Assembly: GCA_003153935.1 (NCBI GenBank)
Contig: PMCA01000004.1
Coordinates: 306-64,305 of the forward strand
DNA length: 64,000 nt
Source of the DNA: Elusimicrobiota bacterium
GTDB taxonomy: Bacteria; CAYTYR01; UBA6262
Direction: 5' to 3'
Program-made: the position numbers and the translations under genes
Notes under the pieces: generated by a model
Seen by the model: only the letters and a program-made list of their open reading frames with translations
Told to the model about the DNA's origin: nothing
The model's database searches: none
Shown here: positions 1 through 64,000 of the stretch, piece by piece
Layout of the letters: the number at the start of each line of letters is the position of its first letter
Position numbering within the stretch: the stretch's first letter is position 1

Positions 1-26
1 GTATCGGCAAGTAGATATACATGGAA

Positions 27-63
27 TCCGGGGACATTTTGTAATGAGTATTATGTCCCCGGA
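27..63. repeat. Perfect inverted repeat (11-bp stem)
   Basis: Arms TCCGGGGACAT (27-37) and ATGTCCCCGGA (53-63) flank a 15-nt loop. No T-run follows on either strand, so a simple Rho-independent terminator is not supported. It looks like a REP-type intergenic palindrome. The bases before it hold no recognisable gene end. Confidence 0.5.
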
Positions 64-118
64 TATCCCCCGGATATACGAATGCTAACGGAACAAAAGC
101 AGTTTCAAGGAGGGTTTT

Positions 119-286
119 ATGAGAGGGCTATTAGGTTTATTGATATTGGTTTTGGACATTATCGCTATCGTTGATGTCCTGAAGAGTTCAATGGATACAG
201 GCAAAAAAGCCTTGTGGATCATATTGATAATTATATTGCCGGTAATCGGTATGGCGCTTTATTTCCTGATCGGCAAGAAAACATAG
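119..286 (+). CDS. Small membrane protein with PLDc_N domain
   Basis: This is a 55-residue protein with two hydrophobic segments (about residues 3-20 and 32-50). The second has the W-(hydrophobic)-LPVIGMALYFLIGKK pattern of the PLDc_N family (Pfam PF13396), the membrane anchor found at the N-terminus of cardiolipin synthases and also as a stand-alone protein. There is no phospholipase D catalytic domain, so no enzymatic function can be given. The ATG is preceded by a strong AAGGAGGG at 107-114. The next gene, also a tiny membrane protein, starts 22 nt after its stop. Confidence 0.8.
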   Translation: MRGLLGLLILVLDIIAIVDVLKSSMDTGKKALWIILIIILPVIGMALYFLIGKKT

Positions 287-308
287 TCCCTAAGAACGGG
301 GAGGATTT

Positions 309-503
309 ATGAATAAAAGCATATCCATTGCATTGTTGGTTGCAGGAGTGGTTTTGTTAGTGTTTGGTTATAACGCCTACCATTCAGCGGCTTCAGACGT
401 TTCTCGCTTCTTCACGGGTGAAGCTACCAACAAGGCGATGTGGCTTCTGGGTTGCGGATTCATCGCCGGCATCGCCGGTTTAGTAGGCGTAGTCAAAAAG
501 TAA
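309..503 (+). CDS. DUF3185 family small membrane protein
   Basis: This 64-residue protein has an N-terminal hydrophobic segment (about 6-22), a central [17 protein letters not shown] stretch, and a second hydrophobic segment (about 44-60). The SDVSRFFTG core is typical of DUF3185 (PF11381), a family of small inner-membrane proteins of unknown role that often neighbour stress or envelope genes. It follows the PLDc_N gene closely on the same strand and has a GGGGAGG ribosome-binding site. The family call is from motif recognition. The function is unknown. Confidence 0.75.
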
Positions 504-561
504 GAGAAAATTCAAAGATCGCGTAGCATTAGTTTTTGTCTTGATCCAGGAGAGATCTATC

Positions 562-2382
562 ATGGAGATGGGTATTTCGGTTCAAAATTCTAAAAATGGA
601 ATCATTTGGGCAGATCCCCAGACCGGCTTGATCATAAACTGCAACAAAGCAGCGGAGATACTATTTAAATCAAGCAAGGAAGAAATTATCGGGCGGCATC
701 ATTCCACTATTTATGCGTCACAACAAGCAAGATATTACGCTGATATGTTCATGAAACTCACCCAGAAATATGGGGTGATTGATGAAGAAACAGAAGTGAT
801 TTCAGGATCAGGGACAATAAGTTTTGTCCAGATGACTTCCGCGTTAACTATTATAGAAGGCAAACAAATAATTCAGGAAATATTTCATGATATTGATGAT
901 AGCCGTAAAATAGCAGGCAAACTGCAGGGAAGCGAAGAGCGGGAGAAAGACGAAGAAGAGCTGCGCTTTTCCGAATCACGTTATCGCCGGCTTTTTGAAA
1001 CAGCGCAGGACGGAATATTAATTCTAGACGCAGACACCGGATATATCGTTGATGTTAACCCCTATTTGATCGATATGCTGGGGTATCCACGCGACGAATT
1101 TGTGGGCAAAAAACTGTGGGAGATCGGGCCTATAAAAGATGTTGAGCGAAGCAAGAATGCTTTTCTTGAGCTGCAGGACAAAAAGTATATCCGGTATGAA
1201 AATATGCCCTTGCAAACAAAAAGCGGGGAAAATATAGATGTTGAATTCGTTAGCAATGTATACGGCGTTGATCACCAAAAGGTGATCCAGTGCAATATCC
1301 GCAATATCACCGAACGCAAAAATATGGAAAAAGCTCTTCTGGAGAGCAAGGAACGCTTTAAAGAAATGAGTTTTCATGACTCCCTGACCGGTCTTTATAA
1401 CCGGACCTATTTTACGGAGACCATGGCCCGCTTGGATAGGGATCTCGCCCGTTCAGCTCCGGTGAGTATAATGTCTATCGATATAGACGGGCTGAAACTG
1501 ATAAATGACACATTTGGGCATCAGGCTGGCGATGCCTTATTAAAGGCGGCTGCGGAAATAATACTAAAACCATTTAGACGCATCGATATCGTTGCCCGGT
1601 TAGGCGGAGATGAATTCTGCGTCATCCTGCCGCGTACTGATAATCATGCCGCCCTCGAAAAAAAGAATGAAATAACCAAAATAGTCAATGAGTATAGCAA
1701 TGAAAATCCGGCCATCCACCTGCATATGTCCATCGGTGTGGCTACATCTCAGGATGATGAAAACGAAAATATCTATGGCCTTTATCAACGGGCAGATGAA
1801 GAAATGTATAGGATTAAAAATATCCATACGACGCACCCTAAAGATGAAATTGTCGATATCTTATTGACCGCATTGGCAGAAAGGGACTTTATAAACCAGG
1901 GGCATGCTGAACGGCTGGCAAAAATGGCTGAGACGATCGCGACTAAAATGCATCTACCCGATGATGTGAGAAAAAAATTGATCCTTTTGGCCAAGGTGCA
2001 CGACCTGGGGAAGGTAAGTATCCCGGATAAAATACTGTTCAAGCCCGATTTCTTGACTGATGAAGAAAGAGCCAAGATGAAGGAGCATGCCCAAAAAGGA
2101 TATAACATCGCCAATCGTTCAAAGGAATTGTCCCCTATTGCCGATCTTATTCTCCATCATCATGAATTCTGGGACGGGCAGGGATATCCCGGGGGATTGC
2201 AAGGCGAACAAATACCTCTGGAGGACAGATTATTCTCAATAATGGATGCCTATGATGCCCTGACCAATATGAGGCCTTATCGAAAAGGCATGAGCAAACA
2301 TGAAGCTTTGGCCGAGTTGAAAAATAAATCAGGAACCCAGTTTGAGCCAAAACTTTTAGCTGAATCTATGCGGTATATATAA
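562..2382 (+). CDS. PAS-PAS-GGDEF-HD-GYP c-di-GMP signalling protein
   Basis: This protein of about 606 residues has two N-terminal PAS sensor domains (about 5-110 and 135-260), a GGDEF diguanylate cyclase domain (about 275-430, with intact RLGGDEF) and a C-terminal HD-GYP phosphodiesterase domain (about 445-600). The phosphodiesterase domain has [19 protein letters not shown] and the [13 protein letters not shown] trailer. Both the synthesis and degradation motifs are intact, so it could make or break c-di-GMP according to the PAS input. No membrane segment is evident, so it is probably cytoplasmic. A TTG at 541 is in frame, but ATG 562 is preferred because CAGGAGAG at 547-554 sits at normal spacing before it. 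A small secreted protein gene follows after 20 nt. Confidence 0.9.
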
Positions 2383-2402
2383 TAAAGATACAAGGAGGTT
2401 TT

Positions 2403-2912
2403 ATGAAAAACTTAATTCGCTTGTTCGTGATTTTAGTTTCACTTTTCATCGGCGTTACCCTGGCCCAGGCCGCGGACGTAGGGTTTAGTCTTAACGTCAA
2501 TGTAGGTGAACCACCTGTTTTTATCGCTCCTCCGTCGCTTGGTTTCTATGTAGCGGTAGGAGTGCCTTACGATATGTTCCTGATCGACACGAATTATTAT
2601 ATGTACCGGGGCGGCGGGTGGTACGTGAGCTCCGGTTATAACGGCCCCTGGGCAGTAGTGCAATACAATCGCCTGCCACGGAGCCTGAGAAGTCACAAGT
2701 ACAAACAGATCATCAGTATCAGGGATCAAGAGTACCGGAATTATAGACAAGACCAGAATCATTACCGGGGTAAGCAATATAGACCGGAAAAACACGGGCA
2801 GCAGCAAGGAAACCAGGGAAATAGCCGTATGCAAGAAGGAAATAACGGTAATAATGGGAATAACGATAATAACGGCGGTGGAAACCGTGGTCAAGGACAT
2901 GGAAATAAGTGA
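2403..2912 (+). CDS. Secreted protein with Asn/Gly-rich tail
   Basis: This 169-residue protein has a clear signal peptide (cleavage probably after AQA at about residue 24). A compact region follows (about 45-100) with the pattern YYMYRGGGWYVSSGYNGPW, resembling short aromatic repeats seen in small periplasmic or outer-membrane proteins of Deltaproteobacteria. The C-terminal 70 residues are basic, then low-complexity Asn/Gly/Gln, and probably disordered. It has a strong AAGGAGG ribosome-binding site just after the c-di-GMP gene. The next gene is an OmpA-type protein, so an envelope-surface role is likely, but no specific function is recognisable. Confidence 0.75.
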   Translation: MKNLIRLFVILVSLFIGVTLAQAADVGFSLNVNVGEPPVFIAPPSLGFYVAVGVPYDMFLIDTNYYMYRGGGWYVSSGYNGPWAVVQYNRLPRSLRSHKYKQIISIRDQEYRNYRQDQNHYRGKQYRPEKHGQQQGNQGNSRMQEGNNGNNGNNDNNGGGNRGQGHGNK

Positions 2913-2949
2913 CACCCGACAGAAATAAAAAAAATGGAGGATAATTATT

Positions 2950-3954
2950 GTGAAAAAAATATTTTGCACAATTATTAGTGTCATGTTCCTGTTAATTATG
3001 GGCAGCGTTGTATCCGCGCAGGTGAGACCCTGCACATTCTATTTAACTCCCTACATCGGAGAGTTCGAGTTCGACGAAAACCAGGAACTCAAAGACACGC
3101 CCGTATATGGTCTTAGCCTGGGATACAATTTCACCAAGTATCTCGGATTGGAAGCCGCCGGAGACTATATGTCCACAAATTATAAGCTGACTGTGCCTGA
3201 TTCACAGGAAGCCAAGGTAGTTAATTATCGCTTTGACGGTATTCTTAACCTGCTTCCGGATAACCGCCTGGTCCCATTTGTTTTCGCCGGGTATGGCGGC
3301 CAGCTTATCGATTATCCTAAGTCCGTTACCAATAAAAATGTTTCTGCCCTTGACTATGGCGTTGGCTTAAGGTTTTTCTTTACCGAAGACCTGGCTCTGC
3401 GGGCCGACGCCCGGCAGATCCATATCTTCGATGACAGCATGCAGGATGAAGAATACACGCTGGGATTGTCTTTCTATTTCGGCGGCGCCAAAACGGCTTC
3501 TGTGGCTATAGCCGAACCACCGAAGGTGGTCATCCTGGCCTCTGAACCACAGGTAGAAGAAAAAGTTAAGGTCGCGGCCGTTGAGCCGACGATCATTGTT
3601 CTGGCTTTTGAGGACGTGCATTTCGATTTCGATAAATCCACCCTAAAACCGGAAGCCCAGGCGATCCTGAAAAGGAATATCCAGCTGCTGAAAGATAACC
3701 CTAACGCTCAAATCCGTGTAGCCGGGTATACCTCTGCTTCCGGAACAGAAGACTACAACCAAAAATTGAGTGAGAGAAGGGCGAATGCCGTAGAAGAATA
3801 TCTCGTTAGCGAAGGCTTAATTTCGCAGGATAGGCTCTCTATGATCGGTTATGGCAAGACAAACCCGGCCATGTATGAAGCAGCACCGAAAGAGCTTTAC
3901 TCAAAAGCGGCCAAGGCTAATATGAGAGTTCTTTTTGAAATTATCGTAAAATAG
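2950..3954 (+). CDS. OmpA-family outer membrane protein
   Basis: A GTG-started 334-residue protein has a signal peptide (about 1-23) and an 8-strand-like beta-barrel region of alternating aromatic/hydrophobic segments (about 28-178, ending GLSFYFGG). A linker follows, then a C-terminal OmpA peptidoglycan-binding domain (about 215-334). That domain shows the expected HFDFDKSTLKPEA start and the LSERRANAVEEYL helix carrying the conserved Arg. It should anchor the outer membrane to peptidoglycan non-covalently. AATGGAGG at 2933-2940 supports the GTG. The downstream DUF3943 gene starts 8 nt after its stop, so they are co-transcribed. Confidence 0.9.
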   Translation: MKKIFCTIISVMFLLIMGSVVSAQVRPCTFYLTPYIGEFEFDENQELKDTPVYGLSLGYNFTKYLGLEAAGDYMSTNYKLTVPDSQEAKVVNYRFDGILNLLPDNRLVPFVFAGYGGQLIDYPKSVTNKNVSALDYGVGLRFFFTEDLALRADARQIHIFDDSMQDEEYTLGLSFYFGGAKTASVAIAEPPKVVILASEPQVEEKVKVAAVEPTIIVLAFEDVHFDFDKSTLKPEAQAILKRNIQLLKDNPNAQIRVAGYTSASGTEDYNQKLSERRANAVEEYLVSEGLISQDRLSMIGYGKTNPAMYEAAPKELYSKAAKANMRVLFEIIVK

Positions 3955-3962
3955 GAGACCTT

Positions 3963-5708
3963 ATGAAACGTACTGGGGAAAAATTCAAGGCAATATTTGC
4001 CGCACTCTTGTTTGGGGTGACGATCGCGGTCAGCGGTTGGGTCTTTGCCGAAGGAAAGAGTATCTCCGGCACTGTCAAGGATCTATCTAATGACAAGGGT
4101 ATCCCGGGTGTAACCGTCGTGATAAAAGAGGCAGATACCGGTAAATTAGCAGGGAAAAGCGCTACCGATGCTGCGGGTAAATATTCAGTGGGTATTGCAG
4201 CATTGGGTAAATATACTCTGGTGGCGTCAAAATATGGATATAAATATGTGACAGCCTTGAATGTGATCGAGCTTTCCGATATAACCCAGAATCCGACTGT
4301 AAATGTCTCTCTGGGCAGGTACTCGTGGTTGAGGTTAAAGGCCGAGGGGCCAACCCCGCCGCTATATTGGGATACGGAGTCCGGCAAGAGCTACATTATA
4401 CCGGCCTTAGAGATCCCGGCTTTGATCCTTGCACTTAATGGGGCCGACAGGCTCATTTTTCCTAATCAAATGGAAGATGGGAAAAAAGTTTATAGTTCTA
4501 CCTGGAAAACCACCCGGGATCATGTTCTCCATGGACCCTGGACAGTCGACACAGACGCTTTCTCCATAAACCAGTTCGGTCATCCTTATCAGGGAACACT
4601 TTACTATGGATTCGCCCGCTCGGCTGGCCTGAATTTCTGGGAATCGTATCTTTATACCAACGCGGGCAGTTTGATCTGGGAAACGGCTGGTGAGACCACG
4701 CGTCCATCCATCAATGACCAGATCGCCAGTGGCACTGGCGGCAGCTTCTTCGGTGAGGCGCTCTTCAGGATGTCCAGCCTGGTGCTGGAGGGCAGCGGCG
4801 ACAAACCAGGATTCTGGCGCGAAACTTGCGCAGCCATACTCTGTCCATCCATGGAGTTTAATCGTTTGGCCAATGGAGACCGGTTCAAACCTGTATTTCC
4901 CAGCAACAATCCGGCCATCGCCTGGCGCCTGCGGCTCGGCGGTAGCCTGAATTCGCACCTGAAAGACAAAGGCCTTGATACTCTTATCAACAAGAATCAG
5001 GTGACTGCGGACTACGCTATAGCTTACGGGCTACCCGGAAAACCAGATTATAGCTACGATCGTCCTTTTGACTATTTTAATTTTGAATTCTCCACACTTG
5101 GCAAGGCAAAAAACCCCTTTGATAACATCATGCTCCGCGGCTTACTCTTAGGAACAGACTACGAAGCTGGTGACAACTATCGCGGGATTTGGGGTCTTTA
5201 TGGCGGTTATGATTATATATCGCCGCAAATCTTCCGCGTTGCGGGCACTTCAGCATCTTTCGGTACCACCTACCAATGGTGGCTTACGCGAGCGATAGCG
5301 CTCCAGGGCTCGGCACTCGGCGGTGTAGGTTATGCCGCGGCCGGAAATGTCACCCCGGATGCTGAACGCGACTATCATTTTGGCATCGCTCCGCAGGGGC
5401 TCATCGCTCTCCGCTGCATCTTTGACGACATAGCTATGATAGACTTAACAGAACGCGCGTTTTATATAACCGGCGCGGGTGGGAATGACCCTGGTGGCAG
5501 GGAGGACATCAATCGACTGAACGTGGGATTAACTGTGCACATTTATCACCGGCAAGCCATTGGAATACAATACATCGGCAACATCCGTAATGCTCGTTAT
5601 CCCGATCGGCCTGACAGTCACCAGTCGTTAGGGACCTATGCTCTCGTTTACACGATACTCGGCGATTCCGGGTTCGGCCAGGTGGAGTGGCGCGACGGCG
5701 TTAAGTGA
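3963..5708 (+). CDS. DUF3943 outer-membrane-type protein with carboxypeptidase-regulatory-like domain
   Basis: This 581-residue protein has a signal peptide (about 1-30) and a beta-sandwich CarboxypepD_reg-like domain (about 34-115, with SGTVKD and GKYSV/GKYTLVA patterns). The large remainder contains the DUF3943 (PF13084) signature: DAFSINQFGHPYQGTLYYGFARS and then WETAGETTRPSINDQI (about 195-260). The C-terminal half is rich in alternating aromatic beta strands, consistent with an outer-membrane barrel. Its ribosome-binding site TAGGAG overlaps the stop of the OmpA gene. DUF3943 has no established biochemical function. The two lipid-phosphatase-type genes downstream suggest an envelope lipid or surface role, which is inference. 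Confidence 0.8.
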   Translation: MKRTGEKFKAIFAALLFGVTIAVSGWVFAEGKSISGTVKDLSNDKGIPGVTVVIKEADTGKLAGKSATDAAGKYSVGIAALGKYTLVASKYGYKYVTALNVIELSDITQNPTVNVSLGRYSWLRLKAEGPTPPLYWDTESGKSYIIPALEIPALILALNGADRLIFPNQMEDGKKVYSSTWKTTRDHVLHGPWTVDTDAFSINQFGHPYQGTLYYGFARSAGLNFWESYLYTNAGSLIWETAGETTRPSINDQIASGTGGSFFGEALFRMSSLVLEGSGDKPGFWRETCAAILCPSMEFNRLANGDRFKPVFPSNNPAIAWRLRLGGSLNSHLKDKGLDTLINKNQVTADYAIAYGLPGKPDYSYDRPFDYFNFEFSTLGKAKNPFDNIMLRGLLLGTDYEAGDNYRGIWGLYGGYDYISPQIFRVAGTSASFGTTYQWWLTRAIALQGSALGGVGYAAAGNVTPDAERDYHFGIAPQGLIALRCIFDDIAMIDLTERAFYITGAGGNDPGGREDINRLNVGLTVHIYHRQAIGIQYIGNIRNARYPDRPDSHQSLGTYALVYTILGDSGFGQVEWRDGVK

Positions 5709-5742
5709 TTTGAAGACAAATATGAATAGAAGGGAATCAACC

Positions 5743-6303
5743 ATGAAATGCGCTCAGAGAGTTATGACACTGATACTGTTCGTGGCTCTTTTTTGTTTCT
5801 CCGGGGCCTCAAAAGCTCGAGCTTCATCGGAATCACCAGGGGATGTTTTTAGGAACTTTAGCGATGTTTTAATCTATATGGTGCCATCGGTAGCTTTTGG
5901 CATGACCCTTAATGAGAAAGACAATACGGGCACATGGCAATTCGCTGAGTCCGCGGTGGTAACGATGGGGATCTGCACTGGCTTAAAATACACGGTGAAG
6001 GAACGCCGGCCCGATGGAAACAAACAATCATTTCCCTCCGGGCACGTGGCGATTGTTGTCCAGAGCGCTGAATTCATGCGCAAGCGTTATGGGTGGGCAT
6101 ATGGTCTCCCTGCCTACGCTGTGGCAACGTATGTGGGATTTAGTCGCGCAGAAACCGGTGCGCATTATACGCGGGATATTCTAGCGGGCGCGTTAATTGC
6201 CTTTGTCAGCACTGATTTGATCACGACAAAGTACGAAGGCTGGAATGTTCAGCCAGTAATGAGCTCTGCATATATGGGCATCAATCTGAGCCGTAATTGG
6301 TAG
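5743..6303 (+). CDS. PAP2-family phosphatase (copy 1)
   Basis: This protein of about 186 residues has an N-terminal signal/anchor segment and all three PAP2 (type 2 phosphatidic acid phosphatase) motifs: KYTVKERRP (K-x6-RP), PSGH, and SRAETGAHYTRD (SR-x5-H-x3-D). The catalytic His residues are present, so it is probably an active lipid-phosphate or undecaprenyl-pyrophosphate-type phosphatase facing the periplasm. An upstream in-frame extension to 5638 exists. ATG 5743 is chosen because AGAAGGGAA precedes it exactly as in the paralogue that follows. Few membrane spans are evident for a PAP2 enzyme, so it resembles the shorter secreted class. Confidence 0.88.
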   Translation: MKCAQRVMTLILFVALFCFSGASKARASSESPGDVFRNFSDVLIYMVPSVAFGMTLNEKDNTGTWQFAESAVVTMGICTGLKYTVKERRPDGNKQSFPSGHVAIVVQSAEFMRKRYGWAYGLPAYAVATYVGFSRAETGAHYTRDILAGALIAFVSTDLITTKYEGWNVQPVMSSAYMGINLSRNW

Positions 6304-6333
6304 AACGAATTTAAAATAGAAGGGAATTACACC

Positions 6334-6900
6334 ATGAAATGCGCTCAGCGAGTTGTTACGCTAATCCTGTTAGCGTCGCTTTTTTGCTTCTCCGGAGTTT
6401 CGATAGTTCGAGCGGCCGGGGAATCGAATACGCCGACTGACGTTATAAAGAACATTGGCGATGTTCTGATCTATATCGTGCCATCGGCAGCTTTTGGCAT
6501 GACCCTAGGGGATAAAGATTATGAAGGCATGAAGCAACTCACTGAGTCCGCGGTGTTGGGAATGGGAATCGTCACCACCTTAAAATACACGGTGCATTCA
6601 ACCCGGCCCAACGGGAATTCTCAATCATTTCCCTCCGGGCACGCGGCGATTACTGTTCTGAGCGCTGAATTCCTGTACAAGCGTTATGGTTGGCAGTATG
6701 GTCTCCCGGCCTACGTTATAGCAACTTATGTGTCGTACAGCCGCGTTCAGTCCAAGCAGCATTATATCCGGGATGTTTTAACCGGCGCGGCGATTGGCTT
6801 TGCCAGCTCTTTTTATCTTACCGATCCGAACAAAAGCTGGAATATCCAGCCAGTGGCCGGGCAGGCGTATTTGGGCCTGCAAATGACCCATAGCTGGTAA
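6334..6900 (+). CDS. PAP2-family phosphatase (copy 2, tandem paralogue)
   Basis: This 188-residue protein is closely similar to the preceding gene along its whole length and starts with the same MKCAQRV signal region. All motifs are intact: KYTVHSTRP, PSGH, and SRVQSKQHYIRD. Even the ribosome-binding site (AGAAGGGAAT) is duplicated, so this is a recent tandem duplication including the leader. The two proteins differ most between the first and second motifs and at the C-terminus. It is the last gene of the envelope cluster, ahead of a strong terminator. Confidence 0.88.
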   Translation: MKCAQRVVTLILLASLFCFSGVSIVRAAGESNTPTDVIKNIGDVLIYIVPSAAFGMTLGDKDYEGMKQLTESAVLGMGIVTTLKYTVHSTRPNGNSQSFPSGHAAITVLSAEFLYKRYGWQYGLPAYVIATYVSYSRVQSKQHYIRDVLTGAAIGFASSFYLTDPNKSWNIQPVAGQAYLGLQMTHSW

Positions 6901-6920
6901 AACTGGCGGAAGAACCTATT

Positions 6921-6949
6921 AAAACCACGCGAAAAGCGTGGTTTTTTTA
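6921..6949 (+). terminator. Rho-independent terminator
   Basis: The stem AAAACCACGC (6921-6930) pairs perfectly with GCGTGGTTTT (6936-6945) around a 5-nt loop and runs into further T residues. It closes the envelope cluster that ends with the second PAP2 gene. Confidence 0.92.
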
Positions 6950-6984
6950 TTGGCCGCTATATCCGATAATTTTGCTCTCGCTTT

Positions 6985-7014
6985 TTGTATTTTTAGGGCT
7001 GTTTATGGTATAAT
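6985..7014 (+). promoter_or_regulatory. Candidate sigma-70 promoter, extended -10
   Basis: A perfect TATAAT (7009-7014) is preceded by TG one base upstream (7006-7007), an extended -10. The best -35 is weak, TTGTAT at 6985-6990 with 18-bp spacing. It lies between the terminator and the rubredoxin-type reductase gene starting at 7052. Confidence 0.6.
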
Positions 7015-7051
7015 AAAAAAGATAACTATTTACTTTTAAACGGAGGTACCG

Positions 7052-8314
7052 GTGAAGATCATAATTATCGGCAACGGGGTCAGCGGAGTGACGGTTGCCA
7101 AATTCCTGCGCACCCAAAGCGAAGAAGCGGATATAACCATAGTTTCGGAGGAAAAGGATCACTATTATCCCCGGCCGATCCTGATCGAATTCCTGGCCGG
7201 CCGGGTCAAGAGGGAAGAGATATACTTTTACCCGTCCAGCTGGTATGAAGAGAAAAAGATCAAAGTGATACTCGGCAAAAAAGTCACGGGCCTAAAATTA
7301 AAGGAAAGAAAACTGGAATTGGAAGACGGGCAGGAATTGGCCTATGACCAGCTGGTTCTGGCCACTGGCGCTAAGAGCAACCAGTTAACCATAACCGGTT
7401 ATGATAAACCCGGCGTTTTTGTCTTGAGAACCGTGGCCGATGCTCAGAGCATAAAGGCTTACCTCGCTAACCTGGACGTATATTCCTTGGTGGACGCCAA
7501 AAGCGTGGCGGAATCAAGCCAGAAGAAAAAAGCCGTTATCATCGGCGGCGGGTACCTGGGTCTGGAAACCGCCTGCGCGCTAAAGGATGCGGGACTGGAC
7601 TGCACCGTGCTGGAAAACCATGCGGACATTCTGTCGAGGCAGATAGATACCGCCGGAGCTAAGATACTGCAAAATAAGCTGGAGACCATGAGCCTTAAGT
7701 TCAGGACCGGGGTGGAATGCGAAGAAATAGTAGGTAATAATATGGTGCAGGGGATCAGGATCAAAGGCGGGGAAGTCATACCGGCGAACATAGTGATCAT
7801 GGCTGCCGGGGCGTGTCCCAACCTGGAGCTGGCGCAGGTCGCCGACCTGCACAGGGAAAAAGGTGTTTTGGTTAACAAATATATGCGTACGGAAAATGAT
7901 TTTATTTACGCCTGCGGCGACGTAGCGGAGGCGGAAGGAACCGTTTACGGAATAATCCCGGTTTGCCTGGCGCAAGCGCAGGTAGCCGCTTATAACGTGC
8001 TGAATGGTCCCAAGCTGGTCTATAAGGGAACCTTGCCCACCACCACTTTGAAGATCGCCGACCTGGACCTGACCTGCCTGGGTAATTCTAACCCGGTGCC
8101 GAATACTTTTGAATCGATAAGCAAGGATGACCAGGAGAAGGGCACTTACAAGAAACTTATCCTTAAATCCAATAAGGTGATAGGCGCCATTCTACTGGGC
8201 GACCGGAAGAATGTCCTGACCTGGACCAAGATAATAAACCAGGGTATAGATATCGGACGTTTTAAAGACAAGATACTGAACAGCGATTTTGACCTGACGC
8301 AGGTGTTCAAGTAA
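7052..8314 (+). CDS. FAD/NAD(P)-dependent oxidoreductase (rubredoxin/nitrite reductase-like)
   Basis: A GTG-started 420-residue flavoprotein of the pyridine nucleotide-disulphide oxidoreductase family. The FAD-binding GNGVSG is at residues 7-12 and a second Rossmann GGGYLGLE is near 170 for NAD(P)H. The ATGA motif (about 105) and the terminal FAD motif with ACGDVAE (about 290) are present. There is no redox-active CxxC, which places it with NADH:rubredoxin oxidoreductase and NirB-N-type enzymes rather than thioredoxin or lipoamide reductases. A rubrerythrin lies 6.5 kb downstream, so electron delivery to rubredoxin/rubrerythrin for peroxide detoxification is plausible. CGGAGG supports the GTG. 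Confidence 0.82.
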   Translation: MKIIIIGNGVSGVTVAKFLRTQSEEADITIVSEEKDHYYPRPILIEFLAGRVKREEIYFYPSSWYEEKKIKVILGKKVTGLKLKERKLELEDGQELAYDQLVLATGAKSNQLTITGYDKPGVFVLRTVADAQSIKAYLANLDVYSLVDAKSVAESSQKKKAVIIGGGYLGLETACALKDAGLDCTVLENHADILSRQIDTAGAKILQNKLETMSLKFRTGVECEEIVGNNMVQGIRIKGGEVIPANIVIMAAGACPNLELAQVADLHREKGVLVNKYMRTENDFIYACGDVAEAEGTVYGIIPVCLAQAQVAAYNVLNGPKLVYKGTLPTTTLKIADLDLTCLGNSNPVPNTFESISKDDQEKGTYKKLILKSNKVIGAILLGDRKNVLTWTKIINQGIDIGRFKDKILNSDFDLTQVFK

Positions 8315-8321
8315 AGAAAAA

Positions 8322-8355
8322 GATTACCCAGATTTTAAAAGCGATTACACAGATT
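8322..8355. repeat. Two tandem copies of GATTAC(C/A)CAGATT
   Basis: Copies at 8322-8334 and 8343-8355 differ by one base and are spaced 21 bp apart, in the gap between the reductase and copA. From memory this resembles an intergenic tandem repeat common in metagenome-assembled genomes. No function is known to me. Confidence 0.5.
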
Positions 8356-8380
8356 AGAACAGAAGCTTAATGAGGAATAT

Positions 8381-10807
8381 ATGGCGAAGGACCCCGTGTG
8401 CGGCATGGAGGTAGAAGAAACCCCGGCCGCGCTTAAAAAAGAATATAAAGGGAAAACTTATTATTTCTGCTCGGCCGGCTGCCAGGCTAAATTTGCCCAG
8501 GACCCGCAACGGTACCTGGCCCGCCAGGAAACGGCGAGGCAGGCCCAGCCAGCAACAAACGGGATGACTCCTGCCCCTAAACCGGAAATAGACTCCAAAA
8601 ATATTACCAGGATCAATATCGGTATTACCGGTATGACCTGCACTTCCTGCGCGCGGACCATAAATAAAGCGCTGGAGGCTCTGCCAGGCGTATACCTGGT
8701 GAACGTTAATTTTGCCAGTGAAAAAGCGCTGGTGGAGTTCGACGGCACAAAAACCGACCGAGCGATGCTTTATCATACCATTGAGAATGCCGGTTACGGG
8801 GTGATGGAGGGAGCAGACACAGAGCAAATAGAAGAGCGCTACTACCACGAAGCCAGAACGAGGCTGATCCTGGCCTGGAGTTTTACGCTACCCATCATTA
8901 TCTTAATGATCTTGGATATGGGCTTCGAGGTGATGGTGCCGGGTTGGTGGTACCTGGTCCTGGCTTTCCCGCCGGTTTTTATCGCCGGATGGCGCACGCA
9001 CAAGGCCGCCTATAATTCCGTACGGTTTCTTAATTTGGGCATGGATACCTTGATCTCGCTGGGGACACTGGTTTCATATTTGACCGGCCTGGCGGCGATG
9101 TTTACACCTATACAGTCATACGCCCCGGTAGCAGCCATGATCATGGCTTTCCACCTGGTGGGAAAATACCTGGAGGCCAGGACCAAGGGCCGTGCTTCCG
9201 CGGCGATAAAAAAATTATTGAAACTGGAAGCCAAGACCGCGCGGTTGCTGGTTGCTGGCCAGGAAAAGGAAGTGCCGCTGAGCGAAGTTAAAGCCGGCGA
9301 TGTTATGATCATCAGGCCGGGGGAAAAAATACCCACTGACGGTGAAGTGCTAAGCGGTATTTCCAGCGTCGATGAATCGATGGCGACCGGTGAGTCCGTA
9401 CCGGTCACACGCCAGGCGGGTGACCAGGTGATCGGTGCGACCGTGAACCAGGAGGGAGCTCTACAGGTCAGGGCCACCAAGATAGGCCAGGAAACTTTCC
9501 TGGCGCAGATCATCAGGATGGTGGAAGAGTGCCAGGGCTCCAAGGTGCCGATCCAAGAGCTGGCGGATAAGATCACCGGTTATTTCGTACCGATAGTTTT
9601 AGGCTTGGCGGGAATGACTTTCCTGGCCTGGTTGGCTTTCCCCAATTTTTTTGTTTCCATCTTAATGAAATTCGGACCGCATTTGCCCTGGGTGAACCCG
9701 GCCCAGGATAAAATTTCGCTGGGGGTGTTTAGCGCGGTAGCGGTCTTGGTGATCGCTTGCCCGTGCGCTTTGGGACTGGCTACTCCTACCGCCTTGATGA
9801 TGGGCAGCGGCCTAGGCGCGGAAAACGGCATCCTGATCAGGGATGGGGAAGCGATACAGACTTTACAGCATATTACCACCGTGGTACTGGATAAAACCGG
9901 GACTATTACCGTAGGTAAACCGGAAGTGACTGACCTGGCGCCGGCGCCAGGCATCACTCCAGAGTTTTTGTTGTCGACTGCTGCGGCCGCGGAAAGTAGT
10001 TCCGAACACCCCGTAGGCCGGGCCCTGGTGGACAGGGCTCAGACAGAAAAACTGACAGTGACGCAGGCAGTAGGATTCAAAGCGATCATAGGCAAAGGGG
10101 TTAAAGCGGAGATAGACGGGAAGCCGGTACTGGTCGGCAGCCGGAAATTTTTAGGCGAAAATAATATTGATTATCATATACTCGACGCGGAATTGCAAAA
10201 ACTTGAACTGCAAGCCAAAACCATTATCCTGGTCGCCCTGGGGGATAAGGCCCTTGGCGTGTTCGGCGTCAGTGACCCGCTCAAAGCGGAGGCCCGCTCC
10301 AGTATCGCCCAGTTAAAGAAGAAGGGCCTAAGAACTATCATGCTGACCGGCGATAATCTAAAAACAGCGCAGGAGATCGGGCGGCAGGCGGGCGTGGATG
10401 AAGTGGTGGCGGAAGTTTTCCCTGACCAGAAGGTGAATAAGATAAAAGAATTGCAGGGACAGGGTGCACTGGTAGCTATGGTCGGTGACGGTATCAACGA
10501 TGCCCCCGCCCTTAAGCAGGCTAACGTGGGTATCGCTTTAGGGACCGGAACGGACATCGCCATCGCTGCCGGTGACGTAACGTTGATCAGGGGTAATTTA
10601 CAGGATGTGGTCAGGGCCATCGCGCTCTCCCGCGCCACTTTTAAAAAGATCAAACAGAACCTGTTTTGGGCTTTTTTCTATAATGTGATATTTATCCCGC
10701 TGGCGATGGCGGGGCTGCTGCATCCGGTGGTAGCGGAAGTAGCCATGTTCGTCTCATCGCTCAATGTGGTGGGAAATTCACTGAGACTCAAAAAAGTTAA
10801 GCTTTAA
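8381..10807 (+). CDS. copA: Copper-translocating P1B-type ATPase with N-terminal YHS domain
   Basis: This 808-residue protein starts with a YHS/TRASH metal-binding domain (about 1-48; DPVCGM and FCSAGC) and a heavy-metal-associated domain with GMTCTSC (Cys87 and Cys90). A P1B ATPase core follows. The transmembrane CPC motif (Cys460-Pro-Cys462) gives Cu(I) specificity, Asp504 of DKTGT is the phosphorylated residue, and SSEHPVG and [10 protein letters not shown] are intact. It should export Cu(I) from the cytoplasm. The extra YHS domain may sense or deliver metal. It fits with the CusCBA-like operon at 50.8-56.4 kb. GAGGA precedes the ATG. Confidence 0.95.
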
Positions 10808-10833
10808 ATATATAGACGGAGGCAAATAAAAGA

Positions 10834-11736
10834 ATGGGATTGTTGGAAAAAGCAAGCATCATCTATCATGGCGTCAAGGCGACTACCGGTAATAAGGATT
10901 CCCTGCGGGCGCTGGGTAACTATCGGGATAACATGTCTTTTAGCATATTAACCCGGGTCTTGAAAAGCGAAAACCACGAGAGCCGTATCCTGGCGCTGGA
11001 GAGTCTAAGCCGTGTGGGGTTCAAGGCGGCCATACCTCTGTTTATCACCTCTCTTAAAGATCGCAACCGGCTGGTAAGTATCGCGGCGTCTAACATATTG
11101 ATCCGGACTGGAAAGTCGGCGGTGCCGGTAATGATAGAAGAGCTTAAGCACGTGGATTTCGAGCAGAGAGCGCAGATCATGGATATACTGGGTAAGATCG
11201 GTGATACCAGCGCGATCCCGGCGATCACGCCGCATATCAAGGAAGAGGAAGCGGTGGCGAGATTGGCGGCCGCCCTGGCGCTGGCGCGCATCGGGGACAA
11301 GGGAGCCATTCCGTTAATTCTCCAGGGCATAAAAGAAGGTAAGATCTATTTTAGCTTTATGCCCAGCGGCTTGCAGGATGACCTGAAGTCTGCCGATCTT
11401 TTCCGTAAAATATTCGCGGCCTATACCATGGCGGTGTCAAAGGACCAGGCGGCCAAGCAATTATTGATAAAACTGGTAGAGAATAATTACGGCTGGACCA
11501 GGTGTTTTATCGTCAGGATGTTCGTGGATATCGGCACGCCTGAGGATTTCCCCTTATTGCTGGGTATGGTTAAAGATGACGATATCTGGGTCAGGAGGGG
11601 CGCGGTGGAGGTCCTGGGCGAGATCGGGGATAGCACAGTTATGCCCGGCCTGGTCGCCGCTGCTAATGACAATGACAGCTGGGTGCGATCATCGGCGGCC
11701 AGCGCCATCAATAAAATAAAAGCCCGGGGAAAATAA
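10834..11736 (+). CDS. HEAT-repeat protein
   Basis: This 300-residue protein has no signal peptide or membrane segment. It consists almost entirely of paired helices with the HEAT/PBS-lyase repeat pattern, for example LESLSRVGFKAAIPLF, DILGKIGDTSAIPAI and VLGEIGDSTVMPGLV, giving about seven repeats. Such proteins act as protein-binding scaffolds. The PBS-lyase-type repeats do not imply phycobilisome chemistry here. CGGAGG lies 11 nt before the ATG. It sits between copA and nth with short gaps, giving no functional hint. Two more HEAT proteins lie at 28.1 and 31.7 kb. Confidence 0.85.
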   Translation: MGLLEKASIIYHGVKATTGNKDSLRALGNYRDNMSFSILTRVLKSENHESRILALESLSRVGFKAAIPLFITSLKDRNRLVSIAASNILIRTGKSAVPVMIEELKHVDFEQRAQIMDILGKIGDTSAIPAITPHIKEEEAVARLAAALALARIGDKGAIPLILQGIKEGKIYFSFMPSGLQDDLKSADLFRKIFAAYTMAVSKDQAAKQLLIKLVENNYGWTRCFIVRMFVDIGTPEDFPLLLGMVKDDDIWVRRGAVEVLGEIGDSTVMPGLVAAANDNDSWVRSSAASAINKIKARGK

Positions 11737-11749
11737 GGCTGTTAAAGAT

Positions 11750-12397
11750 ATGGACCTGAAGACTAAGACTGACAAAATAATACAGATACTGAAGAAAGAA
11801 TATCCAGGAGCAAAGATCGCGCTGCATTATACCAATCCCATGGAATTATTGGTAGCTACGGAATTGTCAGCGCAATCCACGGATGTAACGGTCAATAAAG
11901 TAACGCCGGCGCTTTTTAAGAAGTATAAAACGGTGGATGATTATGCGGGGGCGGAAACAAAGGAATTTGAAAAAGAGATTTATTCGACGGGATTTTATCA
12001 CAATAAATCCAAAAATATAATCGCCGCGGCTAAAATGATCCGGGAGAAATACCACGGGCATATCCCGGAAACGATGGCAGAGATGCTGGAGATACCCGGC
12101 GTGGCGCGCAAAACGGCTAACATAGTGCTTTACAACGCGCATGGCGTGATCGCCGGCATTGCCGTGGATACGCATGTGCGGCGGTTGTCGCAGAGGCTGG
12201 GGCTGTCTAAGCAAGAGGACCCGGTGAAGATAGAGCAGGACCTGATGAAATTGGTGCCGCGGGAGATGTGGGGGAAGTTCTCGTATTTGCTGATAGAGCA
12301 TGGCAGGGCGATCTGCCAGGCGAAGAAGCCGCAGTGCCTCAAGTGCGCAGTGAGCGCCCTCTGCCCGAGTTATAAGATCTTTTTCCCTAAGGGATAA
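11750..12397 (+). CDS. nth: Endonuclease III
   Basis: This 215-residue DNA glycosylase/AP lyase acts in base excision repair of oxidised pyrimidines. The helix-hairpin-helix LEIPGVARKTAN carries the catalytic Lys (about 120) and VDTHVRRLSQRLGL carries the catalytic Asp (about 138). The C-terminal [4Fe-4S] ligands are spaced C-x6-C-x2-C-x5-C as in the E. coli enzyme (CQAKKPQC, LKC, ending ALC). The length is normal. The upstream ribosome-binding site is weak (AAGG). A LigD phosphoesterase gene starts 1 nt after its stop, so a small DNA-repair pair is likely. Confidence 0.95.
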   Translation: MDLKTKTDKIIQILKKEYPGAKIALHYTNPMELLVATELSAQSTDVTVNKVTPALFKKYKTVDDYAGAETKEFEKEIYSTGFYHNKSKNIIAAAKMIREKYHGHIPETMAEMLEIPGVARKTANIVLYNAHGVIAGIAVDTHVRRLSQRLGLSKQEDPVKIEQDLMKLVPREMWGKFSYLLIEHGRAICQAKKPQCLKCAVSALCPSYKIFFPKG

Positions 12398-12398
12398 T

Positions 12399-12857
12399 AT
12401 GTCACTAAAAGAATATAAGAAAAAAAGAGATTTTAAGAAAACGGCGGAGCCGGAGGGGCGGGAAAAGTCGGGGCCGCACGGGCCGAAGCTGATCTATGTT
12501 ATCCAGAAGCACAACGCCAGCCACCTGCATTACGACTTGCGGCTGGAGATGGATGGCGTGCTGAAGAGCTGGGCGGTGCCGAAGGAACCCTCGGCCGATC
12601 CAACTGTCAAAAGATTGGCCGTAGCGGTGGAGGATCATCCCCTGGGCTATGAAGAATTTACCGGTACGATCCCGGAGGGCGAGTATGGCGCGGGTACAGT
12701 GGAGATCTGGGATAAAGGAACTTACCAATTAGTAGAAAAAAGCGAAAAAGCCTATGTAGTGGAGTTAGCCGGGAAAAAGTTAAAGGGCACTTTTTATATA
12801 GTTAAATTAAAGCCGGGAGAAGATAAGAAAAATTGGCTATTCTTCACAAAGAAATAA
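12399..12857 (+). CDS. Stand-alone LigD-type 3'-phosphoesterase
   Basis: This 152-residue protein matches the phosphoesterase module of the non-homologous end-joining ligase LigD (PF13298). It has HNASHLHYDLRLEMDG near residue 38, WAVPKEPS, a VEDHPLGYEEF segment and PEGEYGAGTVEIWD. The conserved His/Asp residues that bind Mn and process 3' ends are present. No Ku, ligase or primase domain is nearby, so this is the single-domain form found in many bacteria and archaea. It is translationally packed after nth, and its end overlaps the likely mnmA start by 25 nt. Confidence 0.9.
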   Translation: MSLKEYKKKRDFKKTAEPEGREKSGPHGPKLIYVIQKHNASHLHYDLRLEMDGVLKSWAVPKEPSADPTVKRLAVAVEDHPLGYEEFTGTIPEGEYGAGTVEIWDKGTYQLVEKSEKAYVVELAGKKLKGTFYIVKLKPGEDKKNWLFFTKK

Positions 12858-13942
12858 ACAAAAAAATACGAGTCGCGGTGGCGATGAGCGGCGGGGTGGA
12901 CTCGTCGATGGCGGCGGCCCTGCTGCAAAAGCAGGGTTATGAGGTCATTGGCCTGACCATGCAGCTGTGGCCGAAGGACCTGTTAGAGTGCGAGAGCGAA
13001 ACGAGTTGCTGCGGTATCGGCGCGGTGGAAGACGCCAAACGGGTGGCGGCGAGGCTGGGTATACCGCATTACGTGATCAATAGCCGGGAAATATTCGCCG
13101 AGAAAGTCATAAGAGATTTTATTAAGAAGTATTTATCCGGGATAACGCCCAATCCCTGTATCCGTTGCAATGACCTGGTGAAATTTGAGTTTTTAAGAAA
13201 GAAAGCCCTGGGACTGAGAGCAAGATACCTGGCGACCGGGCATTACGCTAATATAAAATACGACGAAAAGAAAAAACGATACCAATTGTTAAGAGCTAAA
13301 GACGCTAAAAAAGACCAGACCTATTTCCTATATACATTAAATCAGACGCAGCTGGCGCATACTCTCTTCCCTTTGGGCAATCTAACCAAGACAGAGGTGC
13401 GGGGGCTGGCGCGAAAAATGAACTTAGCGACAGCGAACCGGCCCGAAAGCCAGGAGATCTGCTTTATTCCGGATAACAATTACCACCGTTTCCTGTGGGA
13501 ACAGGCCCGGAATAAGATAAAGGCCGGGGCCATCGTGGACCAGAATGGCAAAGTCCTGGGACAGCATCAGGGTGTTCCTTTTTATACCATCGGGCAACGC
13601 AAAGGATTAGGGATAGCGGCGGCGCAACCTCTGTATGTTCTTTTCCTGAATGCCCGTAAAAACCAGGTAGTAGCCGGACAGGAACAGGAAGTGTACAGGA
13701 AAAAATTGATCGCGGCTAAACTGAATATTATAACAGGCGGTAAGATCACTAAATCGTTCCCGGCTAAAGCGAAAATAAGATCGGCGCACCAGATGGCCGC
13801 CTGCCGGGTTTATCCGTTGGGACAGGGAAAGGCCAGGGTGGAATTTGCCAAGAGACAGTGGGCCATAACCCCTGGACAAGCGGTGGTTTTTTATGATAAA
13901 GATAAAATCCTGGGTGGCGGGACAATAATAAAGGCGGATTAA
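12833..13942 (+). CDS. mnmA: tRNA-specific 2-thiouridylase MnmA
   Basis: This protein of about 369 residues adds sulfur to U34 of tRNA-Lys/Glu/Gln. The ATP-pyrophosphatase motif SGGVDSS is near residue 19. The two catalytic Cys segments are present (NPCIRCN about 103, and ESQEICFIPD about 203), followed by the GQRKGLG and C-terminal beta domains. The start is uncertain. TTG 12833 gives a short N-terminal extension before the usual VAMSGG start and overlaps the upstream gene. No ATG lies between it and the motif. The desulfurase supplying sulfur could be the NifS at 57.4 kb. Confidence 0.93.
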   Translation: MAILHKEINKKIRVAVAMSGGVDSSMAAALLQKQGYEVIGLTMQLWPKDLLECESETSCCGIGAVEDAKRVAARLGIPHYVINSREIFAEKVIRDFIKKYLSGITPNPCIRCNDLVKFEFLRKKALGLRARYLATGHYANIKYDEKKKRYQLLRAKDAKKDQTYFLYTLNQTQLAHTLFPLGNLTKTEVRGLARKMNLATANRPESQEICFIPDNNYHRFLWEQARNKIKAGAIVDQNGKVLGQHQGVPFYTIGQRKGLGIAAAQPLYVLFLNARKNQVVAGQEQEVYRKKLIAAKLNIITGGKITKSFPAKAKIRSAHQMAACRVYPLGQGKARVEFAKRQWAITPGQAVVFYDKDKILGGGTIIKAD

Positions 13943-13944
13943 AC

Positions 13945-14862
13945 ATGCATGATCATGCTCATAACCATAGTGAAAAGCAGGAATTGAACCGGCGGGGATT
14001 GAAGATCGCTTTCATGATCACGTTGACCATCATGATAGTCGAAATCATAGGCGGTTTTCTTTCCAATAGTTTGGCTTTGCTCAGCGACGCCGGGCATATG
14101 CTGGCGGATACTTTCGCGCTGGGTCTGAGCCTGTGGGCGATAAAGATGGCGCAAAAGCCTGCTTCCCATGAGCGTACTTACGGTTGGCACCGGTTGGAGA
14201 TACTGGCCGCGCTGGCCAACGGCATCCTGCTCACGATCATTTCCGGCGGTATTTTTTACGAGGCCATACAGCGTTTCCTGCATCCGGCGGAAGTGCATGG
14301 CGGGCTCATGCTGGTCATCGCCATTATTGGCTTAGTGGCCAATTTTATCGGCATCAACATATTGCACAAAACCAGCCGGGAAAACCTGAATGTGCGGGGG
14401 GCGTTCTTGCACATGCTGGGAGACACATTATCAAGTTTGGGCGTAATTATTGGCGCTGTTTTTATAATTTTTACCGGCTGGAAGATAGTCGATCCACTGA
14501 TCAGTATCCTGATAAACGGTTTTATTTTGCGCAGCGCTTTTCAGCTTATCTTTGAAAGCGGTGAAGTACTGTTGGAAGCAGTCCCCAGCGGCATAACCTT
14601 GACTGAAGTGGTGGCGGCGGCCAAAAAAATAGACGGAGTACGGGACCTGCACGACCTGCATATCTGGACCATTACCAGCGGCATACGCGCTCTCAGCGCC
14701 CATGTACTTATTGCTGATCTGAAAGTTAGTGAAGGGAATATAATTCTCAGGGAGGTGGAAGAACTACTGGAAAAAGAATTTAATATTAACCATACAACTC
14801 TGCAATTAGAGTGTGAAAGTTGCGGTGAAGGTTTGGTTTGTCAGAATCCCAAAAGGAGGTAA
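13945..14862 (+). CDS. Cation diffusion facilitator (Zn/Cd/Co exporter)
   Basis: This 305-residue CDF transporter has a His-rich N-terminus (MHDHAHNHS), six predicted membrane helices, and the transport-site pair LLSDAGHMLAD in TM2 and HMLGD in TM5. The cytoplasmic C-terminal domain carries HDLHIWT. The HxxxD/HxxxD arrangement is that of Zn/Cd-type exporters such as ZitB/CzcD. The C-terminus ends with CESCGEGLVC, an unusual extra Cys cluster that may bind metal. It begins 2 nt after the mnmA stop. Rubrerythrin follows after 2 nt, with its ribosome-binding site inside this gene. Confidence 0.92.
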   Translation: MHDHAHNHSEKQELNRRGLKIAFMITLTIMIVEIIGGFLSNSLALLSDAGHMLADTFALGLSLWAIKMAQKPASHERTYGWHRLEILAALANGILLTIISGGIFYEAIQRFLHPAEVHGGLMLVIAIIGLVANFIGINILHKTSRENLNVRGAFLHMLGDTLSSLGVIIGAVFIIFTGWKIVDPLISILINGFILRSAFQLIFESGEVLLEAVPSGITLTEVVAAAKKIDGVRDLHDLHIWTITSGIRALSAHVLIADLKVSEGNIILREVEELLEKEFNINHTTLQLECESCGEGLVCQNPKRR

Positions 14863-14864
14863 TT

Positions 14865-15440
14865 ATGAGCAAGTTAAAAGGATCTAAAACAGAAAAGCTG
14901 TTGCTGGCGGCGTTTGCCGGCGAGTCACAAGCGCGTAACCGGTACACATACTTTGCCGGCGTGGCTAAGAAGGAAGGCTACGAGCAGATAGCGGCGATAT
15001 TCCTGGACACCGCGGAAAATGAAAAAGAGCACGCGAAAGTATTTTTTAAATTCCTGGAAGGCGGGGACGCGGAAATAACCGCCACTTTCCCGGCGGGGCA
15101 GATCTGCGGCACGGTGGAAAATTTAAAAGCTGCAGCGGCGGGGGAAAATATGGAATGGGGCAAGCTTTATCCCGATGCGGCGAAAATTGCTTTAGAAGAA
15201 GGTTTCAAGGAAGTCGCCGCGGCTTTCACTAATATAGCTAAAGTGGAAAAAGGGCATGAGCAGAGATATTTGGCTTTGGCGGCCAACATTGAGAATAAAA
15301 AAGTGTTTAAAAAAGATAAGCCGGCACTGTGGCGTTGCCGCAATTGCGGTTATATTCATGAAAGTCCGGAAGCGCCCGAGATGTGTCCCGCCTGCAAGCA
15401 TCCGCAGGCCTATTTTGAATTAATGGCTGATAACTATTAA
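14865..15440 (+). CDS. rbr: Rubrerythrin
   Basis: This 191-residue protein has a ferritin-like diiron domain (about 1-145). Its helices carry ESQARNRY, AENEKEHA, the EEGFKEVAAAF segment and EKGHEQRY, giving the expected Glu/His ligands. A C-terminal rubredoxin-like Fe(Cys)4 domain has WRCRNCGYIHE and MCPAC. It reduces hydrogen peroxide in anaerobes using electrons from rubredoxin or an NAD(P)H reductase such as the one at 7052. ATG 14865 is chosen over an in-frame upstream start because AAAGGAGGT at 14852-14860 sits directly before it. Confidence 0.95.
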   Translation: MSKLKGSKTEKLLLAAFAGESQARNRYTYFAGVAKKEGYEQIAAIFLDTAENEKEHAKVFFKFLEGGDAEITATFPAGQICGTVENLKAAAAGENMEWGKLYPDAAKIALEEGFKEVAAAFTNIAKVEKGHEQRYLALAANIENKKVFKKDKPALWRCRNCGYIHESPEAPEMCPACKHPQAYFELMADNY

Positions 15441-16288
15441 TGACCTCTTTAGCAGTAAAGCAAAAGAAACTGGAAGAGATATTAAGAAAAATGGGTGCGG
15501 TGCTGGTCGCTTTCAGCGGCGGCGTGGACAGCACTTTGCTGGCGTTTATGGCCTGGAGGGTTTTAGGGGATAAAGTGCTCGCGGTAACCGCCGTTTCCGC
15601 TACCTATCCCGCCCGGGAACTGGCCGAGGCCAGGAAGATAGTTCGGCGGTACGGCATCCGGCATCAGGTGTTCAGGTCGGGAGAATTTAAAGATAAAAAA
15701 TTTGTGGCTAATACACCGCGACGCTGCTATTTCTGCAAACAGGAACTATTCGGTAAATTAAAAAAAATAGCCGTCGGGTATAAGATTGCCCAGGTAGCCG
15801 ATGCCGCTAACGTTGATGACCGGAAGGATTACCGGCCGGGCAGCGAAGCCGCTAAGGAAATGGGCATCCGCCATCCTCTACAGGAAGCCGGATTCAGCAA
15901 GGCCGATATCCGGGAACTTTCCCGGAAATTTAACCTGCCCACCTGGAACAAGCCGGCGCAGGCCTGCCTGGCGTCGCGCCTCCCTTATGGCACGGCGTTG
16001 CAGGAGAAGAAGCTGCAAAATATTTACCAAGCGGAGGAACTGTTACGGCGTCTGGGCGTAGGGCAAGCGCGAGTCAGGGATCATGGCGCAATAGCGCGCC
16101 TGGAAGTTGAACCGGGTGATTTCGCCAGGATAATGAAAAACAGGAAAAAGATCCTGGCCGGACTGAAGAAACTGGGTTATCTGTATACGGCACTGGACCT
16201 GGCGGGATACAGGACGGGCAGTTTGAATGAAGGACTTAAGCAGTCCGCGAGTCTCCGGGTTCCCGGGTCCCGGGTCAAGGCAAAATAA
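15440..16288 (+). CDS. larE: LarE-like ATP-dependent sulfur transferase, three-Cys type
   Basis: This 282-residue protein of the adenine nucleotide alpha hydrolase (PP-loop) family has SGGVDST at 26-32. In Lactiplantibacillus, LarE sacrifices the sulfur of one Cys (Cys176) to build the nickel-pincer cofactor of lactate racemase. Here Cys176 lies in AQACLASRLPYG, and a CxxC (Cys96, Cys99) is also present, matching LarE proteins thought to hold a [4Fe-4S] cluster. No larA, larB or larC is in the window. The start overlaps the rubrerythrin stop (TAATG). The last 15 or so residues, after the normal GYRTGSLNE end, are encoded by a G/C-rich repeat (16256-16275). Confidence 0.85.
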   Translation: MTSLAVKQKKLEEILRKMGAVLVAFSGGVDSTLLAFMAWRVLGDKVLAVTAVSATYPARELAEARKIVRRYGIRHQVFRSGEFKDKKFVANTPRRCYFCKQELFGKLKKIAVGYKIAQVADAANVDDRKDYRPGSEAAKEMGIRHPLQEAGFSKADIRELSRKFNLPTWNKPAQACLASRLPYGTALQEKKLQNIYQAEELLRRLGVGQARVRDHGAIARLEVEPGDFARIMKNRKKILAGLKKLGYLYTALDLAGYRTGSLNEGLKQSASLRVPGSRVKAK

Positions 16289-16346
16289 ATAATACCAAGA
16301 CTCGAAGACTCGCCTGCCTGCCGGTAGGCAGGTGACTCGCAGACAC
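16256..16346. repeat. Compound intergenic repeat overlapping the larE 3' end
   Basis: This stretch has back-to-back CCCGGGT units (16262-16275) inside the larE coding end. Then come direct GACTCG copies and a CCTGCC-GGTA-GGCAGG hairpin (16317-16332). A 17-bp segment, 16259-16275, recurs exactly on the opposite strand at 62403-62419, inside pstB. The composition is unlike neighbouring sequence, consistent with a mobile palindromic repeat family. Confidence 0.5.
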
Positions 16347-16368
16347 GCGCCGGTTTTATAGGAACTTG

Positions 16369-16398
16369 TTGCAATAAATTTTAGCTTTGGGGTATAAT
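16369..16398 (+). promoter_or_regulatory. Candidate sigma-70 promoter
   Basis: TTGCAA (16369-16374) lies 18 bp before a perfect TATAAT (16393-16398). Transcription would start near 16405, leaving a leader of only about 11 nt that contains GGGAGA before the GTG at 16416. The spacer holds AATTTTAGCT, which also occurs in the promoter at 26151. Confidence 0.6.
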
Positions 16399-16415
16399 CA
16401 AAACGGGAGAATATC

Positions 16416-17651
16416 GTGGCTAAAGTAATGATCACCGTCTGGTTAATGCAGGAGCATGAGCAACTGGTCCGGAACACCATATTGCCGGAATTCAGGAAGC
16501 TGCATCCGGATATTGATGTCATACTGACCACGACCTCCTGGCATTATTTATGGGATAAGGTGGTCATGTTCAGCAAGAAAAAACAGGGCCCGGATGTATT
16601 GCAGATCGGGAATACCTGGAACGGCGTCCTGGCGCATCTGGGAGCCTTGAAGGATATATCCAGCCACGTAGAAAAGATCGGCGGGCTCAACTCCTTCGTT
16701 CCGGCGGCGGCGCGGCTCTGCACCTTTCCCCGGACCAACAAGGTGTCTTCCGTTCCCTGGTACCTGGATGTCAGAGCGCTTTATTACCGTAAGGATGTCC
16801 TGAAGGATAATTTTATTACCGAGCAGAACCTGCGGACCGTGGAGGATCTGTCCCGGGCCTGCATGAAGATTCATGGCGAGAAAGTTAATAACCGGGAAGT
16901 AGCGGCGTTCGGTATGTCCGGCCAAAGGGACGCGCAGTTGGTGCACAACGTGGCGCCCTGGATATGGAATTTTGGCGGAGAGTTCCTGGGGCCCAACGGT
17001 AAAACCGTGCATTTTAATTCGGACCGCTCGCTGACCGGCATCAAAGCCTATTTTGACCTGATAAGTAAATATAGTGACAAAGATGATATCCTGCAAAGCC
17101 AGGAAACCTACATGGAAAATTTCATGGTCAAGGGTAAATACAGCCTGGGCTTTTTCGGTCCCTGGGTCAATAATACCTACCTGAATCCCAATAACCAGGC
17201 CTACAATAAAATAAGCGCACATATTTCCTGCGCCTACATGCCGGCCGGCCCCAACGGGCATTATACTTTCCTGGGCGGAAGTAACTTGGCGATCTCAGAG
17301 TTTTCCCAGCACGCGGAAGCGGCCTGGCTCTTCGTCAGTTACATGTTGAAGCGCAAAGTACAGGAACAGTTCTGCAGCGCCAATAACCAGCTGCCCAGCC
17401 TGCTGGACTGTTACTCCCCGATGTTCATGGTGGACAATCCCCGCAACAAGGTGCTCAAAGAATCGGTTCGTTACGGCCGGAGCTTACCCAACAGCGAGTC
17501 CTGGGCGGAGATCGAAGACATCCTCATTGAATATTTCCACCAGGTCCTGGTCAGCATCAAGGAGGGTATCTATACCGAAGATCTTTTGTCCAGCCAGATC
17601 AATGAGGCGGCGGAAAAAAGCGAATTAATCCTGAAAACGGAGAGGCAATAA
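16416..17651 (+). CDS. Solute-binding-protein fold without a signal peptide
   Basis: This 411-residue protein matches family 1 extracellular sugar-binding proteins of ABC importers across its length. It starts with ITVWLMQEHEQL, then LPEFRKLHPDIDV and the PWYLDVRALYYRKDVL, GFFGPWVNN and FLGGSNLAIS segments. Unlike normal members it begins at the mature domain. There is no signal peptide or lipobox, and an in-frame TAA at 16395-16397 rules out an upstream extension. No permease or ATPase is nearby. GTG 16416 has GGGAGA 5 nt before it. A CsgG-type lipoprotein gene follows after 1 nt. It may be a cytoplasmic ligand sensor, which is inference. Confidence 0.75.
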   Translation: MAKVMITVWLMQEHEQLVRNTILPEFRKLHPDIDVILTTTSWHYLWDKVVMFSKKKQGPDVLQIGNTWNGVLAHLGALKDISSHVEKIGGLNSFVPAAARLCTFPRTNKVSSVPWYLDVRALYYRKDVLKDNFITEQNLRTVEDLSRACMKIHGEKVNNREVAAFGMSGQRDAQLVHNVAPWIWNFGGEFLGPNGKTVHFNSDRSLTGIKAYFDLISKYSDKDDILQSQETYMENFMVKGKYSLGFFGPWVNNTYLNPNNQAYNKISAHISCAYMPAGPNGHYTFLGGSNLAISEFSQHAEAAWLFVSYMLKRKVQEQFCSANNQLPSLLDCYSPMFMVDNPRNKVLKESVRYGRSLPNSESWAEIEDILIEYFHQVLVSIKEGIYTEDLLSSQINEAAEKSELILKTERQ

Positions 17652-17652
17652 C

Positions 17653-18216
17653 ATGAAGAGAAGATTGGCAGTGGCGACAGTTTTGGCGCTGTTCCTGACG
17701 ATGTTAGCCGGGTGCGGCGGTATCGAAGTCCAGGTAGCGCCTAAAGATAAACTTTCTGCTTCCATTAAGACCCTGGCGGTCATGGAGTTTGGCGATGTGC
17801 GCCAGACTAAGGAAAAGAGCGCCTATGATAACCCGGCTAAGATCATCCAGGAAAAGATCATTACCGGACTGGCGAGTCAGGGCACTTTCAAAATAATTGA
17901 ACGGGAACAATTGGATAAAATACTGGCGGAACAAAGACTACAGGCGGCCGGGTTGATCGATAATGCCAGTGCGGTGGAGCTGGGCAAGATGCTGGGCGCG
18001 GATGGCATCATGATCGGCACGATCACAGAATACGGACGGACTATTTACCCTAAAGCCAGGCTGACCGTAAACGTCAGGGTGGTAGACGTTAAAACCGGTT
18101 CAGTAAAGTGGGCGACTGAGATCAAGGGGCGCAAGTCGAATTACGCTTACCCGGTGGAGCTGCTGAAAGATATCATTGATGAAACCGTAGCGAAACTGCT
18201 GGCGGAAATACAATAA
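17653..18216 (+). CDS. CsgG-family lipoprotein
   Basis: This 187-residue lipoprotein has lipobox LAGC (Cys21) and a CsgG/LpoB-like fold (about 40-187). The family hallmarks are IKTLAVMEF, FKIIEREQLDKILAEQ, AVELGKMLGADGIMIGTI and the VVDVKTGSV strand. CsgG forms the curli secretion pore in E. coli, but many short relatives, including LpoB and FlgO-type proteins, are periplasmic envelope factors. No curli genes are present. It is translationally linked to the signal-less solute-binding protein upstream and converges on an LPP20/FlgT-like pair. Confidence 0.82.
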   Translation: MKRRLAVATVLALFLTMLAGCGGIEVQVAPKDKLSASIKTLAVMEFGDVRQTKEKSAYDNPAKIIQEKIITGLASQGTFKIIEREQLDKILAEQRLQAAGLIDNASAVELGKMLGADGIMIGTITEYGRTIYPKARLTVNVRVVDVKTGSVKWATEIKGRKSNYAYPVELLKDIIDETVAKLLAEIQ

Positions 18217-18230
18217 ATACAGTTCATCGT

Positions 18231-18329
18231 TCATTGTTGATTGTTGATAGAAAAAACAAACAGGTTCTGATCTCTCAGAACCTGTTTTATTTTGCCTATT
18301 CTATCAACTATGAACTATCAACTATCAAC
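18231..18329. repeat. GTTGATAG/CTATCAAC repeat cluster
   Basis: Left copies (GTTGATTGTTGATAG, ending 18250) are mirrored by right copies (CTATCAACTATGAACTATC and ACTATCAAC, 18301-18329) on either side of the terminator hairpin. The unit recurs several times and can fold into a long stem. It fills most of the intergenic gap between the convergent genes. Confidence 0.6.
18259..18290. terminator. Bidirectional Rho-independent terminator
   Basis: AACAGGTTCTGA (18259-18270) pairs with TCAGAACCTGTT (18275-18286) around TCTC. A T-rich tail follows on the plus strand, and an A-run before it gives a T-run on the minus strand. It serves the convergent CsgG-type and FlgT-like genes. Confidence 0.9.
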
Positions 18330-18334
18330 GGTTT

Positions 18335-19504
18335 TTATTGTATCTCCGCGTCGATCTCGGCGTTGCTGACGTTGCTTACTTTGATATTTAAGTCTTTGAC
18401 CAGGGAGGGGAGCTTATTAGCGATAACCGCAGTATTGGCCAGGTCCGAGGCCACTTTAATAGAGGCGGTCCCCTCAGCGAAAGAATCAGCCTGGGCGTCT
18501 TTTACCTCAACCATACCCTGTAAGCCTTTGATAACGGAATTCAACTGGTTAAGATCGGCTACATTCTTTACAGTCACCGTGATGAAATTAAAACTGCGTA
18601 AGCGCTCGTCCAACACCCTGACCAGGTCTTCCGCGGCTACCTGCGCCGCGCGTTTAAGAGATTCCTTAGCCGCGCTGTCTTTGGTAGTGCCGACTCCGCC
18701 GGAAGAGAAGGAATTGCTGTAGATCAAAGCCGCCTGTTTAATTTTAATGACTTTGAAAGCGATGTTGGCCCGGTAGGAGACCATACCGCCTAAGCCCTGA
18801 TCGGTATTAAAAGCCGCGGTATCGTAGCCAGCGATCAAAACATCGGCTTTTAACAATCCGCCGACTTTTTGCTGTTGTACTGTGTCATTGGCCAGGTCGT
18901 TAGCCTGCATTGATTTAGTCGCCCGCGCCAGTTCCTCGGTGGAAACGATCTTATATTGCAGATTGATCAGCTTATCCGCCAGGGCGTTTTCGCCGACGCC
19001 GTCATTGTCGTTATTACCGTCGATCCGGTCCTGAATTACTACAGCTATCTTTAGGCTGGTGGTGGCTACCTGCGGTGGAGCTTTCAGTCCCAGGTCGGCC
19101 AGGTCCTTATTAACCTCTTCGATCTTCACCAGGGCCTCGATCCGGATCTTGTAAAGGTCACCTTCACGGCCCTCGGATAGTATCTTGTATTTCTTGATAT
19201 AGCCGTTGGTCTTGGCCAGTATCTGCTGGTCCACCATGATGGCTTTTTCCACCCGGGTGGCCGCGTTCACGTAAACGCCCACCGTCATTTCGACGGCGTT
19301 CTTTTCGGCGTCAGCCAGGGCGCGTTTTTTGGCGTCAATAATATCGTTATTAGTAATGGCTGACATACCGTCAGCCCGCACGACCTCAGTGACTTCCTGG
19401 CCCGGTTTACTCTTCCCGCCGGCGGAATCCCTGATATTGGGCCGGCCGCCGCAGGCATTGAGCGCGATAGCCGCGCATATTAATAAGAGGCATATTTTTT
19501 TCAC
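18335..19504 (-). CDS. FlgT-like lipoprotein
   Basis: A GTG-started 389-residue lipoprotein (lipobox LNAC, Cys18). Residues about 40-140 resemble the FlgT N-terminal/LPP20-type domain: DGMSAI, then DAKKRALADAEKNAVEMTVGVYV, NGYIKKYKILSE and DLYKIRIEALVKI. The middle (about 150-260) resembles a CsgG/FlgT-M nucleotide-free fold (LKIAVVIQDRI). The C-terminal 100 residues form a further alpha/beta domain. FlgT is an outer-membrane H-ring component in Vibrio, but no flagellar gene occurs here, so a general envelope role is more likely. AAAGGA supports the GTG. It lies 22 nt downstream of the LPP20-like gene in one operon. Confidence 0.75.
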   Translation of the reverse strand: MKKICLLLICAAIALNACGGRPNIRDSAGGKSKPGQEVTEVVRADGMSAITNNDIIDAKKRALADAEKNAVEMTVGVYVNAATRVEKAIMVDQQILAKTNGYIKKYKILSEGREGDLYKIRIEALVKIEEVNKDLADLGLKAPPQVATTSLKIAVVIQDRIDGNNDNDGVGENALADKLINLQYKIVSTEELARATKSMQANDLANDTVQQQKVGGLLKADVLIAGYDTAAFNTDQGLGGMVSYRANIAFKVIKIKQAALIYSNSFSSGGVGTTKDSAAKESLKRAAQVAAEDLVRVLDERLRSFNFITVTVKNVADLNQLNSVIKGLQGMVEVKDAQADSFAEGTASIKVASDLANTAVIANKLPSLVKDLNIKVSNVSNAEIDAEIQ

Positions 19505-19526
19505 AAAAGATCCTTTTAAAGTTAGA

Positions 19527-19976
19527 TTATTTCAGGTTCATCTTCAACATCGTAGCCAGTCTCTTTTTGGAAAGACGCATGGTAACGATACAGCCGTCAT
19601 CGGCGGTCCATTCGGTCTTCATGATCTCCGCGCCTTTGACCGATTCATTGACCAAGGCGGAAATGCTGGAGTCGGTTTCCATCGCCTGCGAAACCTTCAC
19701 GCCGCCCTCGATCTGTAAGCCCTTGATGATGCCGACCATCTCGTATTGCGCCATAACTATGGCGGCGTTACGGCTGGTGGCCATCCGCTGGGTCTTATTA
19801 TCCATCTTCTTGTCAGCTGCGCCGATACCTACGGTCTGGATATAGTCGTTGGCCTGGGTTTCCCCGTCCAGTGTTTTCTTCAGTTCCCCGCCCTTAGTAT
19901 GGGATTGCGTCCCGGCGCAGGCGGTTAGCCCGGCGATCAGGCCTAAACTTAGCAGCATTACCAATAATTTCTTCAT
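19527..19976 (-). CDS. LPP20-family lipoprotein
   Basis: This 149-residue lipoprotein (Cys20 in LTAC) has an LPP20-type domain: QTVGIGAADKKMDNKTQR, then MATSRNAAIVMAQYEMVG, and a C-terminal CIVTMRLSKKRL strand. Related proteins include Helicobacter LPP20 and Vibrio FlgP. GAGGGG precedes the ATG. It is the first gene of a two-gene unit with the FlgT-like lipoprotein. The gene order LPP20-FlgT with a CsgG-type protein opposite recalls the Vibrio flgO/flgP/flgT locus. Confidence 0.78.
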   Translation of the reverse strand: MKKLLVMLLSLGLIAGLTACAGTQSHTKGGELKKTLDGETQANDYIQTVGIGAADKKMDNKTQRMATSRNAAIVMAQYEMVGIIKGLQIEGGVKVSQAMETDSSISALVNESVKGAEIMKTEWTADDGCIVTMRLSKKRLATMLKMNLK

Positions 19977-20013
19977 TGGTGCCCCCTCATTAGAGATTTA
20001 GACTGTACAATTA

Positions 20014-20045
20014 TGCAGTTTACTGCAAAAAAAGCCCTTTGTCAA
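20014..20045 (-). promoter_or_regulatory. Promoter of the LPP20/FlgT-like operon with palindromic -10
   Basis: On the minus strand TTGACA (20045-20040) is followed after 17 bp by TAAACT (20022-20017). The -35 overlaps the stop codon of the M23 peptidase gene. The -10 lies inside a perfect palindrome TGCAGT-TT-ACTGCA (20014-20027), which could be an operator. Confidence 0.6.
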
Positions 20046-21226
20046 GGTGTTTTCAGAAGTGCCAGGCGCTCCAGTTTGACCTGCTCGAAAGCGCCGGCAG
20101 ACGACTTGGGAATAGATGAGGCCTCAGGCAGTTTTAAAGCGAGGAAATTGATGGGAGTGCCGTCTTTAATAATACGGAAGTCAAGATGGGGTCCGGTAGC
20201 CAGGCCGCTGGCGCCGCAATAACCGATCACCTGCCCGCGGTTAACTTTGGCGCCCACCCTGACGCCTTTGGCGTAGCCGCTGAGATGACCGTAGGTGGTG
20301 ATGTACCCGTTAGGATGATGTATCTTTATGAATCGACCAAACCCACCTCCCCAACCGGCAAAAATTACGGTACCATCACCGATACTGGAGATAGGGGTTC
20401 CGCTGGGAGCCGCGTAATCTATGCCGAGGTGCGGCCGGTAGATCTTCAAGATAGGGTGCCAGCGTTTCAATGTGAAATAAGAGCTGATGCGACGGTAGTT
20501 CAACGGTGACCGCAGGAAGGCTTTGCGCAGGGACTTGCCATCCGGGGAATAATAATCCTTGTGCCCGGCCGGATCCTCAAAATACACGGCCTCATGCAGC
20601 TTGCCGCTATTATTATATGAAGCAGCCAGGATCTGGCCGTTCTTGACGAACTTATTATTGGTATAGTATTTCTCATAAACCACCGCGAAAGTATCATCCA
20701 CCCGCGGATCGGTCAGGAAATCGATCTCGTAACCGAAAATATCAGCGAAGCTCATTACCAGCTCCGGCGATTCGCCCGAAGAAGTCATGGCTTCATATAA
20801 ATTGGACTTGATGGCTCCTTTGAAGGTGGCCACTCTTTTTTCCAGGACAGCTTCGTTCTTTACCGCCAGGAAATTGTTCTGGGCGTCCGGGGCAACGGTA
20901 TAAGTGACGACCGGGCCGGCGTTATAAATGAATTTCAGCAGTGTCCCGTCTTTTTTCACGGTAATGATCTCGTAAGTGTCGCCGACGCGGCATTTGCGCA
21001 GGTCAAAAACCGCGGCCAGCGCCTTGACGATAGCCCCGGCTTCTTTCTCGGTCAGGGAGGTATTACGCACGGAAGTGCTGAGTATATCGCCTTCGCCGAT
21101 GGTATAGGTTTCGGTATGCAGTTCGGGATGTTTGAGCCGGTAATCCAGCACTTTCCAGTAGGTGAACAGGCCCGCTAAGCCGAGCAGGGCCACGATCATA
21201 AGGAACAGCAGGATTTTCTTTAACAT
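20042..21226 (-). CDS. M23-family peptidoglycan endopeptidase
   Basis: This 394-residue protein has an N-terminal membrane anchor (about 3-24) and a periplasmic OapA/LysM-like region (about 40-105, with YTIGEGDILSTSV). A second domain follows, then a LytM/M23 domain (about 255-365) with HLGIDYAAPSGTP supplying the first His/Asp zinc ligands and TTYGHLS. The usual HxH of the last motif reads GPHLDF, so the third zinc ligand would be Asp. It is MepM/YebA-like in layout, with a role in cutting peptidoglycan crosslinks. No ribosome-binding site is visible at normal spacing. GGAAG lies about 17 nt upstream. Confidence 0.88.
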   Translation of the reverse strand: MLKKILLFLMIVALLGLAGLFTYWKVLDYRLKHPELHTETYTIGEGDILSTSVRNTSLTEKEAGAIVKALAAVFDLRKCRVGDTYEIITVKKDGTLLKFIYNAGPVVTYTVAPDAQNNFLAVKNEAVLEKRVATFKGAIKSNLYEAMTSSGESPELVMSFADIFGYEIDFLTDPRVDDTFAVVYEKYYTNNKFVKNGQILAASYNNSGKLHEAVYFEDPAGHKDYYSPDGKSLRKAFLRSPLNYRRISSYFTLKRWHPILKIYRPHLGIDYAAPSGTPISSIGDGTVIFAGWGGGFGRFIKIHHPNGYITTYGHLSGYAKGVRVGAKVNRGQVIGYCGASGLATGPHLDFRIIKDGTPINFLALKLPEASSIPKSSAGAFEQVKLERLALLKTP

Positions 21227-21293
21227 GCCATATATCTATATCTTCCGCTGATTTTTGTCAAGGAACTTAGTATCCTGTGTCTAAAAAAATCTA

Positions 21294-21322
21294 TGGACAA
21301 ATCAATTTAATGTTGATATAAT
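21294..21322 (+). promoter_or_regulatory. Strong sigma-70 promoter, extended -10
   Basis: TGGACA (21294-21299), a 17-bp spacer, and TATAAT (21317-21322) preceded by TG one base upstream. Transcription would start near 21329 and lead into the PQQ-repeat gene at 21375. A second TATAAT at 21352 lacks a -35. Confidence 0.8.
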
Positions 21323-21374
21323 TTTACCAGTAAAGCCGTAAAACAATATAATATAATTTAGCAGGGGGGATCCC

Positions 21375-22556
21375 GTGAGGAAAATTCTTTGTTCAGGTAT
21401 GATGATTCTGATCATGTCGGCGGGTGTGGTACTGGCCGCGGATTGGCCGATGTTCCGGCAAAATCCCGCGCACACCGGCACTTATGCGCAACCGGCAGCC
21501 TTAGCGTGGAGCTTCCCGACCCTGAAAGAAATAGTTTCCAGCCCGACTGTAAATGAGGGGCTGGTTTTTTTTGGCGCTTACGATAAGCGCGTTTACGCTC
21601 TGGACGCCAAGACCGGAGAGAAAAAATGGGAATTCGTAACCGGTGATAAGGTCAAGTCCTCCCCGGCGGTCAGCGGCGAGCTGGTATTCGTCGGCAGCCA
21701 GGATAAAAAATTATACGCGCTGAACGCCAAGACCGGGGAAAAGGTCTGGGATTTCGTCACCGGCAAGAAGATCGAGTCCAGCCCCATAGTGGGGGAGATA
21801 GAATTCGCGGCGGAGACCAAGAGCGCGGAAGCCGGCGGCGAGGCTAAACCGGCCGCAGAAAAAGTTAAGATCCCCGTCATTATTATTGGTTCCTGTGACG
21901 GTAAATTGTATTGTCTTAGGGCCGAGACGGGCGAGAAGATATGGGAATTCAAAGCTAATGACGAGATCTATTCCACCCCGGCGCTCAGCGACGGGATTAT
22001 CTACGTGGCCTCCAACGGCGGCCGTGTCTTCGCGTTGGAAGGAGCGACCGGCAAGGTTATTTGGGAGAACCGCAAGCTGAGCGGAAATTTCATGGAATCT
22101 TCCCCGGCGGTCACCAGCGGTATGCTGTTCATCGGCTCCACGGGTTCACGGTTGTACGCGCTGAATATCAAGACCGGCGACCAGATCTGGGAGTTCAAGA
22201 CTGAAGGCGGTTATGTTTGTTCTTCCCCGGCGGTGGTCGAGGACCGGGTGTATTTCGGCGGCAGTGACAGCAAGATCTATTGTTTGTCCGCTTCCAGCGG
22301 CGAGAAGCTCTGGGAATATAAAGCAGGCGACATTATTTACAGCGCCTCCCCGGTGGTGCTCAACGGGGTGATGTACATCGGCTGTGCCGATAAACACTTA
22401 TACGCCCTGGACGCGAAGACCGGACTTAAAATCTGGCAGTTCACCTGCGGCAAGGCGGTCAACGGCGCTCCGGCTATCCAGGACGACATCATCTATTTCG
22501 GCAGTGACGACGGTTCCTTTTACGCGGTCAATCTAAAGAACGGAATTAAATATTAA
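21375..22556 (+). CDS. Secreted PQQ-type beta-propeller protein
   Basis: A GTG-started 393-residue protein has a signal peptide (about 1-22) followed by about eight PQQ/BamB-like propeller blades. Each blade has the KxYALDAKTGEKxWEF pattern (for example near 70, 110, 195, 235, 275, 315 and 355). A short charged insertion rich in Ala/Glu/Lys interrupts the blade around residue 145. No catalytic residues of quinoprotein dehydrogenases are evident, so it is probably a scaffold like BamB rather than an enzyme. A poly-G Shine-Dalgarno (AGGGGGGA) precedes the GTG. The ThDP enzyme gene starts about 19 nt downstream. Confidence 0.85.
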   Translation: MRKILCSGMMILIMSAGVVLAADWPMFRQNPAHTGTYAQPAALAWSFPTLKEIVSSPTVNEGLVFFGAYDKRVYALDAKTGEKKWEFVTGDKVKSSPAVSGELVFVGSQDKKLYALNAKTGEKVWDFVTGKKIESSPIVGEIEFAAETKSAEAGGEAKPAAEKVKIPVIIIGSCDGKLYCLRAETGEKIWEFKANDEIYSTPALSDGIIYVASNGGRVFALEGATGKVIWENRKLSGNFMESSPAVTSGMLFIGSTGSRLYALNIKTGDQIWEFKTEGGYVCSSPAVVEDRVYFGGSDSKIYCLSASSGEKLWEYKAGDIIYSASPVVLNGVMYIGCADKHLYALDAKTGLKIWQFTCGKAVNGAPAIQDDIIYFGSDDGSFYAVNLKNGIKY

Positions 22557-22575
22557 GTAAGAAAAGAGTTTGACC

Positions 22576-24330
22576 TTGAAAGTAACAGCCATAAAAGCCA
22601 TACTAAATTATCTGGAACAGGAAAAGGTCAAGTATATTTTCGGCATTCCTGGGGGGCCTTTAATGCCCCTTTATGACGCTCTTTACGATACCCCTAATAT
22701 GGTACCCATCCTGGCCAAGCATGAAGAAGGGGCCGCTTTTATGGCCAATGGCTATGCCCGGGTCAGCGGCGAACTTGGCGTCTGCTGCGCGACTACCGGG
22801 CCGGGAACGACCAATCTCTTCACAGGTGCGGCAGTAGCTTATACTGATTCCGTGCCTGTTCTGTTTATAACGGCCCAGGTGGCAACCGCCGCTTTCGGCA
22901 AAGGCGCGTTCCAGGAAACGACCGGGCATACCATAAACGTAGTGGAAATGATGCGCCATCTTACCAAATTCAGCGTCATGCCTCCGACCGAGTATAAGAT
23001 ACCGGAAATGATGCAAAGCGCCATCCGCTCCGCCACGTCCGGCAACTGCGGCCCGGTACACCTGAACATCCCCACTGATTTCATGACCAAAGAGATCGAT
23101 TGCGTCATACCGCCGTCTGAATCATATCACGTCCGTAACCAGAGTTTCGACCGCATCGGCATTAAAGAAGCAGCCCGCTACCTACTGCAGGCCCAGCGGC
23201 CGGCGATGCTGATCGGCAACGGCGTCAATACGGCACGGGCCAATCAGGAAGTGCGGGACCTGGCGGAAAAGCTGATCATCCCAGTGGCGACCACGCCCAA
23301 GGGCAAGAGCGCTTTCCCGGAAAATCATTTATTATCGCTGGGCGTTTTCGGTTTTGCCGGCACGCCCCTGGCCGATAAATACCTGTTGAGCGAGGACGTC
23401 GACGTCCTATTATGCGTCGGCACCAGCCTGAGCGAGGTTTCCACCCATGCCTGGGACCAGCGCCTTAATCCGCGTTTGGCCATGATTCATATAGATATCG
23501 ATCCGGAGCAGATCGGTCGTAACTACCCGGTAACGATAGGCCTGGCGGGGGACGCCAAGGCCAGCCTGACCGAGATCCTGTACCAGATAAACCGCGACCT
23601 GAAATGGCTCACCTATACCCCGCGCCTGAACGCCAAGGATATATATTTCTTCAAAAAGCAGTACCAGACTTTTATTAATGAAGAGAAAATGTACGCGGAG
23701 GATATTCCGCTGAAGCCGCAGAGATTGATCAAAGACCTGCGCGACAGCCTGCCGATCGACGCTATCGTCTTCTGCGATATCGGCAACCACCTGGCCTGGG
23801 CGCTCCATTATTTTCAGACCTACCTACCGCAGACATTTTTCCATAATTTTGATTTCGGCGCCATGGGTTACGCCACCGCCGGGGCCATCGGTGGCAAGCT
23901 GGCGGCGCCTACCCGGCCGGTTATTTCCATAGTCGGCGACGGCTGTTTCACCATGAACGGGATGGAAGTGGCCACTGCCGTTAACTATAATATCCCGGTG
24001 ATCTGGGTGATATTCAATGACGCCCGTTTAGGTATGGTCTATCACGGCCAGCAGCTGCAATTCAAGGAAAGATACGTGGCTTCCTCGTTCCAGCGGGTGG
24101 ACTTCGTTAAAGTGGCGGAAGGTCTGGGGGCGCAGGGAGTACGGGTGGAAAGGCCGGGAGAACTGAAACAGATCATGCCCCAGATAATCGCCAGTAAGAA
24201 ACCGACCGTCATTGATTGCCTGATAGACGCTGAGGAAATACCGCCGATCCAGTCCAGAATACACGCGCTGAACCGTTTTTTCGGGCGCAACTCTTTAGGA
24301 GAGAAGCTAAATGCCAAAAAGGATATTTAA
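22576..24330 (+). CDS. Thiamine-diphosphate-dependent enzyme (acetolactate synthase-like)
   Basis: This protein of about 584 residues has the three-domain ThDP layout. The N-terminal pyrimidine-binding domain has catalytic Glu in KHEEGAAFMANGYAR, the central domain has AMLIGNGV, and the C-terminal domain has the ThDP/Mg motif GDGCFTMNGMEVATA ending in FND. It is most like acetolactate synthase large subunits, but benzoylformate decarboxylase, sulfoacetaldehyde acetyltransferase or glyoxylate carboligase activity cannot be excluded. No ilvN or ilvC is nearby. TTG 22576 is preferred over TTG 22570 by spacing to AAGAG. The next gene overlaps its end by 20 nt. Confidence 0.8.
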   Translation: MKVTAIKAILNYLEQEKVKYIFGIPGGPLMPLYDALYDTPNMVPILAKHEEGAAFMANGYARVSGELGVCCATTGPGTTNLFTGAAVAYTDSVPVLFITAQVATAAFGKGAFQETTGHTINVVEMMRHLTKFSVMPPTEYKIPEMMQSAIRSATSGNCGPVHLNIPTDFMTKEIDCVIPPSESYHVRNQSFDRIGIKEAARYLLQAQRPAMLIGNGVNTARANQEVRDLAEKLIIPVATTPKGKSAFPENHLLSLGVFGFAGTPLADKYLLSEDVDVLLCVGTSLSEVSTHAWDQRLNPRLAMIHIDIDPEQIGRNYPVTIGLAGDAKASLTEILYQINRDLKWLTYTPRLNAKDIYFFKKQYQTFINEEKMYAEDIPLKPQRLIKDLRDSLPIDAIVFCDIGNHLAWALHYFQTYLPQTFFHNFDFGAMGYATAGAIGGKLAAPTRPVISIVGDGCFTMNGMEVATAVNYNIPVIWVIFNDARLGMVYHGQQLQFKERYVASSFQRVDFVKVAEGLGAQGVRVERPGELKQIMPQIIASKKPTVIDCLIDAEEIPPIQSRIHALNRFFGRNSLGEKLNAKKDI

Positions 24331-25969
24331 CGGCAAATCGTTACTGGAGAAAATCGTACTGGCGCTGAGCCCGGTCATGATCGCAGGCCTGGTGGTTCTG
24401 GGGTTGCTGACTTACGAGGTGGCCAAAAAGATATTGCTGCTGGCCTCCGGCAGCCTGTACCCGGCCGTGCCGCTTAAATTGCTGATAACCGCCCTGGTAC
24501 TGGCGGGCTCGGGCGTGAGCATACTGGCCATATTCGCGGTAACCAACTTGCTGTTGAAACCGATCAAAGACCTGGTGCATAACCTGCAATTAATGCGGCA
24601 GGGGGAGTGGGAGCGCCGGCTGGAGATAACTTCACAGGACGAGATAGGTAAAGTAGCCGGCGTGCTTAATGAAATGTCGGCGGACCTTAAACGCTACCTG
24701 GAGGGCCTGAAGCAGAAAATAGACCATATTGCGGCCCTGCATGAACTGAGCGAGGCCAGCTCGAAACGACTGGATGAAGAGAAAATATTGCGCATCGCCT
24801 TATCGGCGGGGATCAAGGGGTTGGGCTTTGAACGGGGCGTGCTGTACCTGATCAATGAAGAAGAGAAAATAATCGAGGGAAAATTCAGCGTCGGCATGAC
24901 CGATTTCGTGAGTGAACGGGAGATTCAAAAACGCCTGGTGCCCCTGAACGGCGACGATATCCTGAACGCGGTGATCAGGAATAACCAATCCTACAATATT
25001 ACCGATCCCGAGCATGACCGGCGCTGTAACCGGCAATTCATGTCCGAGACCAAGACCAAGGCTTTCTGCGTGGTGCCGATCCGCACCAGTGAAAAGGTCA
25101 TCGGCGTTTTCTCAGTGGACAATTATTTCAGCCAGAAGTTGATCACCTATGAGCAGGTCGCTAACCTGGCTACTTTCGCCAATACGGCCGGCCTGGCCGT
25201 GGAAAACGTGCGGTTGTACAATGAACTGCAGGCCCGCTACGAAGAACTCACGATCCTGGATAAATTAAAAGCTAATTTCATCGCTAATATCACCCATGAA
25301 TTACGCACGCCGCTGACCCCGGTCAAGGGATATGTGGACGCTCTGGCGGAAAATACCATGGGACCTATGAGCGAGGATCAGCACAAAGCGTTGATAGTAG
25401 TGCAAAATAATGTGAACAAGATCATCAGCCGGGTCAACGCGCTGGTGGATTTCGCGCAACTGGAGCAAAGGGAGCTGAAAAGCGAGCTGCAGCCTTTTGA
25501 CCTGGTGAGCATATTAAAAGGATGCGCCGATAAAGTTGAGGCCCAGGCCCGGGAAAAAGGATTGAAATTCTACCGCTTCCTGCCGGAAAACCTGGCGCCG
25601 GTAAACGGCGATCCGGAACAGATCGCCAAGGTGGTGGACAGCCTGCTGCATAACGCGGTGAAATTCACTTTGGAGGGCTATATCGCTCTGAAAATAAACC
25701 AGAAAGAAGACAAGGCTTTGATCGAAATAACCGATACCGGCATCGGCATAGCGGGCGAGGAGATCGATAAGATATTCGAGAAGTTCTACCAGGTGGACGG
25801 GAGTACGGCACGCAAGCACGGCGGTATCGGGATCGGGCTGTCGCTGGTCAAGGGCATACTGGACGAGCACCGCGCCAATGTCGAGGTGCGTTCCAAGGTA
25901 GGAGAGGGCTCCACTTTTTCCTTCACTTTGCCACTGGCTCTGCCGCCCCGGGAAGAATCTGTGCAATAG
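24311..25969 (+). CDS. Membrane sensor histidine kinase (HAMP-GAF)
   Basis: This 552-residue kinase has TM1 about 15-38, a very short periplasmic loop, TM2 about 56-82, HAMP about 82-133, GAF about 155-305, HisKA about 320-388 and HATPase_c about 430-548. The phosphorylated His329 lies in ITHELRTPLTPVKG, and the N, G1, F and G2 boxes are intact (LLHNAVKFT, DTGIGIAG, FEKFYQVDG, GIGIGLSLVKG). The tiny external loop suggests that sensing is by the membrane or the GAF domain. No response regulator gene is adjacent, so its partner is elsewhere. AGGAGAGAAG gives the ribosome-binding site within the ThDP gene end. Confidence 0.92.
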   Translation: MPKRIFNGKSLLEKIVLALSPVMIAGLVVLGLLTYEVAKKILLLASGSLYPAVPLKLLITALVLAGSGVSILAIFAVTNLLLKPIKDLVHNLQLMRQGEWERRLEITSQDEIGKVAGVLNEMSADLKRYLEGLKQKIDHIAALHELSEASSKRLDEEKILRIALSAGIKGLGFERGVLYLINEEEKIIEGKFSVGMTDFVSEREIQKRLVPLNGDDILNAVIRNNQSYNITDPEHDRRCNRQFMSETKTKAFCVVPIRTSEKVIGVFSVDNYFSQKLITYEQVANLATFANTAGLAVENVRLYNELQARYEELTILDKLKANFIANITHELRTPLTPVKGYVDALAENTMGPMSEDQHKALIVVQNNVNKIISRVNALVDFAQLEQRELKSELQPFDLVSILKGCADKVEAQAREKGLKFYRFLPENLAPVNGDPEQIAKVVDSLLHNAVKFTLEGYIALKINQKEDKALIEITDTGIGIAGEEIDKIFEKFYQVDGSTARKHGGIGIGLSLVKGILDEHRANVEVRSKVGEGSTFSFTLPLALPPREESVQ

Positions 25970-26012
25970 ATCACGAGTGTCTCGGATTGATTTCTTGGAC
26001 TTAAAAAATCGC

Positions 26013-26041
26013 TTGACAAAACACGGGTTTAATGTTATTCT
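26013..26041 (+). promoter_or_regulatory. Strong sigma-70 promoter of the orphan RNA
   Basis: A perfect TTGACA (26013-26018), a 17-bp spacer, and TATTCT (26036-26041) with an extended -10 TG one base upstream. Start would be near 26048. Only the hairpin-terminated RNA lies between it and the next promoter. Confidence 0.78.
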
Positions 26042-26047
26042 TTGTTT

Positions 26048-26128
26048 GTGAAAATTTAATACGACATTTTATCTGCTCCCGGGAGGTCTCTCCGTGGCTT
26101 TCCTCCCAAAGGGAGCAGATTTTTTTTG
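26048..26128 (+). ncRNA. Candidate orphan small RNA with intrinsic terminator
   Basis: Between a strong promoter and the separate promoter of the next gene lies about 80 nt ending in a perfect 10-bp stem, ATCTGCTCCC (26071-26080) with GGGAGCAGAT (26111-26120). It encloses a second stem, GGGAGG (26081-26086) with CCTCCC (26102-26107), and runs directly into eight T residues. The 5' part is AT-rich and unstructured. No ORF with a ribosome-binding site is present. I could not match it to SRP RNA, 6S or a riboswitch class. It could be an sRNA or a terminated leader. Confidence 0.6.
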
Positions 26129-26150
26129 TCCTGAAAAGAACGTAAAAACC

Positions 26151-26179
26151 TTGCAAAATTTTAGCTAACGATGTAAAAT
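26151..26179 (+). promoter_or_regulatory. Promoter of the GH57-like gene
   Basis: TTGCAA (26151-26156), 17-bp spacer, TAAAAT (26174-26179), lying just after the RNA terminator. The spacer begins AATTTTAGCT, the same 10-mer as in the promoter at 16369. Confidence 0.62.
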
Positions 26180-26206
26180 AGATAGACTAAAATCTGGTGA
26201 GGTAAA

Positions 26207-28024
26207 ATGAAGACTGTTAACGTCATCCTGGGCTTTCATGCCCATGAGCCCAACCGGGAACTGGGTAACCAGATCCTGCAGGAAGCCAGCGACCCGGATA
26301 TTAAAAGAGGCTTGCCTTTCGATAATCCCCTGGCCAAGAACGCGCCTTCAGTCCGGGATACGTTCCTGGCTCTGATCCAGTTGGCCAAGAATTTTAACGT
26401 GCCCATCTGCCTGGCCGCTTCCAATGAGATCCTCCTGCAATTGCGTAATATCGCGCCGGAAACTTTTACCAAATTGCGCGAAGCCTACCAGGAACGTTCA
26501 CTTTACCCCATCTTAAACTTTGCTTACGAAGCTCATGTGCTTTTCACCAGCCCGGAAGAAGTGCAGGATGAACTGCGGCTGAACACTGAGTTTCTGGAGG
26601 ACGTGTGCGAGGTTTCCCTGGCCAAGTACGTCAAGCATAAAGGTGCTTTCCCGCCGGAGTGCTCCATAGATGGCAAGAAGATCAACTCCTTTACCCAGGC
26701 CGGGATCGAATTCATCATCGCGCCCCACCTGAAAGACCAATTCATCAATTACACCTTAACGCCTCCTGTAGATGTGGACTTTTCCCCGTTGCAACTGGAA
26801 AACGGGGTGGTCGTATTCCCGCGCCACCATACTGTCTCGGAAGGTTTATGGCAGGTCCTGACCCGGCTTAAGCCCAAATGGGCGATGCAGCAGGGCTACC
26901 TGCTCGGGGAGTATCCGGTATTTTCCCAGGAATACAGTAGCGGGCAATATCTTAAATTTCCCATAAGCCTGCAGGAAGCCATAGACGAGTACACCGCTAT
27001 CCTGAAACAAGTGGTGACGGATGCCCCGGACAACGGGGTGATACTGTCCATGCAAAAACTGGATATGATGGATTTCGGGGAATGGGCGCTGGGTATTATC
27101 GGCGCCGCCTGGCAGAATATCATCGCGGAGAATATCGCCCAGGTGCGGTTCGTGACTCCGGATACCATAATCGACGAACGGAGCAAAGCCAGTTTCTCCC
27201 GGTTGAAATTTGATGAGGTCTGCTGGTACCCTGAGAACCGAGTGATCATTAATATCGACGGGCAGTACCCGCCCCTGGGGGTGGCTGAGTATAACGGTTA
27301 CAAAGTGGGCGATAAGCTGTGGAAAAAATGGCCGTTCATTTTTTGGGAGCCGGGCCGGCAGCTGACCACCATTTTACAGTCGCTGCTAAACTCTTTTGGT
27401 CACCGGACCACTTTGCGGATCAAGGTCCGGGAAATGATGCAGCAAAACCTGATGAACATCGATGTCGGCGAGCAGTGCGCCCTGAACCTGCGCCAGATCA
27501 AGCGGGCCAGCAATTGGGTGGCTAATATCGATGAGGAACCGTTGCGAGAGACTTTTCTGCATGCTTATTTTATAGTCAAGAGATTATCCCAGTTCAATCT
27601 ACTGCCCGAGCGTTTCCAGAAGATATCCGAAGAAACCCTGGTCAGCATGGACAGCACCCTGGAGATCATCCTGGGCCAGCGCATTAATGTTCTGCTTACT
27701 AATATTAAGAAGATGGAACAAGCCAAAATGGTCGGCTATCCGTTGGCTTATACCTACCTCAATGGCGCCAACGTCTGGAAAGATAAAGCTTCCTTCTCTT
27801 TGCGCAGCGTCCAGAACCTGAATCGGGCGGGAAAGAATACCAAGGACCTTTTAATCGCCTTAGCCGAATGCCTGAAGTTCATTTTCCTCAGTCTGGACGG
27901 TATCCGGCACGCCACCAAGGACCTGCCGGAAAAAGAGTATGTCTACGCGGAAATATATAAGCAGCTGTATAAAACCTTTCCTCCCAAGATGCTGACATCG
28001 CTGGAGATGATGTTGTTCAAGTAG
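26207..28024 (+). CDS. Divergent GH57-like (glycoside hydrolase/deacetylase fold) protein
   Basis: This 605-residue cytoplasmic protein has an N-terminal half that resembles GH57-type (beta/alpha)7 barrels. It has an early FHAHEPN motif (residues 9-15) and an EAHVLFTSPEEVQDELRL segment where GH57 proteins discuss H and E. GAFPPECSIDGKKI follows, with a Glu in the position of the usual nucleophile region, and LDMMDFGEW is a candidate acid region. The C-terminal 230 residues are helical. The substrate is unknown (alpha-glucans in typical GH57). TGAGG precedes the ATG. It heads a same-strand run with HEAT and HD-GYP proteins. Confidence 0.65.
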   Translation: MKTVNVILGFHAHEPNRELGNQILQEASDPDIKRGLPFDNPLAKNAPSVRDTFLALIQLAKNFNVPICLAASNEILLQLRNIAPETFTKLREAYQERSLYPILNFAYEAHVLFTSPEEVQDELRLNTEFLEDVCEVSLAKYVKHKGAFPPECSIDGKKINSFTQAGIEFIIAPHLKDQFINYTLTPPVDVDFSPLQLENGVVVFPRHHTVSEGLWQVLTRLKPKWAMQQGYLLGEYPVFSQEYSSGQYLKFPISLQEAIDEYTAILKQVVTDAPDNGVILSMQKLDMMDFGEWALGIIGAAWQNIIAENIAQVRFVTPDTIIDERSKASFSRLKFDEVCWYPENRVIINIDGQYPPLGVAEYNGYKVGDKLWKKWPFIFWEPGRQLTTILQSLLNSFGHRTTLRIKVREMMQQNLMNIDVGEQCALNLRQIKRASNWVANIDEEPLRETFLHAYFIVKRLSQFNLLPERFQKISEETLVSMDSTLEIILGQRINVLLTNIKKMEQAKMVGYPLAYTYLNGANVWKDKASFSLRSVQNLNRAGKNTKDLLIALAECLKFIFLSLDGIRHATKDLPEKEYVYAEIYKQLYKTFPPKMLTSLEMMLFK

Positions 28025-28063
28025 TTACATCTGACAGCTTGATTTTAGATGAGGACACCACGT

Positions 28064-30235
28064 ATGAATCCAGATAAGGCCCCGTCTTTTTCTCTGGGAG
28101 CGGTTAGTGATCTTTTAATAAGTCTGCAAGCCACCCTAAAGTTCAGCCGTCTTTATCCGCTGCAACATCCACTACTGACCGGAGCCGTGAACCGGCTAAA
28201 AGATAACATCAACAAATTCTTTTCCGCTAATTCCATCCTGCGCCTGCGCCTGAAACGTCAGCAAATCTATACCAGCGGGAAACTGCTCAACCGCGGTGAT
28301 GAATTGCTGGAGACCCTGGCCCTGGCCATCTACCGGCTGGGTATCCGCGAACTGAGTTTTTACCAGGGGGTGAGCGAAGAGGATCTGCTGAAATTCATCG
28401 TGGTAGTCAATATGGACGCCAACCTGCTGGTGGAAAAGGGCGGGATCGAGAATATTTGGGAAGGCAATAAATTTGATTATATAAAGATAAACGAGACGCT
28501 ACACCAGGAAGTTTTCCGGATCGGGGCGTGGGGCCAGGTCCAGAGAGAGGCCCAGCCTGCGAATTCCAAACTGGGAGAAGTGGTCTTGCTGGCCGACTTC
28601 CTGGGCGGACAGGAAAAAAATCTGGCCCGGGATGGCTATAAGTTGTTAGGGGAATTACTGGCCAACCCGGAGAACATGGCCGGCATGCTGCAGGCCCTGG
28701 CTCGCAGCGAGCTGAACGATAAGGGCGGCCAGGAGGCCGTACCGGAGGAACTGGTACAGGAATACGTGATCAGGGCTTTTGGCAAGCTGGTTAACCTGAT
28801 CCAGCAGCAACCCGCGGAACAGAAGAAGAATTTCTATCACCAGTTGGCGGCCAGCACGCAGCATTTCGCGCCCGGATTGAAAAATAAATTATTAAAAGAA
28901 ATAGGTAATGAAGCACTGAAAAACGAGGCCAGTGGAGAGCTGCTGGCGGAGTTACCATCCCGCGAATTAAATACTATATTACAGGAAAAGCAGGCCTCCG
29001 GCTCCAAGGAAGAAGACATGCTGGCCATTATTTCCCGGTTGCCGGTGTCTAATAAGGCCAAGAATGAACTATTGAGCCAGTTGAACATCGGCACACAATT
29101 CGTAATTCCTGAACAAGTTAAACCGGAGGAGCCGGAAAAAACGGAGCAAGTGGCGCTCAGCCCGTTGGAATTGGCGGAGATCCATTATCAGCTGCCTCCG
29201 AATATCAGCAATATCCTGGCCGAGCTAAGTTCTTACAACGAAGGGGAACTGAAAGAAATTGAGAAACTCATCCGTTCTACGGAAAAAAATGAGGTGGAAG
29301 AGACCGTTTTCGCGGTACTGAGCGAATTAATGAACCAGGAAACCGAAGAAAACAAATTCCAGCGGTTGGCTGGAGGCATCGAGAGAAGGGTGCGGCGGTA
29401 CCTGGATGCCGATGTTTATGACTGGCCCGTGGCTTACCTGCAAAAGATCAGGGACCGCAGCCAGGATACCACCGGTCCCGCCGCGGTACGTAATTGCCTG
29501 CAGGAAATGATGGTGCACCTGGGTGAAAAAGAGATCATCCAAAAACTGCTGGACAGCATCAGGAAACTGGATAAAGACGAAGCCGGCTACGCCATGATCA
29601 CCAATTATTTATTTATTTTGCCGGGAGAAAGCGTGCCTCATCTAGTGGACGCGTTGGCGGTAGAAGAATTACTGGCCATTCGCCGTCTGCTCTGCCAGAT
29701 CCTCAGTGAAGTAGGTAAGCAGGGCCTGGGTTACTTATGGGAAAAACTGGAAGATCCTGACTGGCACCTGGTGCGCAATATAACTATGATACTGGGCATG
29801 ATCAACGACGAAAGAAGTTTCACGCCCCTGGTTAATCTGCTTAAACATGATAATATGCGGGTCAGGATGGAAGTGATCAAAAGCCTGGGATCCAGCGGCA
29901 ACCCCCGGGTCCTGGAATGGCTGCTGCTGGGCCTGAAAGACAAAAATATGCAGGTACGGCAACATACCGTGGAATGGCTGGGTAACCTGCAGGACAAGAG
30001 AGCCATACCTACTTTAGTCAGACTGGTAAAAGAACGCGATCTGTTCGGCGTGCACACCGCCCTGAAAAAGGAAGCGATCATGGCGTTGGGGGTATTGCGG
30101 GCGCAGGAAGCCAAACCTCTCCTGGAAAAAATGACGAAAAAGAGCTGGCTGGATTTCATCCGTTCCCGCCAGTCGTTGCGTGACGAAGCCAAAAAATCCC
30201 TGGAATTGATCCTGGGGGCAAAAAAACATGACTGA
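28064..30235 (+). CDS. HEAT-repeat protein with LYP/HP N-terminal module
   Basis: This 723-residue protein has no signal peptide. Residues about 15-135 form a module (LKFSRLYPLQHPLLT, then IRELSFYQGVSEEDLLKF) that is clearly related to the N-terminus of the next gene's HD-GYP protein. A charged helical middle follows (about 180-480). The C-terminal 200 residues carry at least four HEAT repeats (for example MILGMINDERSFTPLVNLL, VIKSLGSSGNPRVLEWL and EWLGNLQDKRAIPTLVRL). ATG 28064 is preferred to 28049 because GAGG at 28051-28054 is correctly spaced. It overlaps the next gene by 8 nt, so the two proteins are probably made together and may interact through the shared module. Confidence 0.8.
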   Translation: MNPDKAPSFSLGAVSDLLISLQATLKFSRLYPLQHPLLTGAVNRLKDNINKFFSANSILRLRLKRQQIYTSGKLLNRGDELLETLALAIYRLGIRELSFYQGVSEEDLLKFIVVVNMDANLLVEKGGIENIWEGNKFDYIKINETLHQEVFRIGAWGQVQREAQPANSKLGEVVLLADFLGGQEKNLARDGYKLLGELLANPENMAGMLQALARSELNDKGGQEAVPEELVQEYVIRAFGKLVNLIQQQPAEQKKNFYHQLAASTQHFAPGLKNKLLKEIGNEALKNEASGELLAELPSRELNTILQEKQASGSKEEDMLAIISRLPVSNKAKNELLSQLNIGTQFVIPEQVKPEEPEKTEQVALSPLELAEIHYQLPPNISNILAELSSYNEGELKEIEKLIRSTEKNEVEETVFAVLSELMNQETEENKFQRLAGGIERRVRRYLDADVYDWPVAYLQKIRDRSQDTTGPAAVRNCLQEMMVHLGEKEIIQKLLDSIRKLDKDEAGYAMITNYLFILPGESVPHLVDALAVEELLAIRRLLCQILSEVGKQGLGYLWEKLEDPDWHLVRNITMILGMINDERSFTPLVNLLKHDNMRVRMEVIKSLGSSGNPRVLEWLLLGLKDKNMQVRQHTVEWLGNLQDKRAIPTLVRLVKERDLFGVHTALKKEAIMALGVLRAQEAKPLLEKMTKKSWLDFIRSRQSLRDEAKKSLELILGAKKHD

Positions 30236-31697
30236 AAAGAACCTGTCATTTTTTATTAACCAAAATATCTATTCCCTGGCCCATCGCCTGATTAAACAGC
30301 TGCCGGCGGCTCTCAAGAGCGCCCAGCTCTACCCGCTGGACCATCCATATTTTACTCATTCCCTGCAGCTAGTGCAGGGCAGCCTGGAGAGCCTGTTCAA
30401 ATACCGGCCGGAGGTTACCTTCAGCCTGGTGGAAAACGAGCTTTATTTCGGCGATATGGCCCTCGTCGAAGACGGCCTGAACCAGCGGCAGTTCATCAGC
30501 GAGTTCGAATCACGTAAGATCAACAACCTGACGTTCATGGCCGGCGTGACCCGCGAAGAGCTGATGGGTTTTTTCCAGCTCATGAGCAAGGAGGTCGACA
30601 TCCCCCTTACCGGCGCGGAACTGGCCGATAAATTCAAGGAGTTGCATATTACCCACATCCTAGTGGGGGAGGTGGTGCTGTCCACGGTCAGTACCGACCA
30701 GGCAAATAGCAGCGGATTTAGTATGGGCGGGGCCAAGCCGCAATTCAGCAGCATTGAACAGAACAAGGCCAAGGGGGTTTTCTTCGGCAGCATTAACGTC
30801 ATCAAGAAGATCATGGATGAGACGGAGAATGACCGTGAATTCACCCTGGGTCAGGTCAAAGACATAGTCGGTGAGATGGTCGGCACAGTGGTTAAGGAAG
30901 AAAAATACCTGCTGGGCCTGACCACCATCAAAAATTATGACGAATATACATATAATCATTCGGTAAACGTTGCGATCCTGGCCCTTTATCTCGGTAAACT
31001 GCTGGGGCTGTCAGGTGGCCAGCTGCAGGTGCTCGGCGAAGCCGCTATGCTGCATGACGTGGGCAAAGTTAAAATACCCAAAGCCATACTGAACAAGATC
31101 GGTGTCCTGACGCCGGAGGAATGGCAGGTAATGGAACGGCATACAGTAGAGGGCGCGGAAATTCTCAGCCAGATCAGCGGCATTAACGACCTGAGCATCA
31201 GCGTGGCCCTGGAGCATCACCTGCATTTTGACTTGAGCGGCTACCCCAAAGTAACGGAACTCACGGCGGCCAGCGCTTTCAGCCGCCTGGTAACCATCTG
31301 TGATGTTTATGACGCGGCCACCAGCCTGCGGGTTTATCACGCCCCAGTCTTGGGGGCTAAGATCATTGCCTTGATCATCGGTAAAAAAGGGAGTTTTTTC
31401 GATCCGGTGCTGGCCAAGGCGTTCGTCCAGATGATGGGAGTTTACCCGGTGGGCAGCCTGGTCAGGCTGGATAGCGGGGGATTGGCGGTGGTGCAATCCA
31501 ATAATCTCAAAAATATTCTGCGGCCCCGGGTGGTATTAGTGGAAGAAACCGAGAAGGCGGGCACGCTGCAAATGGCCGATCTGGACGAGATCGATAAAAA
31601 ATCCATGACTTTCAAGTATTCCGTGAAGGAAGTGTTATCACCGGAAGCTTTCAATTTCGACGTTACCAAATATTTTAACAAAGAGAGCGGGGCGTAA
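30228..31697 (+). CDS. HD-GYP domain protein with LYP/HP N-terminal module
   Basis: This 489-residue protein has an N-terminal module (about 15-150; LKSAQLYPLDHPYFT, then INNLTFMAGVTREELMGF) that is paralogous to the preceding protein. An HD-GYP phosphodiesterase-type domain follows (about 235-400) with HSVNVAILALYLG, MLHDVGKVKIPKAIL, EHH and DLSGYPKV. The HD and GYP residues are intact, so c-di-GMP (or cGAMP) hydrolysis is plausible. The C-terminal 90 residues are of unknown fold. It is cytoplasmic. It overlaps both neighbours, consistent with a translationally coupled operon. Confidence 0.88.
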   Translation: MTEKNLSFFINQNIYSLAHRLIKQLPAALKSAQLYPLDHPYFTHSLQLVQGSLESLFKYRPEVTFSLVENELYFGDMALVEDGLNQRQFISEFESRKINNLTFMAGVTREELMGFFQLMSKEVDIPLTGAELADKFKELHITHILVGEVVLSTVSTDQANSSGFSMGGAKPQFSSIEQNKAKGVFFGSINVIKKIMDETENDREFTLGQVKDIVGEMVGTVVKEEKYLLGLTTIKNYDEYTYNHSVNVAILALYLGKLLGLSGGQLQVLGEAAMLHDVGKVKIPKAILNKIGVLTPEEWQVMERHTVEGAEILSQISGINDLSISVALEHHLHFDLSGYPKVTELTAASAFSRLVTICDVYDAATSLRVYHAPVLGAKIIALIIGKKGSFFDPVLAKAFVQMMGVYPVGSLVRLDSGGLAVVQSNNLKNILRPRVVLVEETEKAGTLQMADLDEIDKKSMTFKYSVKEVLSPEAFNFDVTKYFNKESGA

Positions 31698-32911
31698 TGA
31701 AGAGAAAAATAGAGACCATAATTTTGATCATGCTCAGTTTGGTTTGGCTGGTGGCCTTGAAAGAGATACCGCGCGGTAATGAATACCTGAAACTATCGAT
31801 CGCCGTTGAAAAAAAGATCTACCAGGCAGGGGAACCGATTACTATCCGATTCCAGTTCAAGAACATAGCCAAGCAACCGGTGGACCTGAATAATTTACAA
31901 TGGGAAAACGGCGGGGAGATTTTATACTCCATAATCGCTCATAATGAACAGGGAGAGGTCCTCGCGCCCCTGGCTAAGTGTTGTCTCCGGCAAGCACCCG
32001 GCCCGGATGAAATCCAGGAGATCGGGCCAGATGATACTTTCACCCGGGAAATTGAACTGAGTAAGGTATTTTCGGAACTGGGTCCGGGCAACTATGAATT
32101 GAACGGCATCTATCGCAATTACAAATATAACCGGCCTCTGGATAACAAGATCTGGGTGGGGGAAATATACAGTAATTCGCTCAAGATCACGATCAAACGC
32201 CTGGGTCAGGACGAACTGGATATAGCGCTGTCTAACCTGGCGCCTGGCCGGAACACAGATGATCAATTAAAAGCTATGCGGATACTGGCCCTGCACCAGG
32301 ACGGTCGTGCTATACCCATGTTGAAAAGGATAGCCATGCAGGATGCCAATCCCAATGCCGGAGAAGCCATCCGGTCGCTGGGATTGACGGGGGAAGAAGC
32401 GATCGGCGCCTTGTATTTCCTGATGTCTAACCTGGACAAAAGTCACTGGCCGGAAATAATTTATGCGCTGGGACTGACCCATAGCCCCAAAGCGCTGGAC
32501 TACCTGGTGCCGCTGTTACCGACCAAGCAGGAAGAAAATATCAGCGCCTGGGCCTTAAAAGCGCTGGCAAATATTAAGGACCCGCAAGTGCCGGGACTGC
32601 TCATCAGCAAATTAAAGGATCCGCGTGAGACTATCCGCCAGATCGCGGTGGAATGCCTGGGTAAGAGCCGGGATCCGCAAGCCGTGCCCGTATTACAGGC
32701 TATGCTCGAACAGGAATTCCGGGCGAATGTGCGCCGCCAGGTAGCTAAAGCCCTCTATTTCCTGACGGGAGAGATCTACGCTTACAAGGATTTCCAGGAT
32801 AAGATCGCCGCCTTTGACCCGGAGAAAGATCTCACCACAGAGGAGAAAGACGCAGCCAATGACTATCTTGTCCGATCTCGTCGGCCAGTCAAGTCTGATA
32901 CGGAAGAATAA
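31697..32911 (+). CDS. Membrane-anchored Ig-like/HEAT-repeat protein
   Basis: This 404-residue protein has an N-terminal hydrophobic segment (about 5-21) that could be an uncleaved anchor. An Ig-like beta domain follows (about 30-170; KLSIAVEKKIYQAGEPITIRF is typical of BsuPI/intracellular proteinase inhibitor-like folds), then about five HEAT repeats (about 190-350; for example ALKALANIKDPQVPGLLIS and VECLGKSRDPQAVPVLQAM). It is probably an exported or anchored binding protein. It starts on the stop of the HD-GYP gene (TAATG). Its 3' end includes ACCACAGAGGAGAAAGACGC, which resembles a common intergenic repeat. Confidence 0.78.
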   Translation: MKRKIETIILIMLSLVWLVALKEIPRGNEYLKLSIAVEKKIYQAGEPITIRFQFKNIAKQPVDLNNLQWENGGEILYSIIAHNEQGEVLAPLAKCCLRQAPGPDEIQEIGPDDTFTREIELSKVFSELGPGNYELNGIYRNYKYNRPLDNKIWVGEIYSNSLKITIKRLGQDELDIALSNLAPGRNTDDQLKAMRILALHQDGRAIPMLKRIAMQDANPNAGEAIRSLGLTGEEAIGALYFLMSNLDKSHWPEIIYALGLTHSPKALDYLVPLLPTKQEENISAWALKALANIKDPQVPGLLISKLKDPRETIRQIAVECLGKSRDPQAVPVLQAMLEQEFRANVRRQVAKALYFLTGEIYAYKDFQDKIAAFDPEKDLTTEEKDAANDYLVRSRRPVKSDTEE

Positions 32912-34376
32912 GCTCGCCGTCACTTATAAGAAGCAAAAACTGTCTTATGCCGAATTGCAACAGCGGATAGACCACCTGGCCGCCGGCTTGGCCGGTTCGT
33001 TGGGGCTGGTCCGGGGGGAGCGGGTCGGAATCCTGCTGAAAAACGGCCCGGAATACCTGATCAGCTATTTTGCCATCCTGCGGGCCGGCGGGATAGTGGT
33101 ACCGCTGAATACGTTCCTGACCGCGGACGAGCTCTTGTATATATTCAATGATTGCCAGCTCAAGGTTCTGATCACCGGTGACGGCTTTATGTCCACGGTA
33201 AAGACTATGGCCGCCGCTTACCGGCAGCCTTTAAAAAAAATAATTGTCGACAAAAAATATGAGGACAGCTTTTACTGGCCGGAACTGATGAACACGACTG
33301 CCGCCAGCCCCAGTACCGATGGGATCAGCGCGGAAGACCTCGCGGTTATCCTTTACACCTCAGGCACGACCGGCTATCCCAAAGGGGCCATGCTTAGCCA
33401 CCGGAATCTGCTGGCCAATATAGAAAGCTGCGCCCGGGCCGTTCCACTCAGGGAAAAGGACGTTTTCATCCTCTTTTTGCCCATGTTCCACGCTTTCACA
33501 TTTACCGTTTGCGTGCTGCTGCCGTTCTACCTGGGCGCGCGGGTAGTTATATTGGACTCGGTCATGCCGTTCCACCGCGTGATCAAAAGCCTGGTCGTTG
33601 ATCGCATATCGGTTTTTGTTTCGATCCCCCTGGTCTATAAACTAATGCTTAAAGCCAGGATACCGTCAGTATTTTTCTGGCTACTGCCCTTGCGCTTGTG
33701 CGTTTCCGGCGGGTCGCCGCTGGGCGCGGAGGTTCAGTCCGCTTTTGAACGAAAATTCAATATCCCTTTACTGGAAGGCTATGGCTTGTCGGAAGCGGCC
33801 CCGGTAGTGACTATCAATCCCCTGGAAGACGTGCGCCGTCCCGGGTCTATCGGCCGTCCGCTACCCGGTGTAGAAATACAGGTAGTGGATGATAACGGGA
33901 AACAACTGGGACCCAATGAAGTAGGCGAGATCGTTGTGCGCGGGCCCAATGTGATGCAGGGTTATTACCGGTCGGAGGAGTTGACCAGCCAGGCCCTGAA
34001 AAACAGCTGGCTCTATACGGGTGACGTGGGCCGGATCAACCAGGATGGCTATGCTTATATAGTGGATCGCAAAAAAGAAATGATCCTAGTGCATGGCATG
34101 AACGTTTATCCGCGCGAGGTGGAGGAGATATTGCTGGCCCATCCACGGATCGCCGAAGCCGCGGTAGTAGGCAAGAAGGATGAGCATCATGGTGAGATAC
34201 CGATCGCTTTTATCGTCCCGAAAAGAAAAGAGAATTTGGCCGTCAAAGAGATCAGCCAATATTGCCGCACGCATTTAGCCGGTTATAAAGTTCCCCGTCA
34301 GTTCCGCGTGGTCGAAGCCCTGCCCAAAACCGCTACGGGAAAAATTTCCAAGAAAGAACTCAGAGAAAAGGCTTAA
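32859..34376 (+). CDS. AMP-binding acyl-CoA ligase
   Basis: This protein of about 505 residues is of the ANL superfamily, most like medium/long-chain fatty acyl-CoA ligases. It shows the P-loop YTSGTTGYPKGAMLSH, the YGLSEAAPVVTINP motif (A5), YTGDVGRINQDGY (A7), the VDRKKEMI hinge (A8) and the catalytic Lys in PKTATGKISKKEL (A10). It would activate a carboxylic acid with ATP and transfer it to CoA. The substrate is unknown. ATG 32859 with AGGAG at 32841-32845 is preferred to a longer in-frame start at 32814. Its start overlaps the preceding HEAT gene by 53 nt. Mfd follows 7 nt after the stop. Confidence 0.9.
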   Translation: MTILSDLVGQSSLIRKNKLAVTYKKQKLSYAELQQRIDHLAAGLAGSLGLVRGERVGILLKNGPEYLISYFAILRAGGIVVPLNTFLTADELLYIFNDCQLKVLITGDGFMSTVKTMAAAYRQPLKKIIVDKKYEDSFYWPELMNTTAASPSTDGISAEDLAVILYTSGTTGYPKGAMLSHRNLLANIESCARAVPLREKDVFILFLPMFHAFTFTVCVLLPFYLGARVVILDSVMPFHRVIKSLVVDRISVFVSIPLVYKLMLKARIPSVFFWLLPLRLCVSGGSPLGAEVQSAFERKFNIPLLEGYGLSEAAPVVTINPLEDVRRPGSIGRPLPGVEIQVVDDNGKQLGPNEVGEIVVRGPNVMQGYYRSEELTSQALKNSWLYTGDVGRINQDGYAYIVDRKKEMILVHGMNVYPREVEEILLAHPRIAEAAVVGKKDEHHGEIPIAFIVPKRKENLAVKEISQYCRTHLAGYKVPRQFRVVEALPKTATGKISKKELREKA

Positions 34377-34383
34377 GCAAATT

Positions 34384-37300
34384 ATGTTTGAACAATTAAT
34401 AAATAAATTTTGCCAAGAGCCCGGGTTTATCGCTTTAATGACCGCGATCAACGCCGGCGCCAAACCAGCCGTAGCCGGGCTACCGGGAGCCAGCAAGGCC
34501 TGGCTGTTGCAGGCCCTGGCCGAGGCCGGGGGGGAAGCCATTTTGGTCGTCAGCTCTGAAGAAGAGAGCCTGAAAATATACGAAGACCTGTTATTCTTCA
34601 CGGACTCTCCCGGTCGAGTGGTTTACCTGGAGGAACGCTTCGCTCACCTGAAAGCGTTGCAACAGATGCCGAAAGACATACCGGGTTTCTTCATCGGCAC
34701 CAGGGAAACATTCTCCCAAAAAGTGATCAGCTCGGAAAAATTCGAAGAACTTTATCTTAACCTTAACCTGGGGAAAAATTACCCCCTGGAAAGATTGTTG
34801 CAGACCCTGGCCGCGGGAGGTTACGAACGCTCCGCCTTTGTCGAAAAAGAAGGGGATTTCTCCGTGCGCGGCGGGATCGTCGATATTTACGTGCCGTTAG
34901 CCGGGAATCCCTACCGGCTGGAGTTCAACGGCGATACCCTGGAAAGCCTGAGGGAATTCGAGAGTTTTACCCAGCGCTCCCTGCATGACCTGTCCACGGC
35001 GGCCATCCTGCCTTTCCGGGATGAAGCCGCGACCGCCACCATCTGGGACTATTTTGGCGCAGGCAGCCTGCTGGTCAATAATGAATTACTGCCGGCGGTC
35101 GTTACGGGACAACCGGCCCAGGCGTTCCGGGAACTGAACCTGACCCTGGAACGGACCCCCCGAACCTATATATTTGATTTCCAACCGGTGGAATCCTTTC
35201 ACGGTTCAGTGGATAATCTCAAAACCAGGCTGGGCCAGTGGGTGGCGGAAAAAGTGGAAACCTACCTGGTCACGGACAATACCGGCCAGCAGCAGCGGCT
35301 ACAGGAACTTTTGGGGAGCCAGGCGGGTCTATATCATATGGCCGTAGGATTGTTATCCGGCGGTTTTGTCTCTCCAGGCTTGCGGCTGGCGCTGGTTACC
35401 GATGAGGAGATCTTCGGCCGCTACCTGGAGCGCAAGTACCTGAGCCGGATCAAAAAACCGAAAACCCTGGGGCTCACCCCGTTCGCTGACCTGAAGGAAA
35501 ATGATTTCGTCGTGCATGAAAATTACGGTATCGGCATTTTCAACGGGATAGAACGCTTGACCATCGGCGATAAGGAAGAAGATTTTCTGGTCCTGAAATA
35601 CGCCGCCGGCGACCGGCTTTACGTGCCGGTAGAGCAGATGAACCTGGTGCAAAAATATATCTCCTCGGCCGGCCGCCCGGAAGTAAAGAGCTTAAAAATA
35701 TACCGCCTGGGCAGTAACAACTGGCAGCGCATCAAGGCCCAGGTAAAGGAATCCACTCTTAAGCTGGCCGAGGAGTTGTTAGCGTTGTACAGCGCGCGCG
35801 AAACCGCCAGCGGCGTGGCCCTGGCTGCCGACGCCCACTGGCAACGGGAATTCGAGGCGGCCTTTATTTATGAAGAGACCCCGGACCAGTTGCAGGCCAT
35901 TGAAGCTGTCAAGAAGGACCTGGCTAAGGACCGGCCCATGGACCGGCTGGTGTGCGGTGACGTGGGCTACGGCAAAACCGAAGTCGCCATGCGGGCCGCC
36001 TTCGCGGCGGTGAATAATAATAAGCAGGTGGCTGTGCTGGTGCCTACGACTATTCTGGCCGAACAGCATTTAAACACTTTCCGGGAGCGTTTCGCCGATT
36101 ACCCGGTTAAGGTGGAAATGCTGTCGCGCTTCCGCAGCCGGGCGGAACAGCAAAAAACCATCAAAGAGCTGCAAAAGGGTTTGGTCGATATCATCATCGG
36201 CACGCACCGCCTGCTGCAGCCGGATGTTAAATTCAAGGAACTGGGACTGCTGGTCGTGGACGAGGAACAGCGTTTCGGGGTGCGTCATAAGGAAAAGATC
36301 AAGCAACTTTATAAGAACGTGCACGTCCTGACCCTAAGCGCGACGCCGATCCCGCGCACCCTGGAGATGTCCCTGACGGGTATCCGGGACGTCAGCATTA
36401 TCAATAATCCGCCGGAGGGCCGTCTGCCGGTCACGACTTATGTCATGGCCTATGACGAACAGGTGGTCAGTGAGGCCATACGCCAGGAATTGAAAAGGAA
36501 TGGTCAGGTCTTCTTTGTCCATAACCGCGTGCGGACGATAGATAAATTCACTGAACGCTTGAAAACCCTGTTGCCCGAGGTCAGGATCAAGGCCGCTCAT
36601 GGCCAAATGGACACGCGGACGCTCGAGAAGATCATGCTGGACTTCGTGGCCAGGAAGTTCGATGTCATTGTCGCTACCACTATTATCGAATCAGGGCTGG
36701 ACTTGCCTAATGTCAATACCTTAATAGTGGATGACGCCACCAGGTTCGGCCTGGCGGACCTTTACCAGCTGCGTGGCCGGGTGGGGCGATCGGCCCGCAA
36801 AGCCTACAGTTATTTCCTGTATCCGCCCAATTACGCCTTCACTCAGGATGCGGCGGAACGTCTCAAGGCGATCCAGGAATTCGCCCAGCTGGGTTCCGGT
36901 TTCAAGATCGCCATGCGGGACCTGGAGCTGCGCGGGGCGGGCAATTTGCTGGGCAAGGAGCAGAGCGGCTATATTTCCCGGGTAGGATTTGACCTGTACT
37001 GTAAACTGCTGGCGGAGAATATCCAGCAGCTGAAGGGAGAGGAACGGCCGCTGGAGATCACGCCCAGCATTAATCTGCAGATAAAGGCTTATGTGCCGGT
37101 AAATTATGTGGCGGATGACCTGGCGCGCATCGAGGTTTATAAGAAATTATCCCAGGTTAGCGGGGAAGAAGAGCTGGCCGACATCGGGACCGAGCTGAAG
37201 GACCGCTATGGCCCCGTTCCCGAGGAGGTGCAAAACCTGATCGAGATCATTGGCCTGCGTTTATTGGCACAACGGCTGCTGATCGAAGAGATCAATGAAC

Positions 37301-37476
37301 GGGAAGGGGAATGGGAACTGCTCTTCCATTCCCGGACCAGGGTCAGCGGAGACACGCTGGTGCGGCTGGCAGCCGACTACCGGGGGCAGGTCCGTTTTGA
37401 ACCAGGTCCGCCTTTTACCGTGATGATAAGAAAGGGGCCCGGGTTGGCGTTAAAAAATGTCTTGCAGAAGCTCTAA
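34384..37476 (+). CDS. mfd: Transcription-repair coupling factor Mfd
   Basis: This 1030-residue superfamily 2 helicase removes stalled RNA polymerase and recruits UvrA. It has N-terminal UvrB-like domains (about 1-330), the CarD-type RNA polymerase interaction domain (about 360-435; [13 protein letters not shown]), a helicase core with Walker [10 protein letters not shown] (about 525), the DEEQ box ([10 protein letters not shown]), motif [13 protein letters not shown] and the RecG-like QLRGRVGRS (about 800), and a C-terminal TRCF domain. It is about 100 residues shorter than E. coli Mfd, mostly at the N-terminus, as in many phyla. It begins a housekeeping run with peptidyl-prolyl isomerases, pdxA and rsmA. 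Confidence 0.97.
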
Positions 37477-37491
37477 CTTTTATGATATAAG
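37462..37491 (+). promoter_or_regulatory. Weak promoter candidate before the parvulin genes
   Basis: TATAAG (37486-37491) has an extended -10 TG and TTGCAG (37462-37467) 18 bp upstream, inside the mfd 3' end. The leader to the ATG at 37548 contains CAGGAGG at 37536-37542. Confidence 0.4.
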
Positions 37492-37547
37492 CAAAAGATA
37501 ATACATAGCAAAAAACAGCTATAGTAACCACAAAACAGGAGGTTTTA

Positions 37548-38420
37548 ATGAATAAGAACCAAAGGTTTTTGATCTTGGGGGCGGGTTTACTGCTGGCCAT
37601 GGGCCTGGGGTGTTCGCGTCAGCAGGCGGTCCTGGCCAATATCGGTTCCAGGGTCATTACCAGTGAAGATTTTATCGGCCGACTGAAACAATTGCCGCCC
37701 CAGTACCAGGCCTACATAAAGACGGATGACGACAAGAAAAACGTATTAGACGCCCTGGTCAAGGAGCAGTTAGTGGTGCAGGAAGCCAGGGAGAAAAATA
37801 TAGACAAGGATAAAGCGGTGCAGGCTAAGATAAACAGCGTGGTCGACCAGATACTTTTGGAAGAAATGATCAAAAAGGTAAGGGAAACCCAGCTTAAGCC
37901 GACCGAGGCCGAAGATAAGACTTATTATGACCAGCATAGCGCCGAATTTAGCGGGCCGGCCCGTATCAAGGTGGCCCATATACTGGTGAAAGATAAAGCG
38001 CTGGCGGATAAATTGCTGGCAGAGCTGCACCAGGGCGGGGATTTTGCCTCTTTAGCCAAAGAAAATTCCCTGGATCCGGGATCCGGCAAGAACGGCGGCG
38101 AGATGGACTTCTTTGCCAAAGGCGAAATGGTGCCGGAATTCGAAAAAGCCGCTTTTGCGCTGGAAAATCCAGGCCAATTAAGCGGCGTGGTCAAAACCGC
38201 GTTCGGTTTCCATATCATCAAGCTGATAGCTAAGCGGGAAGCGGGGCAGAAGACCCTGGATGAAGCTAAGGCCGATATTGAGCGCAAGGTGGAAAAAGAG
38301 AAGTTCGATAAATGGTTGGAAGGATTGAAAACCAAATGGCACGTGAAAGTCAATTACGATAAGTTGAAGCAGGTAAGCTTGCCAGTGGCAGCTGTCCCCA
38401 ACAACGAAGGAGAAAAATAA
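37548..38420 (+). CDS. PpiC/parvulin-type peptidyl-prolyl isomerase lipoprotein
   Basis: This 290-residue lipoprotein (lipobox LGLGC, Cys22) has an N-terminal SurA-like chaperone region (about 25-125) and one parvulin domain (about 140-235). The domain has IKVAHILVKD, GGDFASLAKENSLDPGSGKNGGEM, FAKGEMVPEFEKAAF and FGFHIIKL. This resembles PrsA/SurA proteins that fold exported proteins. CAGGAGG precedes the ATG. The next gene is a second SurA/PpiC protein starting 1 nt after the stop, so the two form a periplasmic folding pair. Confidence 0.92.
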   Translation: MNKNQRFLILGAGLLLAMGLGCSRQQAVLANIGSRVITSEDFIGRLKQLPPQYQAYIKTDDDKKNVLDALVKEQLVVQEAREKNIDKDKAVQAKINSVVDQILLEEMIKKVRETQLKPTEAEDKTYYDQHSAEFSGPARIKVAHILVKDKALADKLLAELHQGGDFASLAKENSLDPGSGKNGGEMDFFAKGEMVPEFEKAAFALENPGQLSGVVKTAFGFHIIKLIAKREAGQKTLDEAKADIERKVEKEKFDKWLEGLKTKWHVKVNYDKLKQVSLPVAAVPNNEGEK

Positions 38421-38421
38421 C

Positions 38422-39447
38422 ATGAATAAGATACAGGTAAGAACGATCCTAGTGGCTAGCGCGGCACTGATACTGCTAACCGGCCAGGCCATGGCCAAAG
38501 TAGTCAACAAGACCGTAGCTTCGGTGAATAATGAAGTGATCACCCTGGAAGACTTTAACAAAAAGACCGCACCCATGCTGGAGCAGTACCGCCGGGTGTA
38601 CAAGGGCGCCGACATAGAGGATAAAATAAAGGATATGAAGAAAGAACTGCTGCAGCAGATGGTGGAAGAAAAAGTGTTGCGGCAGGAAGCCAGAAACGCG
38701 AAAATCGTTATCTCCAAGCAGGATATCCAAAAGGGGGTAGACGAGGTTAAGAAGCGTTTCAATCCGGAAAACGATTTTAAAGAATATAAGGATGAATTAG
38801 CCAAACAAGGTTACACGGAAAAGGGTTTTGAGAACGATATCAAGGAACAACTTATGGTCATGAAATTGATCGAGAAGGAAGTCAAGGATAAGGTCCCTCC
38901 GCCGACCGAGGATGAGGTAAAAAAATATTTCGAGGACCACAAGGCGGACATGAAGCAGGAGGAACAGGTGAAAGCCAGCCATATCCTGATCCGTTGCGAC
39001 GAGAAAGCGGACTTGAAAACGCAATCAGAGGCACTGAAGAAAATTCAGGAGGTCCAGGCTAAGCTTAAAAAGGGCGACGATTTCGCCGCTTTAGCCAAGC
39101 AGTATTCGGAAGATCCCGGTTCCAAGGATAATGGCGGCGACCTGGGGTTCTTTACCAAAGAGACGATGGTCCCCGAATTTTCCAAAGCCGCTTTCGCCAT
39201 GAAACCCGGCCAGGTGAGCGATATTGTCAAAACACCTTTCGGCTATCATATTATCAAAGTGATGGATACTAAACCGGCTAAAATGCTGACCTTGGACGAC
39301 GAGGTAGGCGTGGGCGGGGAGAAAAAGGTCAAGGTAAAGGATTACCTGCAGAATATAGTTTACCAAGATAAAATGGAAAAGAAATTTGAAGAGTGGATGA
39401 AGGGCCTGAGAGACAAATCTAAGATAATTACCAACGAATTGGAGTAG
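38422..39447 (+). CDS. SurA-like periplasmic chaperone/peptidyl-prolyl isomerase
   Basis: This 341-residue protein has a signal peptide (about 1-25, ending in QAMA). A SurA N-terminal helical domain follows (about 28-180), then a parvulin domain (about 185-285) with VKASHILIRCDEKAD, GDDFAALAKQYSEDPGSKDNGG, FTKETMVPEFSKAAF and FGYHIIKV. A short C-terminal helix returns to the chaperone domain. One parvulin domain rather than the two of E. coli SurA is common outside Gammaproteobacteria. Its likely role is outer-membrane protein biogenesis. It pairs with the upstream lipoprotein isomerase and precedes pdxA, an arrangement also seen as surA-pdxA-ksgA in E. coli. Confidence 0.92.
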   Translation: MNKIQVRTILVASAALILLTGQAMAKVVNKTVASVNNEVITLEDFNKKTAPMLEQYRRVYKGADIEDKIKDMKKELLQQMVEEKVLRQEARNAKIVISKQDIQKGVDEVKKRFNPENDFKEYKDELAKQGYTEKGFENDIKEQLMVMKLIEKEVKDKVPPPTEDEVKKYFEDHKADMKQEEQVKASHILIRCDEKADLKTQSEALKKIQEVQAKLKKGDDFAALAKQYSEDPGSKDNGGDLGFFTKETMVPEFSKAAFAMKPGQVSDIVKTPFGYHIIKVMDTKPAKMLTLDDEVGVGGEKKVKVKDYLQNIVYQDKMEKKFEEWMKGLRDKSKIITNELE

Positions 39448-39457
39448 AATAATATAA

Positions 39458-40465
39458 ATGGCGGAAAAAGAGAAGCCCTTACTGGGCATAACCATCGGTG
39501 ATGTGGCGGGAATCGGTCCGGAGATCATTGCCAAGGCCTGCCTGGAGCCGGAGATATATCATATCTGCCGGCCGGTCCTGATCGGCGCGATCAAGATCTA
39601 CCAGGATGCCAAGAGGTTCCCGGTCAAGAGTTTCACGGTCAAGGCCATTAAGAAGGCAAGTGAGGCGATATTTGAATATGGCCGGATCAACGTTATAGAT
39701 ATCGATAATATTGATATGGCGGAGCTTAAGATCGGCCAGGTGCAGAAGATGTGCGGCCAGGCCAGCGTGGAATATATAAAGGAAGCGGTGCGGCTGGTCC
39801 AGGACGGGGAGATCAAAGGCATCGTTACCGCCCCGATCAGCAAAGAGGCCATGCACCTGAGCGGCTTCAAGTATAACGGGCACACCGAATTGCTAGCCGA
39901 ACTTACCAAAACCCGCAAATTCGTGATGCTGCTGACCGGCGGCACGCTGAAAGTCATATTGCTTACTCGGCATATGGCGCTAAAAGATGTCAGCAAGAAT
40001 ATTACCGCGGAGAAACTGCTGGAAGCCATTGAATTAGGCGACGCGGGCCTCAAGTTCTTCGGCATAGAATCCCCCAAAATCGTAGTGTGCGCGCTAAATC
40101 CGCATATGGGTGAAAGCGGGATCCTGGGGAACGAGGAAATAGATATAATCATCCCGGCCGTAAACCAGGCCCGGAAAAAAGGTTTTCACGTGGAAGGCCC
40201 GATCTCCAGTGATTCGGCTTTCTATTACGCGGCCGGCGGCCGTTACGACCTGGCTATCGCCATGTACCATGACCAGGGGATGATCCCGATCAAGTTACTA
40301 GCTTATAAACGCGGCGTCAATATGACTCTCGGCCTGCCTTTTGTCCGCACTTCACCCTGTCACGGGACGGCGTTTGACCTGGCCGGCAAATGGGTAGCGG
40401 ACTCCGGCAGTATGCTGGAGGCGATCAAGATTGCCGCTAAAGCCTGCCGTTTCGGGGACAAATGA
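39458..40465 (+). CDS. pdxA: 4-hydroxythreonine-4-phosphate dehydrogenase
   Basis: This 335-residue enzyme of pyridoxal phosphate synthesis oxidises 4-phosphohydroxy-threonine with NAD. Family motifs are GITIGDVAGIGPEI at the start, the metal-binding GHTELLAE (about 140), HMG near 215, YHDQGMIPIKLL (about 268) and VRTSPCHGTAFDLAGK at the C-terminus. The length is normal. It overlaps rsmA by 4 nt (ATGA), matching the conserved surA-pdxA-rsmA order. PLP made by this pathway is needed by the CysK, MetY and NifS enzymes of the window. Confidence 0.96.
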   Translation: MAEKEKPLLGITIGDVAGIGPEIIAKACLEPEIYHICRPVLIGAIKIYQDAKRFPVKSFTVKAIKKASEAIFEYGRINVIDIDNIDMAELKIGQVQKMCGQASVEYIKEAVRLVQDGEIKGIVTAPISKEAMHLSGFKYNGHTELLAELTKTRKFVMLLTGGTLKVILLTRHMALKDVSKNITAEKLLEAIELGDAGLKFFGIESPKIVVCALNPHMGESGILGNEEIDIIIPAVNQARKKGFHVEGPISSDSAFYYAAGGRYDLAIAMYHDQGMIPIKLLAYKRGVNMTLGLPFVRTSPCHGTAFDLAGKWVADSGSMLEAIKIAAKACRFGDK

Positions 40466-41268
40466 AAAAATGGGGACAAAATTTCCTGCGCGATAGCAGT
40501 ATCGCTCGGGAGATAGTTGATTTCGCTTCTTTGAAAAAAGATGATATAGTGGTGGAGATAGGTCCCGGACGCGGCGTGCTGACTAAATTGATCGCGCCCC
40601 GGGTGGATAAATTGATCGCCGTGGAGATTGACCCGGTCCTGGTGCGGAAATTACAGGATGAATGGCGGTCACAACCACAGGTGGAGATAAGGCAAGAGGA
40701 TATTTTGCGCTATGAATTGCCCGCGGACCTGGCCTGTGAACCTTTCAAAGTGATAGCTAACATACCCTATTATATCACTGGCCCGATCATTTTCAAGCTG
40801 CTGGACTGGCACCTGTCTAACCCGGCCTTTACCACGGCCATTATCATGGTGCAGAAAGAAGTGGCCCAGCGGTTGGCGGCCAAGCCCGGCGGTAAGGAAT
40901 ACGGCGCCTTAACTGTAACATTGCAGTTCAACGCGGATGTGGAAATATTAAAAATTGTCAAGGCTGACCGGTTTTTCCCGGCACCTAAAGTAGATTCGGC
41001 ATTGATATTGATTGATTTCCTGGCCCAGCCCAGGGTCAACGTAAAGAACGTCAAATTATTCAATAAAATAGTGAAAGCATCCTTCGCCCAGAGGCGCAAG
41101 ACCATTTATAATAGCCTGAAGAACAACCTGGGCCTGGATAAACAGGTCGTAGCCAGCGGGTTAGAAGCAGCGGGTATAGAAGGCCGGCGGCGGGCGGAGA
41201 CGTTAAGCATCGCCGAATTTGCCAATCTAAGCGAGGTTATCTGTGATCAAAAAAACAGTATCAGTTGA
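40462..41268 (+). CDS. rsmA: 16S rRNA A1518/A1519 dimethyltransferase
   Basis: This 268-residue SAM-dependent enzyme (KsgA) dimethylates two adjacent adenines in the 3' hairpin of 16S rRNA. It has KKWGQNFL at the start, the SAM motif VEIGPGRGVLT (about 32-42), VEID, the catalytic NIPYYIT (about 100) and the FPAPKVDSA and FAQRRKT segments. It starts within the pdxA stop (ATGA overlap). A histidine kinase gene overlaps its 3' end by 26 nt. Confidence 0.96.
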   Translation: MKKWGQNFLRDSSIAREIVDFASLKKDDIVVEIGPGRGVLTKLIAPRVDKLIAVEIDPVLVRKLQDEWRSQPQVEIRQEDILRYELPADLACEPFKVIANIPYYITGPIIFKLLDWHLSNPAFTTAIIMVQKEVAQRLAAKPGGKEYGALTVTLQFNADVEILKIVKADRFFPAPKVDSALILIDFLAQPRVNVKNVKLFNKIVKASFAQRRKTIYNSLKNNLGLDKQVVASGLEAAGIEGRRRAETLSIAEFANLSEVICDQKNSIS

Positions 41269-42358
41269 TTTTTTTGTCATGCTCATCTTTATCGCGGCGA
41301 TAACACTTTGGCATTATCTTAGTCCCAACGATAATATTTTCCTGCACGGGGTTTTCCGCAATCTTTATTTCCTGCCGATTATTTACGCGGCCTTCAGGCT
41401 GGGGCCGATAGGGGTGGTGGCGGCAACCTTGATATGCGGAGTTTTTTACAGCATAAGGGTCTGGCCTCCGCCGCAGGAGCTGGGTGCGTCCTGGCTACTG
41501 GATAATGCCCTGGAAGTGATCATCTATACGGTGATCGGTTTAACCGTGAACATTCTGGTGCAGATCGAGAACCGCGGCCGGGCCGCCCTGGAAAAAGCCC
41601 ATGAAGAATTGATAAAAAAAGAAAAGATGAAAACTAAATTCATCTCCATCGCCTCGCATGAGTTCCGGACCCCGTTGACAGTTTTAAACGGCTATCTCAG
41701 CCTGTTTGAGCTGGGTATGTTCAAAGGCAAGGATGATGAGTTCAAGCAAAAATGCGCCAAGGCCAAGGATATCATCAACCGGTACCTGCAGACTATCGAT
41801 AACGTACTGGACATGGTCAAAACCGAGCAAAAAGACAAGCTGGAAAAACGGGATGATATGGATCTGAACAATATAATCAAGGAAGTATATGGAGACCTGG
41901 AAATTTTTGTGCAGAAACGCAAGCAAAGCCTGGTTTTAGAGCTGGATCCCCAGCTGCCATTGGGCAAACTTAATAAACGTGAGATCAACCAGGTGCTGAC
42001 CAACCTAATCATGAACGCTATCAAATTCACGCCGGATGAAGGCAAGATAACAGTACGCACCAGGGCGCTACCTGGCAAGATCCAGGTGGAAGTGGCGGAC
42101 ACGGGTATCGGCATCCCGGCCAATGAATTCGAGAATATTTTTGAGAGTTTTTACGAGATAAAATCAGACGACCAGCACTCTTCCGGGACTTTTGAATTCA
42201 AGAGCGGTTCGCTTGGCTTGGGCCTTACTTTAGTCAAAAAAACCGTGGAAAATTACAACGGTAAGGTCTGGGTGGAGAGTGAAGTCGGCAAGGGCAGCGC
42301 TTTTTATTTTACGCTGCCGCTGGTGACGGAAAACGCGAATGATCCCGCTAAAGGATAA
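41243..42358 (+). CDS. Membrane sensor histidine kinase with DUF4118-like N-terminus
   Basis: A GTG-started 371-residue kinase. Residues 1-112 form three to four membrane helices with short loops, like the DUF4118/KdpD-type sensor module (YFLPIIYAAFRLGPIGVVAA). HisKA has His139 in IASHEFRTPLT and HATPase_c covers about 245-362 (LIMNAIKFT, DTGIGIPAN, LGLGLTLVKK). No separate input domain is visible, so it may sense membrane state. GCGAGG at 41231-41236 supports the GTG. No response regulator is adjacent. It overlaps rsmA upstream and the rhomboid gene downstream. Confidence 0.9.
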   Translation: MIKKTVSVDFFVMLIFIAAITLWHYLSPNDNIFLHGVFRNLYFLPIIYAAFRLGPIGVVAATLICGVFYSIRVWPPPQELGASWLLDNALEVIIYTVIGLTVNILVQIENRGRAALEKAHEELIKKEKMKTKFISIASHEFRTPLTVLNGYLSLFELGMFKGKDDEFKQKCAKAKDIINRYLQTIDNVLDMVKTEQKDKLEKRDDMDLNNIIKEVYGDLEIFVQKRKQSLVLELDPQLPLGKLNKREINQVLTNLIMNAIKFTPDEGKITVRTRALPGKIQVEVADTGIGIPANEFENIFESFYEIKSDDQHSSGTFEFKSGSLGLGLTLVKKTVENYNGKVWVESEVGKGSAFYFTLPLVTENANDPAKG

Positions 42359-42998
42359 TATCCCGTCGCGGCGTTTCCCATTCGTAAATATCATCCTGAT
42401 AGCAGTTAACTTCCTGGTCTTTTTCTATGAGCTTAGCCTGGGCGATCATTTAGAAGCTTTTATCTATAGTTTTAGCGTTATACCCGAACATCTGCATAAA
42501 AATCCTTATGCTTTAACCAATATCGGCACTTTGTTCTCGGCGCAGTTCCTGCATGGCGGCTGGATGCACGTTATCGGCAACATGCTTTTCCTGTATATTT
42601 TCGGCGATAATGTTGAGGATCGGTTGGGGCATACCAGGTATCTGCTCTTTTACCTGGCTTGCGGCGTGATTTCGTTCCTGGCGCAAGTGTTTTTCAGCCA
42701 GAATAGCCCGCTACCGCTTATAGGCGCCAGCGGCGCCATCGCCGGAGTGTTGGGAGCGTACATAGTTTTATATCCTTACGCCAAGATATTGACCCTGATC
42801 CCGCTGTTCATCTTTATCCAGTTCATTGAGGTTCCGGCGATAGTTTTCCTGGGGATCTGGTTCCTGTTGCAGTTCTGGATGGCCAATGCCAGCCTGGCAG
42901 CCGCGACTGTGGGCGGCGTGGCGTTCTGGGCACACGTAGGCGGCTTTATCGGCGGAGCATTATTTATCAGTATATATAAATCCATAAAAGGCAGGTAA
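42339..42998 (+). CDS. Rhomboid-family intramembrane serine protease
   Basis: This 219-residue protein has six predicted membrane helices. It has the rhomboid HGGWMHVIGNM segment (about 70), the catalytic Ser in GASGAIAG (about 128-135) and the catalytic His in AHVGGFIGG (about 200). It should cleave transmembrane segments of membrane proteins. The substrate is unknown. It overlaps the histidine kinase gene by 20 nt, so expression is probably coupled. The IscU-type gene starts 5 nt after its stop. Confidence 0.92.
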   Translation: MIPLKDNIPSRRFPFVNIILIAVNFLVFFYELSLGDHLEAFIYSFSVIPEHLHKNPYALTNIGTLFSAQFLHGGWMHVIGNMLFLYIFGDNVEDRLGHTRYLLFYLACGVISFLAQVFFSQNSPLPLIGASGAIAGVLGAYIVLYPYAKILTLIPLFIFIQFIEVPAIVFLGIWFLLQFWMANASLAAATVGGVAFWAHVGGFIGGALFISIYKSIKGR

Positions 42999-43003
42999 TA
43001 AAA

Positions 43004-43432
43004 ATGAGCCAATATAGCGACAAAGTAATGGAGCATTTCCGTCATCCCCACAACGTGGGCGAGATGGATAAGCCGGATGGCACCGGCCACGTGGGGAACC
43101 CCGTGTGCGGTGATATTATGGAGCTGTATATTAAAGTAAAGGATGAAATTATAACGGACGCCAAGTTCAAGACTTTTGGCTGCGGCGCCGCTATCGCCAC
43201 CAGCTCCATGGTCACGGATATGGTCAAGGGAAAGAATATCAAGGAAGCCCTGGAAATCTCCAATAAAGCCGTAGCGGAAGCCCTGGGCGGACTGCCGGCG
43301 ATCAAACTCCATTGTTCAGTGTTGGCGGAACAGGCGCTTAAATCGGCGATCGATGATTATTACAAAAAGCAAGGCAAGCCCTCACCGGTCAATCCGGAAG
43401 ACCTCAAAGAAGACGAACACACCCACGAATAG
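43004..43432 (+). CDS. iscU: IscU/NifU-N type Fe-S cluster scaffold
   Basis: This 142-residue protein has the three cluster-binding Cys of IscU in NPVCGD (Cys35), FGCGAAIA and KLHCSVLAE, plus the Asp of CGD. It assembles [2Fe-2S]/[4Fe-4S] clusters using sulfur from a desulfurase such as the NifS at 57.4 kb. The charged C-terminal tail (about 125-142, ending EDEHTHE) is longer than in E. coli IscU. It is the last gene of the mfd-rhomboid run and lies directly upstream of the sulfur island promoter, apart from the other Fe-S genes. Confidence 0.93.
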   Translation: MSQYSDKVMEHFRHPHNVGEMDKPDGTGHVGNPVCGDIMELYIKVKDEIITDAKFKTFGCGAAIATSSMVTDMVKGKNIKEALEISNKAVAEALGGLPAIKLHCSVLAEQALKSAIDDYYKKQGKPSPVNPEDLKEDEHTHE

Positions 43433-43471
43433 TGCTCACTAGTAACCTTCCAAGGTAACTTAAGAAACGAC

Positions 43472-43500
43472 TTGACAGAGTATATTTATTATGTTAATGT
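43472..43500 (+). promoter_or_regulatory. Promoter P1 of the DUF39-NIL-cysK unit
   Basis: A perfect TTGACA (43472-43477), 17-bp spacer, and TAATGT (43495-43500) with an extended -10 TG. The shared operator starts inside the -10. Confidence 0.7.
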
Positions 43501-43519
43501 CTACTAAGTTGATAGAGAT
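43497..43519 (+). promoter_or_regulatory. Operator copy 1 (candidate Rrf2 site)
   Basis: A 23-bp imperfect inverted repeat: ATGTCTAC, centre TAAGT, then GATAGAGAT. It matches the copy at 46140 in 19 of 23 positions and the one at 46666 in 14. It overlaps the -10 and start region, as expected for a repressor site. Confidence 0.6.
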
Positions 43520-43539
43520 TATCTAAAGGAGTAAGAAAT

Positions 43540-44769
43540 ATGGCGAAAACCTACGCGGAGATCAATGAGAAAATTAAAAAAGGCCAGGCGGTGATAGTTA
43601 CCGCCGAGGAAATAATCGATATTGTCGAAGATAAGGGTATCAAGAAAGCGGCCCAGGAAGTAGATGTGGTCACTACCGGTACCTTCGGTCCGATGTGTTC
43701 CAGCGGCGCTTTTTTGAATTTCGGGCATACCCAGCCGCGCATCAAGATCGGCGGCGGGCACGCTTACCTTAATAATGTCCCGGCGTACGCCGGTTTGGCG
43801 GCAGTGGACGTCTACATCGGCGCCACAGCCATACCGGACGATGACCCGCGCAACAAAGTATATCCGGGTGAATTTGAATATGGCGGCGGTCATGTGATCG
43901 AGGAGCTGGTCGCCGGCAAGGATGTCCGTTTGGAGGTATCTTCTTACGGCACGGATTGTTATCCGCGGCGCAAATTAGAAACCCTGGTCAATATAAAAGA
44001 TATCAATGAAGCCGTGCTCTTCAGCCCGCGTAACGCCTATCAGAATTATAACTGCGCGGTGAACCTGGCTGAGCGGATCATTTATACTTATATGGGGGTA
44101 TTGCAGCCCAACCTGGGCAACGCCACTTTTTGCAGCGCGGCCCAATTATCGCCATTGCTAAATGACCCGCTTTACCGGACCATCGGTATTGGCACTAAGA
44201 TATTTTTGGGCGGTGGCACCGGTTTCGTGGCCTGGCACGGTACCCAGCATAATCCCGCGGTTAAAAGGAAAGATAATGAAACGCCGCAGGCTGGGGCCGG
44301 GACCCTGGCGGTGATCGGGGACCTTAAGCAGATGAAACCAGCCTGGCTGCGGGGCAGTTCCTTCCTGGGTTATGGCGCAACCCTGACCGTGGGTATCGGG
44401 GTGCCCATTCCTATACTGGACGAGGAAATCTGCCGGAACACCGCAGTGAGAAATAGGGATATCTGGACCCAGGTGGTGGATTACGGTAAAAACTATCCTA
44501 ACAATATCGCCGGCAGTCTGGGCGAAGTTAATTATGAGCAATTGTTTAACGGCGAGATAGAAGTTCAAGGTAAAAAATTGGCAGCGACGCCATTGTCCAG
44601 TTATGCCAAGGCCCGGGAAATAGCCGGTATCCTGAAAACCTGGATCAAGAAAGGCGAATTCACGCTAACCGAACCGGTGCAGACGCTGCCCGGCCTGGAA
44701 TCCGGCGCCACCGTGAAGAGTTTGCGTGAACGTCCGATAAAACAAAGCAAGAGTGAGCGGAGGGATTAA
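43540..44769 (+). CDS. DUF39/HcyBio homocysteine biosynthesis protein
   Basis: This 409-residue protein of the DUF39 family (PF01837) is homologous to Methanosarcina MA1821, which genetics ties to making homocysteine from aspartate semialdehyde and sulfide. Conserved segments include GTFGPMCSSGAFLN (Cys53), GGGHAYLNNVPAYAG, SYGTDCYPRR (Cys140), a Gly-rich IFLGGGTGFVAWHGTQHNP and GVPIPILDE. The C-terminal CBS domains of the archaeal protein are absent. AAGGAG precedes the ATG. The NIL-ferredoxin partner gene starts on its stop (TAATG), the same pair as in methanogens and sulfate reducers. Confidence 0.88.
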   Translation: MAKTYAEINEKIKKGQAVIVTAEEIIDIVEDKGIKKAAQEVDVVTTGTFGPMCSSGAFLNFGHTQPRIKIGGGHAYLNNVPAYAGLAAVDVYIGATAIPDDDPRNKVYPGEFEYGGGHVIEELVAGKDVRLEVSSYGTDCYPRRKLETLVNIKDINEAVLFSPRNAYQNYNCAVNLAERIIYTYMGVLQPNLGNATFCSAAQLSPLLNDPLYRTIGIGTKIFLGGGTGFVAWHGTQHNPAVKRKDNETPQAGAGTLAVIGDLKQMKPAWLRGSSFLGYGATLTVGIGVPIPILDEEICRNTAVRNRDIWTQVVDYGKNYPNNIAGSLGEVNYEQLFNGEIEVQGKKLAATPLSSYAKAREIAGILKTWIKKGEFTLTEPVQTLPGLESGATVKSLRERPIKQSKSERRD

Positions 44770-45179
44770 TGATCGTTTCCCGAAAGATAATATTACATTT
44801 TCCCAAAGATATGGTAGAGCAACCTCTGGTCAGCCGGCTGGCCAAGGATTTTGACCTGGAATTCAACATCCTGAAAGCCTCGGTTACTCCTAATGAAGAA
44901 GGCATTATGCATTTGGCGATCAAAGGGGAAAAAGGTAATTACAGTAAAGGCGTTGAGTATTTAACCAAGGCGGGGGTGAAAGTACAGCAAATGGGGCAGG
45001 AGATAAAACGGAACGATGACCGCTGCACTCATTGCGGTCTGTGCGTTTCGGTCTGTCCTACGCCGGCGCTGGTGATCGATAAGAAAACCAGGGAAGTCGT
45101 TTTTGATTCCGGGCATTGCGTGGCCTGCGAAATGTGCGTGCGGGTCTGTCCCGTCAAAGCCATGGAAATTCGTTTTTAG
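44769..45179 (+). CDS. NIL domain-ferredoxin (partner of DUF39 protein)
   Basis: This 136-residue protein has an N-terminal NIL domain (about 1-75), a small ACT-like fold also found on methionine transporter ATPases. Two [4Fe-4S] ferredoxin motifs follow: [12 protein letters not shown] (about 86-97) and [12 protein letters not shown] (about 116-127). It is homologous to Methanosarcina MA1822, which works with the DUF39 protein, presumably supplying electrons or handling sulfur. It overlaps the DUF39 gene by 1 nt, and cysK follows after 8 nt. Confidence 0.92.
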
Positions 45180-45187
45180 GAGAATAT

Positions 45188-46105
45188 ATGTCAAAACCTG
45201 ATATAGCTAAAAGTGTCTTGCATCTTATAGGCCATACGCCTCTGGTCCAGCTTAATAAATTGCCGGACGCGGAAAGCGCCAAAGTGCTGGCCAAGGTGGA
45301 ATTTTTTAATCCGGGGGGGAGTATCAAGGACCGGATCTGCCTGGCGATGGTGGAGGACGCGGAGAAAAGGGGCTTGCTTAAACCGGGCGGGACCATTGTC
45401 GAACCCACCAGCGGTAATACCGGTATCGGCCTGGCTTTCGTCGCGGCGGTAAAAGGCTACAAGCTGATCCTGACCATGCCGGAAACTATGAGCGTTGAGA
45501 GGCGGAAACTGCTGGCGGTTTACGGTGCGGAAGTGGTGCTGACGCCTGGCGCCGATGGTATGAAGGGCGCAATTAAAAAAGCCATGGAACTAAAAGAACA
45601 GAATAGTGGTTATTACATGCCGCAACAGTTTAACAATCCCGCCAATCCGGAAATACACAGGCAGACGACGGCGAGGGAAATAATAGAAGCCACCGGGAAA
45701 AATGTGGATGCTTTTGTCGCCGGGGTAGGCACAGGCGGCACGCTGACCGGAGTGGGAGAAGTGCTGAAAAAAGAAATTTCCGGCGTAAAGATCGTTGCCG
45801 TGGAACCGGCCGGCAGCCCTGTCCTGTCAGGCGGGAAGATGGGACATCATGAGATACAGGGTATAGGCGCGGGGTTTGTGCCGATGGTCCTTAATACAAA
45901 AATAATAGATGATATCATTACTATAAAAGATGACGAAGCCATGGATTGCGCGCGCAGGCTGGCTAAAGAGGAAGGATTATTCGTAGGCATATCCTCGGGC
46001 GCCAATGTTTTTGCGGCGTTAAGGGTAGCTAAGCAGCTTGGTAAGGGAAAAACAGTGGTGACCGTGTTACCAGATACTGGAGAAAGATATTTGAGTATTT
46101 GGTAA
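45188..46105 (+). CDS. cysK: Cysteine synthase (O-acetylserine sulfhydrylase), copy 1
   Basis: This 305-residue PLP enzyme makes cysteine from O-acetylserine and sulfide. The PLP Lys lies in [10 protein letters not shown] (about 43), followed by [13 protein letters not shown] (about 70), the phosphate-binding [10 protein letters not shown] (about 175) and the C-terminal SSGAN and [12 protein letters not shown] 45188 is chosen, with TTAGGAG at 45176-45182. A longer in-frame reading overlaps the ferredoxin gene and lacks a ribosome-binding site. The Rrf2 gene is directly downstream. In Bacillus, CysK is the co-repressor partner of the Rrf2 protein CymR, so a similar pairing is possible here. 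Confidence 0.94.
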
Positions 46106-46113
46106 AATAATAC

Positions 46114-46142
46114 TTGACAGGTTTTAGATAGTATGATATATG
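46114..46142 (+). promoter_or_regulatory. Promoter P2 of the Rrf2 gene
   Basis: A perfect TTGACA (46114-46119), 17-bp spacer, TATATG (46137-46142), with an extended -10 TG one base upstream. It starts 8 nt after the cysK stop. Confidence 0.72.
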
Positions 46143-46162
46143 TATATTAAGTAGATAGACAT
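46140..46162 (+). promoter_or_regulatory. Operator copy 2 (candidate Rrf2 autoregulation site)
   Basis: This 23-bp site has ATGTATAT, centre TAAGT, then GATAGACAT. It differs from copy 1 at four positions and overlaps the -10 of P2 in the same way. Since it precedes the Rrf2 gene itself, autoregulation is likely. Confidence 0.6.
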
Positions 46163-46192
46163 TGTAGTGTTTATGGAGAGGGAAGAAAGCAA

Positions 46193-46642
46193 ATGAAGAT
46201 ATCGTTTCGCGGGGATTATGCCTTGAAAGCCATACTGGACCTGTCCCTTCATTATAATAAGGGACTGGTAAGGATCCAGGAGATCGCCAAGCGGCAGGAC
46301 ATCCCGATAAAATATTTGGAACAGATCTTGCTGGCATTAAAGGGCGCCGGTTTTGTGAAGAGCCAAAGAGGCGCCAAAGGGGGGTATTACCTGGCCAAGA
46401 AGCCCAAAGATATTAAGTTGGGCGAAATTGTCAGGTTGATGGAAGGCCCAGTTTCCCCGATCACCTGCGTCAGCAAGAGCTGTTACCAAAAATGTAATGA
46501 GGAGAAAAAGTGCGTGTTCCGGCCAGTTTGGGAAAAAGTCAGAAAAATAACGGAAGGGGTGGTGGACGAAGTAAGTTTCGAGGACATGTGCAAGCAATAT
46601 AACGAGAGAAACAAAAAAGAACTGCAGATGTATTACATCTAA
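46193..46642 (+). CDS. Rrf2-family transcriptional regulator (sulfur island)
   Basis: This 149-residue protein has the Rrf2 winged helix: MKISFRGDYALKAILDL, the recognition helix region IPIKYLEQILLALKGAGFVKS and the RGAKGGYYLA wing. Four Cys (92, 97, 101 and 107) follow the dimerisation helix, near the positions of the IscR [2Fe-2S] ligands, so it may carry a cluster or sense redox/sulfur. It is flanked by two cysK genes and by copies of the same operator, so it is the probable repressor of the island, comparable to CymR. GAGAGGG precedes the ATG. Confidence 0.88.
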   Translation: MKISFRGDYALKAILDLSLHYNKGLVRIQEIAKRQDIPIKYLEQILLALKGAGFVKSQRGAKGGYYLAKKPKDIKLGEIVRLMEGPVSPITCVSKSCYQKCNEEKKCVFRPVWEKVRKITEGVVDEVSFEDMCKQYNERNKKELQMYYI

Positions 46643-46665
46643 TTTTTTTAAACTATATCACTACT

Positions 46666-48004
<1,339 letters not shown>

Positions 48005-48023
48005 TAAAAATGAGGTGAATAAA

Positions 48024-48962
48024 ATGACAAAGATCTATGAAGATATTACTAAAACCATAGGAAATACTCCTTTAGTGAAGATAAACCAGCCGGCCAGGAA
48101 TACCAGTGCCACCGTGCTGGCTAAATTGGAGTCGTTTAACCCGCTATCCAGTGTCAAAGACCGTCTTGGTTTGGCCTTGATCGAGGCAGGGGAAAAAGCC
48201 GGATTACTGAAACACGATACGGTGATCATAGAACCAACCAGCGGTAATACCGGTATCGCTTTGGCCTTTATCGCCGCCGCCAGGGGTTACAAACTCATCT
48301 TAACTATGCCTGAGACTATGAGCATTGAGCGCCGCCAACTGCTTAAGATATTCGGCGCGGAGCTAGTGCTGACCGAAGGCTCTAAAGGAATGAAAGGAGC
48401 GGTGGAGAAAGCCGAAGAGCTGGCTAAAAAGACACCGAATAGTTTCATTCCACAGCAATTCGTCAATCCGGCGAATCCGGAAATACACCGCCGCACAACG
48501 GCGGAAGAGATCTGGAGTGATACTGATGGCAAAGTTGATTATTTTGTGTCCGGTATCGGCACCGGGGGTACGATCACCGGAGTAGGGGAAGTATTGAAGA
48601 AAAAAAATCCCCAAGTGAAAGTGATCGCCGTAGAGCCAAAGGATTCGCCAGTATTAAGCGGAGGCAAACCGGGGCCGCATAAGATACAGGGAATAGGGGC
48701 AGGATTTGTGCCGGCGGTCCTTAATACCAAGATCTATGACGAGATAATTCAAGTAGCCAATGAAGATGCCGGTAAGACCGCTAGGCAATTGGCCAAAGAA
48801 GAAGGTATACTAGTAGGCATTTCCAGCGGGGCGGCTTTATGGGCGGCCTTACAGATTGCCCAGAGGCCGGAGGCGGCCGGCAAAACCATTGTAGTAATAT
48901 TACCGGACACAGGAGAGAGATATCTTTCCACCTGGTTATTCGCCGAAGATACCGCAAAATAA
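48024..48962 (+). CDS. cysK: Cysteine synthase family protein, copy 2
   Basis: This 312-residue PLP enzyme is paralogous to the cysK at 45188 and clearly diverged. The PLP Lys is in [13 protein letters not shown], followed by [23 protein letters not shown] and [11 protein letters not shown]. The C-terminal WLFAED end is like classic CysK/CysM. ATG 48024 with GAGG at 48012-48015 is preferred to the in-frame GTG 48015, which would overlap that site. One paralogue may be the biosynthetic enzyme and the other a regulator partner or a cystathionine beta-synthase-like enzyme. The sequence alone does not decide. Confidence 0.92.
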
Positions 48963-48976
48963 CGGAGTTGATCCTA

Positions 48977-50128
48977 ATGAGCAACAAAAATAGTGTTGGG
49001 AAAATCGATAAGAAATATTTTAATTTTGCCGAGCCGCCAAATGAGCTGCTTCTGGAGTCAGGAGAGAAGCTTGGACCGATCAAGGTGGCTTACGAAACCT
49101 ATGGCACTCTGAATGATGACCAGAGCAACGCTATCCTGGTGGAGCATGCTTTTTCCGGTGACGCCCACGCCGCCGGATGCTACGAGGGGGATGAAAAGCC
49201 CGGCTGGTGGGATGACCTGATCGGCCCGGGCAAGGCTTTGGATACGGATAAGTACTTTATTATATGCTCCAATGTCATCGGCGGTTGCAAGGGCAGTACC
49301 GGGCCGTCTTCCATTCATCCGGGGACTGACAAACCCTATGCTTTGACTTTTCCCGTAGTTACGATTGCTGATATGGTTAAAGTACAAAAACATTTAGTTA
49401 ACCATTTGGGCATTAAGAAGCTTCTAAGCGTGATCGGCGGCTCCATGGGCGGGATGCAGGTGTTGCAATGGGTAGCTTCATATCCGGAAAGTATACTATC
49501 CGCTATTCCCATAGCCACTACGCTAAAACATTCCCCTCAACAGATAGCTTTTAATGAGGTGGGTCGCCAAGCCGTAATGGCTGATCCTGCCTGGTTGAAC
49601 GGCAATTACTATGATTACGGACAGCCGGAGCGGGGATTGGCCGTAGCCCGGATGATCGGTCACATTACCTATATGAGCGACCGGTCCATGGAAGAGAAAT
49701 TCTCCCGCAAGTTGAAAGAAAAGAACAAGAACCTGAAATTCACGACGGACTTTGAAGTAGAGGGATACCTGAAATACCGCGGCGACACCTTTGTTAAACG
49801 ATTCGACGCGAATTCTTATCTATACATAACCAAGGCGATGGACTATTTCGACCTCTCCGGAGATAAACTGATCCCTAAAAATAAAAAACCAGAGGTCAGG
49901 TTTTTGGTCATCGCTTTCAAATCCGATTGGCTGTATCCGGCCTACCAGGCCCAGGACATCGTCAAACTACTGAAGTCGCGCAATATTAACACCACCTATT
50001 GCGAGATAGATTCAACCTACGGCCATGATGCTTTCCTGGTAGAGATCGAGAAAGAATCGCACCTGATCAGGCATTTCCTGCGCAGTGTTTCAGGGGAAAA
50101 TGGAGAGAGTGATGGATATTCAATCTAA
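48977..50128 (+). CDS. metX: Homoserine O-acetyltransferase
   Basis: This 383-residue alpha/beta hydrolase-fold enzyme activates homoserine for MetY. It has [20 protein letters not shown] at the start, [11 protein letters not shown], the catalytic Ser in IGGSMGGMQ (about 155), and a C-terminal Asp and His (SDWLYP, and YGHDAFLVE). Whether it uses acetyl- or succinyl-CoA cannot be settled by eye. A longer in-frame reading runs back to 48839 inside cysK. ATG 48977 with ACGGAG at 48962-48967 is chosen. It overlaps metW by 17 nt. Confidence 0.94.
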
Positions 50129-50741
50129 CCCGCCAAAAAAAGGCGAGGCAAGCATAAGCTTTGAGCACCGGCTGATCGCTGGCCTGGTCGACCCTAAAAC
50201 TACGGTCTTGGACCTGGGTTGCGGGGACGGGGAGTTGCTGGCGTATTTGAGCAAGACTAAACAAGTAAGCGGTCAGGGCATAGAAATAGATGAACAGGCC
50301 ATTTATAAGTGTGTGGCGAAGGGCTTGAGCGTGTTTCATGGCGACCTTGATTCGGGGCTGAAAGATTGGGATGACCGGTCTTTTGATTATGTGGTCCTGG
50401 ACCAAAGCTTACAGCAATTGATCCATCCGGATACCGTGCTGCAGGAAGCCCTGCGTTTGGGTAAAGAAGTGATCATTGGGTTCCCTAATTTTGTTCATTA
50501 CCGGTCACGCTGGCAGCTGGCTTTCAAAGGGAAGGTGCCGGTAACCACATCCCTGCCTTACGAATGGTTCAACACGCCTAACCTGCATTTCCTGAGCCTG
50601 CTGGACTTCGAGGATTATTGCGCGAAACGGGGGATAACCGTCGAGAAAAAGATTTTCCTAAGCGGCAACAAGATCATCAAGTTCCTGCCGAATCTGCGGG
50701 CGGAAACAGGAATATTCCTTATCTCTGCCCAGGGGAAATAA
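50112..50741 (+). CDS. metW: MetW methyltransferase-like protein
   Basis: This 209-residue class I SAM-methyltransferase-fold protein has [12 protein letters not shown] (about 32-43), the GIEID acidic loop, and the MetW-typical [22 protein letters not shown] and [15 protein letters not shown] segments. MetW regularly pairs with MetX and is thought to be needed for its activity. Its own reaction is unclear. ATG 50112 is preceded by GGAGAGAG at 50102-50109 inside metX, so translation is coupled. It is the last gene of the sulfur island. Confidence 0.93.
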
Positions 50742-50766
50742 GTCAATATTATGTGCCATTGCATTC

Positions 50767-50795
50767 TTAACAAGACCTTGGCGAAATGCTATAAT
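50767..50795 (+). promoter_or_regulatory. Promoter of the metal-efflux operon
   Basis: TTAACA (50767-50772), 17-bp spacer, perfect TATAAT (50790-50795) with an extended -10 TG. Start is near 50802, 29 nt before the TolC-type gene. No inverted repeat typical of a copper repressor was seen. Confidence 0.72.
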
Positions 50796-50830
50796 TGTAA
50801 AAGCGATTTTTACCGGTAAAGGCGGCAAAT

Positions 50831-52093
50831 ATGCGGCTCTGCATAAAAAGAATAAGGTTCATACTTATTACAGCGGGCTTCTTGGCTGGCGCGGTGAGTT
50901 TTACTTATTGCGGCGAGGTAAAAACCATATCTCTTGATGAAGTAGTGGCTATGGCTAAGCAGGATAACCCGCAAATCAAGGCGGCGCAGCAGAAATACCT
51001 GGCGGCGGAAAGCCGTGTGAAAAGCGCCTACAGCCTGCCTGATCCCTGGGTGGGATTTGAATACTGGGGATTTCCCCAGGGGTCTATGGATTCAGCGGGC
51101 ATTGAGCAAAAAATGTACACTTTTACCCAGGAAATACCCTGGCCCGGCAAATTATCGCTGCGGGCCAAAATTGCCGCCAGTTCAGCGGATATAACCAACT
51201 CCGCCTATAATGACAAAGTGCGGGAAATCATAAAACAGGTCAAGCAAGCTTATGCTGACATGTTTTTTGCTTATAAGGCTATAGAGGTGAACCAGAAGAA
51301 TAGTGATATACTTTCCCAAATGATCAAGGTCAGTGAAGGGAAATACCAGACCGGGAAAGCCACCCTGGCCGAAGTGCTGAAGATTAAAGTTGAATCAGCC
51401 AAATTAAATAACGATTTGCTGGCCTCGCAGAATCAAAAACAAATTGCCCAGGCCAAACTGGATAGCCTGTTGAATAGGAAAACAGCGGATGAACTTGGGC
51501 AACCGGTTTACGCGGATGAGCCAAATTTCCCTTATCAGGAAGAATCATTGTTAAAGCTGGCACTGGAGCAGAGGCCGGAGTTAAACGCGGCCCGTTCCGG
51601 TATTCATCAGGGCGAGTTGAATCTATCCTTGACGAAACGTGAATATCTGCCCGATTTCATGGTGAGCTACAAACAAAGAGTGCAGGCTGGCAACTGGAAG
51701 GGTTGGGATGGCATGTTCAGCTTTACCATTCCTTTATGGTTCTGGCAAAAACAGGGAAATATGGTCCAGGAAATGCAGGCCGAGAGAAAAATGGCCGCAG
51801 CGGATTACCAGGTTATGGAGAACGAAGTTATTTTTGAAGTAAAGCAGGCCTATTTAAAAGCGGAATCGTCCTGGTGGAAAGTGAATCTTTCCCGGGATAC
51901 GATGGTGCCGCAGAGCGAGCAGGTTTTGCGCTTGACGCAAACCGGTTATGAAACTGACAAAGCGGAATTCCAGGATTTATTGGACAGCAGGAGAATGTAC
52001 CAGGAAGCGGAGCTGGATTATTATAAGGACATAGCCGATTATCAAACAGCTAAGGCCGAACTGGAACAGATGGTCGGGACGGATTTACCTTAG
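50831..52093 (+). CDS. cusC: TolC/CusC-type outer membrane efflux protein
   Basis: This 420-residue protein has a signal peptide (about 1-27) and two OEP (outer membrane efflux) repeats of long amphipathic helices. These show ISLDEVVAMAKQDNPQIKAAQQ, WVGFEYWGFPQ, KYQTGKATLAEVLKIK and, in the second half, YETDKAEFQDLLDSRRMYQEAELDYY. It forms the outer-membrane channel of the tripartite pump encoded by the next two genes. The signal end FTYCGE is not a good lipobox. The ribosome-binding site is weak (AAAGGCGG). Confidence 0.88.
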   Translation: MRLCIKRIRFILITAGFLAGAVSFTYCGEVKTISLDEVVAMAKQDNPQIKAAQQKYLAAESRVKSAYSLPDPWVGFEYWGFPQGSMDSAGIEQKMYTFTQEIPWPGKLSLRAKIAASSADITNSAYNDKVREIIKQVKQAYADMFFAYKAIEVNQKNSDILSQMIKVSEGKYQTGKATLAEVLKIKVESAKLNNDLLASQNQKQIAQAKLDSLLNRKTADELGQPVYADEPNFPYQEESLLKLALEQRPELNAARSGIHQGELNLSLTKREYLPDFMVSYKQRVQAGNWKGWDGMFSFTIPLWFWQKQGNMVQEMQAERKMAAADYQVMENEVIFEVKQAYLKAESSWWKVNLSRDTMVPQSEQVLRLTQTGYETDKAEFQDLLDSRRMYQEAELDYYKDIADYQTAKAELEQMVGTDLP

Positions 52094-52102
52094 GGGGAAA
52101 CA

Positions 52103-53134
52103 ATGAAAAAATGCGTTTGGATAATTATAATATTAATACTGATAGCCGCGATATTCGTGGCCAGAAAGAAACAGCCTGCGCTTTCTGCGGCGCCGGAGAA
52201 GAAGATCATGTTTTATCGGAACCCCATGAATCCGGAAGTTACATCGCCGGTGCCCATGAAAGATTCCATGGGTATGGATTATGTCCCTGTTTACTCCGAG
52301 GGAGAAAAAGAGCAGGCCACTGAACCGGGAGTGTATATTAATCCGGAAAAACAGCAGTTAATAGGCATAAAAAAGTCCCTAGTGGAGAAAAGAAGGTTGA
52401 TCGACCAGATAAACACCGTGGGGACGGTAGCCTATGATACTGATCTTTATGTGGCCCAGCAGGAATACCTGGAAATATTGAAATTGAACCAGGCTGACAA
52501 TAATCTGATCTCCGCCTCCGAACGCAAACTTTACCTGATGGGCATGAGCCGGGACCAGATAAAACAGCTGGCCGAGCAGGGAAAGTCGGAAGAAAATCTT
52601 TACTTGCCTGAAAACGGGGAGAAGGTATGGATCTACCTGAGCATTCATGAATATCAAATAGGCCTGGTACATCAGGACGAAGTTATAAATGTAAAAACAG
52701 CGGCGGCACCGGGAGAGACGTTCCAGGGAAAGATATCTTCGATCAGTCCGGTGCTTGACCAGAACACCCGTGCCATACAGGTCCGGGCTGAGGTAGCCAA
52801 TCCCGGACACCGGTTGAAGCCGCAAATGTTCGTCGATGTCAAGATCGATATCGACCTGGGGATCAAGCTGGCGGTGCCGGTTACTGCGGTTGTTTATACC
52901 GGTGAACGCAATGTGGTTTATGTGGCCGGCCAGGATGGTTATTTTGCCGCCAGGGAAATAAAAGTGGGAGCCAAGACCGAGGATTATTATGAGATCCTCT
53001 CCGGATTAAAAGAGGGTGAGGAAGTAGTAACAGCCGGTAATTTCTTTGTGGATTCGGAAAGCAATTTAAAAGCCGCTACTCCTTCGACAGGTTCAGGACA
53101 AGTACCCGCGACGGACTCGGGAGCGAACCAATAA
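52103..53134 (+). CDS. cusB: CusB-type periplasmic adaptor with heavy-metal-binding domain
   Basis: This 343-residue membrane fusion protein has an N-terminal anchor (about 5-20) and a heavy-metal-binding domain, FYRNPMNPEVTSPVPMKDSM (about 37-56, Met-rich as in CusB HMBD). Lipoyl/hairpin and beta-barrel domains follow (about 90-320; ENGEKVWIYLSIHEYQIG, ISPVLDQNTRAIQVRAEV). It links the TolC-type channel to the RND pump. The last 20 or so residues (Ser/Thr/Gly-rich) are encoded by CCTTCGACAGGTTCAGGACA, an intergenic-repeat sequence, so the tail is probably a repeat insertion. Translation starts 9 nt after the channel gene stop. Confidence 0.9.
   Translation: MKKCVWIIIILILIAAIFVARKKQPALSAAPEKKIMFYRNPMNPEVTSPVPMKDSMGMDYVPVYSEGEKEQATEPGVYINPEKQQLIGIKKSLVEKRRLIDQINTVGTVAYDTDLYVAQQEYLEILKLNQADNNLISASERKLYLMGMSRDQIKQLAEQGKSEENLYLPENGEKVWIYLSIHEYQIGLVHQDEVINVKTAAAPGETFQGKISSISPVLDQNTRAIQVRAEVANPGHRLKPQMFVDVKIDIDLGIKLAVPVTAVVYTGERNVVYVAGQDGYFAAREIKVGAKTEDYYEILSGLKEGEEVVTAGNFFVDSESNLKAATPSTGSGQVPATDSGANQ
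53081..53102. repeat. Repeat-like sequence inside the cusB 3' end
   Basis: CCTTCGACAGGTTCAGGACA plus AG matches a CTTCGACA(G/A)GCTCAGG-type interspersed repeat that I recall from many bacterial genomes. It encodes the Ser-Thr-Gly-Ser-Gly part of the adaptor's C-terminal tail. Confidence 0.5.
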
Positions 53135-53144
53135 TGGAGCGATA

Positions 53145-56100
53145 ATGGGTAATTTCATCGAAAACTTAATTGATTTTTGCGCCAGGAATAAAATGGTCGT
53201 CTTGATACTGGTTGCCATGGCGGTTGTTGGCGGTATTTTCGCCATGAAAAACGTGTCCCTGGACGCTATCCCTGATCTTTCGGATACACAGGTGATCGTT
53301 TTTTCCCGCTGGGACCGGCCGCCCCAGGTGATAGAGGACCAGGTTACCTATCCAATCGTGGCCGCTTTGCTGGGCGCGCCTAATGTTAAAGATGTCCGCG
53401 GGTTCTCCGATTATGGTTTTTCCTACGTTTATGTGATCTTTGAAGACGGCACCGATGTTTACTGGGCCCGTTCCCGGGTGTTGGAATACCTGTCCAAAGT
53501 AATGCCCCAGTTGCCTCAGGGAGTACAAACAGAACTGGGTCCGGACGCTACCGGGGTGGGTTGGGTTTATGAATACGCATTGGTAGACGAGACAGGAAAA
53601 CATTCTTTAGACGAGTTAACCACTTTCCAGAATTGGCACTTGAAGTACGCTTTGCAGTCCGTCAAGGGAGTAGCGGAAGTGGCCAGTGTCGGTGGTTTTA
53701 CCAAACAATACCAGGTAGTTATAGATCCGAACGCGTTACATTCCTATAATATTTCCTTGAACGATGTAATAATGGATATCCAGAGATCCAACCAGGAAGC
53801 AGGCGCTCGCTTGCTGGATATATCCGGCAAAGAATATATGGTTACCATCCGCGGCTACCTGCAATCCCTGCAGGATATACAGGAAATAGTGATCAAAACC
53901 GGGACGAACGGAGTCCCAGTAAAGATTAAGGATGTAGCTACTGTACAATTAGGGCCGGATATCCGCCGGGGCGTGGCCGAGCTTGACGGCAAAGGCGAAG
54001 TAGTTGGCGGCATTGTAGTTATGCGTTATAAGGAAAACGCGCTGAAGGTTATCGAAAGGATAAAACAAAAGCTGGCGGAGATACAATTGCCCGAAGGCGT
54101 TAAGTTGGTGGCCACTTACGATCGCTCGGATCTGATACAGCGGGCGGTAGCGACTTTAAAGAGCAAGCTTTTTGAGGAAATGCTGGTGGTGAGTATAGTC
54201 ATCCTCATATTCCTGGTACATTTCCCTTCAGCCATGATCCCTATTATTACCCTGCCGATAGCCGTTATCATAGCCTTTATCCCGATGTATTTTATGGGGT
54301 TGACTTCCAATGTTATGAGCCTGGGAGGAATTGCCATCGCGGTCGGGGCCATGGTTGACGCGGCGATCGTTCTTGTGGAAAACGCCCATAAGAAGCTGAC
54401 CCTTTGGGACGAAACAGGCCAACAGGGGAATTACCAGGAGGTATTGATCTCCTCAGCTAAAGAAGTGGGCCGGGCTTCTTTTTTCTCCCTATTGGTCATT
54501 GCCGTTGCTTTTTTGCCCATATTTACTTTGGAAGGGATCGAGGGCCGTTTATTTAAACCCTTAGCCTTTACCAAAACTTTCGCCATGTCCTTCGCGGCGA
54601 TCCTCTCGATTACCCTGGCTCCGGCCATTATGCTCCTGGTCATCCGCAAGAATAAAATCATATTTAAACCCCGGTGGTTATCTGCCCTGTTCAACAAGAT
54701 CTTTATCGGTACCATACATTCCGAGGATAAGCACCCGGTCAGCAGGGTGCTGTTCCGGTTGTATGAGCCGGTCGTGCATTACGTACTGAAAAATCCGAAA
54801 AAAGTAATAGGCATCGCGGTTATAGTTTTTCTGGTAACTATGCCGTTTTTCTTCAAGTTGGGGCACGAATTCATGCCGCCATTGAATGAGGGAACGATCT
54901 TATACATGCCAACCACGCCTCCGGGGATATCGGTCACTGAAGCGACCAAGCTGCTGCAGGTACAGGATAAGGTCCTCAAAACCTTTCCGGAAGTTATCAG
55001 CGTATTCGGCAAGGCGGGCCGCGCCAATACTTCCACTGACCCGGCGCCTTTTTCTATGATGGAAACCGTGGTGATGCTGAAGCCGCAGAATGAATGGCGG
55101 GGAGTAGCCAGGTGGTATTCTAAGATAATCCCCGGATTTATGCAAGGTCCGTTCAAGTTGGTCTGGCCGGACAGGATGTCCTGGGATGAGCTGATCAAGG
55201 AAATGGACCAAAAATTGCAGATCCCGGGGCAGGTCAATGCCTGGACCATGCCGATCAAGGCCCGGATAGACATGCTTACCACTGGCGTGCGTACTCCCAT
55301 AGGCATTAAGATCTACGGTGACGATCTGAAAGAGATCGAGACGATCGGCGCGGAGATAGAAGGTCTCCTGAGGCCGCTAAAAGGCACCAGGAGTATTTAC
55401 TCGGAAAGAACCGCCGGAGGCTATTTCGTGAACTTCAACCTGAAGCGTGACGCGATCGCGCGGTACGGGTTGACCATAGCCGACGTGCAAATGACGCTGA
55501 TGTCGGCGATAGGCGGAGAGAATATTACCCAGACTATCGAAGGACGCGAGCGCTTCCCGGTCAGCATCCGCTATCCGCGTGAACTGCGCGATGACGTAGA
55601 GAAGATCAAAAAAACTTATGTTACCAGTGCCGGAGGTATCAGCATCCCCATCGCCGAGCTGGCGGAGATCACTTTACAGACCGGACCGTCAATGATCAGA
55701 GATGAGAACGGCCGTTTGGCCGGTTATGTTTATATTGACGAAGCTGGTCGTGATATCGGCAGTTATGTTGATGAAGCCAAGAGGGTCCTTAAAGACAAGT
55801 TGACGGTGCCGGCCGGTTATTCCCTGGTATTCAGCGGCCAGTATGAATTAATGGAGCGGGTCAAAGAGCGGATGAAAGTAGTATTGCCGCTAACTATATT
55901 TATCATCTTCTTCCTGATCTACATGAATACGCGCAGTTATGTTAAGACTTTCATTATCCTGCTGGCTGTGCCGTTTTCCCTGATCGGCGTGGTTTGGATA
56001 CTGTACCTGCTGGGATACAATATGAGTATCGGCGTCTGGACCGGTATAATCGCTTTACTGGGGGTGGACGCGGAGACCGGTATATTCATGCTCCTATATT

Positions 56101-56402
56101 TGGACCTGTCCTATGATGAAATGAAGAAAAAAGGGTTGCTCAAGACCCTGGATGACCTGAAGGAAGCAGTGATACATGGCGCGGTCAAGAGAGTCAGGCC
56201 GAAGATGATGACCGCTGCGGTATTGTTTGTCGGTTTGCTGCCGATAATGTGGGCGCAGACCCACGAGATCGGCGCTGACGTGATGAAGAGGATCGCCGCG
56301 CCCATGGTCGGCGGGATTTTCACCTCCTTCGCTATGGAGTTGATCGTTTACCCGGCGATATATTTCCTCTGGAAAAAGAAGGAATTGCGGCAGATGAAAT
56401 AA
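53145..56402 (+). CDS. cusA: CusA/CzcA-type heavy-metal RND efflux pump
   Basis: This 1085-residue inner-membrane proton-driven pump has 12 predicted helices in the RND layout, with two large periplasmic loops (about 35-335 and 560-880). The HME-family signature IAVGAMVDAAIVLVENAHK lies in TM4, with the acidic residue used for proton transfer. YPIVAALLGAPNVKDVRG and the GVRTPIGIKIYGDD segment are typical of CusA. The Met-rich HMBD in the adaptor and the cupredoxin gene downstream favour Cu(I)/Ag(I) over Co/Zn/Cd, but specificity is inference. It is slightly longer than E. coli CusA (1047). Confidence 0.93.
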   Translation: MGNFIENLIDFCARNKMVVLILVAMAVVGGIFAMKNVSLDAIPDLSDTQVIVFSRWDRPPQVIEDQVTYPIVAALLGAPNVKDVRGFSDYGFSYVYVIFEDGTDVYWARSRVLEYLSKVMPQLPQGVQTELGPDATGVGWVYEYALVDETGKHSLDELTTFQNWHLKYALQSVKGVAEVASVGGFTKQYQVVIDPNALHSYNISLNDVIMDIQRSNQEAGARLLDISGKEYMVTIRGYLQSLQDIQEIVIKTGTNGVPVKIKDVATVQLGPDIRRGVAELDGKGEVVGGIVVMRYKENALKVIERIKQKLAEIQLPEGVKLVATYDRSDLIQRAVATLKSKLFEEMLVVSIVILIFLVHFPSAMIPIITLPIAVIIAFIPMYFMGLTSNVMSLGGIAIAVGAMVDAAIVLVENAHKKLTLWDETGQQGNYQEVLISSAKEVGRASFFSLLVIAVAFLPIFTLEGIEGRLFKPLAFTKTFAMSFAAILSITLAPAIMLLVIRKNKIIFKPRWLSALFNKIFIGTIHSEDKHPVSRVLFRLYEPVVHYVLKNPKKVIGIAVIVFLVTMPFFFKLGHEFMPPLNEGTILYMPTTPPGISVTEATKLLQVQDKVLKTFPEVISVFGKAGRANTSTDPAPFSMMETVVMLKPQNEWRGVARWYSKIIPGFMQGPFKLVWPDRMSWDELIKEMDQKLQIPGQVNAWTMPIKARIDMLTTGVRTPIGIKIYGDDLKEIETIGAEIEGLLRPLKGTRSIYSERTAGGYFVNFNLKRDAIARYGLTIADVQMTLMSAIGGENITQTIEGRERFPVSIRYPRELRDDVEKIKKTYVTSAGGISIPIAELAEITLQTGPSMIRDENGRLAGYVYIDEAGRDIGSYVDEAKRVLKDKLTVPAGYSLVFSGQYELMERVKERMKVVLPLTIFIIFFLIYMNTRSYVKTFIILLAVPFSLIGVVWILYLLGYNMSIGVWTGIIALLGVDAETGIFMLLYLDLSYDEMKKKGLLKTLDDLKEAVIHGAVKRVRPKMMTAAVLFVGLLPIMWAQTHEIGADVMKRIAAPMVGGIFTSFAMELIVYPAIYFLWKKKELRQMK

Positions 56403-56427
56403 GTCAATAAAAAGGGGAAAGCGCTAA

Positions 56428-56456
56428 TTTACTTGCCGCTCACACAGCTATATAAT
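56428..56456 (+). promoter_or_regulatory. Candidate promoter of the cupredoxin gene
   Basis: TTTACT (56428-56433), 17-bp spacer, perfect TATAAT (56451-56456). It allows expression of the cupredoxin gene apart from the pump operon. Confidence 0.55.
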
Positions 56457-56486
56457 AAAATTACCAAACATTTAAGGAGGTAAGCG

Positions 56487-56885
56487 ATGAAGAAGCTAAT
56501 GGCCCTGTTTTTATCAGTATTTATAGCAACAACAGTAATGGCCGCGACTAAGCCGGCACCTGTTGCCCCGGTTTTATCGGGCACTATGGTAAATGGCGTA
56601 AGAGTGATAACCGTAGCGGCCAAAAAATATGAGTTCATTCCTAACCCCATAGTGGTAAATGTAGGGGAGAAGGTTTTGCTGAAGATCACCGCTACTGATG
56701 TCGATCATGGTATTGGCATAAAAGAGTTCAAGATCGAACAGAAATTACCCAAAGGTTCGGAGCAAGCGATAGGGTTTACCCCTGATAAAACAGGTACTTT
56801 CACTATCAACTGCACCGAGTGGTGCGGGCTGGGCCATATGGCGATGAAAGGCAAATTTATCGTACTTCCGGTCATAAAGAAGTAA
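56487..56885 (+). CDS. Secreted cupredoxin with a CuA-type binding site
   Basis: This 132-residue protein has a signal peptide (about 1-20) followed by one cupredoxin domain. It has the full ligand set of a dinuclear CuA site as in cytochrome oxidase subunit II and nitrous oxide reductase: His74 (DVDHGIG), then Cys109-x3-Cys113-x3-His117-x2-Met120 (CTEWCGLGHMAM). No transmembrane helices or oxidase subunits accompany it. It follows the CusCBA-like operon, so periplasmic copper binding or delivery is likely, with electron transfer as an alternative. AAGGAGG precedes the ATG, and a hairpin terminator follows. Confidence 0.88.
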   Translation: MKKLMALFLSVFIATTVMAATKPAPVAPVLSGTMVNGVRVITVAAKKYEFIPNPIVVNVGEKVLLKITATDVDHGIGIKEFKIEQKLPKGSEQAIGFTPDKTGTFTINCTEWCGLGHMAMKGKFIVLPVIKK

Positions 56886-56891
56886 ATTGAG

Positions 56892-56923
56892 AAAAAGAGG
56901 GTACTTACGGGTATCCTCTTTTT
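56892..56923. terminator. Rho-independent terminator (possibly bidirectional)
   Basis: AAAAAGAGGGTAC (56892-56904) pairs with GTATCCTCTTTTT (56911-56923), a 13-bp stem with one G-T pair and a 6-nt loop, ending in a T-run. It separates the cupredoxin gene from the Fe-S operon. Confidence 0.88.
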
Positions 56924-56936
56924 AAGAAAATTATAG

Positions 56937-56968
56937 TTGACAATATTAGTCATATATAGTATAATATT
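56937..56968 (+). promoter_or_regulatory. Perfect consensus promoter with embedded palindrome
   Basis: TTGACA (56937-56942), 17-bp spacer and TATAAT (56960-56965) are both perfect. An inverted repeat AATATTA (56942-56948) / TAATATT (56962-56968) spans the spacer and -10, a likely autoregulatory operator for the downstream IscR-like protein. The start codon at 56972 is 7 nt from the -10, so the mRNA is probably leaderless. Confidence 0.85.
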
Positions 56969-56971
56969 TTT

Positions 56972-57379
56972 ATGCTAAAGATATCTACAAGGTGCCGCTA
57001 TGGCATGATGGCCATGGCGGAGCTGGCAAAAAATTATAAAGGTGAGCCGCTGTCGGCCGGGGAAATGGTTCGCCGGCACCGTATTCCCAGGTTCTACCTG
57101 GAGCAGTTACTGGTAAAGCTGAGGCGGCACGGCTTGATCGAAAGCATCCGCGGTCCGCAGGGTGGCTTCAACTTGAAAAAGGATCCGGCCAAAATAACGA
57201 TCGGGGAGATAATAAGCTCACTGGAAGGGCCACTGGACCTAGTATCCTGTGCCGGCCTGAACAAAGGTAAATCCTGCTGGAAGATCAATAGCTGCTTGAC
57301 CAGATCGATATGGCTAGACCTAAATGAAGCGGTAAATAAAGTTTTGCAGAAGAAAACTCTGGCTGACCTGATAAAATAG
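56972..57379 (+). CDS. IscR-like Rrf2 regulator (Fe-S operon)
   Basis: This 135-residue Rrf2 protein has MLKISTRCRYGMMAMAEL, then IPRFYLEQLLVKLRRHGLIES and the RGPQGGFNL wing. Cys93, Cys102 and Cys108 lie close to the three [2Fe-2S] ligands of E. coli IscR (92, 98 and 104), so it probably senses cluster supply and controls the nifS-nfu-nadA genes that follow. The start is fixed by the family N-terminus, yet it lies only 7 nt after a perfect -10, leaving no room for a ribosome-binding site. nifS starts 13 nt downstream. Confidence 0.88.
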   Translation: MLKISTRCRYGMMAMAELAKNYKGEPLSAGEMVRRHRIPRFYLEQLLVKLRRHGLIESIRGPQGGFNLKKDPAKITIGEIISSLEGPLDLVSCAGLNKGKSCWKINSCLTRSIWLDLNEAVNKVLQKKTLADLIK

Positions 57380-57392
57380 AAACGAGGAAATC

Positions 57393-58568
57393 ATGGACAT
57401 CAAGAAAAGATATTTTGACTATGCAGCTACTACGCCGATGCATCCGGAAGTAACTAAGGCTATGCAGCCGTTTTTGGAAGAGAAATTCGGCAACCCATCC
57501 AGCATCCATTCTTTCGGCCAAGAAGCCAAAGCGGCAATAACGGAAGCTCGGGATGTGATCGCCGCAACCATCAAAGCTAAGAGCGAAGAGATCGTCTTTA
57601 CCAGCGGAGGCACGGAAGCGGACAATTTCGTCCTGGCCGGGGTGCTGGAAGCCATGGCGAAAAAAGGCAACCATATCATAACTGATACCGTAGAACATCA
57701 CGCTATCCTGGAAACCTGCCGGTTCATGGAAAAACATCGCGGCGCCAAGGTTACTTATATACCGGTAGATAAAACCGGTCTGGTAGACCCGCAGGACATA
57801 AAAAAAGCTATTACCAAAGAGACCGTGCTTATTTCCGTAATGCATGCCAATAATGAGATCGGCACTATAGAACCTATAGCGGAGATCGGTAAAATAGCGC
57901 GGGAGGCGGGCGTGTATTTCCATACCGACGCCGTGCAAACCTTCGGCAGCCTGGATATCGACGTGGAAAAACTGAATGTGGACTTTCTCTCCGCCAGCGC
58001 CCATAAACTTTATGGCCCGAAAGGTATCGGCCTGCTGTATGTGCGTAAGGGAGCGCGTATTTTGCCGCTTTTACATGGCGGTGAGCAGGAGAGAAGGCGC
58101 CGGGCCTCAACGGAGAACGTTCCGGGTATAGTCGGTTTCAGCAAAGCGGTGCAGTTAGCGGAGCAGGAGCGCCAGGAACGCAACGAGCACCTGATAAAAA
58201 TGCGCGATAAGTTGATCAAAGGGATACTGGACAGCATCGAGGAGACGCAACTGAACGGTCATCCGCAGTTACGACTGCCTAATAACGTAAATGTGACCCC
58301 TAAATACGTAGAAGGGGAATCGATGCTCCTTAATCTGGACCTGGAAGGCATCGCCGCTTCAACCGGCTCCGCCTGTTCCAGCGGTTCGCTGGAGCCGTCG
58401 CATGTCTTAAAGGCGATAGGCATCAACCCAGAGATAGCCCATTCCAGTCTGCGGTTCAGCCTGGGCCGGCTGAATACGGATGAGGATGTAGATTATCTGC
58501 TGGAAGTTTTACCGCGGATAGTGAAAACTTTGCGGGAAATGTCCCCGTTGTATAAGAAGAAAAAATAG
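57393..58568 (+). CDS. nifS: Cysteine desulfurase (NifS/IscS type)
   Basis: This 391-residue PLP enzyme releases sulfur from cysteine as a persulfide. It has YFDYAATTPMHPEV at the start, EHHAILE with the PLP-stacking His (about 103), the PLP Lys in SASAHKLYGPKGIG (about 205) and the catalytic Cys in STGSACSSGSLEPSHVL (about 327). The long active-site loop makes it class I (IscS/NifS), not SufS. It should serve Fe-S assembly (IscU at 43.0 kb, the Nfu-like protein next door) and MnmA thiolation. ACGAGGA precedes the ATG. Confidence 0.95.
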   Translation: MDIKKRYFDYAATTPMHPEVTKAMQPFLEEKFGNPSSIHSFGQEAKAAITEARDVIAATIKAKSEEIVFTSGGTEADNFVLAGVLEAMAKKGNHIITDTVEHHAILETCRFMEKHRGAKVTYIPVDKTGLVDPQDIKKAITKETVLISVMHANNEIGTIEPIAEIGKIAREAGVYFHTDAVQTFGSLDIDVEKLNVDFLSASAHKLYGPKGIGLLYVRKGARILPLLHGGEQERRRRASTENVPGIVGFSKAVQLAEQERQERNEHLIKMRDKLIKGILDSIEETQLNGHPQLRLPNNVNVTPKYVEGESMLLNLDLEGIAASTGSACSSGSLEPSHVLKAIGINPEIAHSSLRFSLGRLNTDEDVDYLLEVLPRIVKTLREMSPLYKKKK

Positions 58569-58592
58569 GTTTGCAATGACAAAGGAGGATTT

Positions 58593-58820
58593 ATGAAAGA
58601 AAAAGTGAAAAAAAGCCTGGAAAAGATAGCCAAGATGCTGGGCTCAGATGGCGGTAGCGTGGAGCTGGTAGAAATTGACGAGGCCAAAGGCTTAGTTAAA
58701 GTAAGATTACTGGGTGCCTGCCAGGGCTGTCCCATGAGCGCCATGACCTTGAAGAATGGTATCGAAAGGATACTGAAGGAAGATGTTCCGGAAGTTAAGA
58801 CAGTCGAGTCCGTAGATTAA
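58593..58820 (+). CDS. Nfu-type Fe-S carrier (NifU C-terminal domain)
   Basis: This 75-residue protein consists only of the NifU C-terminal/Nfu domain. It has a start helix, SDGGSVELVEIDEAKGLVKV, then the cluster-binding CQGCP (Cys pair near 47 and 50) and MTLKNGIERILKEDVPEV. Two copies bridge one [4Fe-4S] cluster in known members. It probably passes clusters to client proteins such as NadA, encoded just downstream. AAGGAGG precedes the ATG. Confidence 0.93.
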   Translation: MKEKVKKSLEKIAKMLGSDGGSVELVEIDEAKGLVKVRLLGACQGCPMSAMTLKNGIERILKEDVPEVKTVESVD

Positions 58821-58845
58821 CGAAGGTAAACAATTGTTGAAGATC

Positions 58846-58856
58846 AGGAGGTGATC
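58846..58856 (+). promoter_or_regulatory. Exceptionally strong Shine-Dalgarno sequence
   Basis: AGGAGGTGATC is complementary to the canonical 16S rRNA 3' end (GATCACCTCCT) over 11 nt, and its core is 8 nt from the ATG at 58860. It is the longest such match noticed in the window, and it marks the 23-codon ORF as translated. Confidence 0.85.
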
Positions 58857-58859
58857 GCT

Positions 58860-58931
58860 ATGACAGCCAGAGTTTCCAAAAAGTATTTCTTGCGCCCGAC
58901 CGCTCACTGCTGCGGCGGGAAATGTAGTTAG
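58860..58931 (+). CDS. 23-residue Cys-rich peptide, possible Cys attenuator
   Basis: A 23-codon ORF (MTARVSKKYF at the start, HCCGGKCS at the end) lies between the Nfu gene and nadA. Three of the last seven residues are Cys, two of them adjacent (TGC TGC). It has an 11-nt Shine-Dalgarno match and an ideal spacing. The coding bases can themselves fold (CCCG-CCGC at 58895-58903 with GCGGCGGG at 58912-58919), and a strong hairpin follows 26 nt after the stop. This is the layout of a leader peptide where stalling at Cys codons changes downstream folding. A functional Cys-rich or modified peptide is the alternative. No peptide-modifying enzyme is nearby. Confidence 0.6.
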   Translation: MTARVSKKYFLRPTAHCCGGKCS

Positions 58932-58956
58932 CCCCGAGCAGGGCGTTAAAAGGCTT

Positions 58957-58985
58957 ACCCGCTCCGACTTAACATCGGAGCGGGT
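58957..58985 (+). promoter_or_regulatory. 11-bp hairpin between Cys-rich ORF and nadA
   Basis: ACCCGCTCCGA (58957-58967) pairs perfectly with TCGGAGCGGGT (58975-58985) around a 7-nt loop. The following CTCTATTCT is only moderately T-rich, so it is a weak terminator or mRNA-processing/attenuation element. Its left arm could instead pair in part with GCGGG in the upstream ORF. Confidence 0.6.
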
Positions 58986-59008
58986 CTCTATTCTAAAAAG
59001 GGGATAGC

Positions 59009-59932
59009 ATGCCCATACCGCGCTTAAACAAAGAAATAAGGGAGATTGCCGCCAGAAAAGGGGCGGTCATATTGGCTCATAACTATCAATTGCCGGAAGT
59101 ACAGGACGTGGCTGATTTTGTCGGCGATTCGCTGGAGCTGAGCATCAAGGCCGGGGAAACTAAGGCGGAGATCATTATCTTTTGCGGCGTGAACTTCATG
59201 GCGGAAACCGCGGCGATAATTTCGCCGCAGAAAAAGGTGCTGATACCGGATTATACCGCCGGTTGCCCGATGGCCAACATGATCAACGCCGAGAATGTCC
59301 GGGAACTGAAAAGACAACATCCCGGGGCCAAGGTGGTATGTTATGTTAATTCGACCGCGGCGGTTAAAGCCGAAAGCGATATTTGCTGCACCAGCGCCAA
59401 CGCGGTGAAAGTGGTTAATTCGCTGAAGGACACGGAAGAGATTATATTCATTCCCGATAAAAACCTGGGTAGTTACGTGCAGAGCAAAGTACCTAAGAAG
59501 AAGTTCATTATCTGGGAAGGTTTTTGCCCGACCCACGCCCGTATATTAAAGGACGATATCTACCGCGCCAAAGATAAACATTCGCAAGCCAAGGTCATGG
59601 TACATCCGGAGTGCCGGCCGGAAGTCATAGCGCTGGCCGACCTGGTCGCTTCCACCAGCGGCATGAGCAAGTTCGCCCGGGAAACGGAAGCTAAAGAGAT
59701 CATCATTGGCACGGAAGTAGGGATGTTATACCGCCTGCAAAAAGAAAATCCGGATAAAAATTTCTATCCGGCCTCCTCCCAAGCTATCTGCCCTAATATG
59801 AAATTGACTACGCTTGATAAAATATTCTGGTCACTTCAGGACCTGGTTTACCCGGTAGTGGTGGAAGAACCCATCCGCAGCCGGGCTAAAATGGCCATTG
59901 AACGAATGATCGCCCTCTCCAAACAGGATTGA
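59009..59932 (+). CDS. nadA: Quinolinate synthase
   Basis: This 307-residue [4Fe-4S] enzyme condenses iminoaspartate with dihydroxyacetone phosphate in NAD synthesis. It has AHNYQLPEVQDVADFVGDSL near the start and the three cluster Cys in TAGCPMAN (about 86), EGFCPTH (about 172) and AICPNMK (about 260), plus PEC, STSGM and the GTEVGML segment. The length matches the short NadA class. No nadB or nadC is in the window. Its place after nifS and nfu fits its oxygen-sensitive cluster. AAGGGG precedes the ATG, and the hairpin/Cys-rich ORF sits just upstream. Confidence 0.96.
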   Translation: MPIPRLNKEIREIAARKGAVILAHNYQLPEVQDVADFVGDSLELSIKAGETKAEIIIFCGVNFMAETAAIISPQKKVLIPDYTAGCPMANMINAENVRELKRQHPGAKVVCYVNSTAAVKAESDICCTSANAVKVVNSLKDTEEIIFIPDKNLGSYVQSKVPKKKFIIWEGFCPTHARILKDDIYRAKDKHSQAKVMVHPECRPEVIALADLVASTSGMSKFARETEAKEIIIGTEVGMLYRLQKENPDKNFYPASSQAICPNMKLTTLDKIFWSLQDLVYPVVVEEPIRSRAKMAIERMIALSKQD

Positions 59933-59943
59933 ACCCATGGCCC

Positions 59944-60375
59944 TTAAAGCGCCTTGTCTTTCTGGCTATCAGTTATCTTTTCATAGATCAAAACCACTGC
60001 GATACAAGCCAACGGCGTTGCTACCAACCCGGTCATCAACCAGGACAGGATCAACTTAGTATCCACGCTGGTATTATAGGTGATCAGCAATGGCGGCACC
60101 GTTATCGCCCATAAAAGAACCCCCAGGAAAAACCCTTTCACCACGCCTTTACCCGGAATGCCATGCTGCAGAACCGTGAACATCAAAGCGTATATCAAGC
60201 CGCTGGAAAAATTACCCAGCAAAGTTTGCACCAACCAGACATTGCTCAAGGGTTTTAACAACTCAGGTGTCTGCGCGTAAAAGCTTTTAAACAGGATCGT
60301 GAACAGGGCGTTGATAAAATAAGAAACTGTCGCTACGACTATGCCGGCCAGCAGCCATTTCGCTATGTTCTTCAT
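59944..60375 (-). CDS. Small four-helix membrane protein, unknown function
   Basis: This 143-residue protein has four predicted membrane helices (about 6-28, 47-70, 77-97 and 107-130) and a charged C-terminal tail. I recognise no family. It overlaps the start region of the phoU stop by 4 nt and so is the last gene of the phosphate operon. It converges on nadA with 11 nt between the stops and no visible terminator. Confidence 0.7.
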   Translation of the reverse strand: MKNIAKWLLAGIVVATVSYFINALFTILFKSFYAQTPELLKPLSNVWLVQTLLGNFSSGLIYALMFTVLQHGIPGKGVVKGFFLGVLLWAITVPPLLITYNTSVDTKLILSWLMTGLVATPLACIAVVLIYEKITDSQKDKAL

Positions 60376-61064
60376 TTACTTCCTCCGTTCTGTTTTTCAT
60401 GCAGGATTTCCAGGTGGTGTTTAACTACCTTACCTTCTACCATAAAAATGACATCTTCGCAAATGTTTGTTGTATGATCGCAGATTCTTTCCAAATGCCG
60501 GGCCACCAGTAACAGGGCTACGGCCCGAGGAGCAGTGGAGGGATCTTTGGCGATATAGTCATTGATCAATTCCGATTGGACCAGGTTGCGTAAATTATCA
60601 GCCTCAGAATCGCGGAGAATTACTTTCCTGGCTAATTCCACGTCCTTGCGCACGAAAGCGTCGATAGCTTCCTTGACCATGGTTTGGGCCAGGGCTGCCA
60701 GCTTGGGGATATCGATCAGGGGTTTCAACTGGGGTTTGTCTGCTAGCTGCAAAACCCTCTGGGCGATATCTACAGCCAGATCGGCGATTCGTTCCAGGTC
60801 GGTGGAGATCTTCATAGCCATGGTTACGAAACGCAGATCTATAGCCATGGGCTGGTGCAGTGCCAGCAGGTCCAGGCACTTCTCATCAATAGCCAGTTCT
60901 AGCTCGTCGATCTTTTTGTCATCGGTGATAACTTGTTCAGCCTGCTCGGCGCTGCGGGCTTTCAAGGCTTCTACCGATTTCAGGATCGACTCCTCGGTCA
61001 ATCCGCCCATGCGCAGTATTTCCTTGTTCAGATCAGCCAGTTCTTCATCAAAATGTCTTTGCAT
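60372..61064 (-). CDS. phoU: Phosphate transport regulator PhoU
   Basis: This 230-residue helical protein is made of two PhoU three-helix repeats (about 8-100 and 118-210). It has MQRHFDEELADLNKEILRMGGLTEESI at the start, the metal-binding pattern DLERIADLAVDIAQ (about 90) and its repeat HLERICDHTTNICED (about 190). PhoU links the Pst transporter to phosphate signalling and restrains uptake. It follows pstB in the usual order. Confidence 0.95.
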   Translation of the reverse strand: MQRHFDEELADLNKEILRMGGLTEESILKSVEALKARSAEQAEQVITDDKKIDELELAIDEKCLDLLALHQPMAIDLRFVTMAMKISTDLERIADLAVDIAQRVLQLADKPQLKPLIDIPKLAALAQTMVKEAIDAFVRKDVELARKVILRDSEADNLRNLVQSELINDYIAKDPSTAPRAVALLLVARHLERICDHTTNICEDVIFMVEGKVVKHHLEILHEKQNGGSK

Positions 61065-61082
61065 TGTACCCTCCAGTTTTTA

Positions 61083-61835
61083 TTATCCGAATCGTCCGGT
61101 CAAATAGTCTTCCGTGCGCGAGTCCTTCGGGCTGGTGAATATCTGGTTGGTTTCGCCGAACTCCACCAGCTCACCCAGCAGAAAATAACCTGTATACTCC
61201 GATACCCGCGCGGCTTGCTGCATATTATGCGTCACGATGATTATGGTATATTGTTTCTTGAGTTCGTACATCAGGTCTTCGATCTTGGCCGTGGACATAG
61301 GGTCCAGGGCGGAGCAGGGCTCATCCATCAGCAGGACCTCGGGTTCAACGACCGCTAAGCGCGCGATACACAGCCGCTGCTGCTGCTCACCGGAAAGAGT
61401 CAGGGCGTTTTGATCCAGCTTATCCTTGACCTCGTCCCACAGATGCACCGATTCCAAACTCCACTGCAATTTCTGTTCCATAATTTTTTTATCCAGGATA
61501 CCATGGACCCGTAAACCGTAAACAACATTATCATAAATGCTTAAAGGAAAGGGATTGGGTCTCTGGAAGACCATGCCCACCTTTTTGCGCAGGGCCAGCA
61601 GGTCAACGTCACTACCATAGATATCGTTACCGCTTATCTTTACCGAACCGCTGATACGGACGTCATCGATCAGGTCGTTCATGCGGTTAAGCGTGCGCAA
61701 AAAAGTGGATTTGCCGCAGCCGGAAGGCCCGATCAGGGCAGTGATCTTCTGCTTCTCTATCCTCAGGGTAATTTCCTTCAAAGCCTGGAAATTACCGTAA
61801 AAGAGGTTTAGTTTGTTTACTTCAATAATGCTCAT
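61083..61835 (-). CDS. pstB: Phosphate ABC transporter ATPase PstB, copy 2
   Basis: This 250-residue ATPase has Walker [10 protein letters not shown], the Q-loop region [21 protein letters not shown], a signature that reads [14 protein letters not shown], Walker [14 protein letters not shown] and the H-loop [10 protein letters not shown]. The signature LSGEQ departs from the usual LSGGQ. The FQRPNPFP motif is diagnostic for PstB. It energises phosphate import by PstCA. The gene overlaps the upstream pstB paralogue by 4 nt. Confidence 0.95.
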
Positions 61836-62593
61836 CCAAACCGTCCTACTATATAATCATTGGTACGCTGGTCAACCGGCGCGGTGAAGATCTTTTCCGT
61901 CTGGCCTATCTCGATCATCTCCCCGCTTAAGAAAAAAGCGGTCCGGTCAGCTACGCGCGCGGCCTGTTTGGTGTTATTAGTCACCAGAATGATCGTATAT
62001 TGTTTCTTTAATTCGCGTAAGGATTCTTCTATCTTCATGGTAGAAATTGGGTCCAAACCGGAACAAGGTTCGTCCAATAAAATATAATCAGGACGCAAAG
62101 CCAGGATCCGAGCCACGCATAATCTTTGCTGCTGGCCTCCGGATAACTTTAAGGCGCTGGAATCCAATCTGTCCTTTACCTCCTCCCATAAAGTGGTCTG
62201 TTTGAGGCAATCAGCCACGAGTTCATTGAGCTTTCTCCTGCTATGAACACCGGCCATCTTGGGACCAAAGGCCACGTTCTCATAGATGGAGCGGGGCAGG
62301 GGCACTGGCGTGGCGAAAACTATGCCAAGTTTACGTCGTAACTCTACGACGCTCATGTCCGGCGCGTAAATGTCTTTCCCGTCTATTTTCAGGGTGCCTT
62401 CCACCCGGGACCCGGGAACTAGGTCGTTAAGCCGGTTCAAGGAGCGCAGGAAAGTGGATTTGCCGCTGCCGGCTGGCCCAATGATACCCAGTATCTCGTT
62501 CCGGAAGACCTGCAGGTTTATTTTTTTTAGGGTCTGCAAAGGGCCGAAAAAATGGCTGAAATCCCTGGATTCAATAGCTATGTTTGAAGTCAT
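61832..62593 (-). CDS. pstB: Phosphate ABC transporter ATPase PstB, copy 1
   Basis: This 253-residue paralogue of the next gene has Walker [25 protein letters not shown], Walker [14 protein letters not shown] and [13 protein letters not shown]. Compared with normal PstB two details differ. The Q-loop region reads [18 protein letters not shown], without the Gln of the canonical FQ, and the H-loop reads TNN where the switch His is expected (TH). It may be a weak or regulatory half of a PstB heterodimer. [11 protein letters not shown] is coded by the 17 bp shared with the larE 3' end. Confidence 0.93.
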
Positions 62594-62604
62594 TTAACCG
62601 TTCC

Positions 62605-63441
62605 TCAGGAATATTTCTTCATGAACTTGTGCATTAAACGGTAAGCGGTGATGTTTATTATCAGGATGGCGATTATCAATACCGCTGCCGTGCCGTAAGC
62701 GTTAGGCATGGAGATGCCTTCACGAGCCAAAATATAGAAGTGGACGGCCATGGTCCGGGAAGACGAAAAGATCGAAGTCGGTATGCGCAAAGCGCTGCCG
62801 GCCGTAAAGATCACCGCGGCGGTTTCACTGATACTGCGGCCGACACTGAGAATTACCCCCGTAACGATACCCGGCAAGGCGCTGGGCAGAACCACTTTGG
62901 TTACGGTCTGCCATTTGGTTCCCCCGAGTGAAAAACTTACTTCCCGCAGGTTGTAGGGGACTGATTTAAGGGCCTCTTCACTAGTCCGGATGATCGTTGG
63001 CAATATCATAAAAGCCAGGGTTAAACTGCCGCTCAGTATGGACCAGCCGAATTTCAGTTTGGTGACGAACAGGATGAAACCGAACAAACCGAAAATTATT
63101 GAAGGAATTCCAGCCAGGCATTCCGAACCGAAACGAATTACCCTGGTTATTTTGCTCTCCAAGGTATATTCGGTGAGGTAGATGGCCGTGCCCACTCCCA
63201 GTGGCGTGGCTATCAAAATGGCCCCGATAGTTAAGGCGATCGTGCCGATAATAGTGGAATAAATACCGCCGCTTTTTCCCATATCGGTCGGGTTGGTGGT
63301 CAGGAACTGGTAGTTAAGCACCGGTAAGCCGTTTTTGAGGATGAAAAATATTATATAGAATAGGATAAATACGGTAATGGCGGTAAACAGCCACAGGATG
63401 GATTGTACTACTCTTTGTTCTAGACGCGGGTTAACGTACAT
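62605..63441 (-). CDS. pstA: Phosphate ABC transporter permease PstA
   Basis: This 278-residue inner-membrane permease has about six helices and the BPD_transp_1 coupling-loop pattern EALKSVPYNLREVSFSLGGTKWQTVTKVVLPSA (seen in pieces: VPYNLRE, LGGTKWQT, LPSALPGIVTG). YLTEYTLESK and ECLAGIPSIIFGLFGF are typical of PstA. It pairs with PstC to form the phosphate channel. It is located 2 nt downstream of pstC and 11 nt upstream of pstB. Confidence 0.95.
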   Translation of the reverse strand: MYVNPRLEQRVVQSILWLFTAITVFILFYIIFFILKNGLPVLNYQFLTTNPTDMGKSGGIYSTIIGTIALTIGAILIATPLGVGTAIYLTEYTLESKITRVIRFGSECLAGIPSIIFGLFGFILFVTKLKFGWSILSGSLTLAFMILPTIIRTSEEALKSVPYNLREVSFSLGGTKWQTVTKVVLPSALPGIVTGVILSVGRSISETAAVIFTAGSALRIPTSIFSSSRTMAVHFYILAREGISMPNAYGTAAVLIIAILIINITAYRLMHKFMKKYS

Positions 63442-63443
63442 TA

Positions 63444-64000
63444 TTATTTAGTCCTCTGCTTGGCAGCGGTAGCATTGGCGATCGTGTTCAGGATCATAAT
63501 GATAATGAATAAAATAACCCCGGTAGCAAAAAGCGCCTGGCGGTGCTCGCCGCTGGCGTAGCCCATTTCCAGGGCGATATTAGAAGTCAGGGTCCTGACC
63601 GGATCCAGTACGGAATGGGGGATACTGACAGCGTTCCCGGCGATCATGATCACCGCCATGGTCTCGCCTATAGCCCGGCCCATACCCAGGATGATACTGG
63701 CGATTATCCCTGATTTAGCCGATGGCAGGGTGACCATTTTGGTGGTTTGCCATTTAGTAGCTCCCAAGGCGATAGATCCCTCCCGGTAACTGCGCGGTAC
63801 TGCCTGCAAAGAGTCAATGGAAATGCTGATGATCGTGGGCAGGATCATAATACCAAGGATGATCGAAGCGGCCAGGACGGAAAGACCGGAACCGCCAAGG
63901 TGTTCCCGGATAAAAGGTACCAGGATAATAACGCCCATGAAACCGTAGACCACGGAGGGGATACCGGCTAAGAGCTCGATGATGGGTTTGATGATCTGGC
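63444..64000 (-). CDS. pstC: Phosphate ABC transporter permease PstC (5' part outside window)
   Basis: About 185 C-terminal residues are visible and the frame stays open through the window end, where KPIIELLAGIPSVVYGFMG continues upstream of the first in-window start codon. The permease coupling loop has VPRSYREGSIALGATKWQT, and AIGETMAVIMIAGN is typical of PstC. The full protein is usually about 300 residues, so about 110 are missing. pstS, expected further upstream, is not visible. Confidence 0.94.
   Translation of the reverse strand, partial: QIIKPIIELLAGIPSVVYGFMGVIILVPFIREHLGGSGLSVLAASIILGIMILPTIISISIDSLQAVPRSYREGSIALGATKWQTTKMVTLPSAKSGIIASIILGMGRAIGETMAVIMIAGNAVSIPHSVLDPVRTLTSNIALEMGYASGEHRQALFATGVILFIIIMILNTIANATAAKQRTK

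Follow-up and report, generated by a model that had tools for sequence, protein, structure and literature searches.

The closest described counterparts of the locus presented here are ribosome arrest peptides and regulatory upstream ORFs of the TnaC, SecM and ErmCL type, polycysteine leader peptides, through which cysteine-responsive attenuation operates in actinobacteria, and the NAD+ riboswitch (nadA motif). A further counterpart, on the RNA side, is the coremin motif, GUCCGAAGACGUUAAACUAC, an exoribonuclease-resistant RNA of BNYVV RNA3 and its relatives in plant viruses (PMC10520033, PMC5869530), for which stalling of Xrn1 and, in vitro, a block to ribosome scanning are described (PMC10520033). 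The coremin loop follows the consensus YGAD or YGNNAD, and one working octaloop is described, with no octaloop consensus (PMC10520033).

The DNA analyzed, hereafter the window, is a stretch of 64,000 nucleotides from an Elusimicrobiota bacterium. A perfect sigma-70-like promoter (TTGACA-17-TATAAT, 56937-56965, plus strand), identified by consensus match only, probably drives an operon whose genes all share that orientation: an Rrf2-family transcription regulator (56972-57379), the cysteine desulfurase gene nifS (57393-58568), nfu, encoding a NifU C-terminal-like Fe-S scaffold (58593-58820), a micro-ORF (58860-58931) and the quinolinate synthase gene nadA (59009-59932). The sequence-only reading of this region had reported a 23-codon ORF with an 11-nt perfect anti-Shine-Dalgarno match within a nifS-nfu-nadA operon, and both the ORF and its setting were confirmed, with the Rrf2 regulator as the first gene. 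The ORF runs from an ATG at 58860 to a TAG at 58929-58931 and encodes the predicted peptide MTARVSKKYFLRPTAHCCGGKCS, while its Shine-Dalgarno site, AGGAGGTGATC (58846-58856, plus strand), matches the usual anti-Shine-Dalgarno complement over 11 nt. The same reading called this site far stronger than its neighbors, which holds against the weak site of nadA but not against nfu, which also has a strong one (AAAGGAGG). A perfect 11-bp hairpin, without a long U tract, is indeed present between the ORF and nadA (58957-58985, plus strand). Just 5' of the operon, at 53145-56885, lie genes for an AcrB/CusA-like RND efflux pump and a cupredoxin-domain protein, which parallel the metal-efflux neighbors of the micropeptide family elsewhere.

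The order nifS-nfu-miniORF-nadA, which the sequence-only reading had proposed to look for in relatives, was found in all three genomes of the same family (G001-G003). Their peptides, MTARVSKKYFLRPVAHCCGGKCS, MRARVSRKYFLRPVAHCCGGKRT and MRARVSRKYFLRPVAHCCGGKRN, matched that of the window with E values of about 1e-10 to 1e-12 (tblastn), and the four share RVS[KR]KYFLRPxAHCCGGK, with the core KYFLRPxAHCCGGK. Purely synonymous differences affect 2-9 codons per genome pair. The more distant pairs, counted over 24 codons of which one lies 5' of the ATG, differ by 8-9 synonymous and 5-6 residue-changing codons, the latter mostly near the peptide ends. Thus the core is kept while codons vary, as had been anticipated for a peptide, but the C-terminus is not conserved throughout, the third Cys being lost in G001 and G003. 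Judged by this pattern, the 23-codon ORF is a genuine, conserved gene.

A profile built from the window peptide and the three relatives was searched against a domain-wide sample, where it found distant micro-ORFs that were confirmed by a second profile and degenerate DNA patterns. A pattern scan of a species-level genome collection returned at least 114 stretches, and the set of loci used below comprises 114 micro-ORFs, kept from the matches listed plus four phage-type contigs. The pattern matches L080, L081, L144, L148 and L155 were left out as chance or lacking a start, as were the weak profile matches L043, L046 and L050, which are overlapping or antisense to larger ORFs. The peptide was the sole search criterion, and the RNA structure described below played no part in selection. 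With a general profile, the peptide was found in 16 of 386 sampled genomes.

The 114 micro-ORFs listed have 17-31 codons, nearly all with an ATG and a Shine-Dalgarno site, and the median exact match of that site is 8 nt as opposed to 5 nt for neighboring genes. The family core reads [KR][YFW]xLRPV[AT]HCxxG[C], its aligned last codon encoding a second Cys in most other members and Lys in the window. Most members read HC-K-E-G-C, and tandem Cys is rare beyond the window lineage. The N-terminal part varies in length from 5 to 11 residues. Nearly all possible codons are in use at the L, R, P and V positions. Since the motif was part of the scan pattern, the invariance of LRPV[AT]HC is partly selected; profile matches outside the pattern read LRTVAHC, LRAVAHC, LRAVARC and IRPVSHC. 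Among the matches listed, the family is present in about ten phyla and in some phages. Omnitrophota make up the majority of these loci, and the others come from Bacillota (Desulfofundulus, Desulfotruncus, Moorella, Carboxydocella, Pelotomaculum), Aminicenantes, Auribacterota, Actinomycetota, Brocadia, Scalindua, Nitrospirae, Deltaproteobacteria, Polyangiaceae, Acidobacteriota and Elusimicrobia. One Aminicenantes MAG (L125, L133, L136, L156) carries at least five copies of a branch reading HCRSGC, without the RNA structure, and two of these copies adjoin related proteins of 470-670 aa.

Neither the window peptide nor its relatives had a significant match in Pfam, NCBIfam or PHROGs, and identity with a known family was rejected after PDB sequences and Rfam also gave none; a literature search on LRPVAHC or YMLRPV peptides returned nothing relevant. 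On these grounds, the predicted family of about 20 residues is widespread and undescribed, which bears out, by its amino-acid conservation, free synonymous sites and spread over about ten phyla, the earlier suggestion of a new micropeptide. A conserved gene of about 20 codons has apparently been overlooked until now, as genes this short are passed over by gene callers and the family is missing from profile libraries.

When the loci were aligned from the first Cys codon (Cys1), a second conserved block surfaced. It corresponds to a compact 26-nt H-type pseudoknot, GUC-CY-GGGC-AN-GAC-RNUAAACU-GCCC (consensus GTCCYGGGCANGACGTTAAACTGCCC in cells and GTCCTGAGCATGACGTTAAACTGCTC in phages), which is covered by no Rfam model. 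The window copy (GCC CC GAGC AG GGC GTTAAAAG GCTT, 58931-58956, plus strand), assigned by pattern and pairing, lies between the ORF and the 11-bp hairpin and shares one base with the TAG stop; it is the most widely conserved feature of the locus and had been missed by the sequence-only reading. Its stem 1 pairs 58931-58933 with 58942-58944 (GCC/GGC) and its stem 2 pairs 58936-58939 with 58953-58956 (GAGC/GCUU), both being themselves compensatory. The pattern occurs once in the window genome. Among the 114 loci listed, which had been chosen by peptide alone, 84 have a pseudoknot whose first base lies exactly 23 nt beyond that of Cys1, one more has it at +38 and L060 at +22; the strictest pairing test was passed by 77 of 113 loci, and the pattern arises by chance in 29 per 400000 random 26-mers. 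In 30 representative sequences, 97% of stem cells were paired, as compared with 33-51% when the partner was slid, and both-side changes were found in 16 cells versus 3.2 in shuffles. Covariation of the predicted stems thus shows the pseudoknot to be conserved. In an actinobacterial MAG (L096, about 1335-1387, minus strand) a single micro-ORF is followed by two tandem pseudoknots, and one cellular copy (L318, G389:C38:33586-33610) lies away from the micropeptide locus of the same genome and may belong to a prophage.

Peptide conservation reaches as far as the codon whose start lies 12 nt beyond the first base of Cys1 (in the window, the end of CCGGK, 58908-58922, plus strand, from Cys1 at 58908 to Lys at 58920-58922), that is, 8 nt before the pseudoknot. 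This 8-nt spacer is nearly random in sequence and almost free of indels. In-frame stops fall at +15, +21 or, within the pseudoknot, at +33 or +39, and the +23 spacing is constant whatever the stop codon. An apparent C-terminal SRA/SWARR motif was rejected as a peptide feature because it arises where the ORF reads the pseudoknot in frame. Frameshifting into a longer protein was likewise discarded: in the -1 frame about half of the pseudoknot loci run straight into a stop, and where the +1 frame is open, this is often due solely to the sequence of the pseudoknot itself. The pseudoknot is missing in about a quarter of the loci listed. In some lineages a hairpin or nothing clear takes its place in the module: in G001-G003 and the divergent L340 a simple hairpin begins at the same +23, and clear structure is often lacking from the HCRSGC branch (Aminicenantes, Brocadia, Scalindua, Acidobacteriota).

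Enrichment of the module was seen in redox, NO, metal and Fe-S operons, and in many uncultured phyla the micropeptide serves as a marker of those with redox and Fe-S functions. The Rrf2 cluster was found at 46 of the 114 loci listed, being the next gene in 34; these neighbor counts are not independent, because many loci are related Omnitrophota. Other leading neighbors are 4Fe-4S proteins, Hcp (prismane), superoxide reductase, flavodiiron protein (FprA) and rubrerythrins, accompanied by metal P-type ATPases, ArsP/ArsB-like permeases, glutaredoxin and 8-oxoguanine glycosylase. A same-strand gene follows within 300 nt at 84 of the 101 loci with both neighbors, and at the other 17 no same-strand gene start lies within that distance downstream. 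Besides leader positions, the module takes up places within operons and at their ends, and the micropeptide gene of L104 lies between two opposite-strand genes. A fluoride riboswitch lies near the Desulfofundulus micropeptide locus (L092, 6125-6188).

These findings led us to favor, tentatively and with somewhat less than even confidence, a two-part module in which a strongly initiated micropeptide gene and a compact pseudoknot at a fixed distance would jointly pause the ribosome. The nascent chain ending in LRPVAHCxxGC would halt the ribosome on the codon for the second Cys, or for Lys in the window, where the ribosome's leading edge would abut the pseudoknot; the HCxxxC part of the chain might sense redox, metal or thiol state, and the pause might then set the stability or translation of the surrounding operon mRNA. 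The position of the putative pause was deduced because the spacing and the conservation boundary fit it. The model is also supported by the following observations: (i) the peptide is under selection, as seen from the near-complete codon usage at L, R, P and V and from the synonymous changes in four genomes; (ii) the stems covary and keep to +23 in loci collected by the peptide, the spacer resists indels while the N-terminus varies in length, and the plain hairpins of G001-G003 and L340 begin at the same point; (iii) peptide conservation stops 8 nt short of the structure, and phage copies located 6-8 nt past stop codons would have a similar clearance from the ribosome; (iv) the related coremin blocks scanning ribosomes in vitro (PMC10520033); and (v) Rrf2, Hcp, superoxide reductase, FprA, rubrerythrin and metal efflux form the genomic context. 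Against it stand the quarter of loci without a pseudoknot, including the often structureless HCRSGC branch, the 17 loci with no same-strand gene start close downstream, and the mid-operon or operon-terminal positions; furthermore, shared descent or horizontal transfer could account for part of the fixed spacing. Like arrest peptides, the candidate module combines a very short ORF, strong initiation, an RNA structure just downstream and a conserved C-terminal stretch that ends at one fixed codon. Unlike them, it precedes varying genes rather than one specific controlled gene, is often mid-operon or last, and has a pseudoknot instead of alternative hairpins.

Almost as likely as ribosome pausing, which is slightly ahead, is that the micropeptide acts in trans, either as a thiol or metal ligand (His, Cys-x3-Cys) or as a partner of Fe-S or stress proteins, the pseudoknot being only the 3' end of the message. 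This possibility, to which we give a little over one-third of our confidence, would account for the retention of the peptide in lineages without the pseudoknot, for operon-end and stand-alone genes such as L104, for the several copies in one Aminicenantes MAG and the presence in phages, and for the redox, metal and Fe-S neighbors. However, it leaves unexplained the near indel-free 23-nt spacing and the fact that most ORFs run into the pseudoknot, and the product is short, at 17-31 aa, of which about 13 form the conserved stretch.

Rather improbable, in our estimate, is that the pseudoknot serves as an mRNA stabilizer, a coremin-like exonuclease-resistant RNA shielding neighbor genes, to which the strong Shine-Dalgarno site would add ribosome protection. 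The likeness to coremin is close: the family consensus has a GUC/GAC 5' hairpin stem, Y-G near the loop start and the spacer GUUAAACU (GCC/GGC with GTTAAAA in the window), an arrangement nearly identical to the plant-virus motif, and it also lies 3' of coding regions. The differences are that the family loop has 8 nt, CYGRGCAN, and departs from YGAD/YGNNAD; that the GRGC in it pairs with the GCYC immediately following the spacer, which makes a separate second hairpin unnecessary; and that the structure is found in bacterial and phage DNA genomes at a fixed distance from a micro-ORF. The 11-bp hairpin lies directly 3' of the window copy, and at most other loci a second hairpin is not consistent, the pairing involving the first loop instead. 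Without the micropeptide, the pseudoknot was found in at least 120 phage-contig stretches (L196-L315), with up to seven copies in one piece and often 6-8 nt past a stop codon. In Staphylococcus phage DW2 (KJ140076, 19323-19348), thermophilic phage D6E (GU568037, 3760-3785) and Lactobacillus phage phiEF-1.1 (MF041990, 22279-22307) it sits between portal/minor-head and scaffold/capsid genes, which speaks for this reading; for DW2 and phiEF-1.1 the order of genes served for part of the assignment, since the adjacent genes carry other annotations or are labeled hypothetical. Stabilization leaves the conservation of the peptide unexplained, and neither RNase J (TIGR00649) nor an RMMBL protein scored over the cut-off in the genomes of the window and the three family relatives; these would thus lack any known bacterial 5'-3' exonuclease that the RNA could resist, and a block of this kind is unlikely in them.

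Classical attenuation, in which Cys-tRNA starvation would stall the ribosome, alter the downstream hairpin and thereby control nadA, was the mechanism put forward by the sequence-only reading, and we now consider it very unlikely. Adjacent Cys codons and a hairpin before nadA are present in the window, but the family has no conserved run of Cys, with the tandem rare elsewhere and the third Cys missing from two of the three relatives, and LRPV and H are as conserved as Cys. The relatives have no conserved alternative hairpins either: a different strong hairpin occupies their ORF-nadA gap, and the one predicted over the Cys codons in the window changes its pairing among them; neither hairpin keeps its sequence or its pairing. 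The locus resembles polycysteine leaders in having a short ORF with Cys codons near sulfur and Fe-S genes, and differs from them in the lack of a Cys tract and of a shared hairpin switch. Nor does nadA emerge as the target, since among the loci listed it adjoins the micropeptide in this family of genomes only; an RNA element upstream of nadA recalls the NAD+ riboswitch, which was rejected as no Rfam covariance model match was found in the window and nadA is merely an incidental neighbor of the module. That the ORF, small as it is, arose by chance has next to no probability, being refuted by the tblastn relatives, by conservation of the peptide while codons change synonymously, and by the distant profile matches.

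Returning to ribosome pausing, a broader proposal, which we regard as possible though doubtful, is that the module represents a new regulator class, in which a Cys/His-sensing nascent micropeptide and a coremin-like pseudoknot would pause the ribosome across some ten phyla, its RNA half shared with phages and forming a prokaryotic counterpart of the plant-virus element. It could thus constitute a new translation-linked control in stress and iron-sulfur operons. The attached pseudoknot is new to Rfam, common in phages including those of Staphylococcus, and similar to exonuclease-resistant RNA of plant viruses; a literature search on phage or RNase J pseudoknots of this kind returned nothing relevant. 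Cultured hosts such as Moorella, Desulfofundulus and Carboxydocella make it directly testable whether such RNAs serve prokaryotes and their viruses against nucleases or ribosomes. In one phage contig (L198, 6223-9596), two pseudoknot copies are interspersed with hammerhead ribozymes of type II, two of which exceed the Rfam cut-off while three are weaker.
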